From: an uncultured Cellvibrionales bacterium
GTDB lineage: Bacteria; Pseudomonadota; Gammaproteobacteria; Pseudomonadales; GM7GCV1
Assembly: GCA_937129725.1 (NCBI GenBank)
Contig: CAKZNR010000108.1
Coordinates: 1-34,485, forward strand
DNA length: 34,485 bases
Direction: 5' to 3'
In this document: piece by piece, positions 1 to 34,485 of the stretch
Layout of the letters: each line of letters opens with the position of its first letter
Numbering within the stretch: the stretch's first letter is position 1
The notes under the pieces: generated by a model
What the model was told of the DNA's origin: nothing
Seen by the model: only the letters and a program-made list of their open reading frames with translations
The model's database searches: none
Position numbers and translations under genes: made by a program

Positions 1-1
1 C

Positions 2-763
2 TTGCCCGGCGGAAACTCCGTGGCATTGGGCGATCTGGTGCGGGCTGAATACACCAGCGGCCAGCAGAACATTCGCCACTATAACTTCCGCCGTACCATC
101 ACCTTGGAAGCCGATATCGATGAAAGCCAGACCGATACCGTGCGCGCCAACGAGATGATCCAGCAACATTGGTCAGATATTCGTGACAGCTACCCAACCA
201 TTAGCCTGGATTTTTCCGGCGAGTTGGACGATATCTACGAAGCCATGGGATCGCTGGGCTACTTGGGCTTGATGGGGCTGGGTATTATTTACCTTATTCT
301 GGGTACTCAGTTCCGCAGCTACTGGCAGCCCTTCATTATTATTATGGGCACCCTGCCGCTGGCGTTAACCGGCGTTATTCTCGGCCTGCTTATCACGCGT
401 AACCCGGTGAGCCTTTACACCCTTTACGGAGTGGTGGCTCTGCTGGGTATTGCTATTAATTCGGCCATTGTGCTCATCTCGGCTGCCAACGACCGGCTTG
501 AAGAGGGTATGAGCCTGCTGCACGCCACGGTTTATGCGGCTCGCCGTCGGGTTATACCTATACTGATAACCACCGCCACCACCATCGCCGGCCTGTTTTC
601 CCTTGCGGTGGGCCTGGCTGGCGAATCCCTGGTATGGGGCCCGGTTGCCATGGCGATTGTCAGCGGTCTGAGCGTATCCACACTGCTGACTCTGTTCGTG
701 ATTCCGCTGGCTTTCCGTGCCTTCAAGGGGCTTTCCCTGCGATTCGAAAAAGCCGCAAGTTAG
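2..763 (+). CDS. RND-family efflux transporter, C-terminal part (5' truncated by window)
   Basis: This is the last ~250 residues of an inner-membrane RND (AcrB/MexB-type) proton-driven exporter; the frame is open at the left edge, so the true start lies outside the window. The visible part begins in the periplasmic domain and runs into the C-terminal block of membrane helices: hydrophobic segments around residues 88-103, 110-130, 139-160, 185-206 and 215-236. The stretch YLILGTQFRSYWQPFIIIM followed by a Pro-Leu-Ala-Leu-Thr-Gly segment is the usual start of the second six-helix RND bundle. It ends with a short cytoplasmic tail and a TAG stop. Substrate (drug, metal or other) cannot be told from this part. 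The 81-bp gap to moaA shows no clear terminator. The family call is firm. Confidence 0.9.
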   Translation: MPGGNSVALGDLVRAEYTSGQQNIRHYNFRRTITLEADIDESQTDTVRANEMIQQHWSDIRDSYPTISLDFSGELDDIYEAMGSLGYLGLMGLGIIYLILGTQFRSYWQPFIIIMGTLPLALTGVILGLLITRNPVSLYTLYGVVALLGIAINSAIVLISAANDRLEEGMSLLHATVYAARRRVIPILITTATTIAGLFSLAVGLAGESLVWGPVAMAIVSGLSVSTLLTLFVIPLAFRAFKGLSLRFEKAAS

Positions 764-844
764 GCACTGCTGCTTTCGCTTTAGGTGCTCGCCACGCATT
801 CATGATGCTGGCGCTGCAAATTTATTCCCGTTAGCATCAACAAA

Positions 845-1849
845 ATGTCAGTAACGCCAACACAAGTTCCCCCTCTGGTCGACACATTTGGTCGACAGGT
901 GACCTATTTGCGCCTGTCGGTAACCGACCGCTGTAACTTTCGCTGCACCTACTGCATGGCGGAAGACATGGAGTTCTTGCCAAAGAGTCGCATTCTCAGC
1001 CTTGAAGAAATGCATCGGCTGGCAGCCTGCTTTGTCGAGCTGGGTGTCACCAAAATCCGTCTGACCGGCGGTGAACCTCTGGTTCGCAACGGTATCCTTG
1101 AGCTGGTGCGCCAACTGGCCGCACTGGAAGGCTTGCAGGAGCTCACCATGACCACCAATGGGGCTCTGCTGGGGAATATGGCCGGGGAGCTCAAACGGGC
1201 CGGGTTGAGCCGGCTAAACATCAGCCTCGACAGCCTGAATGCGCAGCGTTTCAAGGAAATGACCCGTACCGGCGATTTGCAGTCGGTGCTGGATGGCATC
1301 GAGGCGGCACGTGATGCCGGTTTTAACAACAGCAAGATAAACGCCGTTTTGCTGGCCGGAATAAACGATATGGAAGCGGTCGATCTGGCGCGTTTCGCGC
1401 TTGAAAACGACATGGATATTTCCTTCATCGAGGAAATGCCACTGGGCGAGATTGATTCACATCAGCGCGCTGCCAGCCAGATATCCAGCGAAGCGGTAAA
1501 AACTCAACTGCGGAAGGAATTCAACCTGGTTCCGTCTGCCGAAAGCACGGGTGGCCCATCGCGCTATTTTCAATGCGAGCAATACCGCCGCAAGGTGGGT
1601 TTTATCTCACCCATATCTGACAACTTTTGCGCCAATTGCAACCGGGTTCGCCTGACCACCGAGGGTCGACTGCTGCTCTGCCTGGGCAATGAACACTCGG
1701 TTGATTTGAAGCAGCTGCTGCGCGACGGTGCCAGTGATCTTGATCTAAAGCAGGCCATTGTTAACTCCATGGGCATCAAGCCGGAACGGCACTACTTCAA
1801 CCCGGCTGAAACGCGTATTCTGCGTTTTATGAACGCAACCGGAGGCTGA
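845..1849 (+). CDS. moaA: GTP 3',8-cyclase MoaA (molybdenum cofactor biosynthesis)
   Basis: Radical-SAM enzyme that, with MoaC, converts GTP to cyclic pyranopterin monophosphate, the first step of molybdopterin synthesis; cytoplasmic. The 334-residue length is normal. The N-terminal radical-SAM cluster motif is C30-x3-C34-x2-C37 (CNFRCTYC), followed by the SAM-binding Thr-Gly-Gly-Glu-Pro segment. Near residue 260 is the second 4Fe-4S site (CANCNRVRLTTEGRLLLC) that binds GTP. The protein ends in Gly-Gly, as MoaA proteins do. The ATG at 845 is preceded by A-rich sequence without a strong Shine-Dalgarno. The next gene starts one base after its stop, so it leads a four-gene (+) unit. No other moa/moe genes are in the window. 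Confidence 0.97.
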   Translation: MSVTPTQVPPLVDTFGRQVTYLRLSVTDRCNFRCTYCMAEDMEFLPKSRILSLEEMHRLAACFVELGVTKIRLTGGEPLVRNGILELVRQLAALEGLQELTMTTNGALLGNMAGELKRAGLSRLNISLDSLNAQRFKEMTRTGDLQSVLDGIEAARDAGFNNSKINAVLLAGINDMEAVDLARFALENDMDISFIEEMPLGEIDSHQRAASQISSEAVKTQLRKEFNLVPSAESTGGPSRYFQCEQYRRKVGFISPISDNFCANCNRVRLTTEGRLLLCLGNEHSVDLKQLLRDGASDLDLKQAIVNSMGIKPERHYFNPAETRILRFMNATGG

Positions 1850-1850
1850 A

Positions 1851-2441
1851 ATGAACGGACTTGTTTTGCTGGCCGCGGGGTGCTCCGTGCGATTCGGCGA
1901 AGACAAGCGCTTTGCCAAATTACCCGACGGCAAAGCCATGCTGCTCGCCACGCTCGAGCGAATTGACGAGAGCTCGGTGCCCTGCTTGGTGGTACTGCGG
2001 CACGACGACCTGGACCTGATCGATCAATTGGCAAATCATTACCCTCGACTGCATTTTGTGCGTTGTCCAGAATCCCCACTGGGCATGGGGTACTCGCTGG
2101 CATTTGGAGTTGAACAGGCCGCGTTCCGTCGTTCTACCGGCGTGGCCATTGCTCTGGCAGACATGCCATTGATAGAGCCGGCCACCTATCGGCGGGTTAC
2201 CCATCACATCAGCAGCGAAAAAATTGTCATACCCAGACACCAACAGATGATTGGCCACCCGATCGGGTTCGGGCAGGATTTTTTTGACCAGTTAAAGGCC
2301 ATACGCGGCGATCAGGGCGCCCGCAGTGTGTGGCAACACAACCAAACACAGGTGGAATATCTGGATATCGAAGACGCCGGTATTCTGGCTGATATCGATA
2401 CGCGGGAAGATATTCCAGCCTTGGAACACCCGACGGAATGA
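1851..2441 (+). CDS. MocA/MobA-like molybdenum cofactor nucleotidyltransferase
   Basis: NTP-transferase-fold protein of 196 residues that probably attaches a nucleotide (CMP in MocA enzymes, GMP in MobA) to molybdopterin. The nucleotide-binding signature is at residues 7-20 (LAAGCSVRFGEDKR), followed by a Gly-Met-Gly-x-Ser-Leu segment, the metal-binding LADMP motif (~residues 103-107), a GHP motif and a GDQGAR loop. The pattern is closer to MocA (cytidylyltransferase serving xanthine-dehydrogenase-type enzymes) than to classic MobA, but I cannot separate them firmly. It starts one base after the moaA stop, which supports a cofactor role, and its stop overlaps the next start in ATGA. Confidence 0.82.
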   Translation: MNGLVLLAAGCSVRFGEDKRFAKLPDGKAMLLATLERIDESSVPCLVVLRHDDLDLIDQLANHYPRLHFVRCPESPLGMGYSLAFGVEQAAFRRSTGVAIALADMPLIEPATYRRVTHHISSEKIVIPRHQQMIGHPIGFGQDFFDQLKAIRGDQGARSVWQHNQTQVEYLDIEDAGILADIDTREDIPALEHPTE

Positions 2442-3280
2442 AATCGGTTTTTCCTCTGCTGCTGGTTTTGAGCACGGCGCTGACAATAAGCTCCTTGGCC
2501 GAGGCGCAAGTGTGGCTTTCGGAAATCGACAACCTTCAGGTGGAGCTGTATCAACGTATGTTCCCGGTCGCTCTGAGTTACAGCCAGCAAAGCAGCTTCG
2601 GCATGATTCAGGTAACCAACCAGACATTTCAGGATGAACTGGGTAAATACGAATTGATTCTGCTGGACCGACCTTCCGAAGACAGCCGCACGCCGCTGCA
2701 ACGAATCGACGAAAAAATAAAACAGCTTCAGCAATCTCCCCGTGTCAGCCTGCTGCAGGTTGACCCCCACCTGGATTCGCAGCTGCCCAGGGTGCGCATT
2801 GATTGGTACGAAGGAGATAGTTGGCACCTCGAATACCTGTTGATCGATGGCCTACGGGAGTACCACTTGCGCTCTGACAGCTTCGCGCCGACAGACCGGC
2901 AGGAGGTTAACCAGCGACTTCAGCGAATTGCAGAGTCTTTCCAGCTAGCTGCCGCACCCGCATCCTACTATGCGGGCTGGAACGCACGCGCCGTAGATGC
3001 TGCTATCACGCCATCGCTCTGGCCAGACTGGCACGAAAAAAGCCAAACAAACCTGAAAAAGGCGTTGGCATTGGCCACCGCATCCTGCAGTGAGGCAAAT
3101 CCCCTCACCCCGGCTGAACTGGTGCTTGAGGTTTCAGAAACAGGCTTGGTTGCTGAAGCCTTCTCCTCGCCGCGGGGAAAGTACGGCAGGTGTCTTGAGC
3201 TGGAGCTAATTGGTCTACAATTACCCCCGACATCCGCTAGCCAGACTCTTCGTATTCATATTCCGGAAACCGCGCCATGA
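2438..3280 (+). CDS. Secreted protein of unknown function in the moaA operon
   Basis: I do not recognise this 280-residue protein. Residues 1-23 look like a Sec signal peptide (basic start, Leu-rich core, cleavage after Ala-Glu-Ala), so the mature protein should be periplasmic. The rest is soluble, with a glutamine-rich charged stretch around residues 85-105 and only two cysteines in the mature part (near 212 and 247), which could form a disulfide. No catalytic motif or transmembrane helix is evident. The start overlaps the mocA-like stop and its stop overlaps the MarR start, both as ATGA, so it is translationally coupled on both sides and is probably a real gene. Confidence 0.75.
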   Translation: MKSVFPLLLVLSTALTISSLAEAQVWLSEIDNLQVELYQRMFPVALSYSQQSSFGMIQVTNQTFQDELGKYELILLDRPSEDSRTPLQRIDEKIKQLQQSPRVSLLQVDPHLDSQLPRVRIDWYEGDSWHLEYLLIDGLREYHLRSDSFAPTDRQEVNQRLQRIAESFQLAAAPASYYAGWNARAVDAAITPSLWPDWHEKSQTNLKKALALATASCSEANPLTPAELVLEVSETGLVAEAFSSPRGKYGRCLELELIGLQLPPTSASQTLRIHIPETAP

Positions 3281-3795
3281 GCAGTTATTTTCCCGAAAAT
3301 CTTCCTGACCCGAATGGCAACCCCGGCATCGATCTGCCAGCCCTGGCAACCAATAAGATTATTCGCATCAGCAGGCTGCTCGATCGACAGTTGGTTAAGC
3401 TGGCCCACGAATTGGGCATCAGCGTCTCCGACCTCCGGGTGATATTTCTGCTGGGAGAACGCCGCGATTGCACCCTCAAGGAAGTCATTGAAGGCACCGT
3501 GCTGGATCAGGGAAACACCAGTCGCGTAGTTGCCAAACTGGTTGAACAGGGCTTGCTGCAGCGTAGCGAGGACGAGGACGATGCGCGCAAAACCCTGCTT
3601 TCACTAACCGGCGAAGGCCTGAACGTGCTGCGCCGTGCAGCCCCCGAACGGCTCAAACTCGAAAACATGATTGTCGAGGAGTTCAGCGAGGAAGAACGCG
3701 CCCTGCTGAACGCGTTTCTTTCCCGAATCGACAGCCTGACCCAGTCCGAGGCTTTTGACCTCGAGGTAACCGGCGATACCCCGGCTCAGGGCTGA
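3277..3795 (+). CDS. MarR-family transcriptional regulator
   Basis: A 172-residue winged-helix DNA-binding protein. After ~35 residues of variable N-terminus comes an amphipathic dimerisation helix, then the helix-turn-helix around residues 55-85 and the wing with the typical Asp-x-Arg-Lys motif (EDEDDARKTLLSLTGEG, ~105-121), and a C-terminal dimerisation helix. MarR proteins usually repress nearby operons and release DNA on binding small aromatic or oxidised ligands. It is the last gene of the moaA unit (ATGA overlap with the preceding gene) and converges on the PQQ dehydrogenase gene with a 10-bp overlap of coding ends. Target and ligand are not visible. Confidence 0.9.
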   Translation: MSSYFPENLPDPNGNPGIDLPALATNKIIRISRLLDRQLVKLAHELGISVSDLRVIFLLGERRDCTLKEVIEGTVLDQGNTSRVVAKLVEQGLLQRSEDEDDARKTLLSLTGEGLNVLRRAAPERLKLENMIVEEFSEEERALLNAFLSRIDSLTQSEAFDLEVTGDTPAQG

Positions 3796-6101
3796 AGCTT
3801 AAGCGCCACCAGTTCGCCAGGGTGCCCCTGAGCACCCACCGGAACCAGAATGTACTGCTCCCCGTTCACTGCATATGACATGGGTAAGCCGGTTTGCCGG
3901 GCAGGCAGCTCGTATTCCCAAACAATCTCGCCAGTGGTTTTGTCGTGCGCCCGGAACATGGGACCTCCTCCAGACGCTACGTAAAGCCCCGATCCCTCGC
4001 CCGCAAACAACAGGGTTTTTGTCACCAGCAGACCCACCCGCTCGGCATGGCCGGTGCGCGGCAATTCCACGCCCTCGAGCATAGGGTGGTTGGCAATCTC
4101 TTCCGGCGTGTCGGCATTGGCCATGCGCCAGGCGTGCTGACCCGTATTCATGTCAATGGCCGTAATGGTACCGAAAGGCGGCTTTGTCAGGGGCAGGCCG
4201 AAAGGACCCGACAGCCGCGGGCCGCCTGCCACATAGTTCATGCTGGAACGGTCGCTTTGCACCAGCCCCACCGACCCCGGATAGTGCGACGAGGAAACGT
4301 AAAGCAAGCCGCTCTCCGGGTCGGCGACCGCACCTTGCCAGTTGGCGCCCCCGGTTGGGGCCGGCATCAGCAGGGTGCCGAAATTGTCTTCAGTTACCAG
4401 CGTGGGAGGCGTGTAGAGAGGGCCCATGGTGTAGTTGGACGCAATGCGTTTTGCTTCGGCCAGGATTTCCGGAGTGAGATCGTTGAGCAGAGACTCGTCC
4501 ATACCCTGGTGGGCAAATGGCACCGGCAGTGTGGGGAAAGGCTGAGTAGGCGCTGTCCACTCACCGGGGACGTCGGTTTGTGGTACCGGGCGATCCTCAA
4601 TGGGCCAAACCGGCTCGCCGTTGCGTCGATCAAAGGTATAAATAAACCCCTGTTTGGTAACTTGCGCAATGGCGGGAATATCGCGGCCATTTACCCTGAT
4701 GTCCAGAAGCACAGGCGGTGCGGGCGGATCGTAATCCCAAATGCCGTGTCGAATCGTTTGAAAATGCCATACACGTTCCCCGCTGGATGCGTCCAGTGCC
4801 ACCAAAGATTGGCTGAACAGGTTGTCGCCCGGCCGATGGCCACCGTAGTAGTCGCCAGTAGCCGCTTCAACAGGAACGTAGACCATGTTCAACTCGGGGT
4901 CGGCAGACAGGGGCGCCCATGCACCCACGTTGCCGCTGTAGTCGGCGGAACCCTGCAACCAGGTGTCGTAGCCGAATTCACCCGGCGCCGGCACGGTATG
5001 AAAGATCCAACGCCTCTCACCGGTTTTAAGGTCATAGGCAGCGATGTGCCCCTTAACCGTTTCGGGTGAAGAAGGCGCGCGGCCTGCAGGAAACGCGGGG
5101 CCAACAACCAACACATCGTTAACCACCACCGGAGGTGAGCTGTTGCCCACCGGGTCGTTAACCAGATCGACATCCTGGTCGAGATGAAGCTTCATATCCA
5201 CCGCGCCATAATTGCCAAAATTCGGCAGTCGCTCACCACTGGCGGCATCCAGGCCTACCAGGTTGAACCCCGGAGTAATGTAATAAATGCGCCCCTGGCC
5301 ATCGATCTCGGCGTAGGCCACACCGCGGCCTGACCCGCCGCGAGGCGCGTTTTCGCCGCGCTTGCCCTCATCCAGGCGATGCATCCACAGAGTTTCACCC
5401 GTGATTGCATCGATCGCTACAGCGGTACGACGATTGCCGGCGGTGGTATACAGCACACCGTTGGCCATGACGGGAGTGGCCTGGAAATTGAATTCGGGAG
5501 AGGGCCCAAAATTGTCACTCTTCCAGCGCCAGGCAATCTCGAGCTGGTCGACATTTTCCGCGTTAACCAGATCGAGGGGAGAGTAGTTCTGGCTACCTGC
5601 ATCTCCTCGCGGATGCAGCCATTCCTGATTAATTCCCTGCGGCTGATACACCTGGTTATCCAACTCGGCAAGCAACTGTTCGGCATCGCCCTGCGGCATT
5701 TCCAGGTTGACTGACAACAAACCCGTCAAACCACCGGAGAGTTCACTTTCACCTGCGCTGTAGCCGTTTGCCAGCAGCATGTAGGCAAGCACCTGATGGT
5801 ATTGCTGCTCACTCAACCCGTTTGGATTGACCATGGGCATGGTCATGCTGGTAATGGCATAGAGGTTGGCCAACGACTGGCCGGTCCATTTTTCCAGAAA
5901 GGTCGAACCAATCAATGCGCTGCCGCCCTCGCCGCCACCCAGGTTATTACCGTGACAGATGGCACACTCGCGCCGGTAGACAGATTCCCCGGCTACGGCC
6001 TGTTGCAGCGTGAAAAGCCCCTGTTCGGAACCCTGCTGGGCGTCCGCCACATTACTTATGCCAAGACCCAGAAAGAGCAGAAACAGACAGATTTTGTTCA
6101 T
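3786..6101 (-). CDS. PQQ-dependent dehydrogenase with N-terminal cytochrome c domain
   Basis: A periplasmic quinohaemoprotein of 771 residues. Residues 1-21 form a signal peptide. Residues ~34-115 are a cytochrome c domain with the haem site C46-x2-C49-H50 and a candidate axial Met in a Met-Pro-Met-Val-Asn-Pro loop. From ~160 to the end is a PQQ beta-propeller of the quinoprotein alcohol/glucose dehydrogenase family, with repeated Trp-docking segments and the opening WLHPRGDAGSQNYSPLDLVN typical of this branch. The family oxidises alcohols or sugars and passes electrons through its own haem. Alcohol dehydrogenases of this kind usually carry the cytochrome at the C-terminus, so the order here is reversed. 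Substrate unknown. No pqq synthesis genes are in the window. Confidence 0.9.
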   Translation of the reverse strand: MNKICLFLLFLGLGISNVADAQQGSEQGLFTLQQAVAGESVYRRECAICHGNNLGGGEGGSALIGSTFLEKWTGQSLANLYAITSMTMPMVNPNGLSEQQYHQVLAYMLLANGYSAGESELSGGLTGLLSVNLEMPQGDAEQLLAELDNQVYQPQGINQEWLHPRGDAGSQNYSPLDLVNAENVDQLEIAWRWKSDNFGPSPEFNFQATPVMANGVLYTTAGNRRTAVAIDAITGETLWMHRLDEGKRGENAPRGGSGRGVAYAEIDGQGRIYYITPGFNLVGLDAASGERLPNFGNYGAVDMKLHLDQDVDLVNDPVGNSSPPVVVNDVLVVGPAFPAGRAPSSPETVKGHIAAYDLKTGERRWIFHTVPAPGEFGYDTWLQGSADYSGNVGAWAPLSADPELNMVYVPVEAATGDYYGGHRPGDNLFSQSLVALDASSGERVWHFQTIRHGIWDYDPPAPPVLLDIRVNGRDIPAIAQVTKQGFIYTFDRRNGEPVWPIEDRPVPQTDVPGEWTAPTQPFPTLPVPFAHQGMDESLLNDLTPEILAEAKRIASNYTMGPLYTPPTLVTEDNFGTLLMPAPTGGANWQGAVADPESGLLYVSSSHYPGSVGLVQSDRSSMNYVAGGPRLSGPFGLPLTKPPFGTITAIDMNTGQHAWRMANADTPEEIANHPMLEGVELPRTGHAERVGLLVTKTLLFAGEGSGLYVASGGGPMFRAHDKTTGEIVWEYELPARQTGLPMSYAVNGEQYILVPVGAQGHPGELVALKLQP

Positions 6102-6158
6102 TGATACGTTCCCCGTATGAATGCGCCATTATTGGCTGCGCCCCGGGGAAAGCAAATG

Positions 6159-6980
6159 CTAGTGCATCTTTAATTGCGCCAGCAGGGAATCGATGCCCGC
6201 AACTCGGTGGTGCTCCACTCCCAGGCAGGGGTTGCCGGCCCGAATACCGTGATGATCACTGCCCACCGATACGGCCAGCTTATAGCTTGCTGCCATGGCA
6301 AGCAGTTTCGCCGTATCGGCCTGCGTTTGTGAACCAGAGACTACCTCCATGGCCATGCCCCCCGCCTCGACAAACTCCTGCAGCAAGCTGTTCAGACGAC
6401 TGTGCGTAAAGCCATATTTGAGAGGATGAGCCAGAACGGAAACTCCGCCAGCACGGTGCACCCATTCAATGCACTGAAACAGTTCGGGCCAACACTTTTG
6501 TGCAAACGCCAGCCGGCTGTTTGAAAGGTATTTTCGAAAGGCCCGGCTCAACGAAGCTGCCTGCCCGGTATCGACCAGATAGCGCGCAATATGAGGGCGC
6601 CCGGGCGCTCCCTGGATACCCTCGCGCAGCCTTTGAATATCAATCACTAGGCCCCGCTTTCGCAGAGCCTGGCAAATTGCGTCGAAGCGAATTTCGCGCG
6701 CCTCTGCTTGAACTTGTTCGGCCTGTTGCATCGACTTCGAGCTGACATCAACTCCCAGGCCTACCAGATGAATACCCCACCCTCGCCAGCTGGAGGACAG
6801 CTCGATACCGGGTATCAATTGCATTTGCTCGGGAATTACCAGGTCAAGCCGGTAGGCAGCCATGGTATCGTGATCGGTGATGGCCAGTTGGGTTATGCCC
6901 TGACAGGCCGCCAAGTCTATAAGCTTTTGAGGTTCCAGCTCGCCATCCGAGCAGCTCGAATGTGTATGTAAATCAATCAT
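6159..6980 (-). CDS. PHP-domain phosphoesterase, RNase AM/TrpH (YciV) family
   Basis: A 273-residue PHP-fold metal phosphoesterase like E. coli YciV/TrpH, which hydrolyses 3',5'-nucleoside bisphosphates and trims RNA 5' ends. Metal-binding motifs appear in order: HTHSSCSDG at residues 4-12, ITDHDT at ~34-39, a GIELSS segment, HLVGLG, GRPHIARYLVDTG, AHPLKYG and the final VGSDHHG. The ATG at 6980 directly opens the first motif. In enterobacteria the homologue sits beside the trp operon; here trpEGDC is about 12 kb away. It lies upstream of, and on the same strand as, the PQQ dehydrogenase (57-bp gap) and diverges from the glutathione peroxidase gene. Confidence 0.92.
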   Translation of the reverse strand: MIDLHTHSSCSDGELEPQKLIDLAACQGITQLAITDHDTMAAYRLDLVIPEQMQLIPGIELSSSWRGWGIHLVGLGVDVSSKSMQQAEQVQAEAREIRFDAICQALRKRGLVIDIQRLREGIQGAPGRPHIARYLVDTGQAASLSRAFRKYLSNSRLAFAQKCWPELFQCIEWVHRAGGVSVLAHPLKYGFTHSRLNSLLQEFVEAGGMAMEVVSGSQTQADTAKLLAMAASYKLAVSVGSDHHGIRAGNPCLGVEHHRVAGIDSLLAQLKMH

Positions 6981-7055
6981 TATCTATTGTTAGCTTTTGC
7001 TGCAACGGCGGCTGACTAGGCTAGCATACTTGAGGTTACTGGAGGTCATTTTGAC

Positions 7056-7607
7056 ATGGTTCGATTAGTTTCCCTGATATGCCTGCTTGTTGCTGCAGCC
7101 AGCCTGAGCGCACCGCTTCACGCTGCTGATGCAGCCTGCCCAGCCTGGCTTGACCAGGATATGCGCCGACTCGGCTCGACCGAAGTGGTAAACCTGTGCG
7201 ACGAATACTTTGGCAAGCCCATCCTGGTAGTTAATACCGCCAGTAATTGCGGCTATACAGGGCAGTTTGAAGGGTTGGAAGCCATGCACCAGGCCTATTC
7301 GGCTGAAGGCCTGCAAGTGATTGGTTTCCCCTCTGACAGTTTCTTCCAGGAATACGATGACGAGGATAAAACCGCCGACGTCTGTTATCTGAACTACGGC
7401 GTGACCTTCGATATGTTTGCCGAAATTCCTGTGCGTGGCGGCAGCGCGCATCCGCTATTCGCGGGGCTTGCCGCGGAAACAAAAGCGCCCAGCTGGAACT
7501 TCTTCAAGTACCTGATTGATGCCGAAGGCAAGGTTGTTCAGGCATTCAGCAGCGGCGTTAAACCCAGCGACGAAGAGCTGGTCGCCGTTATCAAGTCGCT
7601 GCTCTAA
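7056..7607 (+). CDS. Exported glutathione-peroxidase-family thiol peroxidase
   Basis: A 183-residue GPx-fold peroxidase with a signal peptide (residues 1-23, cleavage near His-Ala-Ala), so it should act in the periplasm. The peroxidatic cysteine is C65 in NTASNCGYT and the catalytic Trp is W147 in SWNFFKYLID. The usual FPCNQFGxQEPG block is changed to FPSDSFFQEY: its Cys and Asn-Gln are lost and one residue is missing, but a Gln-Glu pair remains. C110, in the position of the resolving cysteine of thioredoxin-type enzymes, is kept, so thioredoxin-like recycling is more likely than glutathione. A GGAGG ribosome site at 7041-7045 supports the ATG at 7056. Confidence 0.9.
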   Translation: MVRLVSLICLLVAAASLSAPLHAADAACPAWLDQDMRRLGSTEVVNLCDEYFGKPILVVNTASNCGYTGQFEGLEAMHQAYSAEGLQVIGFPSDSFFQEYDDEDKTADVCYLNYGVTFDMFAEIPVRGGSAHPLFAGLAAETKAPSWNFFKYLIDAEGKVVQAFSSGVKPSDEELVAVIKSLL

Positions 7608-7665
7608 TCGGCGGCCGATGCAAGGATAGGCTGAGCCCCGCAACTGTGGGGCCGTTGGGAAAGCC

Positions 7666-8844
7666 TCAGGAAACGCGCGACAACACGTGGGAAACCACGG
7701 TGGCGCCGGTGCCGCCGATGTTTTGCACTAGCGCATGCTCGGCATTGGGAACCTGATTTTCGCCCGCTTCACCGGCCAGCTGCAGCCAGGTTTCAACCAG
7801 TTGATACACCCCGGTAGCGCCAACCGGGTGACCACGACTCTTGAGCCCGCCCATGGTAGACAGGGGCAGGCTGCCGGTCAGCGCAATTTCACCCTCTTTC
7901 CCAAAATGCACACCCTTGCCGCGTTCGGCATAGCCCGCCGCCTCTAGGCTGAGCGACGTAATAATGGTATAGGCGTCGTGCAGTTCGAAAATATCCATAT
8001 CGTCCCGGTGCAGACCAGATTGTTGTAGCGCCCGTTCTGTGGACAGTGCTGCACCTCTGAGAAACAGTTTGTCTTCCCGCGCCTGAAGTGCCAGCGAGTC
8101 GGTACCAATGGCAGAGCCGGCAATTTTGATAATTGGCCTGCCATCTGTGGCGAGAGCTCTGGCACGTTCTTCGGTGGTGATCACAATGGCCGCAGAACCA
8201 TCGCAAACTGGCGGCGCATCAAACAGTTTGACCGGGTCAACCAGCATGCGCGAATTCAGGTAGGTTTCCATATCGACCTTTTTGTGCAAAAAGGCATGCG
8301 GGTTGGTCATGCCATTGTCGTGCGCATTGATCGCAAAATGGCCGAAGTCTTCGGCGGTTACACCGTAGGTATCCATATAGTGGCGCATGATTTTTGCGTT
8401 TAGGGAAATAAAAGACTCGCCGTAACAGCCCTCCAACTCCCAATCGGCAGCTGTCGCCAAGGCGGCGGTGGTATCTTCCTTGGTGGCATGAGTCATGCGT
8501 TCAACGCCGCAGACGATGGCAGTGTCATGAAAGCCTCCGGCGACGCTCATGACGCCCCAACGAGCCGCAGAGGCACCAGAAGAACAGGCCGACTCGACTG
8601 TTGCCGCTTCAATGCCACGCAGGCCTACGACATCAGCTACCAGGGCTCCCTGCTGCTGCTGATTGGCCAGGATTCCGGACATCATGTTGCCCACCACCAG
8701 CATGGTTACATCGCTAATTTCGATACCGGCTTTGGTGACGGCTTTTTCGATCGCCTCGCGGGCCAGATAGCGACCCCGTATACCGGCATCTTTGGAAATT
8801 ACCGTCTGACCCACACCAACGATATAAACGTCACGCTTTTTCAA
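7666..8844 (-). CDS. Thiolase-family acyltransferase (SCPx type)
   Basis: A 392-residue thiolase-fold protein; such enzymes make or break a C-C bond at the beta-keto position of acyl-CoA. The acylated cysteine is C87 in VESACSSGAS and the catalytic His is in GGLKSRGHPVGATG near residue 345. The C-terminal Cys-x-Gly found in FadA/AtoB-type thiolases is absent; the equivalent segment reads NIGGTGATVV, as in the SCPx/lipid-transfer-protein branch. That branch includes side-chain thiolases for branched or sterol acyl-CoA and some subunits that need a DUF35/OB partner, none of which is visible here. The start is TTG at 8844: a stop codon lies four codons upstream in frame and the N-terminus MKKRDVYIVGVGQT fits the family. 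It lies 38 bp downstream of the glucosylglycerate unit. Confidence 0.88.
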   Translation of the reverse strand: MKKRDVYIVGVGQTVISKDAGIRGRYLAREAIEKAVTKAGIEISDVTMLVVGNMMSGILANQQQQGALVADVVGLRGIEAATVESACSSGASAARWGVMSVAGGFHDTAIVCGVERMTHATKEDTTAALATAADWELEGCYGESFISLNAKIMRHYMDTYGVTAEDFGHFAINAHDNGMTNPHAFLHKKVDMETYLNSRMLVDPVKLFDAPPVCDGSAAIVITTEERARALATDGRPIIKIAGSAIGTDSLALQAREDKLFLRGAALSTERALQQSGLHRDDMDIFELHDAYTIITSLSLEAAGYAERGKGVHFGKEGEIALTGSLPLSTMGGLKSRGHPVGATGVYQLVETWLQLAGEAGENQVPNAEHALVQNIGGTGATVVSHVLSRVS

Positions 8845-8882
8845 TTTCTTCTTTCACCCTTTCTCGAGGGTCAGGGGTTAGC

Positions 8883-10655
8883 TTAATTTTGGTCGACTGC
8901 AATATCATCACAGCCGTCCCGGTTGCTCAGCCAACAGGCCTGATATGGCGCCAGCTGGAGCTGCCCTCCTCTCTCCTCAATCGCATTGCCACTAACCAGA
9001 TCAGCCCAATCGTCAATCGAAATCAGGTTGAGCTGCCCCAAAGGCAAAACAACATTCTTGTCGCTCACGTTGGCCAGGGCAAAAATGCTCTGGCGCCTGT
9101 CCAGAGACTGCCGCCACACACCAAATAACCCCGGACCCAATTGCAGCGTGTATTGAACCGCGCTGGGATGAAAGGCAGGCTGGCGCTTGCGGATACGGAT
9201 CAGGCGTGCAAGTGCTTCAAACAGGCGACTGTGCGGACTGGATGGGTCCGCCAGCTGCGTTTCCAGCTCGTGAGCGATCCAGTTGTGACGATTGATGGCA
9301 CGGCTCTGGCCAAGCCGATCGAGTTTTTCGTAGTCGTTGCGGGTTCCCAGCAGGCTGTGGATGTAGAAAGCCGGTATACCCTCAAGCGACAGCATAATGC
9401 TGTGCGCGCAAACCATTCGCTCGTGAGCCAGCTCGTCGGGGCCATCATGGGTACCGCCGAATGCATCGTAAAGACTGATATTCAACTCATAGGGTTTTAG
9501 CTGATGCTCGGAAAGTGCCCGCCAGGAGACCTTCCCGCCGAGCCTCTGCGCCGTTTGAACCAAAGCTTCCTGCGCCTCCTCGTCGAGCAACTCCTCCACC
9601 GGACGCATGCCGATACCGTCATGTGACGCGATAAAATTGAAATAGGTAGTGCCCATTTGTGCCGGCGGCAAACTCATAATCCAGCGATTCAGGGCCGCCG
9701 CATCGCCACTCCAGAGGGTATGCAACAGCAAGGGCGGCAGAGGAAAGTTGTATACCATGTGCGCTTCGTTGCCATTACCGAAGTAGGTGAGATTCTCCCG
9801 GTCGGGAATATTGGTCTCGGTAATCAACAACACCTCGCGGTCGTAATATTCCACCAGGGCGCGAATCAGGCGAACCATCTCGTGGGTTTGAGGCAGATTC
9901 AGGCAGGTTGTACCCACTTCTTTCCACAGGAAGGCAATCGCGTCGAGCCGGAATACTCGCACACCCTGGCTCAGATAATGGCGAATAATGCGTACAAAGG
10001 CGTACAACACCTCCAGATTGCCAAAATTCAAATCAATCTGGTCATGGCTGAAGGTACACCAGACAAACTCGACGCCCTCGGCGGTTTCTACCGGGTAAAG
10101 CAAATCACTTGCGCGTGGTCGAATGACATCGCTCAAGTCGGCCGCCGGACTGGCCGTGAAAAAATACCCACGTCCAGGTGACTCGCCCTTGATGAAATTT
10201 TCAAACCATTCGCTCTTGCGCGAACAATGGTTGATAACCAGGTCAGCCATGAGGCGGTATTCGGATGAAATAGCGCGAACATCATCCCAGTCGCCCAGTT
10301 GCGGATTCACCTGCTCGTAATCAATCACCGAGAAGCCATCGTCCGAGCTGAAAGGATAAAAAGGAAGAATGTGCACAATACTGACCAGATCGCTCAAGCG
10401 CTCGTCGAGAAATCGCTTCAAAGACACCAGCGGTTTTTCAGTTTCCTCAAATATCGAGTTGGCGTAGGTAATCAACACCAGGTCGGACTGATCCCAGGGG
10501 TCGTAATTTGGCGGTGGCATGCAGGCTTTCGCCGGATAACGCATTTCTTCCACCAGCCGGGTGGCAACTTCCCGACTGTCCTGCCCGGGATAGATCTGCT
10601 CAATATGGGTACGCAGCCTGCCAACCAGTTCAGCCAGGTCGGATTCGTCAAGCAT
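8883..10655 (-). CDS. ggaP: GH13_18 glucosylglycerate phosphorylase (sucrose phosphorylase-like)
   Basis: A ~590-residue alpha-amylase-fold phosphorylase resembling E. coli YcjM and sucrose phosphorylases. Early marks are VHILPFYPFSSDDGFSVIDY and LVINHCSRKSEWFENF. The catalytic Asp is in VFRLDAIAFLWKE, the acid/base Glu in LLITETNIP and the transition-state Asp in ASHDGIG. The LWKEVGTTCLNLP loop and a GSRNDY-like GTRNDY segment also match YcjM, which converts glucosylglycerate and phosphate to glucose-1-phosphate and glycerate. Neighbouring glucosylglycerate synthesis genes support this substrate over sucrose. I chose the ATG at 10655: GAGGA lies upstream and it overlaps the gpgS stop as ATGCTTGA. 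The alternative ATG at 10673 has no ribosome site. A sucrose or sucrose-6-phosphate phosphorylase remains possible. Confidence 0.85.
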   Translation of the reverse strand: MLDESDLAELVGRLRTHIEQIYPGQDSREVATRLVEEMRYPAKACMPPPNYDPWDQSDLVLITYANSIFEETEKPLVSLKRFLDERLSDLVSIVHILPFYPFSSDDGFSVIDYEQVNPQLGDWDDVRAISSEYRLMADLVINHCSRKSEWFENFIKGESPGRGYFFTASPAADLSDVIRPRASDLLYPVETAEGVEFVWCTFSHDQIDLNFGNLEVLYAFVRIIRHYLSQGVRVFRLDAIAFLWKEVGTTCLNLPQTHEMVRLIRALVEYYDREVLLITETNIPDRENLTYFGNGNEAHMVYNFPLPPLLLHTLWSGDAAALNRWIMSLPPAQMGTTYFNFIASHDGIGMRPVEELLDEEAQEALVQTAQRLGGKVSWRALSEHQLKPYELNISLYDAFGGTHDGPDELAHERMVCAHSIMLSLEGIPAFYIHSLLGTRNDYEKLDRLGQSRAINRHNWIAHELETQLADPSSPHSRLFEALARLIRIRKRQPAFHPSAVQYTLQLGPGLFGVWRQSLDRRQSIFALANVSDKNVVLPLGQLNLISIDDWADLVSGNAIEERGGQLQLAPYQACWLSNRDGCDDIAVDQN

Positions 10656-11871
10656 ACTGTGCGTGGTCCTCATCGGCGGCGATACGTAAATCGCCCAGAA
10701 TACCCGGCTCGGCGCTGATCACGCGGTTCCAGCTGGGCACAAAAGGGGTATCCATGGGGTTGTCCAGAAAATGGTTGCCTGCCGCCATGATGTTGCGCGC
10801 AAACATTTCCACCGAGGCTTCTTCTTCATGCACGTCAAACTCCAACCCGTTCATCAGAGCGTCGTTGCGGTAGGTTTCTACGAAGTCGAGCGCGATGCGG
10901 AAATAAGTGGCTTTCAGGGAGCGAATAATCTCGGGGGTAAAAACGGCCCCATTGGTTGCCAGTTTGCGAAAAATCGACTTACAGATATCGATCGACATTT
11001 TTGACAGGCCCTGGTCGGCACTTTCGGCTGACAGATCCTGATGCTTGTGGTCGTAGTTGTCAGCAATGTCTACCTGGCATATCCGGTTATTGGCGAAGTT
11101 GCGCTTGATCTCGAGCAAAAGGCCAACTTCAAGCCCCCAGTCGCTGGGAATGCGCATGTCCGTGACCACATCCCGGCGCATGGCGAACTCTCCGGCCAGT
11201 GGGTAGCGAAAACTGTCTAGGTAATCCAGCCACTCGGAATGGCCAATCACCTTTTTTAATGCCCTGATCAGAGGGGTTACCAGCAGGCGGGTAACCCGGC
11301 CACGAATCTTGTCACTGCCGATACGCGCGTAATAGCCCTTGGCGTATTCGTAGTTGAAGTTGGGATTGGCAATGGGGTAGAGCAATCGCGCCAGCAGGGA
11401 GCGGTCGTAGGTCACGATGTCGCAATCGTGCAGTCCTATTGCCTCGCCACGGCCTGAAGCCAACATGTAGCCCATGCAGTACCATACGTTACGCCCTTTG
11501 CCCAGCTCGGTAGGAGCCAGATTTTGCTGCTCGAGACGTTCGTGAATTGCCCGCATGCGCGGTCCATCATTCCACAACACACGCACGTTGGGTTGTGGAA
11601 GCGAGGCGAAAAACTCGCGTGCATGGCGGTATTCGGCCTCGTTGGCACGATCAAGGCCAATAATGATCTCGCTCAGGTAAGGCACCTGGCACAGTTCGGC
11701 AAGAATACTGTCCATCGCCGGCCCCTGTAATTCCGAATAGAGGCAGGGTAAAACCAGCGACATGGGACGAACCTGGGAGAAACTGATCAGTTCCCGCTCC
11801 ATTTCCTCCAAAGAGCGGGTGCGCAGGTTATGAAGGGTGGTCACAATGCCGTTCTGGTAAAAATCACCCAT
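10648..11871 (-). CDS. gpgS: Glucosyl-3-phosphoglycerate synthase (GT81)
   Basis: A 407-residue retaining glycosyltransferase of the GpgS/MpgS type, which transfers glucose from an NDP-sugar to 3-phosphoglycerate. The GT-A nucleotide-sugar region starts near residue 38 (LVLPCLYSE), with an acceptor/donor loop GKGRNVWYCMGYMLA (~124-138) and the metal-binding D-x-D at D149-D151 (LHDCDIVTYD). A conserved PLAGEFAMRRD and DWGLEVGLL block follows, then a helical C-terminal domain. GpgS and mannosyl-3-phosphoglycerate synthases are related, so sugar specificity is inferred from the adjacent glucosylglycerate phosphorylase. The phosphatase gene is 52 bp upstream and the phosphorylase start overlaps this stop, so synthesis and breakdown share one transcript. 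Confidence 0.88.
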   Translation of the reverse strand: MGDFYQNGIVTTLHNLRTRSLEEMERELISFSQVRPMSLVLPCLYSELQGPAMDSILAELCQVPYLSEIIIGLDRANEAEYRHAREFFASLPQPNVRVLWNDGPRMRAIHERLEQQNLAPTELGKGRNVWYCMGYMLASGRGEAIGLHDCDIVTYDRSLLARLLYPIANPNFNYEYAKGYYARIGSDKIRGRVTRLLVTPLIRALKKVIGHSEWLDYLDSFRYPLAGEFAMRRDVVTDMRIPSDWGLEVGLLLEIKRNFANNRICQVDIADNYDHKHQDLSAESADQGLSKMSIDICKSIFRKLATNGAVFTPEIIRSLKATYFRIALDFVETYRNDALMNGLEFDVHEEEASVEMFARNIMAAGNHFLDNPMDTPFVPSWNRVISAEPGILGDLRIAADEDHAQYA

Positions 11872-11923
11872 TGGGTACTCTCCTAAAAAAATATGGCTGC
11901 GACGAAATAGGTTTCACCACCAG

Positions 11924-12748
11924 CTAAAGGTCTCCCCGGTTTAACTCAGCAAGAATCGCGCCAGACCAACCGGCTGGTCCGTAATCATCGGTCAATCGGC
12001 TATTGGGGTTGGCGCAATGCGGTGGATTCAGGTGTTGCGAGCGCACCAGTATGGCGATATCGGCGGCGTCGAGCATGGCAATGTCATTTTCGCCGTCTCC
12101 TGCTGCGACTGAAAGCCAATTAGACTCGTCGAACCATCGCGCCATGCACCATTTTAGTGCGCCACCCTTATCACTTCTGCCCATCACATGTGCAAATCGG
12201 CCGCCTCGTTGCACCAATAGATCGCAGTTTTCCAGTTCTTGCCTGAACTGATCAAAAGCAGCATCACTGTCCTCCCAAACGCACGGTTCGGTGAAATTCC
12301 GCTGCATGCTGTTTTCGGCATCTGGCTCGGCGAGCCCGGTTCGCTGTGCAACCTCGGCAGCGCTCATCTGGCAGTAAGAGCGAAAGCGATAACGCCCACG
12401 CAGCGGCTCGAGCTGCTCCAGTATTCGCTCCCGCGGCGCCCCCAGAGCGTGTAACCGGTAGTTTTGTGGCCGGTAGTCACCGCAGTCTTGGTCGCCCGGC
12501 TGCCAACCTGCCGGTATGGCTACGCCCCCGCCATTTTCGCAGATCAATGGCGCACAGACGCCCGTTTCCCGGGCCAGCTGCAACATCTCCGCAAGGGTCT
12601 TGCTGCTGTTAAAAATACAGGGTGAGCCAATTCGCTTCAGCTCGTCCAAAGCCGGTTTGGCAGCAACCCAGGAATAGCTGTCGTGATCCAGAAGGGTGCC
12701 ATCGAGATCAGTGAATACAACCGGTTTTCGCAAGCCGGAATCAACCAT
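11924..12748 (-). CDS. gpgP: HAD-IIB glucosyl/mannosyl-3-phosphoglycerate phosphatase
   Basis: A 274-residue HAD phosphatase of the MPGP subfamily (as MpgP/GpgP, E. coli YedP), expected to remove the phosphate from glucosyl-3-phosphoglycerate. Motif I is DLDGT at residues 14-18, motif II is the Ser in FNSSKT, motif III the Lys in GRSDKGGALKW and motif IV GDGENDIAML. I set the start at ATG 12748, just before motif I, overlapping the glycerate kinase stop as ATGGTTGA; a longer in-frame version from 12874 would run 42 codons through the kinase gene in another frame and gives an unlikely Cys/Arg-rich leader. Position between kinase and synthase genes supports the role. Confidence 0.87.
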   Translation of the reverse strand: MVDSGLRKPVVFTDLDGTLLDHDSYSWVAAKPALDELKRIGSPCIFNSSKTLAEMLQLARETGVCAPLICENGGGVAIPAGWQPGDQDCGDYRPQNYRLHALGAPRERILEQLEPLRGRYRFRSYCQMSAAEVAQRTGLAEPDAENSMQRNFTEPCVWEDSDAAFDQFRQELENCDLLVQRGGRFAHVMGRSDKGGALKWCMARWFDESNWLSVAAGDGENDIAMLDAADIAILVRSQHLNPPHCANPNSRLTDDYGPAGWSGAILAELNRGDL

Positions 12749-13634
12749 GCCGGTGGTTCCGCACAATGCGTTGTGTCTGATCCAGTTCGAACACCCAGTC
12801 GGCTCGCTGCGGCATCTCTTGCAGCATCCAGCGCGTGAGGCGCTCGTAGTGCGAAATGAACCGTTGCATTGCATCGGCGTTGCTTAGTTCGGTAGGTGTG
12901 CCGGTTCGCTGAACCAACTTTTCTTCCTGCCGGCTGCGCCACTCGTATACCTGCTCAAAATTCGGCGCTTGCAGCATGACCAGGCAGTCCAGTCGCGACC
13001 AGAGCTTTAACTGGTATTCGATCAGGGACCGGTTAACAAACTTGCGCCAGGCACCATTGGCGTCTTCTTCTCGTTCCAGCGCATTAAGTGGCTCGTCGAG
13101 CGCCGAATCGGGTTGCTGCAAGCAGCCAACACACCAGCCTTCCAGTACCAACAGATCGATTGGCTTATCAACCCAGGGCCAGAGTTCCTTGTTCTGACGG
13201 TCATCCACACTTTTATCGAAGCATGGCACCTGCACAGAGGGCTCATCCTGGTTGAATAGCTGGTCAAAAAAGAGCTCTGCCAGATGCAAATCGTGAGTTC
13301 CCGGCACACCGCGGATCTTCAACAGGGGATGTATCTGCCCCGCCAAACGCTCTCGGCCCGCTTTGCTCAGGTACAGATCGTCCAGCGAGAGGCTGACGGC
13401 ATTCAGACCCGCCTGCTCGGCGACGCCCGTTACCAGGAAATCACCCAGAGTCGACTTGCCCGTGCCCTGGGCGCCATTGATGCCAACTATCAGAGTCTGT
13501 TGGCGATCTCCTTCCAAAAGGCAAAGTTGCTCCAGCAAAGGCTGGAAATAATCGCGCGCATCAAGGGCATAGGTTTCTGGCAACCGGTGCCTTTGGCAAA
13601 AAGACTCGACCCAGTCCGGCTTTTCGTTGTTCAT
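12741..13634 (-). CDS. D-glycerate 3-kinase-like P-loop kinase (GLYK/Tda10 family)
   Basis: A 297-residue P-loop kinase. The Walker A segment is at residues 51-62 (GINGAQGTGKST), followed by a SLDDLYLS block and RGVPGTHDL, all hallmarks of the plant GLYK/yeast Tda10 group, which is unrelated to the GarK/GlxK glycerate kinases. GLYK converts D-glycerate to 3-phosphoglycerate. That fits its place here: the phosphorylase would release glycerate and this kinase would return it to the acceptor used by GpgS. Its start overlaps the preceding dehydrogenase stop by 4 bp (ATGA) and its stop overlaps gpgP by 8 bp. The family also holds members of unproven substrate, so the activity is inferred partly from context. 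Confidence 0.85.
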   Translation of the reverse strand: MNNEKPDWVESFCQRHRLPETYALDARDYFQPLLEQLCLLEGDRQQTLIVGINGAQGTGKSTLGDFLVTGVAEQAGLNAVSLSLDDLYLSKAGRERLAGQIHPLLKIRGVPGTHDLHLAELFFDQLFNQDEPSVQVPCFDKSVDDRQNKELWPWVDKPIDLLVLEGWCVGCLQQPDSALDEPLNALEREEDANGAWRKFVNRSLIEYQLKLWSRLDCLVMLQAPNFEQVYEWRSRQEEKLVQRTGTPTELSNADAMQRFISHYERLTRWMLQEMPQRADWVFELDQTQRIVRNHRHG

Positions 13635-14584
13635 GAGGCTGCCCCGTCAATGCAACGCTGCAACCGGTCGATAAGGCGCATTGCTTCAAGGCATTGAGCA
13701 AAACAGGACTCGGGTTGGCGCTGCTGCACAATGGCATCGCGGAACTCTGCAAGGATATTGATAAAGGGGTCCAGGGGATTTTGCTGCATCAGGATGTTGC
13801 CCTGGTAGTCAACCAGTTTTGGCCCACCAACTTCCAGTGTGTTTTCAAGGCCAATCACCTTGCAGCTGGCCTGAATCGGCCCGTGATGATTGAAGGAGCA
13901 TACGCTCGAAACCAGGGCGCCATCTTTGCTTCTCATGCCGAGGGTCAGATCCATCGGAATGCCGAGCTCGGGATGTTCGGGGCCGGCCTGGGCCCATACC
14001 TCGAAAGAGTCACCGGGAAACAGAGTACAAATAAAATCGAGGAAATGGCAACCGTGATGCCACAGCATGTTATCGACCCAGGTTCGCGGCTGACCAAAAC
14101 GATTCAGGTTTTCCCGGCGAAAGAAGTAGGTTTGTGTCACCAGGTGCAGCGGCGTCAATTCGCCATCCATCACCTGGCGCTGTAACTCCTTCCAAACCGG
14201 CGCAAAACGCCGCGTATGCGCTACCATGGCGACCCTGTCGGTGTTCCTTGCGATGTTGGTCAACTCCTCACTGTGCTGCAGCGATAGCGCCATGGGAATT
14301 TCCAGCAGTAAGTGCTTGCCGGCCTTTAGCACCTGCTCGGCCTGCTGACGGTGCAGCCGGCTGGGACTGCCCAAAATAACCGCATCTACCCCCTCGTCGA
14401 GTGCCAGCTGCAGGTCGGTACCCTGCCGGGGTATCTGCCATTTTTCGGCAAACCCAGCCACATCCTCGGCAACCCCGCCTACCAGCGCAACCACCTGCAT
14501 ACCGTCCACAGACTGCAATGCCTCCATGTAGGTAGCCCCCTGGGCGCCCTCTCCCACCAGGCAAATATTCAACATTGATGACAA
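13631..14584 (-). CDS. Gfo/Idh/MocA-family dehydrogenase, LigC-like
   Basis: A 317-residue NAD(P)-dependent oxidoreductase with an N-terminal Rossmann fold (GEGAQG at residues 11-16) and a C-terminal alpha/beta domain. The usual Glu-Lys-Pro catalytic motif is EIP at 95-97, and the second motif is LWHHGCH at 174-180. From memory, both changes, plus the HTRRF and QTYFFRREN blocks, match LigC (4-carboxy-2-hydroxymuconate-6-semialdehyde dehydrogenase of the protocatechuate 4,5-cleavage pathway), which oxidises a cyclic hemiacetal. No other aromatic-degradation genes are in the window, and the gene leads the glucosylglycerate unit (ATGA overlap with the kinase), so its real substrate may be a sugar or glycerate-derived aldehyde. 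It diverges from pyruvate kinase across 118 bp. Confidence 0.85.
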   Translation of the reverse strand: MSSMLNICLVGEGAQGATYMEALQSVDGMQVVALVGGVAEDVAGFAEKWQIPRQGTDLQLALDEGVDAVILGSPSRLHRQQAEQVLKAGKHLLLEIPMALSLQHSEELTNIARNTDRVAMVAHTRRFAPVWKELQRQVMDGELTPLHLVTQTYFFRRENLNRFGQPRTWVDNMLWHHGCHFLDFICTLFPGDSFEVWAQAGPEHPELGIPMDLTLGMRSKDGALVSSVCSFNHHGPIQASCKVIGLENTLEVGGPKLVDYQGNILMQQNPLDPFINILAEFRDAIVQQRQPESCFAQCLEAMRLIDRLQRCIDGAAS

Positions 14585-14600
14585 CCCTTACTCGAAAAAA

Positions 14601-14615
14601 TGTAATTCAGTTTCA
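14601..14615. promoter_or_regulatory. Possible HexR-type operator in the pyk/LigC-like intergenic region
   Basis: The sequence TGTAATTCAGTTTCA matches 12 of 15 positions of the HexR palindrome as I recall it (TGTAATTAAATTACA). HexR (RpiR family) controls central carbon genes, often including pyruvate kinase, in gammaproteobacteria. The site is 17 bp upstream of the LigC-like start and 87 bp upstream of pyk, so it could affect either direction. The right half is imperfect and no HexR gene is in view. Confidence 0.35.
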
Positions 14616-14656
14616 TTTATTTAGGGCTGAACCCCGTATTTCTGTAATCAAGAGAC

Positions 14657-14672
14657 TATACTGTCGCACAGT
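14657..14672 (+). promoter_or_regulatory. Putative pyk -10 box overlapping a small inverted repeat
   Basis: TATACT at 14657-14662 is a good sigma70 -10 hexamer 40 bp upstream of the pyk start, but no good -35 box is seen 16-18 bp further up. The last bases join a perfect inverted repeat, ACTGT-CGC-ACAGT (14660-14672), placed where a repressor would block initiation. Activator dependence or an operator role is inference. Confidence 0.3.
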
Positions 14673-14702
14673 AAGCCAAGCTGCAAAGCCCAATCGGACA
14701 TT

Positions 14703-16136
14703 ATGACAAAACGCACCAAAATTATTGCCACCCTCGGCCCCGCCAGCTCCACTGAAGAGGCCATCGAGCGCCTGATTCTTGCCGGCACGGATGTGTTTCG
14801 CCTGAACTTTTCCCACGGAACCCAGCAAGAACAGGTTGCACGGGCGGAACTGGTTCGCCGTATCGCAGCGCGGCATAACAGGTATGTTGCCCTTCTGGGT
14901 GATTTGCAGGGCCCAAAAATTCGCATTCAGGAATTTGCTTCGGGGTTTGTGCAGCTCGAACCCGGACAGGACTTTTGCCTCGATACCCAGCTTGCCGCCG
15001 ACGCGGGCGACTCAAGCCAAGTGGGCGTGCTTTACCGCGATCTGCCCAAGGATTGCGAGCCGGGCAGCCTGTTGCTGCTTGATGATGGCCGCCTTGAGAT
15101 GGAAGTTCAGTCCGTCGACGGCAATCGCATTAACTGCCGGGTTGTCACCGGCGGCAAACTGTCCAATAACAAGGGCATCAACCTGGCTGGTGGAGGGTTG
15201 TCTGCGCCCGCGCTGACAGAAAAAGACCGATCCGACCTGACTTGCGCCGCCCAGGCACAGCTGGACTACCTGGCAATTTCCTTTCCAAAGTCGGCCGACG
15301 ATATGCGTGAGGCACGAGAACAGGCCATTGCTGCCGGCTTTGCGGGGCGTCTGATCGCCAAAATTGAACGCTCTGAGTCAGTTGCCTCGGAAGAAGCCAT
15401 GGATGCGATTATTCTGGCATCGGATGCAGTAATGGTTGCGCGCGGTGACCTGGGTGTGGAAATTGGCGATGCACAACTGGTTGGCATCCAGAAACGCCTC
15501 ATTCTCAGAGCCCGGCAACTGAATCGCATTGTAATTGTGGCTACCCAAATGATGGAATCCATGATTGAGAGTGCATTGCCAACGCGAGCTGAAGTATTTG
15601 ATGTGGCCAACGCTGTGCTGGATGGCACCGATGCCGTCATGCTCTCGGCAGAAACTGCCGTGGGCGCGCACCCCCACAAGGTGGTAGACGCCATGGCGCG
15701 GGTGATTCGCGGCGCCGAACGTGAACGCATTACCCAACAATCACAACACCGGCTTGACCGGGTGTTCGATAGCGCCGACGAGACCATTGCCATGGCTGCC
15801 ATGTACGCAGCCAACCACATGAAAGATATCAAGGCGCTGGTGAGTTTGACCGAGAGCGGTACCACCCCCTTGCTGATGTCCCGAATTCGGTCGGGGCTAC
15901 CTATCTTCGCTTTGTCGACGCAGCAAAGCACGCTGCGCCGCTGCGCCCTGCTAAGGGGTGTTCAGCCGGTCGAATTTGAAGGTTGCGATACCATGGCCGA
16001 TACCATCAGGCTCGCTTTTTCACAGCTTTGCGAGAAGGGTCACCTGCAGCCCGGTGACCGGGTCATTGTCACTATTGGTGATCAGATCGGAGAGAGCGGC
16101 CGCACCAATACACTGAAAATACTGACGATTGGCTAA
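14703..16136 (+). CDS. pyk: Pyruvate kinase
   Basis: Transfers phosphate from phosphoenolpyruvate to ADP; last glycolytic step, cytoplasmic tetramer. The 477-residue length suits bacterial PykA-type enzymes without the extra C-terminal domain. Seen in order: TKIIATLGPASS at the start, RLNFSHG (~residue 33), the B-domain from ~70 to 170, the active-site Lys in LIAKIERSES (~residue 221), VMVARGDLGVE, and TQMMESMI, then a C-terminal regulatory domain. It diverges from the glucosylglycerate unit, which draws 3-phosphoglycerate from the same pathway. Its stop overlaps that of the convergent nuclease gene in CTAA. Confidence 0.97.
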   Translation: MTKRTKIIATLGPASSTEEAIERLILAGTDVFRLNFSHGTQQEQVARAELVRRIAARHNRYVALLGDLQGPKIRIQEFASGFVQLEPGQDFCLDTQLAADAGDSSQVGVLYRDLPKDCEPGSLLLLDDGRLEMEVQSVDGNRINCRVVTGGKLSNNKGINLAGGGLSAPALTEKDRSDLTCAAQAQLDYLAISFPKSADDMREAREQAIAAGFAGRLIAKIERSESVASEEAMDAIILASDAVMVARGDLGVEIGDAQLVGIQKRLILRARQLNRIVIVATQMMESMIESALPTRAEVFDVANAVLDGTDAVMLSAETAVGAHPHKVVDAMARVIRGAERERITQQSQHRLDRVFDSADETIAMAAMYAANHMKDIKALVSLTESGTTPLLMSRIRSGLPIFALSTQQSTLRRCALLRGVQPVEFEGCDTMADTIRLAFSQLCEKGHLQPGDRVIVTIGDQIGESGRTNTLKILTIG

Positions 16137-17065
16137 AGCCGAGTATCCAGATCCTCCAGGATCAGACTAAGCCGCTGCGCTGCCAGGCTGATGCGCCCGG
16201 CAGAGACATAACGTCCATCCTCAAGATAGGTCGGATCGGGCGACTGGTTTTCTCTGATGCTATACGCCAGCCGCGACTGGGCCAGCCCCTCCGCCAACCA
16301 ACTATCCAACCTCATATCCGGGTCAAACTGCTCTGGCATATGACTGTCCAGCGCCTGCTTTAACGCGGGGTATTCGTCGTAGCGGTCAAACAGCCCAACA
16401 CCCGTATCCCACAGTGCATGCAGTGACTGGGGACAACGCCCCGCCGCCAGCGGCCTGGTCGCGCAAAACAGGTTGCCACCCAGATCGTGCCGGCAATTTT
16501 CGCTAACCCGGGTGATGGTGTGCATGGGCTGATGTATGTCGCCAATCATGTGCACAAGAAATGACAGCACCAGAGCCTGGGCGATTTTGCTGTCGGCCTG
16601 CTGCCAGGCCTGCTGTAGTAATGGTATGACACGGACCACATCCCACTCGGGTGATACCTGGCAGCTCGAGGGCGACAGGGAACCCTCGTTGATGGCCTGG
16701 TTGGTGTAATGCCAGCTGGATGTATCCTGATCGGCCAGTGGCTCGAGCGCGGCTGGCAACCTGGCATCGAAGCGCTGGAACAGCTGTCCCAGGGGTTCGT
16801 CCCGAACCCAATCCGGAAAAGAGGCAATTTTGGCGACATCGTTGCTGGAACCAAAGGCGCGCAGGTTCACCATGCGACGATCAAATTCGAAGCGGGTTTC
16901 CAACTCGCGTGCGATGCTTTCCAATTCACGCGACTGAGCGCTGTCGATCTGATCCATAGCCAGATCGACAATAAGAACATGGCCGTCCTGGCTCCAGGCA
17001 GACGCCAGCAGTGGTGTACAGGCCAGTGTCAAAACAGCCAGCCTTGTAAACAGGAAGTGCTTCAT
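16133..17065 (-). CDS. Secreted S1/P1-family nuclease
   Basis: A 310-residue zinc-dependent single-strand nuclease/3'-nucleotidase of the S1/P1 type. The signal peptide (residues 1-23) is cut just before W24, whose free amino group and side chain bind zinc in this family; WSQDGH gives the next His at 29. Further metal and substrate motifs are a SSWHYTNQAI block, HMIGDIHQPMHT, a DLGGNLF segment and LHALWD. The protein would act in the periplasm or outside, probably salvaging nucleotides and phosphate. It starts 30 bp past the DnaE2 remnant's stop on the same strand, and converges on pyk with a 4-bp overlap. Confidence 0.92.
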   Translation of the reverse strand: MKHFLFTRLAVLTLACTPLLASAWSQDGHVLIVDLAMDQIDSAQSRELESIARELETRFEFDRRMVNLRAFGSSNDVAKIASFPDWVRDEPLGQLFQRFDARLPAALEPLADQDTSSWHYTNQAINEGSLSPSSCQVSPEWDVVRVIPLLQQAWQQADSKIAQALVLSFLVHMIGDIHQPMHTITRVSENCRHDLGGNLFCATRPLAAGRCPQSLHALWDTGVGLFDRYDEYPALKQALDSHMPEQFDPDMRLDSWLAEGLAQSRLAYSIRENQSPDPTYLEDGRYVSAGRISLAAQRLSLILEDLDTRL

Positions 17066-17095
17066 AACTACCCCTCGATAAACTGAAATGACTGC

Positions 17096-17548
17096 CTAGT
17101 GAAAGTCGCGCGATCCCGGCGCGACATCATGCAGTTCATGACTGCGATCTTCGACATGGCCTGCAATCACATGCACAACGGCCTGCTCGACTTCCACCCG
17201 GCCTTTTACGAATAGCAAACTGGCTGACAGCAGCGGGGCGCGGAATTTCTCCAGCAAGGAGGGCCACACCACCAGATTAATATTGCCCGTTTCATCTTCC
17301 AGCGTAATAAACAGCGTGCCTTTGGCGGTACTGGGCCGCTGACGCCCGGTAACCAGCCCGCCCACCCTGACAAAACTGCCGCTGCGACAGTCGGCCAAAC
17401 TGCTGGCCAGCCGGCAGTTCCTCCAGGGGTGCTGCTCTCGCAGCAGGCTCATAGGATGAGCTCGCAAACTTAGGCCGGTTTGACGATAGTCCTCGCCAAT
17501 TTCCTCAAGCAGCCCAGGCGGACGCAAACGAACGCCATCGTCAGCCAC
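17096..17548 (-). pseudogene. dnaE2: C-terminal remnant of error-prone DNA polymerase DnaE2 (ImuC)
   Basis: Only the last ~150 residues of a protein normally ~1,030 long. It begins where full DnaE2 enters the segment DYRQTGLSLRAHPM, continues through the OB-fold (GLVTGRQRPSTAKG, then ITLEDETGNINLVVWPSL) and ends with the family's natural C-terminus, SRDFH. The PHP, polymerase and fingers domains are absent, so no polymerase activity is possible. A GTG at 17548 could start it, but no ribosome site is needed if it is read after osmC: the osmC stop is one codon upstream in the same frame. Either a deletion relic of an imuAB-dnaE2 cassette or, less likely, a retained stand-alone OB-fold protein; the frame is intact. 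Confidence 0.82.
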
Positions 17549-17551
17549 AAA

Positions 17552-17977
17552 TCAGGCCCCACTATTCTCAATTTCGTAGCTGTGTTCGATCGCAACCCCG
17601 CCTCTGGCCAGCATGATGGAGGCAGAGCAATACTTCTCTGCGGACAGGCTCACGGCGCGCTTCACCAGGGATTCGCGCAAGTTGTTGCCCCGCACAACAA
17701 AATGCAGGTGGATGCGGGTAAAAACCGCTGGTACCTCATCGGCACGCTGCGCGTCGACTTGGCAAACACAGGATTCCACCTGCTGGCGGCTTTTCTTCAA
17801 AATATCGACCACGTCAAAACTGGAACACCCACCCACACCGCTGAGCAGGGTTTCCATTGGTCTCGGCCCCTGATTCTGGCCACCGTGATCCGGTGGACCA
17901 TCCATTAAAACTTCGTGCCCACTGCCTGTTTTGGCAGAAAAACTGGCGTCGCCGCGCCAGGTTACTGAAACCTGCAA
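17552..17977 (-). CDS. OsmC/YhfA-family thiol peroxidase-like protein
   Basis: A 141-residue OsmC-fold protein. The family reduces organic peroxides through two cysteines; here the candidates are the Cys in GVGGCSSFDVVDIL (~residue 51) and that in AEKYCSASIML (~residue 118), both in the usual places. The closest pattern is YhfA, whose gene lies next to crp in E. coli, and Pseudomonas has an OsmC gene beside vfr; the same order holds here. The start is TTG at 17977, supported by a strong AAAGGAG site 8 bases upstream. The stop is followed one codon later, in frame, by the DnaE2 remnant. Confidence 0.9.
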   Translation of the reverse strand: MQVSVTWRGDASFSAKTGSGHEVLMDGPPDHGGQNQGPRPMETLLSGVGGCSSFDVVDILKKSRQQVESCVCQVDAQRADEVPAVFTRIHLHFVVRGNNLRESLVKRAVSLSAEKYCSASIMLARGGVAIEHSYEIENSGA

Positions 17978-18106
17978 CTGCGTTACTCCTTTGAATCACG
18001 GGGCCGCCGAGATTACCACAGGCGCCGCCATAAGCTGCTGAAAAAAAGTCGGAAATTAGACTGCACTAGCTTTAACTTTAACCCATACGCGGCATACTGT
18101 TTAGCA

Positions 18107-18452
18107 ATGAAAGCGAAGAAAATTCTGTCTCAGGGAATACAGCCGCCCCGCTCTGCGGATTCGAGTGGCACACCCAACCCTCTGTTGCGCCCAAGCAGTG
18201 CGCCCAAGCAGTGCGCCCAGCCTGCCGCAGTTCCTTGAGCACTGCCAGCATAGGCGCTATCCGGCCAAATCCACCATTATATTTGCCGGCGAAAAAGGCG
18301 AGTCGTTTTACTACATTATTCGTGGCACTGTCACTGTGGTAATCGAAGATGACGAAGGGCGGGAAATGGTGGGGCGAGTATTAAAAGACCTCGAAGAACA
18401 GGGGCTGTTAAGTGTGAGCGGTAAAACTATTGTCGTTTTCGGCACTAGATAA
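18107..18452 (+). pseudogene. Internally deleted crp/vfr gene (cAMP receptor protein remnant)
   Basis: Fused ends of a Crp/Vfr regulator. The frame open from 18165 encodes the first strands of the cyclic-nucleotide domain (HCQHRRYPAKSTIIFAGEKG, then YYIIRGTVTVVIEDDEGREM) and jumps straight to the recognition helix and tail (VGRVLKDLEEQG, then GKTIVVFGTR). The rest of the cAMP pocket, the dimer helix and the first HTH helix are gone. The join is at Arg-Glu-Met (18360-18368), a motif that occurs in both places in Vfr; in the neighbouring intact paralog the two sites are 372 bp apart. The likely ancestral ATG (18107) is out of frame because of a 13-bp duplication. It could still make a 95-residue peptide from GTG 18165, but no ribosome site supports this. 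Confidence 0.85.
18186..18219 (+). repeat. 13-bp tandem repeat (two full copies plus 8 bp) in the crp remnant
   Basis: TGCGCCCAAGCAG occurs at 18186-18198 and 18199-18211, and its first 8 bases again at 18212-18219. Because 13 is not a multiple of three, each extra copy shifts the frame. Removing one copy joins the ATG at 18107 to the cyclic-nucleotide-domain frame, so the duplication is the probable cause of the frameshift. Confidence 0.95.
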
Positions 18453-18481
18453 CTCGGGTCAGGGTCGACCGGATCACAGGA

Positions 18482-19273
18482 ATGACCAAACACCCACACA
18501 ATAAAAAGACTCTAGCCCTGGACGATCTGGATCTTGCAGATTTTTCTGCATGGCACTATCACTGGAGAGATATTTTGGCAGCATCAACAACTGAAAATCG
18601 GGAGATCCCCAACATCGATCGCTATCTCGCCTATTGTGAGCGAAAGAAATACCCGGCAAAAACGACCATTATTGAAACCGGGGAAGTTGGCGATACTCTC
18701 TATTACATTATCAGCGGCACTATTACGGTGCTGGTTGAAGACGACAATGGTCGCGAAATTATTCTGGCGTACCTTTCCGAAGGGGACTTTTTCGGTGAGC
18801 TCGGCCTATACAGTGAAGATGAGCAAACACGCAGCGCCTGTGTGCGTGCTCGTACCGATTGCGAAGTTGGTCAAATCAGTTACAAACGTTTCCACGAATT
18901 GGCCAAAATTTATCCCAGCCTGATGCAGGCCCTGGATGCCCAGGTAGCTAACCGGCTGCGCCTAACCACCCGAAAGGTACTCGACTTGGCCTTTCTCGAT
19001 GTCACCGGCCGGGTTGCCAGTTGCCTGTTCGACCTCTGCCGCCTGCCAGAATCGGAAGAAGTTGAAGACGGCATCAAGATCAAGGTGTCACGTCAGGAAA
19101 TCGCGCGAATCGTGGGTTGCTCGCGCGAAATGGCCGGGCGAATTCTCAAGGATATGCAGAACATGGGGCTAATCGAAGCGCATGGTATGCAGGTGGTTGT
19201 GCATGGAGCCACCAAGGCAACCGAAGAAGACAGCGACGAGCCCGATGAGGCCGGCGACGAACCGCTGAACTAA
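18482..19273 (+). CDS. Crp/Vfr-type cAMP-responsive regulator (divergent paralog)
   Basis: A 263-residue Crp-family activator, longer than Crp/Vfr (~210-215). A ~38-residue N-terminal extension precedes the cyclic-nucleotide domain (~48-150). Cyclic-nucleotide contacts known from E. coli Crp are kept: Glu in FFGELGLY, Arg-Ser in TRSACVRAR and Thr-Thr in RLRLTTRKV. The HTH is SRQEIARIVGCSREMAGRIL, with the Arg-Glu and Arg that read TGTGA half-sites unchanged. After HTH the usual GKTIVVFGTR end is altered (GMQVVVHGA) and an acidic ~20-residue tail follows. AGGA directly abuts the ATG at 18482, poor spacing that makes the exact start uncertain. It sits just downstream of the deleted copy and its stop overlaps trpC in CTAA. 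Confidence 0.92.
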   Translation: MTKHPHNKKTLALDDLDLADFSAWHYHWRDILAASTTENREIPNIDRYLAYCERKKYPAKTTIIETGEVGDTLYYIISGTITVLVEDDNGREIILAYLSEGDFFGELGLYSEDEQTRSACVRARTDCEVGQISYKRFHELAKIYPSLMQALDAQVANRLRLTTRKVLDLAFLDVTGRVASCLFDLCRLPESEEVEDGIKIKVSRQEIARIVGCSREMAGRILKDMQNMGLIEAHGMQVVVHGATKATEEDSDEPDEAGDEPLN

Positions 19274-20076
19274 ACTGTTGGCAACCGGCCCGAGAAGAGC
19301 TTCTGCAGCTCGGCACCCGGGTCGTCGGCGCGCATAGGCGTCTCGCCGATCAAAAACGAACGCACACCCCTTGCCCACATAGCGTCGATATCCGCACTTG
19401 AATTCAATCCGCTTTCGGTAACCAGCAGGCTGTCATCCGGCACCATATCGAGCAGTTCCCAGGTGGTTTCAAGGTGCGTTTCAAAGCTGTGCAGGTCGCG
19501 ATTATTTACCCCAATCAAACGGCTTCCAGTTTTCAGCGCCCGTTCCATCTCGTGCTGATCATGCACCTCCACCAGCACATCCAGGCCCAACTGCACAGCC
19601 AGCTGGTAAAGATCGCGCAACCGGGCCTGCTCGAGCGATGCCACGATCAACAATATCGCGTCGGCACCCAGCACTCTGGCTTCGGCTACCTGCCATTCAT
19701 CAATGGTGAAATCCTTGCGCAAAACCGGCAACTGGCAGGCTGACCGCGCCTCTACCAGATAGTCCTCATGGCCCTGGAAGAAATCCCGGTCGGTTAGAAC
19801 CGAAAGGCAAGCGGCGCCAACCTTGGAATATGAGCGAGCGATGCTTGCAGGCTGGAAGTCCGGACGTATCAAACCCTTGCTCGGCGATGCCTTTTTAACC
19901 TCTGCTATCACCCCTGGTTGGTCCTGCTGTACCTGCGCTTCAAGCGCCGCCTGAAAACCCCGCGCAGCGGGCATTTTTTCAGCCTTGTCGCGAAGGCTGG
20001 CAAAGCTCTGCAAAGCTGATCGCTCGGCTATTTCCTCGCGCTTGCGCTGGTTGATGCGCTGAAGGATGGTGCTCAC
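19270..20076 (-). CDS. trpC: Indole-3-glycerol phosphate synthase
   Basis: Closes the ring of CdRP to indole-3-glycerol phosphate in tryptophan synthesis; a 268-residue single-domain TIM barrel, not fused to TrpF. Visible marks: VIAEVKKASPSKGLIRPDF (catalytic Lys), LSVLTDRDFFQG, PVLRKDFTIDEWQ, LIGVNNRDLHSF and VTESGL. The start is GTG at 20076, overlapping the trpD stop as GTGA; a longer frame upstream would lie inside trpD and lacks family similarity. Last gene of trpEGDC; its end overlaps the convergent crp paralog by 4 bp. Confidence 0.96.
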   Translation of the reverse strand: MSTILQRINQRKREEIAERSALQSFASLRDKAEKMPAARGFQAALEAQVQQDQPGVIAEVKKASPSKGLIRPDFQPASIARSYSKVGAACLSVLTDRDFFQGHEDYLVEARSACQLPVLRKDFTIDEWQVAEARVLGADAILLIVASLEQARLRDLYQLAVQLGLDVLVEVHDQHEMERALKTGSRLIGVNNRDLHSFETHLETTWELLDMVPDDSLLVTESGLNSSADIDAMWARGVRSFLIGETPMRADDPGAELQKLFSGRLPTV

Positions 20077-21107
20077 GCCGGTTCTACTTCCTTCAGCATG
20101 CGGCTGAAGCTTACCAGGTCGGTTAGTTTGTTCTTCGCCAGGCCCGACGCAATAGCATCCTGCGCCATGGCCACACCCTCGGCATGGGTTGACGCAACGC
20201 CGCTCACATAAATGGCGGCACCGGCGTTGAGCGCCACTATATTGGCCGCGGCAGAACCCCACTCGGAAATGCCCTGCCGAACCAGTACCAGGCTGGACTG
20301 GGGATCTTCGGCCCTGAGATCATCGAGACCAACCGGCTGCAGGCCGAAATCGGCCGAGCTAATCTGATACTGTCGAATTTCACCCTGCTTCAGCTCGCAA
20401 ACATGAGTGATGCCCTGGCAACTGATTTCGTCGAGGCCCTCCTCCGCATGCACTACCATCACGTGCTCACTACCCAGCTCGCGCAGCACTTCTGCCAAGG
20501 GAAGCAACCAGTGGCGAGAAAAAACCCCAAGCACCTGGTTGGGCGCGGAGGCCGGGTTGGTGAGGGGCCCCAGCAAATTGAATATGGTGCGCGTAGCTAT
20601 CTCGCGACGTGGGCCAATGGCATATTTCATCGCTCCGTGGTGAGCTGGCGCAAACATAAAACCAACTCCCAGCTCGTCAATGCAACGGGCAACCTGCACC
20701 GCATCCAGATCGATTCGCACATCGGCCGCTTCCAGCAGGTCGGCGCTGCCGCTGCTGCTGCTTACAGAACGGTTGCCATGCTTGGCCACTCTGGCGCCGC
20801 AGGCAGCAGCCACCAGCGCCGACGCCGTGGACACATTGAACAGGCGGGAACCGTCTCCGCCCGTGCCGCAGGTGTCCACCAGGTGGTCTGCAGAGACCCT
20901 TACCGGGGTTGAAAGCTCGCGCATAACGCGAGCAGCACCTGCAATTCCTTCCACCGGCTCGCCCTTCAAACGCAGCGCCACCAAAAATGCCGCAATCTGC
21001 GCATCCGTGGTTTCGCCGGTCATAATTAGTTTCATCACCCGGCTCATTTCGTCTGCCGCCAGGTTTTTGCCCTCGATGGCTTGGGCAATTGCTTGTTTGA
21101 TATCCAT
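20073..21107 (-). CDS. trpD: Anthranilate phosphoribosyltransferase
   Basis: Transfers phosphoribose from PRPP to anthranilate. The 344-residue length and motifs are standard: LVDTCGTGGDGSRLFNVSTA (PRPP-binding Gly loop), KHGNRSVSSSSGSADLLEA, FMFAPAHHGAMKYAIGPRRE and RTIFNLLGPLTNPA. It starts 13 bp after trpG and its stop overlaps the trpC GTG, implying coupled translation. TrpG and TrpD are separate proteins here, unlike the fused enterobacterial form. Confidence 0.97.
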   Translation of the reverse strand: MDIKQAIAQAIEGKNLAADEMSRVMKLIMTGETTDAQIAAFLVALRLKGEPVEGIAGAARVMRELSTPVRVSADHLVDTCGTGGDGSRLFNVSTASALVAAACGARVAKHGNRSVSSSSGSADLLEAADVRIDLDAVQVARCIDELGVGFMFAPAHHGAMKYAIGPRREIATRTIFNLLGPLTNPASAPNQVLGVFSRHWLLPLAEVLRELGSEHVMVVHAEEGLDEISCQGITHVCELKQGEIRQYQISSADFGLQPVGLDDLRAEDPQSSLVLVRQGISEWGSAAANIVALNAGAAIYVSGVASTHAEGVAMAQDAIASGLAKNKLTDLVSFSRMLKEVEPA

Positions 21108-21120
21108 GCTATTAACCCTG

Positions 21121-21699
21121 TTACTGGTTCAGGAAATTGGCCAACAGTTCGTGGCCCTGCTCGGTCAGAATAGATTCCGGATGGAACTGTACGCCTTCGA
21201 TTGCCAGTTCCCGGTGGCGAACACCCATAATTTCTTCAATCTCGCCATCGCCGGTTTCGGTCCAGGCCGTCACTTCAAGACAGTCCGGCACACTTTGCTT
21301 GTCGATTACCAGGCTGTGGTATCGGGTAGCAGTGTATGGCGAAGGCAGATTGCGAAACACACCCACTCCCTTGTGGTGCATGGGCGATACCTTGCCATGC
21401 ATCACCTGACCGGCACGCACGATTTTTCCGCCAAACACCTGGCCGATGCTCTGATGCCCAAGGCACACCCCAAGCAATGGAATTTTGCCGGCGCAGGCCC
21501 GAATCAGTGGCATGGATACTCCCGCCTCGTTGGGCGTGCAAGGTCCCGGAGATATGACAACCTTCTCAGGCTGCATCGCCATTAACTCATCCACGCTGCG
21601 TTCGTCGTTGCGCACCACCTTCACATCCGCACCCAGTTCGGCCAGGTAATGCACCAGGTTCCAGGTAAAGCTATCGTAGTTGTCCAGCATCAGGATCAT
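21121..21699 (-). CDS. trpG: Anthranilate synthase glutamine amidotransferase subunit
   Basis: Class-I glutamine amidotransferase (192 residues) that supplies ammonia to TrpE. The catalytic triad is the Cys in [15 protein letters not shown], and His and Glu in [14 protein letters not shown]. The start is ATG at 21699, overlapping the trpE stop as ATGA and opening [18 protein letters not shown]; the longer frame upstream lies inside trpE. Such subunits often also serve p-aminobenzoate synthase, but placement in trpEGDC points to tryptophan. Confidence 0.96.
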
Positions 21700-23171
21700 G
21701 ATTTTTCTCCCAACGCCAAGCTGGCTGCGCGCATCAGGGCTCGAGCCTTGTTCATGGTTTCTTTCCATTCAAGCCTGGGCACCGAGTCGGCAACAATGCC
21801 GGCTCCGGCCTGAAAATACATGGTGTTGTCCTTCACCAGCGCAGTGCGAATGGCAATGGCGGTGTCCATATCACCGCCCCAGCCGATGTAACCGACCGCT
21901 CCGCCATACAGCCCCCGCTTGGTGGGTTCAAGTTCGTCGATAATTTCCATGGCGCGAATCTTCGGTGCTCCACTTAAGGTGCCAGCGGGATGTATGGCCT
22001 TTAGCACATCAATTGCATCGTTGCCTTCCTCGATGGTGCCTACCACATTCGATGTCATGTGCATTACATGGGAAAAACGCTCAACCACCATCTGTTCGGT
22101 AACCCTGACCGTTCCCGTGCGGGCTACCCTGCCGCAGTCGTTGCGCCCCAGGTCGATCAACATCAGGTGCTCCGCCACCTCTTTTGGGTCGTCGCGCATA
22201 TCTTGCTCCAGCGCCAGATCCTCGTCCGCTGTGTGACCGCGGCGGCGCGTACCGGCAATGGGCCGCACAGTAACCTGGTCGCCATGCAGGCGCGCCAGAA
22301 TTTCAGGTGACGCACCCGCTACCTGAAAGTCGCCAAAATCCAGGTAATACATATAGGGGGAAGGGTTTACCGTTCTCAACGCCCGGTATAGCTGCAAAGG
22401 TTCGGTATCAAAGGGAATCTGCATACGATGCCCCAGCACCACCTGCATGATGTCGCCGTCAAGAGCGTATTGCCGAATGCGCTCGACCGCTTCCATATAG
22501 CTTTCCTGACCCATTCCCGACTGGATAATGGATTCATCCAGATGGATGCTATGGAAATGCATTGGGGCCAGCCCGTCCGAGCGGGTCTGCAACTGTTGCT
22601 CAAGCTCATCCAGGCGAGCCTGCGCCTGCTCCCAGGCATTGGCCTCAGTTGCCTTCACATGCACCACCAGGTCGATGGTACCGCTGAAGTTGTCAAAAAT
22701 AGCCAGCTCGTCAGAGCGCAGCAGATAGATGTCCGGAAGTTCGAGGTCGTCTTGCAGGTCCGGATGCGCAAGACGCGGCTCCACGTATCGCGCGATGTCG
22801 TAACCAAAATAGCCCACAAGGCCACCACTGTAGCGCGGTAACTCGGGCAGGTCGGGCACACTGAATTGTGCGAGATACTGGCGCACATAGTGCAGCGGAT
22901 CGTCTACCTGCTTGCAGGATTCGCCCTGTGAATCGGTTAGCTTGACCTCAGTGCCACGAACCTGAATCGACTCACTGCAGGCCAGGCCAATAATGGAATA
23001 GCGGCCCCAGTTTTCGACGTTTTCAACGGATTCCAGCAGGTAACTGCCGGCGCAATTGGCCAGCTTGGCATAGACGCTAAGCGGGGTTTCCAGATCGGCC
23101 AACAGGCGGCGAGTGACCGGGATGTGGGAAAACTTCTGTTTTTGGTACTTTTTGAATTGTTCCGGCGACAT
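21696..23171 (-). CDS. trpE: Anthranilate synthase component I
   Basis: Makes anthranilate from chorismate with ammonia from TrpG; first committed step to tryptophan. The 491-residue protein has the feedback site LLES near residue 46, where tryptophan binds in this family, and the chorismate-binding C-terminal half with [51 protein letters not shown] and [15 protein letters not shown]. First gene of trpEGDC. The 185 bp upstream, between it and the recJ stop, hold a TATCAT box (23311-23316) but no Trp-rich leader peptide or convincing attenuator. Confidence 0.97.
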
Positions 23172-23356
23172 GGGATTCTCTCTGACTCATGCTGTGTGGG
23201 TATGCGTGACAATCAGACACGCAGCTGCTGTGGCGCAGATCAGATTCGCCAGCGAGCGTCCCGGAAACTCAGGTATGAGTCGTAAGCAGTAGCCGTTTTC
23301 ATGGGTGCGCATGATAGCCGAAGGCTGACGGCAGGGAAAGCTGGTGGAACGCAAAG

Positions 23357-25087
23357 CTATTCCAAAGGCGCTAGCGCCTCTACCACCAACTGCACCGACT
23401 CGTTGCCCTGAAACTGATTGACTGACAGACGATAGGCCAGATGAACCCTTTGCCCCGTCTTCAGTGGTCGGGATTCATCGGGCGCAAAGAACCAGATCGC
23501 ATCCAGCGTTTCGATCTGATCCTCCAGCCTCAGCGCAATCTTCAGATGCAAATCCTTTAGCCAGCGAACAGCTTCCACCCTGGCTTTGGCCTCGAACACG
23601 GGCTCCGGGCAAGCCTGCCCCCAGGGGACAATAGACTGCAGCATGCTAGCCGTTTCCAGATTGTGTTCGTCGGCGGGCAGTGTGCCATCGGTTAGCACCA
23701 GCGCCTTGAGCTGGTCGCTGTGAAGCTGCTCACGCGCCACCTGCGCGAATGCCTGTTTCAATTGATCTAATCCGGACTCCTCAAGTGTTAATCCGGCCGC
23801 CATGGCATGCCCGCCAAACTGCTTGATCAGGCCCGGATTGCGACTGTGTACCAGCTCGAGCGCATCGCGCAGGTGGAACCCGGCAATGCTTCGGCCAGAC
23901 CCCTTTACCAGGCCATTCCCGGCTTGCGCCAACACCAGGGTGGGGCGATGTGTTTTTTCCCGGATGCGCGAAGCCAGCAAACCAATCACCCCTTCGTGCC
24001 AGTCGGCGCGATAGATACAAACGGCATGGGGAAGGTCAGTCTCGAGCTCATGCAGCTGTTCCAGCAGCTGTTCGGCCTGCTGCTGCATCAGATCCTGGCG
24101 CGCCCGACGTTCGCGATTAATCTGATCGAGCTGGCGAGCCAAGTCCATTGCCCGCCCCTCGTCATCCTCCAGAAGGCAACGAATTCCCAGGGAAATATCT
24201 TCCAGCCTGCCAGCTGCATTGATACGCGGGCCTACGGCAAAACCGAAATCAGAGCTGAGAGTTCGCCGCCAATCGCGGCCGGCAACCTGCATCAAACAAC
24301 GAATACCGGGCACGCCCTGGCCGGAGCGCACACGACGCACGCCATGGGCCACCAATAAGCGGTTCAGCCGGCCCAGGGGAACCAGATCGGCCACAGTGCC
24401 CAGGGCAACCACATCGAGCCAGATGGAAAGGTCGGGATCAGGCAGGTTGTTTTGCTTAAACCAGCCCACCTCGCGAAGTTGGGCCCGCAGAGCCAACAAC
24501 AGATACAGCAACACCCCCACCCCGGCGAGGCTCTTTTCGGGGAATTCACAACCGGGCTGGTTGGGATTAACGATAGCGGCGGCATTGGGGAGCCTGCTGG
24601 CCGGTAGATGGTGGTCGGTCACAATCACTGGCATTGCCAGCTGGTTGGCCCGCTCAACACCCTCGATGCTGGCAATACCGTTGTCGACCGTCAGCAGAAT
24701 CTCTGCACCCAGTTGCGAGGCCTGCTCGGCCAGCGAAACAGACAGCCCGTAACCCTGTTTGATTCGATCAGGTACCAGAAAGTCGACATTGCGGAACCCG
24801 AAGGAGCGCAGCGACCGCATAGCCAGTGCACAACTGGTGGCGCCATCGGCATCATAATCACCCAGAATTAGCAGTCGCCGTTGTTTGCGCAGCGCATCTT
24901 CCAGCAGATCAGCGGCCTGCGAGACGCCTTGCATCTGGGTGGGACGAGCTACTGAATTCCAGTCCGGGGTTAAATCCGCCTGTTGAAAAATTCCGCGGCT
25001 CGCGAGCAGCTGTGCCAGCCAATGCGGCAGGCTGGATTCCAGTTCACCTGGTTCCGTGCTGGTTGCGCGCCGGGCTATTTCAACCAA
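23357..25087 (-). CDS. recJ: Single-stranded-DNA exonuclease RecJ
   Basis: A 5'-3' ssDNA exonuclease for recombination and mismatch/base-excision repair; 576 residues, the normal length. DHH-family metal motifs are in order: LGDYDADGATS, LLTVDNGI, VTDHHLP, VNPNQPGC, VALGTVADLVPL and GPRINAAGRLED. A DHHA1 domain follows (KGSGRSIAGFHLRDAL and FGGHAMAAGLTL) and then a C-terminal OB-fold. The start overlaps the thrC stop as ATGGTTGA. The thrC-recJ linkage is common in Pseudomonas-like genomes. Confidence 0.97.
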   Translation of the reverse strand: MVEIARRATSTEPGELESSLPHWLAQLLASRGIFQQADLTPDWNSVARPTQMQGVSQAADLLEDALRKQRRLLILGDYDADGATSCALAMRSLRSFGFRNVDFLVPDRIKQGYGLSVSLAEQASQLGAEILLTVDNGIASIEGVERANQLAMPVIVTDHHLPASRLPNAAAIVNPNQPGCEFPEKSLAGVGVLLYLLLALRAQLREVGWFKQNNLPDPDLSIWLDVVALGTVADLVPLGRLNRLLVAHGVRRVRSGQGVPGIRCLMQVAGRDWRRTLSSDFGFAVGPRINAAGRLEDISLGIRCLLEDDEGRAMDLARQLDQINRERRARQDLMQQQAEQLLEQLHELETDLPHAVCIYRADWHEGVIGLLASRIREKTHRPTLVLAQAGNGLVKGSGRSIAGFHLRDALELVHSRNPGLIKQFGGHAMAAGLTLEESGLDQLKQAFAQVAREQLHSDQLKALVLTDGTLPADEHNLETASMLQSIVPWGQACPEPVFEAKARVEAVRWLKDLHLKIALRLEDQIETLDAIWFFAPDESRPLKTGQRVHLAYRLSVNQFQGNESVQLVVEALAPLE

Positions 25088-26477
25088 TGGCGCGCCGGAT
25101 GTATTCCGTTACTTCCGGCAATTCATTGGCAATTACATCAAACTGCTCTTCGCGCTGCATAAGGTCAACCATGTGGTGAGGCAGCGCGGCGTGAACCGGC
25201 AAACCGGTTTTCTCGATCGCTTCGGAAAATTTGGCAGGATGAGCTGTGGCAAGGCAAACCATTGGGCTTTGCTGGCCTGCCACCGCGGCTCGGCCGGCTT
25301 CAAAACCGATGGCTGTATGTGGGTCCATCAGATAGCCGGTTTTTTCGAACTGGTGCCTGATTGCTTCCACAGTTTGCTGGTCGTCCACCCGAGCGCTGCT
25401 GAACAGTACACGAGCATCATTCAGGGCTGCCTGGGGCAACTGCAGCGGCTGCCCTTCCTTGAAGGCATGCATTCGGGAAGCGACCTCTCGCCCGTCGCGC
25501 CCCAACAGATCGAACACCAGTCGCTCGTAGTTACTGGAGATCATGATATCCATACTGGGGGTGAGGCTGTGAATCAGGTCCTGCTTGGAATAGTCATTGG
25601 CACTAATGCTGCGATGCAGAATATCGTTGCAGTTGGTGGCAATCACCAGTTGTTCGATTGGCAAGCCCATGCCCCGCGCCAGATAGCCAGCAAAAATATC
25701 GCCAAAATTGCCGGTTGGCACCGCAAAGGACACCTGACGATGGGGCGAGCCCAGAGCCAGGCCAGCATAAAAGTAATAGACGATCTGAGCCATGATACGG
25801 GCCCAGTTAATCGAATTTACGGCCACCAACTGGCGGCCATCCGGCAAAAAGGATTGGTCCGCAAACGCGGCCTTTACCATATTCTGGCAGTCATCGAAGT
25901 TGCCTTCGACCGCCAGATTGAACACATTGTGTTCCACTACCGTGGTCATTTGGCGGCGCTGCACATCGGATACCCGGTTGTGCGGGTGCAGTATAAAGAT
26001 ATCCACGTTCTCGCAGTGGCGACAGCCTTCAATGGCAGCCGAACCAGTATCACCTGAGGTTGCCCCAAGGATTACGACCTTTTGCCCCCGACGCTCCAGC
26101 ACCAGATCAAGCAGGCGACCAAGAAATTGCAGGGCAAAGTCTTTGAATGCCAGGGTAGGACCGTGGAAAAGCTCCAGAATCCAGAGGTTTCGGTCCATCT
26201 GTACCAGGGGCGCGATGGCCTGGTGACGGAATTCGGCGTAGGTTTCTTGCAGAAGCTGGCGAAACTCGCCTTCACTGATGGTTTCCCCGAGAAAGGGATA
26301 CATGATTTCGAATGCCAGGTCGGGGTAATCCAACCCTGCCCAGCCAGCAATCTGTTCAGAGCTGAAGGTTGGCAAGCTCTCGGGCACATAAAGACCACCG
26401 TCTGTTGCCAGCCCGGTCAATATGGCGTCTTCAAAGTTGAGGACAGGCGCTGTCCCCCTCGTACTGATGTACTTCAT
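25080..26477 (-). CDS. thrC: Threonine synthase
   Basis: PLP enzyme turning O-phosphohomoserine into threonine; 465 residues, the long form used by gammaproteobacteria. PLP binds K112 in LAFKDFALQFLG; the phosphate loop is LGATSGDTGSAA. Residues around VPTGNFGDIFAGY and the N-terminus MKYISTRGTAP also match. It begins one base after the hom stop, so hom-thrC are coupled, and overlaps recJ downstream. Confidence 0.97.
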   Translation of the reverse strand: MKYISTRGTAPVLNFEDAILTGLATDGGLYVPESLPTFSSEQIAGWAGLDYPDLAFEIMYPFLGETISEGEFRQLLQETYAEFRHQAIAPLVQMDRNLWILELFHGPTLAFKDFALQFLGRLLDLVLERRGQKVVILGATSGDTGSAAIEGCRHCENVDIFILHPHNRVSDVQRRQMTTVVEHNVFNLAVEGNFDDCQNMVKAAFADQSFLPDGRQLVAVNSINWARIMAQIVYYFYAGLALGSPHRQVSFAVPTGNFGDIFAGYLARGMGLPIEQLVIATNCNDILHRSISANDYSKQDLIHSLTPSMDIMISSNYERLVFDLLGRDGREVASRMHAFKEGQPLQLPQAALNDARVLFSSARVDDQQTVEAIRHQFEKTGYLMDPHTAIGFEAGRAAVAGQQSPMVCLATAHPAKFSEAIEKTGLPVHAALPHHMVDLMQREEQFDVIANELPEVTEYIRRAIG

Positions 26478-26478
26478 T

Positions 26479-27792
26479 CTATTTCTCCAGGTCTTCCACC
26501 CGAATTCTTATGACAGGCTCCACTACCTCTTCAAGCGCTTCCAATTTTGCTACGGCTTTCTCGAGTATCGCCTCTTTTGCCGGCGAGGTGATGAGCACCA
26601 ATGGCACGTGCGAAGCACCCGGCTCGGCTTCCTTCTGGATCATGGCATCTATGCTGACCCCGGCGTCGGTCAGGATGCGGCTGATACTCAACATCACACC
26701 AGGCTTATCCAGCGCCGTGATGCGCATGTAGTAGCCAGTAATGCACTCAGAAATGGGCAGTACCTGTAGGTCTTTCTGGTCTTCCTGCACCACACCCAGA
26801 TGAGGTTTCATAATACCGTCGGCTTCGATGTTGCGAGCTATTTCGACAATATCGGCAACCACCGCCGAAGCCGTGGGCAACGAGCCCGCACCGGCACCGT
26901 AAAACAGAGTGGGGCCGGATGCATCACCGTCGATCCAGATAGCGTTCATCACGCCATCGACATGAGCCAGCAAAACATCGTGTGAAATTAGTGTGGGATG
27001 CACCCGAATCTCCACTCCCTCGTCCACGCGGCGCGCAATACCCAGGTGCTTGACGCCATAGCCCAGCTCCTCGGCAAACTGTACGTCGATTCGCTGCAGG
27101 TGGCCGATACCTTCGGTAAACACCTCGTCAAACTTGAGCGGTATACCAAAGGCGATTGAAGCCAGAATGGTCAATTTGTGTGCAGTATCCACACCCTCAA
27201 CATCAAAGGTGGGGTCGGCTTCCGCATAGCCCTTGGCCTGCGCTTCCCGCAACACGTCCTCGAACACGCGCCCGTGGTCGCGCATTTCGGTGAGAATGAA
27301 GTTGGCGGTGCCGTTGATGATACCGGCGACGGAGCGAATTTGATTGGCTGCCAAGCCTTCGCGCAGCGCGCCGATAACCGGGATAGCACCGGCTACAGCG
27401 GCATCAAAGGAAAGAAACACCCCCTGCTCTTCCGCCGCGCGGAATAATTCATTGCCGTGCTCGGCAATCAGTGCCTTGTTTGCCGTAACCACGTGTTTGC
27501 CGTTGGCAATAGCCTCAAGCAGCAGGGTTTTGGCAGGCTCAATTCCACCAATAAGTTCAACCAGAACGTCCACCTGCGGGTCGCGCGCCACCTCGAAGAT
27601 ATCGCGACTGATGCGAATATCCGAGGTGTCACAGGTGGGGTTATCGCGGCGCGCACCAATATGCACTACCTCGATTGCGGCGCGGGCGCGCGTACTGATC
27701 TCTTCAAAATTTTGCTGGATCAGGCTCAGCGTACCGCTACCCACAGTACCCAGGCCACAAATGCCGACCTTAACGCTTCTATCGGATATCAC
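26479..27792 (-). CDS. hom: Homoserine dehydrogenase
   Basis: Reduces aspartate semialdehyde to homoserine, the branch point for threonine and methionine. The 437-residue protein has an NAD(P) site at GICGLGTVGSGT (residues ~10-21), the catalytic block GYAEADPTFDVEGVDTAHK, and a C-terminal ACT domain (starts near YYMRITALDKPGVML) that usually senses threonine. The best start is GTG at 27792; an in-frame GTG 30 codons further up lies inside the dsbC terminator hairpin and gives a leader unlike the family. No separate aspartokinase is fused. Confidence 0.95.
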   Translation of the reverse strand: MISDRSVKVGICGLGTVGSGTLSLIQQNFEEISTRARAAIEVVHIGARRDNPTCDTSDIRISRDIFEVARDPQVDVLVELIGGIEPAKTLLLEAIANGKHVVTANKALIAEHGNELFRAAEEQGVFLSFDAAVAGAIPVIGALREGLAANQIRSVAGIINGTANFILTEMRDHGRVFEDVLREAQAKGYAEADPTFDVEGVDTAHKLTILASIAFGIPLKFDEVFTEGIGHLQRIDVQFAEELGYGVKHLGIARRVDEGVEIRVHPTLISHDVLLAHVDGVMNAIWIDGDASGPTLFYGAGAGSLPTASAVVADIVEIARNIEADGIMKPHLGVVQEDQKDLQVLPISECITGYYMRITALDKPGVMLSISRILTDAGVSIDAMIQKEAEPGASHVPLVLITSPAKEAILEKAVAKLEALEEVVEPVIRIRVEDLEK

Positions 27793-27855
27793 GAATTTGT
27801 CTCGATTAGTTTGGCTGAAACCCGGCCCGGAACTGCAATTACAGTGATCCGGACC

Positions 27856-27890
27856 ATAAAAAAAGGCCGGGCATTGTAGCACGGCCTTTT
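27856..27890 (-). terminator. Rho-independent terminator downstream of dsbC
   Basis: On the minus strand a 9-bp stem, AAAAGGCCG / CGGCCTTTT (27882-27890 with 27861-27869), closes a 12-base loop and is followed by three more T residues. It ends 26 bases past the dsbC stop and separates dsbC from hom. Confidence 0.85.
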
Positions 27891-27915
27891 GCGGTTCTGG
27901 ACGCCCGAATAATGG

Positions 27916-28683
27916 CTATTCCTCGTCGACATCCAGCAACTGCAAGTACTCGACAGTGGAACGGAAACCCGGCATCAATACACCATCGGGGAGGATAATG
28001 GCCGGGGTGCCAGTCACGCCAAACTGCCGACCCAGGGCATAGTGACCCGCTACCGGGCTGTCGTCGCAAAGCTCAGCTTCAACAGACTCTCCCGCTTTCA
28101 GCCGTGTCAGCACATCGACCCGATCTTCGGCGCACCAGGCCTTGGCCGTTTCGCTGTATTCGTGTGTCGGCACGCCGTTGCGCTCGATCCCCGAGCGCGG
28201 GTAGGCTAGGTAGTGCACCTCGATACCGGCGGCGTTCATTTCGGCCATTTGCTCATGCAGTTTTCGACAAAAGCCACAGGTAACATCAGTGAAAACTGTG
28301 AGCACCCCTTTGGTTTCGCCAGTTGCAGGAAAAACAATCATGCTGTCGGGATCAACTTCGGCCAACAACTCAAGCCGCTGGCCGGCTCGCTGGCTTTCGG
28401 TCACATCAACAAATTGCCCCGGCTGAATAGCATAGAGGGCACCGACAAAAAAGTGCTCGGCATCTTCGGATACATACAGCAATTCGCTGCCTACCCTCAC
28501 CTGGTAGTAGCCCTGCACGGGCGAGGGCTGAATATCCTGATAATCAAAGTCGGGCCGGGCCGCCTGAAGAGAAGCAAGAATTCGGTCGACCACGGCCGAA
28601 TCGACATCAGCAGACGTGTCTGAACAGGCCGACAGGGAAACAAACAAGGCTGCGCCTGCGGCGAGAGTTTTTAGTAATCGCAT
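27916..28683 (-). CDS. dsbC: Thiol:disulfide interchange protein DsbC, predicted lipoprotein
   Basis: Periplasmic disulfide isomerase; 255 residues from the ATG at 28683 (an upstream in-frame ATG at 28713 adds ten unlikely residues). An N-terminal dimerisation domain (~30-105) links to a thioredoxin fold with the active pair C136-Gly-Phe-C139 and the cis-Pro loop VTGTPAIILPDG. A second Cys pair follows (AWC and ELC). E. coli DsbC has a cleavable signal with soluble product; here the signal ends LFVSLSAC, a lipobox with Cys20 followed by Ser, which predicts attachment to the outer membrane. Downstream of xerD, before a strong terminator. Confidence 0.93.
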   Translation of the reverse strand: MRLLKTLAAGAALFVSLSACSDTSADVDSAVVDRILASLQAARPDFDYQDIQPSPVQGYYQVRVGSELLYVSEDAEHFFVGALYAIQPGQFVDVTESQRAGQRLELLAEVDPDSMIVFPATGETKGVLTVFTDVTCGFCRKLHEQMAEMNAAGIEVHYLAYPRSGIERNGVPTHEYSETAKAWCAEDRVDVLTRLKAGESVEAELCDDSPVAGHYALGRQFGVTGTPAIILPDGVLMPGFRSTVEYLQLLDVDEE

Positions 28684-28812
28684 GGAAACCCCGCGTTGGT
28701 TTAAGCATCCCATTGTAGAGGAACCAGAAGGCTACTCGGATAGATTGAGCCTTTGTTCACATAACTTTTCAGTGCACCTGTCCCCCCCTTTTGCGACCTG
28801 CCGCACAGAAAC

Positions 28813-29709
28813 CTAGCCGCGCGGATGGTGTTGGCTATGCATCTGCTTCATGCGCTCGCGCGCAACATGAGTGTAAATCTGCGTGGTTGAAAGGTCGCTA
28901 TGACCCAACAGCATTTGAACAACCCGCAAATCTGCACCGTGGTTTAACAAATGGGTCGCAAAGGCATGCCTTAGTACGTGAGGGGACACCCTGGATTGAA
29001 TGCCGGCGCGATTGGCATATAAAACAATGCGGTGCCAAAAGGTTTGCCGGGTCATTTGCCTGCCCCGGCGGCTGGGAAACAGCACATCACTGGTACCGGA
29101 GGCAAGCAGCTCGCTGCGCGCTTCACGAAGGTAGCGCTGCAGCCACTCCAATGCCTGCTCGCCTACCGGCACAAGTCGCTCCTTGCTGCCCTTACCAAAA
29201 GTGCGAACAACACCCTGACGTAAATTCACCTGCGAGAGAGTGAGCTCTACCAGCTCGGATACCCGCAGCCCCGTGGCGTAGAGCAATTCAAGCATTGCTT
29301 TGTCACGCAATTCGATTGCATTGTCTGGATTGGGCTCATCAAGCAAGAGGCCGGTTTCCGCTTCTGACAGAGATTTGGGCAAAGCACGCCCCAGCTTCAT
29401 ACTTTCAATCAGGGCTGTGGGGTCTTCTGCCACCATTCTCTCGCGCAGCATCCAGCGATACAGACCCCGCAGGCAGGAGAGGTGGCGCGCGGTTGAGCGG
29501 GGAGAATGGCCCTGCGCATACCGGTCAGCCAAATATTGCTGAACATCCGCGGCCGCGGCCTGGCGCAATTGCACGCCCTTGCTGGTGCACCATGACAGCC
29601 AGATAGACAGGTCGGAGTGATAGGCTTTGAGTGTATGCGGGCTCAGGCCGCGCTCGGCCCATATATAGTCGATATAGCGCTTCAACAGCGTCTCTTCTGC
29701 CCTACTCAT
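28813..29709 (-). CDS. xerD: Site-specific tyrosine recombinase XerD
   Basis: With XerC resolves chromosome dimers at dif; cytoplasmic, 298 residues. An N-terminal SAM-like DNA-binding domain (residues 5-90) precedes the catalytic domain with Arg in YATGLRVSELVEL, Lys in FGKGSKERLVP, His-x-x-Arg in SPHVLRHAFATHLLNHGADL, and the His...Tyr end LLGHSDLSTTQIYTHV. The linkage to dsbC and hom is the standard gammaproteobacterial order for XerD, which favours it over XerC or an integrase. 103 bp separate its start from no other gene than the short META-like ORF just upstream (9 bp). Confidence 0.95.
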   Translation of the reverse strand: MSRAEETLLKRYIDYIWAERGLSPHTLKAYHSDLSIWLSWCTSKGVQLRQAAAADVQQYLADRYAQGHSPRSTARHLSCLRGLYRWMLRERMVAEDPTALIESMKLGRALPKSLSEAETGLLLDEPNPDNAIELRDKAMLELLYATGLRVSELVELTLSQVNLRQGVVRTFGKGSKERLVPVGEQALEWLQRYLREARSELLASGTSDVLFPSRRGRQMTRQTFWHRIVLYANRAGIQSRVSPHVLRHAFATHLLNHGADLRVVQMLLGHSDLSTTQIYTHVARERMKQMHSQHHPRG

Positions 29710-29718
29710 TGCATGCGC

Positions 29719-30024
29719 CTAGCCACCATAAATGAGGGCATCGGGTATCCGGTAACGCGCCTCTCCCACGCGTACAAACTGGAGACAGGACTGCCAACTG
29801 TCATTGCCTTGGTTACAGTTCAGCTGCATGAACAGTCGGCCGTCGCTCTGGAAATTCAAAGTGTAGAGGCTGGAGTTTTCCGGTTGCTGTACAGGCTGGC
29901 TATCGTCCGTGGACTGAAACTGTTGCAGTGTCCAGGAGGTGCCTTCCAGATCACTGGCAAAAAGCTGTACCGCCGTAATCGATAGCAATAAAAAAATAGC
30001 GGTGCGCCACGGAATCTTGCTCAT
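29719..30024 (-). CDS. Small exported META/HslJ-like protein, probably short
   Basis: A 101-residue protein with a signal peptide (1-23). The mature part begins LEGTSWTLQQFQSTD and contains YTLNFQSDGRLFMQLNCNQG, which looks like the first half of a META (DUF306/HslJ) domain. HslJ-type proteins run to ~140 residues; here the second half is missing and the frame ends nine bases before the xerD ATG. No alternative frame continuing the domain was seen. The function is unknown; homologues are linked to heat or drug stress in other bacteria. The match rests on a short segment, so the family call is tentative. Confidence 0.55.
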   Translation of the reverse strand: MSKIPWRTAIFLLLSITAVQLFASDLEGTSWTLQQFQSTDDSQPVQQPENSSLYTLNFQSDGRLFMQLNCNQGNDSWQSCLQFVRVGEARYRIPDALIYGG

Positions 30025-30116
30025 CAGTTAAATCCTCTCGCGAATCGGGCAAGGCAAACTCTGCTTACCATATTGCACCGGCCGAAATGGCGCAATTACC
30101 GCTGCTGCAGAAACGA

Positions 30117-30141
30117 AAAAGGCGCCCCGAGGGCGCCTTTT
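30117..30141 (-). terminator. Strong rho-independent terminator downstream of rplS
   Basis: A perfect 11-bp stem, AAAAGGCGCCC / GGGCGCCTTTT, with a three-base loop, and T-rich on either strand. It lies 26 bases past the rplS stop and ends the ribosomal operon. Matching CTGCAG hexamers flank it at 30105-30110 and 30142-30147. Confidence 0.92.
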
Positions 30142-30166
30142 CTGCAGTGCGATGAATGCCACCAAT

Positions 30167-30514
30167 TCAGGAAAGCTTTTCCTTGATTCGAGCCGCCTTA
30201 CCTGACAGTTCGCGCAGGTAGTACAGCTTGGCCTGACGCACATCACCGCGACGCTTGACCTGAATACTGTCAATCAGCGGGCTGAAGGTTTGAAAAGTAC
30301 GCTCAACGCCAACGCCGTGGGAAATTTTTCGTACTGTAAAGGAGGAACCGGCGCCGCGACTTTTCTGTGCCAGAACAACACCCTCGAACGCTTGCAGACG
30401 CTCACGGTTGCCCTCTTTAACCCGCACCTGAACTACCACGGTATCTCCCGGAGCAAACTCCGGTATTTCGCGGGCCATTTGCTCTTTTTCAAGCTCGGCA
30501 ATGATATTACTCAC
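30167..30514 (-). CDS. rplS: 50S ribosomal protein L19
   Basis: L19 sits at the 30S-50S interface. The 115 residues follow the family end to end: [78 protein letters not shown]. The start is GTG at 30514 overlapping the trmD stop as GTGA, an unusual start for a highly expressed ribosomal gene and probably reliant on coupling to trmD. Followed by a strong terminator. Confidence 0.98.
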
Positions 30515-31248
30515 GACTTTCTCCCATTATCTTTAGCGCCGCGGCGCGTGTTAAACCAGTGTTCAATAACCAGATCCGGCCTTGTTCGCCGGGTTTGAGA
30601 CAGAGCCTGACCCTGCCTCCATTTTTCAATCGCCCCGTGGTCGCCGCTGAGCAACACGGAGGGTACAGCTTGTTCGCACCAGGCTTCCGGCCTGGTGAAG
30701 TGAGGCCAGTCCAAAAGGCCTTCACTGAATGAATCCTGCTGCGCCGACTGCTGATGGCCGAGTACTCCCGGTACCAGGCGAAGCAAACCGTCCAACAACA
30801 ATAGTGCAGGCAATTCGCCTCCACTGACGACAAAATCCCCTACCGAGATCTGCTCGTCTACCTCGCGCTCGATAAAGCGCTGGTCCAATCCTTCGTAGCG
30901 CCCCGCAATCAAAACCAGGTTGCTACCGCTATCCGCCATTTGCTGCAGACACTTCTGCTGCAAGCTGCGCCCCTGGGGCGAGAGGTAGATTACCCTCGCG
31001 TTGTCTGCCCAGGCCCGCGCTTCATTTAACGCGGCAAGCAGGGTGTCACACTTCATCACCATGCCCGGACCGCCTCCGTAAGGCCGGTCGTCTATTGTAG
31101 CGTGCGTGTCACCGGCATGGTCCCTCGGGTTGAATGCCCGAACTTCCACTCCGCCTTCGCTTGCCTTGCCAGTTGCCTTGCCGGTAACTCCCAGCGCGGC
31201 AAAACTTTCAAGTACCTCCGGAAACAGGCTAATGAGTGCAATCTTCAT
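30511..31248 (-). CDS. trmD: tRNA (guanine-37-N1)-methyltransferase
   Basis: Methylates G37 next to the anticodon, preventing +1 frameshifts. SPOUT-fold, 245 residues. The SAM knot is visible as [15 protein letters not shown] and [20 protein letters not shown]; earlier marks are [14 protein letters not shown] and [13 protein letters not shown]. It follows rimM by 18 bp and overlaps rplS, the conserved rpsP-rimM-trmD-rplS order. Confidence 0.98.
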
Positions 31249-31266
31249 AGCTTCAGCACTCCTGCC

Positions 31267-31854
31267 TTAAAACTCGGGGTCCCAGTCGACCTCCAGTCGC
31301 TGTCCGGCCAGGTCGACCTCAAGCACATATGGCCCGACCAGCCAGGGAATGCATCGATCTTTCGAGTCGAGGCTTTCCGCCGTTGCTACCACCAGCATCA
31401 CATCGTTGGCGCCGGTTTCCATTAATCTTTCCACCCGCCCCAGCAAAACCGGCTGCGGTAACTCTTCGCCGTCGCGTCGGGTGGCATAAACGTCCAGGCC
31501 TTCAAGCTGGTACCAGTAATACTCGCCCGCCTGCAACGGCTCGAAACGGCTGGTTGGCACCATAATGCAGGCGCCCTTCAGCAACTCGGCGTCATTGCGG
31601 CTTTGCGAACCCGGCAAGCGAGCCACCAGGTTTTTGCCGCTTCGCTGCCACTGCTCAACCTCGACCTGCTCGTGGTTTTTGATCAATCGTCCTTTGCGAT
31701 CGACCAGCTGCCAGGGCTGGTATTCAAATATTTTTTCAGCTGGCGCAGTTTCCGAATGAATTTTCACCCAGCCCTTTACGCCAAAAGCACCGCTCACGTG
31801 CCCTACCTGGGCCTGCTGCGGTGCCGTTTTGTCAGCAGCGGCAGCCTTGTCCAC
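31267..31854 (-). CDS. rimM: Ribosome maturation factor RimM
   Basis: Assists assembly of the 30S head with S19. The 195 residues comprise an N-terminal RimM barrel (VGHVSGAFGVKGWVKIHSET) and a C-terminal PRC barrel (EYYWYQLEGLDVYA, then a GANDVMLVV block). The start is GTG at 31854, 23 bp after the rpsP stop; it gives a slightly Ala-rich N-terminus of about 14 residues before the conserved part, so a start a few codons later is possible. Confidence 0.95.
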   Translation of the reverse strand: MDKAAAADKTAPQQAQVGHVSGAFGVKGWVKIHSETAPAEKIFEYQPWQLVDRKGRLIKNHEQVEVEQWQRSGKNLVARLPGSQSRNDAELLKGACIMVPTSRFEPLQAGEYYWYQLEGLDVYATRRDGEELPQPVLLGRVERLMETGANDVMLVVATAESLDSKDRCIPWLVGPYVLEVDLAGQRLEVDWDPEF

Positions 31855-31877
31855 TGCGCAGCACTACCTGAGCTGAA

Positions 31878-32132
31878 TCAGGCGGCTTGCTGTTCGCGAG
31901 CTTCCTGAACCAGCGCGCTGACGCGCTCGGACAGGGTTGCGCCCTGCTCAACCCAATGATCGACTCGATCCAGGTCAATACGCAGGCGCTCTTCGTTACC
32001 GCGGGCACCCGGGTTGAAGAAGCCAACGCGCTCGAGAAAACGTCCATCCCGTGCGCGACGGCTGTCGCTAACACTCAAGTGATAAAAGGGGCGCTTCTTG
32101 GCACCGCCACGTGAAAGTCGAATAGTAACCAT
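31878..32132 (-). CDS. rpsP: 30S ribosomal protein S16
   Basis: An 84-residue primary assembly protein of the 30S subunit. It reads [19 protein letters not shown] with [18 protein letters not shown] and a [16 protein letters not shown] segment, as expected. The ATG at 32132 opens the conserved sequence; an upstream in-frame start would add 14 unconserved residues. First gene of rpsP-rimM-trmD-rplS, 152 bp after ffh. That gap has a TATAG-like box but no confident promoter. Confidence 0.97.
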
Positions 32133-32284
32133 CGAAAAAGTTTTACCTGCCTTTAATCTATAGCAATTGACCACTAAGACACTGAAATAAAAAGAATTTT
32201 GTCTTGGAGGCCCGAAAGGGCGCGTATTTTACGAAAACTGGGGCCGGATTGAAACCGATTTTTGCGTTTTCCGCCGAATATTCC

Positions 32285-33727
32285 CTAGAAACCGAACGGG
32301 TTCTTCTTCGGAGTGAAATCTGGTGAAGGGTTGCCGCCGCCCCCGGACGGTGGCAGACCTGTTCCGCCAGCGCCGCCCTGCATCTGGTTCGCCGCCTGCA
32401 TCATGCGTTTTTTACCCTTGGCAGAACCCATCTTTTTCATCATTTTTTGCATCTGTTTGTGCTGTTTTATCAAACGGTTCAGGTCTTGCAGGCTGGTTCC
32501 CGAGCCCTGGGTAATTCTGCGCTTTCGCGACCCGTTCAAAATATCGGGGTTTTGTCGCTCTTTGGGTGTCATGGAACCGATAATGGCCTCCATACGCCGC
32601 ATCTGACCCTGCACATCCTTTTGTTCCATGGCCTGAGCCATGCCGCCCCCCATACCTGGCAGCTTGTCCATCAGGGCGCCCATGCCCCCCATATTGCGCA
32701 TCTGCACAAACTGGTCGCGCATGTCTTCAAGATCAAACCCCTTGCCTTTGCTCCGGGTAATCTTGCGCGCCAGTTTTTCGCTTTTGTCCTTGTCGACCTT
32801 GCGCTCAATTTCCTCGACCAGCGACATCATGTCGCCCATACCGAGAATACGGGACACAATCCGGTCCGGATGGAAGGGTTCCAGAGCGTCGGTTTTCTCG
32901 CCGGTACCGATAAACTTGATGGGCACACCCGTGACCTGGCGCGCCGAAAGGGCCGCGCCGCCGCGCGCATCGCCATCGGCCTTGGTCAGTACGATGCCGG
33001 TCAACTGCAATTTCTCGCCAAAGGCCCGCGCTGTATTGGCCGCATCCTGGCCCGTCATCGCGTCAACCACGAAGAGGGTTTCTGCTGGCTGCAAAACCGA
33101 CTGCAGGCCACTGATTTCCTGCATCATTTGTTCATCAATCGCCAATCGACCAGCCGTATCGACAATCACCAGATCATGAAACTGCCGCTTGGCATGCTCA
33201 ATGGCCGCGTTGGCAATATCGAGCGGTTTTTGTTCGGCAGAACTGGGATAAAAGTCCACGCCAACTTCACCAGCGAGAGTTTCCAGCTGTTTGATCGCCG
33301 CCGGGCGGTATATATCAGCGGAAACCAGCAGAACCTTTTTCTTCTGGCGTTCGCGCAGATAACGGGCAAGTTTTGCTGTGCTGGTGGTTTTACCAACACC
33401 CTGTAAACCCGCCATCAACACCACAACCGGAGGACGGGCTGCGAGGTTCAGCCCTTGGGATTCGCCGCCTATTGCTTCTGTCAGTTCGGACTGAACGATT
33501 TTCAGGAACTGCTGGCCGGGAGACAAACTGCTACTGACTTCCTGCCCCACGGCGCGCTCGCGCACCCGCTCGACAAAATCCTTTACTACCGGAAGCGCAA
33601 CATCGGCCTCCAGCAGAGACATTCGCACCTCGCGAAGGGTGTCACGAATGTTTTCCTCGGTCAGTCTGGACTGACCGGAGATCTTTTTCAGGGTGGCGGA
33701 AAGGCGTTCCTGAAGGTTGTCAAACAT
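32285..33727 (-). CDS. ffh: Signal recognition particle protein Ffh
   Basis: SRP54 homologue that, with 4.5S RNA, delivers inner-membrane proteins to FtsY. The 480 residues from ATG 33727 comprise the N domain (1-90), the GTPase G domain with GLQGVGKTTSTAKLA (P-loop), DTAGRLAIDEQMM and LTKADGDARGG, and the methionine-rich M domain ending in a Gly/Pro-rich tail. RNA binding is in GSRKRRITQGSGTS. The next upstream in-frame ATG (33787) adds 20 unconserved residues. It diverges from the ypjD-like gene, the usual arrangement. Confidence 0.97.
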   Translation of the reverse strand: MFDNLQERLSATLKKISGQSRLTEENIRDTLREVRMSLLEADVALPVVKDFVERVRERAVGQEVSSSLSPGQQFLKIVQSELTEAIGGESQGLNLAARPPVVVLMAGLQGVGKTTSTAKLARYLRERQKKKVLLVSADIYRPAAIKQLETLAGEVGVDFYPSSAEQKPLDIANAAIEHAKRQFHDLVIVDTAGRLAIDEQMMQEISGLQSVLQPAETLFVVDAMTGQDAANTARAFGEKLQLTGIVLTKADGDARGGAALSARQVTGVPIKFIGTGEKTDALEPFHPDRIVSRILGMGDMMSLVEEIERKVDKDKSEKLARKITRSKGKGFDLEDMRDQFVQMRNMGGMGALMDKLPGMGGGMAQAMEQKDVQGQMRRMEAIIGSMTPKERQNPDILNGSRKRRITQGSGTSLQDLNRLIKQHKQMQKMMKKMGSAKGKKRMMQAANQMQGGAGGTGLPPSGGGGNPSPDFTPKKNPFGF

Positions 33728-33906
33728 GGGCAAGATGGCTGGTTCAAAGGGGTGCGGAGTATAACCAATGCGCTGACTATCATCCATGCGGCAACCGGCA
33801 GGTCATATATCTAAATCACGGCCCAACCGGTCAACTGTCCCAAGGTCGGCATGCAAATCTCATTCGACTTGTGACACACTATTCCTTTCGCTCCGGAGCT
33901 GCGTCT

Positions 33907-34485
33907 TTGTTGCCCGTTAGTTTCAGTTTGATCATTCTGTTTCTGTACGCCGGTGCCTGGCTGCGCCTGCACCTTGCCCTGCGCAATGACACCCGAATCA
34001 ATGCCAATATGCAGATGCTTTTGGCAGGGCTTGGCGGGCTGGGTCAAACCCTACTGGCCTGGAGCAGTATGTCAGTTGAAACCGGAGTTGATTTTAGCCT
34101 GTTCAAAGTGCTGTCTCTGATTGCTGGCTTGACGGTGGCCGCGGTGGCCTTCAGCTCCAGGCGAACCGCGGTTCAGCCGGTACAGCTGATATTCATACCC
34201 CTGGCCGCCCTGATGCTTGCAGGCGAATTGATGAACGCCGGCAGTGCAACTCCGCTGGCTTTGTCTGCGGGCACTGCAACTCATGTGCTGCTATCACTGG
34301 TTGCCTTTGGCATCTTCACCCTGGCCACCGTGTTGGCACTGTTGTTGGGTTATGCCGAGAGCCGTCTGAAACATCACCGCGTAACCTCGCTGGTGCGACA
34401 CATTCCACCCATCGAGGCGCTGGAATCCTTTATCTTCGAGCTGCTTACCCTTGGCAGCCTGCTGCTGGCCGGCTCGGTATTTTCC
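33907..34485 (+). CDS. ypjD: YpjD/CcsA-like inner-membrane protein (3' end outside window)
   Basis: The first 193 residues of a multi-helix membrane protein of the cytochrome c assembly (CcsA/YpjD) family; no stop before the right edge. Hydrophobic segments lie around residues 3-20, 39-56, 68-84, 94-110, 122-146 and 175-193. The block HVLLSLVAFGIFTLATVLAL followed by PPIEALESFIFELLTLG matches YpjD proteins, usually found divergent from ffh as here. The start is TTG at 33907 with GGAG at 33895-33898, 8 bases upstream; an in-frame GTG at 33871 without a ribosome site is the alternative. YpjD's exact role is unsettled. Confidence 0.85.
   Translation, partial: MLPVSFSLIILFLYAGAWLRLHLALRNDTRINANMQMLLAGLGGLGQTLLAWSSMSVETGVDFSLFKVLSLIAGLTVAAVAFSSRRTAVQPVQLIFIPLAALMLAGELMNAGSATPLALSAGTATHVLLSLVAFGIFTLATVLALLLGYAESRLKHHRVTSLVRHIPPIEALESFIFELLTLGSLLLAGSVFS

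Follow-up and report, generated by a model that had tools for sequence, protein, structure and literature searches.

Four adjoining genes in the window, by which we mean the whole stretch of 34,485 nucleotides analysed here from the draft genome of an uncultured Cellvibrionales bacterium, very probably encode both the synthesis and the salvage of 2-O-alpha-D-glucosylglycerate, as judged from family matches, signature residues and gene order. Glucosylglycerate serves as a carbon store and as a protective solute free of nitrogen; in many producers its sink is known only from the genes that keep company with the phosphorylase. Relatives often carry this gene set, and its parts, their company and the core idea are already known. 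As far as we checked, two things are added to this picture: the pattern in which the glycerate kinase is displaced by other families, and the repeated fusion of this kinase to the phosphatase.

Gene layout and enzyme assignments

The initial annotation had described five overlapping or closely spaced genes, and this was borne out: five co-directed open frames lie on the minus strand (14584-8883), and their ends, read from the sequence, overlap or nearly touch. The features are as follows:

14703-16136, plus strand: pyruvate kinase gene (pyk), divergent from the operon; same position in both congeners
14585..14702, no strand: intergenic region separating the operon from the divergent pyk; the operon promoter is expected here
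13631..14575, minus strand: Gfo/Idh/MocA oxidoreductase (PmdC/LigC-like), first gene; the frame opens at 14584, the ATG at 14575 is the more likely start
12741..13634, minus strand: GLYK-type D-glycerate kinase, predicted to form 3-phosphoglycerate (matches to solved relatives, motifs)
11924..12748, minus strand: HAD-IIB phosphatase of the MPGP/GpgP family, predicted glucosyl-3-phosphoglycerate phosphatase (TIGR01486, HAD motifs)
10648..11871, minus strand: GpgS-type glucosyl-3-phosphoglycerate synthase (full-length match to NF040724)
8883..10673, minus strand: GH13_18 phosphorylase, predicted glucosylglycerate phosphorylase (GGaP); alternative ATG at 10655
9810..9821, minus strand: TETN motif, phosphorylase residues 285-288, a mark of glucosylglycerate phosphorylases (alignment; PMC7178133)
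9486..9488, minus strand: codon of Glu396, the loop A glutamate of the phosphorylase, Gln in sucrose phosphorylases (alignment; PMC7178133)

The oxidoreductase and kinase genes overlap by 4 nt (ATGA), and the kinase and phosphatase genes by 8 nt (ATGGTTGA). Although the open frame of the phosphatase reaches back to 12874, its true ATG was placed at 12748, the most likely position, because of the family match and the overlap with the kinase. A gap of 52 nt, with AGGAG ahead of the synthase start, separates phosphatase and synthase; the synthase and phosphorylase genes overlap by 26 or 8 nt, depending on the phosphorylase start that is chosen. A promoter scan found no consensus promoter, including in 14585..14702, a terminator scan predicted terminators at no more than chance level, and no regulator gene lies within the operon. 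The synthesis and salvage genes may be carried on a single transcript, with which the oxidoreductase gene is probably cotranscribed. The window also contains a PQQ-type beta-propeller dehydrogenase with an N-terminal cytochrome c domain (3786-6101, minus strand).

The synthase matched NF040724 (GpgS_Meth) over its full length (residues 3-405), with a score of 369 bits that is under the strict equivalog cut-off of 700 bits. The name of this model points to methanogen-type sequences, and the low score likely weakens the exact name and not the likely reaction. No mannosyl-3-phosphoglycerate synthase (MpgS) model matched the synthase at 1e-3, and its H148-D149-x-D151 motif is invariant across 16 relatives. 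The phosphatase scored 195.7 bits against TIGR01486, above the cut-off of 164.75, and has intact HAD motifs (TDLDGTL, NSSKT and GDGEND); its solved relatives are 1xvi, 1wzc and 3ztw, and its family (MPGP) also contains mannosyl-specific members. The kinase was matched by phmmer to the solved D-glycerate 3-kinases 6ckg (1e-19) and 7xpc (5e-16), and also to 1odf. Its motifs include a Walker A sequence GAQGTGKS with the P-loop intact, SLDDLY and EGW, and its product would be 3- rather than 2-phosphoglycerate.

The phosphorylase (596 residues) matches PF00128 and, below cut-off, TIGR03852. Its best NCBIfam model is that of sucrose phosphorylase, at 206 bits against a cut-off of 334, and E. coli YcjM, which is annotated as a glucosylglycerate phosphorylase, is likewise below the cut-off of this model (221 bits). 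The window protein shares 38% identity with YcjM and 42% with a homologue from Meiothermus taiwanensis. An alignment that included YcjM and two sucrose phosphorylases showed its GH13 nucleophile Asp, acid/base Glu and stabilising Asp to be intact (D243, E286 and D352). Franceus and Desmet 2020 (PMC7178133) give two marks that separate GGaP from sucrose phosphorylase, namely (T/S)ETN at the end of strand 5 and Glu for Gln in loop A. Both are present here (TETN at 285-288, and Glu396 within PYELN), as they are in YcjM and in 105/105 GGaP-type rows of the alignment, whereas the two sucrose phosphorylases have VEIH or PEIH at the motif site and Gln (YQ) in loop A. As both signature positions differ and the identity to these two enzymes is about 30%, a sucrose phosphorylase was ruled out, and the protein is predicted to act on glucosylglycerate (EC 2.4.1.352). 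The four enzymes named in the initial annotation (GpgS-type, GpgP-type, YcjM-like GH13_18 and GLYK-type) are supported by these family matches and signature residues, and by the conserved gene order described below.

Conservation of the cluster and the gene at its head

A scan with a GpgS alignment, limited to one genome per species, yielded 80 loci from named genomes, mostly of marine Gammaproteobacteria. Phosphatase, synthase and phosphorylase genes are found together in all of them (80/80), and GLYK lies directly upstream of the three in 51/80, being absent from the cluster in the other 29/80. With an order that recurs in 80/80 loci, and in 51/80 with the kinase, a chance neighbourhood was ruled out. 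In the two congeners of the window's species, kinase, phosphatase, synthase and phosphorylase are again accompanied by the divergent pyk, without the oxidoreductase. When neighbouring frames were clustered, no further widely conserved gene family emerged from the loci, nor did this clustering yield another conserved kinase where the clusters lack GLYK. In these cases other kinases sit elsewhere in the genome, with one exception (G451, see below). Because the kinase is outside the cluster in 29/80 loci, closure of the cycle within one operon appears to be optional.

The first gene, which the initial annotation had counted among the five but left unnamed, is outside this conserved set. Its product matches PF19858 and PF01408, and its closest solved relative is PmdC (9azo, E=7e-55, residues 1-309, full length). 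Nothing matching it was found in the 80 named loci, and in the two congeners it has no match in the stretch from pyk to the kinase gene; a paralogue is present elsewhere in the genome of the window's species (G000:C97). On these grounds the oxidoreductase was rejected as a core member, and the comparison points to an insertion peculiar to the window's species. Of the five-gene order that the initial annotation had proposed to look for in other genomes, the four-gene part recurs in the 51 loci mentioned above, but the oxidoreductase-headed five were seen in 0/80 and in neither congener. It could still be argued that the oxidoreductase takes part as a functional fifth enzyme, opening an exit from the loop by oxidising glycerate or the glucosyl group: its gene overlaps the kinase start, sugars are oxidised by Gfo/Idh/MocA enzymes, and the E. 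coli ycjM cluster includes a D-glucoside 3-dehydrogenase gene. However, with a nearest solved relative that belongs to an aromatic ring-cleavage pathway, with the paralogue, and with its absence from the cluster in both congeners and in all 80 named loci, we consider such a role unlikely.

Two loci have neighbours that deserve mention. In the Qingshengfaniella alkalisoli plasmid (L163), galU directly adjoins the phosphatase and synthase genes, and thus points to UDP-glucose as the donor. A galU gene (TIGR01099) was not found in the draft genome of the window's species, but is present in both congeners; the missing gene is probably an assembly gap. A conjugative plasmid of Leisingera methylohalidivorans (L162) carries the glucosylglycerate genes with a urease operon as their immediate neighbour, which is possibly a link to nitrogen.

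The proposed cycle and its glycerate kinase

In the proposed cycle, GpgS would transfer glucose from a nucleotide sugar onto 3-phosphoglycerate, and the HAD phosphatase would remove the phosphate, so that glucosylglycerate could build up as a nitrogen-free compatible solute. When demand for it ends, its phosphorolysis by the GH13_18 enzyme would yield alpha-glucose 1-phosphate and D-glycerate, the latter being returned to 3-phosphoglycerate by the kinase. We infer these reactions from the gene content, as well as which way the flux runs in the cell and how it is controlled. By our own derivation, one full turn with UDP-glucose amounts to UTP + ATP + H2O -> UDP + ADP + PPi, a cost of one UTP and one ATP. 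Running both arms at once would be a waste, which leads us to expect control at the protein level. A role as a buffered reserve, as the initial annotation had suggested, may be envisaged, but it would need regulation, given the UTP and ATP spent in each full turn. A role as reserve or osmolyte when nitrogen is limiting would fit what is known of glucosylglycerate elsewhere.

The link through glycerate was examined in 195 genomes sampled from the order, 99 with the phosphorylase and 96 without, in all of which three glycerate kinase families were sought (GLYK, the GarK/GlxK family PF02595 and the MOFRL family PF05161). A recognisable glycerate kinase was found in 98/99 genomes that carry the phosphorylase vs 58/96 that do not; the sampled genomes are related and not independent, and Fisher test values on these counts are indicative only. 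In 56 genomes GLYK lies <=9 kb from the phosphorylase, and 54 of these 56 have neither of the other kinase families. This also holds for the genome of the window's species, where neither a PF02595 nor a MOFRL glycerate kinase was found and GLYK is the only recognisable one. Conversely, 23 of the 24 phosphorylase-bearing genomes without GLYK carry PF02595 or MOFRL instead. These 23 span nine families, including some in which other members retain GLYK. In the sole genome without any of the three kinases (G428), the phosphorylase gene lies on a contig of 3799 bases with its start at base 3, so that the contig ends where the upstream genes would be.

If the cell has to rescue the glycerate that is freed by the phosphorylase, such a swap between unrelated families is to be expected. 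The near-universal presence of a glycerate kinase together with the phosphorylase supports closure via glycerate, and the interchange of three unrelated kinase families across a large order lends independent support to phosphorolysis followed by glycerate rescue. The closed loop proposed in the initial annotation is likewise favoured by the family matches, signature residues and conserved order, along with this near-obligatory kinase. The PF02595 and MOFRL enzymes known so far mostly form 2-phosphoglycerate. The exact return to 3-phosphoglycerate is thus probably not required in all lineages.

The cluster might instead serve mainly for synthesis, with the kinase making 3-phosphoglycerate from glycerate of other origin and the phosphorylase running in reverse, from glucose 1-phosphate and glycerate, as a second route rather than a sink. 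Phosphorolysis by GH13_18 enzymes is indeed reversible, the Km of GGaP for D-glycerate is low (PMC11009771), and the synthesis genes always adjoin the phosphorylase in the loci fetched with the synthase. However, some loci have the phosphorylase but no synthesis genes (the E. coli ycjM cluster, Meiothermus taiwanensis and G451); its neighbours there are transporters or a glycerate kinase, as fits breakdown. In G451 (L179:418-3266, minus strand), a GarK-type kinase of PF02595 overlaps the phosphorylase start in the place of GLYK, with no synthesis genes nearby, and we regard this locus as a putative salvage-only version. A kinase would moreover be redundant for synthesis wherever the cell has glycolysis. 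We therefore consider a mainly synthetic cluster quite improbable, and retain the reading of synthesis plus salvage. It is highly improbable that the product, as a substrate of phosphorylase or phosphatase, is another glycerate glycoside such as mannosylglycerate or a longer oligosaccharide: although the phosphatase family is named for mannosyl-3-phosphoglycerate and mannosylglucosylglycerate is known in other bacteria (PMC3694870), the synthase fits GpgS models and no mannosyl synthase model, the phosphorylase bears the glucosylglycerate marks, and the cluster has no additional conserved family.

Gene company of this kind is known from other systems. In the available part of Franceus and Desmet 2020 (PMC7178133), genes for glycerate kinase, GpgS or GpgP are said to occur often with those for GGaP. 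The neighbourhoods reported there and by Franceus et al. 2017 have the same gene company and the same proposed role as a glucosylglycerate sink, but the four-gene overlapping cluster, the kinase family and fusions are not described in that part of PMC7178133. A 2024 survey (PMC10873239), in the part available, lists GpgS, GpgP and GGaP in the same genome for 198/250 Marinobacter isolates, and GpgS/GpgP/GGAP have adjacent locus numbers (A2021-A2023) in Synechococcus sp. PCC 7002; unlike here, a glycerate kinase is not discussed in that part. Mycobacteria also store glucosylglycerate, which accumulates under nitrogen starvation and is later consumed, but they break it down by hydrolysis with GgH, in which the glucose-phosphate bond is not saved, whereas phosphorolysis saves one phosphate bond (PMC6608630). 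The E. coli ycjM cluster shares the phosphorylase with the window, but the genes beside it are those of an ABC transporter and of kojibiose, and GpgS, GpgP and GLYK are missing.

Fusion of kinase and phosphatase

In 10 loci a single open frame, about 576 to 658 residues long, covers both GLYK and the phosphatase. These loci belong to Methylophaga, an Oleiphilaceae, Glaciecola HTCC2999, two Pseudoalteromonas, a Piscirickettsiaceae, one of the congeners (G002) and three others of the order. Examples, to which seven more loci can be added, are:

L142:5021-6820, minus strand: fused GLYK-phosphatase
L138:8266-10008: fused GLYK-phosphatase
L161:5018-6760: fused GLYK-phosphatase

Family scans detect both domains in the fused proteins, and nearly all of these retain the P-loop and HAD motif I. 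On a synthase tree built with a quick method, the fused state needs eight changes, of which at least six are forced by well supported branches. This would correspond to at least six separate fusion events, one of them within the window's own genus. No fusion was found at the other two junctions, among 102 and 92 adjacent pairs. We found no published account of a glycerate kinase-phosphatase fusion in open-literature titles and abstracts.

The glucosylglycerol system of Marinobacter (PMC10873239) likewise pairs a synthesis enzyme with a GH13_18 phosphorylase, in that GGPPS adjoins GGP. There, however, the acceptor is glycerol and it is the synthase that is fused to the phosphatase, while here the phosphatase fuses to the kinase.

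Because exactly these two genes fuse repeatedly, and once in the window's genus, GLYK and the phosphatase may be one physical unit, either fused or bound. The salvage kinase and the synthesis phosphatase could then control each other, e.g. via 3-phosphoglycerate or glycerate, and the glucosylglycerate pool would be set as by a two-way valve. We put this forward tentatively, as an idea that is more doubtful than probable. The fusion provides a concrete protein with which the control of both directions can be probed; one such protein is labelled by NCBI only as 'HAD-IIB family hydrolase'.

What the first reader, a model, noticed from the sequence alone, without database searches (positions are those of the whole stretch)
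17096..17554. Orphan DnaE2/ImuC C-terminus in frame directly behind osmC
The fragment is a clean, stop-free C-terminal OB region of an error-prone polymerase with its natural SRDFH end, one codon (TTT) after the osmC TGA and in the same frame. Either a deletion removed imuA-imuB and most of dnaE2 up to this exact point, or the piece is kept as a small OB-fold protein. Stop-codon readthrough would produce an OsmC-OB fusion.
Basis: partly seen in the sequence, partly recalled or inferred. Interest (0 to 1): 0.58.

Follow-up and report, generated by a model that had tools for sequence, protein, structure and literature searches.

The report
Mutagenic polymerase split into two genes
The small gene behind osmC is the detached tail piece (an OB-fold, probably a DNA-gripping domain) of a mutation-making repair polymerase whose main part is encoded elsewhere in the same genome; the same kind of split arose separately in another bacterial family, so the two parts probably work together as separate proteins.

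Summary
ORF 17096-17548(-), 150 aa, matches NCBIfam DnaE2 model positions 905-1047 of 1047. The same genome encodes the rest: an 876-aa DnaE2/ImuC body (G000:C206:2004-4634) ending just before the OB domain, plus imuA-imuB. The other two genomes held of the genus (2 of 2) carry the same split and the same osmC-OB-nuclease-pyk order. The break lies in the variable linker between (HhH)2 and OB. OB is under purifying selection (omega 0.060; body 0.063). No intein was found. A second, independent split exists in an alphaproteobacterium-like family: 46 of 48 genomes with an OB-less DnaE2 also have a standalone OB gene; 0 of 59 other DnaE2-bearing genomes do. There the OB gene has a LexA-type box 1-4 nt before its ATG in 5 of 5 genomes read. 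The window's OB has no such box and follows osmC, while its polymerase body and imuA have exact boxes. Best reading: a two-polypeptide ImuC with the OB domain supplied in trans. Physical assembly is inferred. Deletion, stop readthrough and assembly error are not supported.

The parts
17096..17548 (-). standalone gene for the C-terminal OB domain of DnaE2/ImuC, 150 aa, GTG start, SRDFH end
   Evidence: conserved standalone in 3 of 3 genomes of the genus
17549..17551 (-). TTT between the osmC stop and the OB start; spacing and frame are not conserved in the two relatives
17552..17977 (-). osmC, the gene directly upstream; OB presumably shares its transcript (inferred from spacing; in G002 the genes overlap by 14 nt)
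16133..17065 (-). S1/P1-type nuclease gene directly behind OB in all three genomes; functional link unknown
   Evidence: PF02265 E 3.6e-27
14703..16136 (+). pyruvate kinase, convergent neighbour; marks the synteny
   Evidence: homologues in L033 and L035
18482..19273 (+). Crp/Fnr-type regulator, divergent neighbour of osmC; with trpC it marks the conserved osmC neighbourhood

Best explanation
The ORF is one half of a split ImuC (DnaE2) translesion polymerase gene. SHOWN: the gene is separated in the linker between the (HhH)2 and OB domains in all three genomes held of this genus, so most simply since their common ancestor. The 874-880-aa catalytic body (PHP, palm/NTPase, fingers, HhH) and the 150-165-aa OB domain are encoded at separate loci, both under purifying selection. 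The body sits behind imuA-imuB in G001 and G002, and at its own locus with its own LexA-type box in G000. OB lies behind osmC without such a box. A second split, at another point of the protein, arose independently in a large alphaproteobacterium-like family, where separate OB and OB-less body nearly always occur together. INFERRED: both halves are translated separately and join without a covalent bond, directly or on DNA and with ImuB, so that OB supplies its function (probably template single-strand binding) to the SOS-induced polymerase in trans. In the window's genus OB would already be present from the osmC transcript, and SOS would raise only the catalytic part.
For: Complementary coverage of one model: bodies 5-894 and 3-893 (G001, G002), 3-896 (G000); OB 905-1047. 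Alignment puts the break in the variable linker. Same arrangement in 3 of 3 genomes of the genus; in G001 both pieces lie on one 81-kb contig. Omega: OB 0.060, body 0.063. Body tree and OB tree each make the three a clade (100/99 and 98/86) beside Parahaliea and Cellvibrionaceae sequences. Exact CTGT-N8-ACAG boxes before imuA (3 of 3) and before the G000 body. Second family: 5 of 5 genomes with standalone OB have an OB-less body, 4 of 4 controls are full-length; survey 46 of 48 against 0 of 59; GTTC-N7-GTTC 1-4 nt before the OB ATG in 5 of 5; a one-mismatch box just before the body start in 4 of 4 read, none in the full-length control. One clade for all split bodies is rejected, p-AU 0.008.
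Against: No direct evidence of binding or of joint activity. Only three genomes show the window's version. OB of the window's genus has no LexA-type box although the body (G000) and imuA do, so co-regulation is not shown there. OB diverges somewhat faster than fused OBs (pairs 57/60/70% against 67/66/74% expected), though within their range. In the second family 2 of 48 OB-less genomes lacked a standalone OB, and 7 genomes had an OB in a short frame without a body row at E 1e-200; some may be contig edges, but G857 (7 contigs) is not explained. The standalone OBs of the second family lack the SRDFH tail.
Confidence: 0.74

Rival explanations
1. The OB piece was freed from the polymerase and now serves another role as a small nucleic-acid-binding protein, for example with OsmC or the S1/P1 nuclease; the OB-less polymerase works without it.
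For: Conserved place between osmC and the nuclease in 3 of 3 genomes; no LexA-type box there. Some DnaE2 sequences are reported to lack an OB domain (PMC3919608, passages).
Against: 40-41 of 42 strongly conserved polymerase-OB columns are kept, and the SRDFH tail with them. In the second family separate OB and OB-less body go together (46 of 48 against 0 of 59), and the OB gene has its own LexA-type box.
Confidence: 0.17
2. Decaying leftover: a fragment of a broken or duplicated dnaE2 that has not yet been lost.
For: OB diverges a little faster than fused OBs. A nearby crp-like gene in the window is truly broken (18107-18452, read).
Against: Stop-free and conserved in 3 genomes at 57-69% identity; codon-position differences 0.39/0.26/0.64; omega 0.060, omega=1 rejected by 88.5 log units. 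No other copy of this OB in the genome.
Confidence: 0.03
3. Trans-splicing: the two halves are joined after translation, as in the split-intein DnaE of cyanobacteria.
For: It is the known way for a split DnaE to work (PMC3919608 mentions intein-split cyanobacterial polymerases, passages).
Against: No intein family in Pfam scans of the three bodies and three OBs of the genus; the body ends and the OB begins close to the natural linker.
Confidence: 0.01
4. Stop-codon readthrough makes an OsmC-OB fusion.
For: In the window osmC TGA, TTT and OB are in one frame.
Against: G001 has an additional in-frame TAG between the genes; in G002 the genes are in different frames and overlap.
Confidence: 0.01
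5. Assembly or binning error in the window's genome.
For: The genome has 274 contigs and is 94% complete.
Against: Two other assemblies show the same split and synteny, one with both pieces on a single contig.
Confidence: 0.01

Closest known systems
[quoted passage not shown]
   Same: All domains are present; the bodies score 1230-1243 bits against a cut-off of 939; imuA and imuB are in the genome; LexA-type boxes at imuA.
   Different: Two genes instead of one; the OB domain is separate and, in the window's genus, without its own LexA-type box.
DnaE2 reported to lack the OB domain (Timinskas et al., PMC3919608; passages read)
   Same: OB-less polymerase body.
   Different: In the passages read the OB domain is treated as absent, and fragments without an active site were removed from that analysis; here the OB is found as a separate conserved gene.
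Split-intein DnaE of cyanobacteria
   Same: A C-family polymerase encoded by two genes.
   Different: No intein; the cut is at a domain linker; in cyanobacteria the protein is rejoined (recalled).
Standalone ImuB-C of mutasome variants (PMC6511836, PMC12926913; passages and section 20 read)
   Same: A mutasome domain encoded either fused or alone.
   Different: Another protein and domain (ImuB C-terminus), described there; here it is the polymerase itself that is divided.

Membership tests
DnaE2/ImuC (error-prone C-family polymerase) | Score over the curated cut-off of NF004225 (939 bits) | tested here: met
   Bodies 1232-1243 bits in G000-G002; OB alone 146.9 bits, below the cut-off as expected for a fragment
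DnaE2/ImuC (error-prone C-family polymerase) | PHP, Pol3, fingers, HhH and OB domains in one polypeptide | tested here: not met
   All domains exist, but in two genes
DnaE2/ImuC (error-prone C-family polymerase) | Conserved catalytic motifs (PDIDxDFEH, LKxDVLALG; their catalytic role is recalled) | tested here: met
   Present in the three bodies (translations); 256-257 of 262 strongly conserved body columns kept
ImuA-ImuB-DnaE2 cassette | imuA and imuB in the genome | tested here: met
   ImuA over the cut-off in G000-G002; ImuB-like gene next to it in all three, IMS domain confirmed for G000
ImuA-ImuB-DnaE2 cassette | LexA control | tested here: inconclusive
   Exact boxes at imuA (3 of 3) and at the G000 body; none at osmC-OB; box patterns are recalled consensus, binding untested
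ImuA-ImuB-DnaE2 mutasome | Proteins act together in induced mutagenesis | not testable with these tools
   needs experiment
Split-intein DnaE | Intein halves at the junction | tested here: not met
   No intein family in Pfam scans; junction alignment
OsmC fusion protein | Open frame through osmC into OB in relatives | tested here: not met

The most novel reading that the evidence does not exclude
ImuC has at least twice become a two-subunit polymerase whose OB module is a dissociable, separately regulated subunit. In the window's genus its supply is uncoupled from the SOS response and tied to the osmC transcript, so that availability of a trans-acting DNA-binding subunit could set how mutagenic the induced polymerase is.
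Probability: 0.4. Interest if true: 0.82.

Novelty: new variant of a known kind. Interest (0 to 1): 0.7.

Why it matters
What the OB domain contributes to ImuC is open, as far as the papers seen here tell. Two lineages that independently moved it to a separate gene offer natural material in which body and OB can be made, deleted or mixed one at a time. It also corrects annotation: such genes read as orphan fragments, and the matching polymerases as OB-less. The near-perfect co-occurrence in one family predicts that an OB-less DnaE2 should prompt a search for a separate OB gene.

Tried and rejected
Deletion in place, readthrough fusion, intein joining, decay and assembly error were tested as described under the rivals. 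Other short-frame OB hits in the class search: five stretches from four genomes were fetched and proved to be frameshifted near-full-length genes, frameshifted remnants or contig edges; the 211-aa frame G561:C22 was not looked at. Two named records with an in-frame stop upstream of OB (L042, L044) are frameshifts inside otherwise contiguous genes. In the order search only the best rows were listed, so shorter or weaker frames among the 215 of 390 matching genomes may be missed; the listed frames of 356-495 aa were not followed further (one search shows L100 and L087, which have the coordinates of the G114 and G185 matches, running off a contig edge). In the phylum search the 453-aa frame of G625 was not followed.

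Weak tblastn hits behind the bodies (the E-values printed ranged down to 0.014; the lists were cut in the output) were treated as chance, so OB remnants were not found but very decayed ones are not excluded. NG86/YN00 dN/dS mostly failed by saturation and was replaced by a codon-model fit, which also rests on saturated synonymous sites. A full-length DnaE2 model from 15 sequences was poor (pLDDT 60.9, pTM 0.41) and was not used, so the OB-body interface was not examined. Literature: nine searches and passages of PMC3919608, PMC12926913 (with section 20), PMC10421592, PMC6511836 and PMC5285347 showed no separate DnaE2 OB gene; only open-licence PMC papers are held, and supplements were not read.

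Full report
THE OBSERVATION. Minus-strand ORF 17096..17548 encodes 150 aa from a GTG and ends in SRDFH and TAG; osmC (17552..17977, minus) ends in TGA one TTT codon upstream and in the same frame. The protein matches NCBIfam NF004225 (error-prone DNA polymerase, DnaE2) over positions 905-1047 of 1047, E 6.8e-43, and the Pfam OB fold PF01336, E 2.9e-11. A 32-sequence AlphaFold2 model has mean pLDDT 84.2 and pTM 0.75, and its best PDB match is M. tuberculosis DNA polymerase 7pu7_A, E 1e-6.

IT IS NOT AN ORPHAN. The window is contig C108 of a 1.98-Mb genome, G000 (274 contigs, 94% complete). OB occurs once there; the next match is the DnaE1-type gene on C73 (27% identity). ImuA is present over its curated cut-off (C110) with an ImuB-like gene beside it (IMS domain). 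A DnaE2 body of 876 aa lies at C206:2004-4634, with PHP, DNA_pol3_alpha, finger and HhH domains and no OB. Three loci thus hold what is usually one cassette. C110 and C206 are separate contigs, so their real distance is unknown.

SAME SPLIT THROUGH THE GENUS. The two other genomes held of the genus both carry OB as a separate ORF (G002 60%, G001 57% identity) in the order osmC, OB, S1/P1 nuclease, pyk. Both have imuA, imuB and then a DnaE2 body of 874-880 aa that stops before the OB domain. In G001 body and OB lie on one 81-kb contig about 17 kb apart, same strand, with OB upstream, so a simple insertion into dnaE2 does not explain the order. The two genomes held of the sister genus (G003, G004) show neither OB nor a DnaE2 body; their only match is DnaE1-like, and no ImuA match over the cut-off was found in them.

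WHERE IT IS CUT. Bodies cover model positions 5-894, 3-893 and 3-896, OB 905-1047. In an alignment with 28 full-length DnaE2 proteins the bodies end after GHRYQARW..GVE and OB begins at DDGV, within the variable linker. Of 42 OB columns conserved in at least 93% of the 28, the three standalone OBs keep 40, 40 and 41; of 262 body columns the bodies keep 257, 256 and 257. No body-like stretch lies around OB at any of the three loci and only weak hits that I take for chance lie behind the bodies.

SELECTION AND ORIGIN. Differences by codon position in OB are 0.39/0.26/0.64 (G000-G001), 0.37/0.25/0.59 and 0.30/0.13/0.66. A codon model gives omega 0.060 for OB, 0.063 for the body, 0.037 for osmC; with omega fixed at 1 the best log-likelihood on a grid of kappa is -1619.1 against -1530.6. 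Synonymous sites are saturated, so these numbers are rough, but neutral decay does not fit. OB identity is slightly below what fused pairs with similar bodies show, within their range. Trees of body and of OB (30 rows each) both unite the three (100/99; 98/86) near Parahaliea and Cellvibrionaceae. osmC with crp and trpC is an old neighbourhood: of the five osmC loci read from outside the genus (G003, G004, G034, G042, G012), crp is next to osmC in four and trpC in three, and OB or the S1/P1 nuclease in none. None of the other 78 dnaE2 loci fetched had osmC in the flank held. OB therefore most likely moved to osmC; nothing suggests that an imu cassette was deleted there.

REGULATION. The 16-mer CTGT-N8-ACAG (recalled gammaproteobacterial LexA box) occurs exactly 4 times in 113,086 bases read (1.65 expected): 1-4 nt before imuA in each of the three genomes and 12 nt before the body in G000. 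None lies at osmC-OB in any of the three. In the window OB starts 3 nt after osmC, in G001 30 nt after it, in G002 it overlaps osmC by 14 nt. I infer that OB is translated from the osmC transcript.

A SECOND, INDEPENDENT SPLIT. A phylum search with the OB alignment (249 genomes, 91 with a match) gave five short-frame OBs (136-169 aa), all in family f243. All five genomes have an OB-less DnaE2 (model ends 938-940) at a distant locus or on another contig, and four f243 controls have full-length DnaE2 and no separate OB. The break lies about 45 model positions further on, behind the DYxxMRLTLRxHPVAL helix. Survey of 129 f243 genomes, one per genus: 56 full-length only; 44 OB-less body plus standalone OB; 2 with both systems; 2 OB-less without OB; 7 with OB in a short frame and no body row at E 1e-200; 3 other; 15 with neither. 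Among genomes with a DnaE2 row, a standalone OB is found in 46 of 48 with an OB-less body and in 0 of 59 without (Fisher p 2.6e-28; the genomes are related, so this is descriptive). 'Standalone' means an open frame of at most 420 aa; some of the 7 may be contig edges. f243 is unnamed; the plasmid hits most like its OB include Dinoroseobacter (Roseobacteraceae, Alphaproteobacteria), so Rhodobacterales is likely but inferred.

SOS BOXES IN THE SECOND FAMILY. GTTC-N7-GTTC (recalled alphaproteobacterial LexA box) lies 1-4 nt before the OB ATG in 5 of 5 loci read. The four split bodies whose upstream I read carry GAACAAAACRTGAAT (one mismatch) 9-31 nt before the start used, and the full-length control behind imuB has none. 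The split bodies read are not next to a recognisable imuB, the control is. A tree of bodies makes each split group a clade (100/100); holding all split bodies together is rejected, p-AU 0.008.

MECHANISM. Shown: one polymerase, two conserved genes, twice. Inferred: OB works in trans on the body. The close pairing in f243, SOS-type boxes on both halves there and unchanged OB-specific conservation in the window's genus favour this over a new role for OB. The window's genus differs in that only the catalytic side has an SOS-type box. Binding and joint activity are untested.

RARITY. In the order, NF004225 searched in 135 genomes shows the body/OB pair only in G000-G002 among the rows listed. In the class search (203 genomes, 62 with a match) the short frames that I examined were frameshifts or contig edges.

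LITERATURE. PMC3919608 (passages) reports that several DnaE2 lack the OB domain and removed fragments without an active site. PMC6511836 (passages) and PMC12926913 (passages, section 20) describe a standalone ImuB-C. No separate DnaE2 OB gene was seen in these, nor in the listings of nine searches. This is not proof of absence.

Noticed in passing
window 18107-18452 (+): Remnant of a crp-like regulator gene: its start and end read like the intact 244-aa gene at this place in G002 (L004:2504-3238), but the middle is missing and a short duplication shifts the frame.
   Followed up: partly
window 16133-17065 (-): S1/P1-type nuclease directly behind OB in all three genomes of the genus and not found near osmC in the five osmC loci read from outside it; it diverges faster than osmC and OB (44-57% identity).
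   Followed up: no
L135:4635-4834 (G000:C206, behind the DnaE2 body) and L126:8987-9677 (G002, between imuB and body): Repeat-like non-coding stretches next to the body gene; possibly related to the rearrangement. Not analysed.
   Followed up: no
L161 and L164 (second family), near the OB gene: Standalone OB sits head to head with a 2Fe-2S ferredoxin-like gene, close to aspS, in the two loci whose ORFs were listed; gene names by eye.
   Followed up: partly
G816 and G841 (second family): Genomes with both a full-length DnaE2 and a split pair.
   Followed up: no
L142 (G561:C162) and other contigs of G561: One genome with four DnaE2 C-terminal matches, some of them fragments.
   Followed up: no
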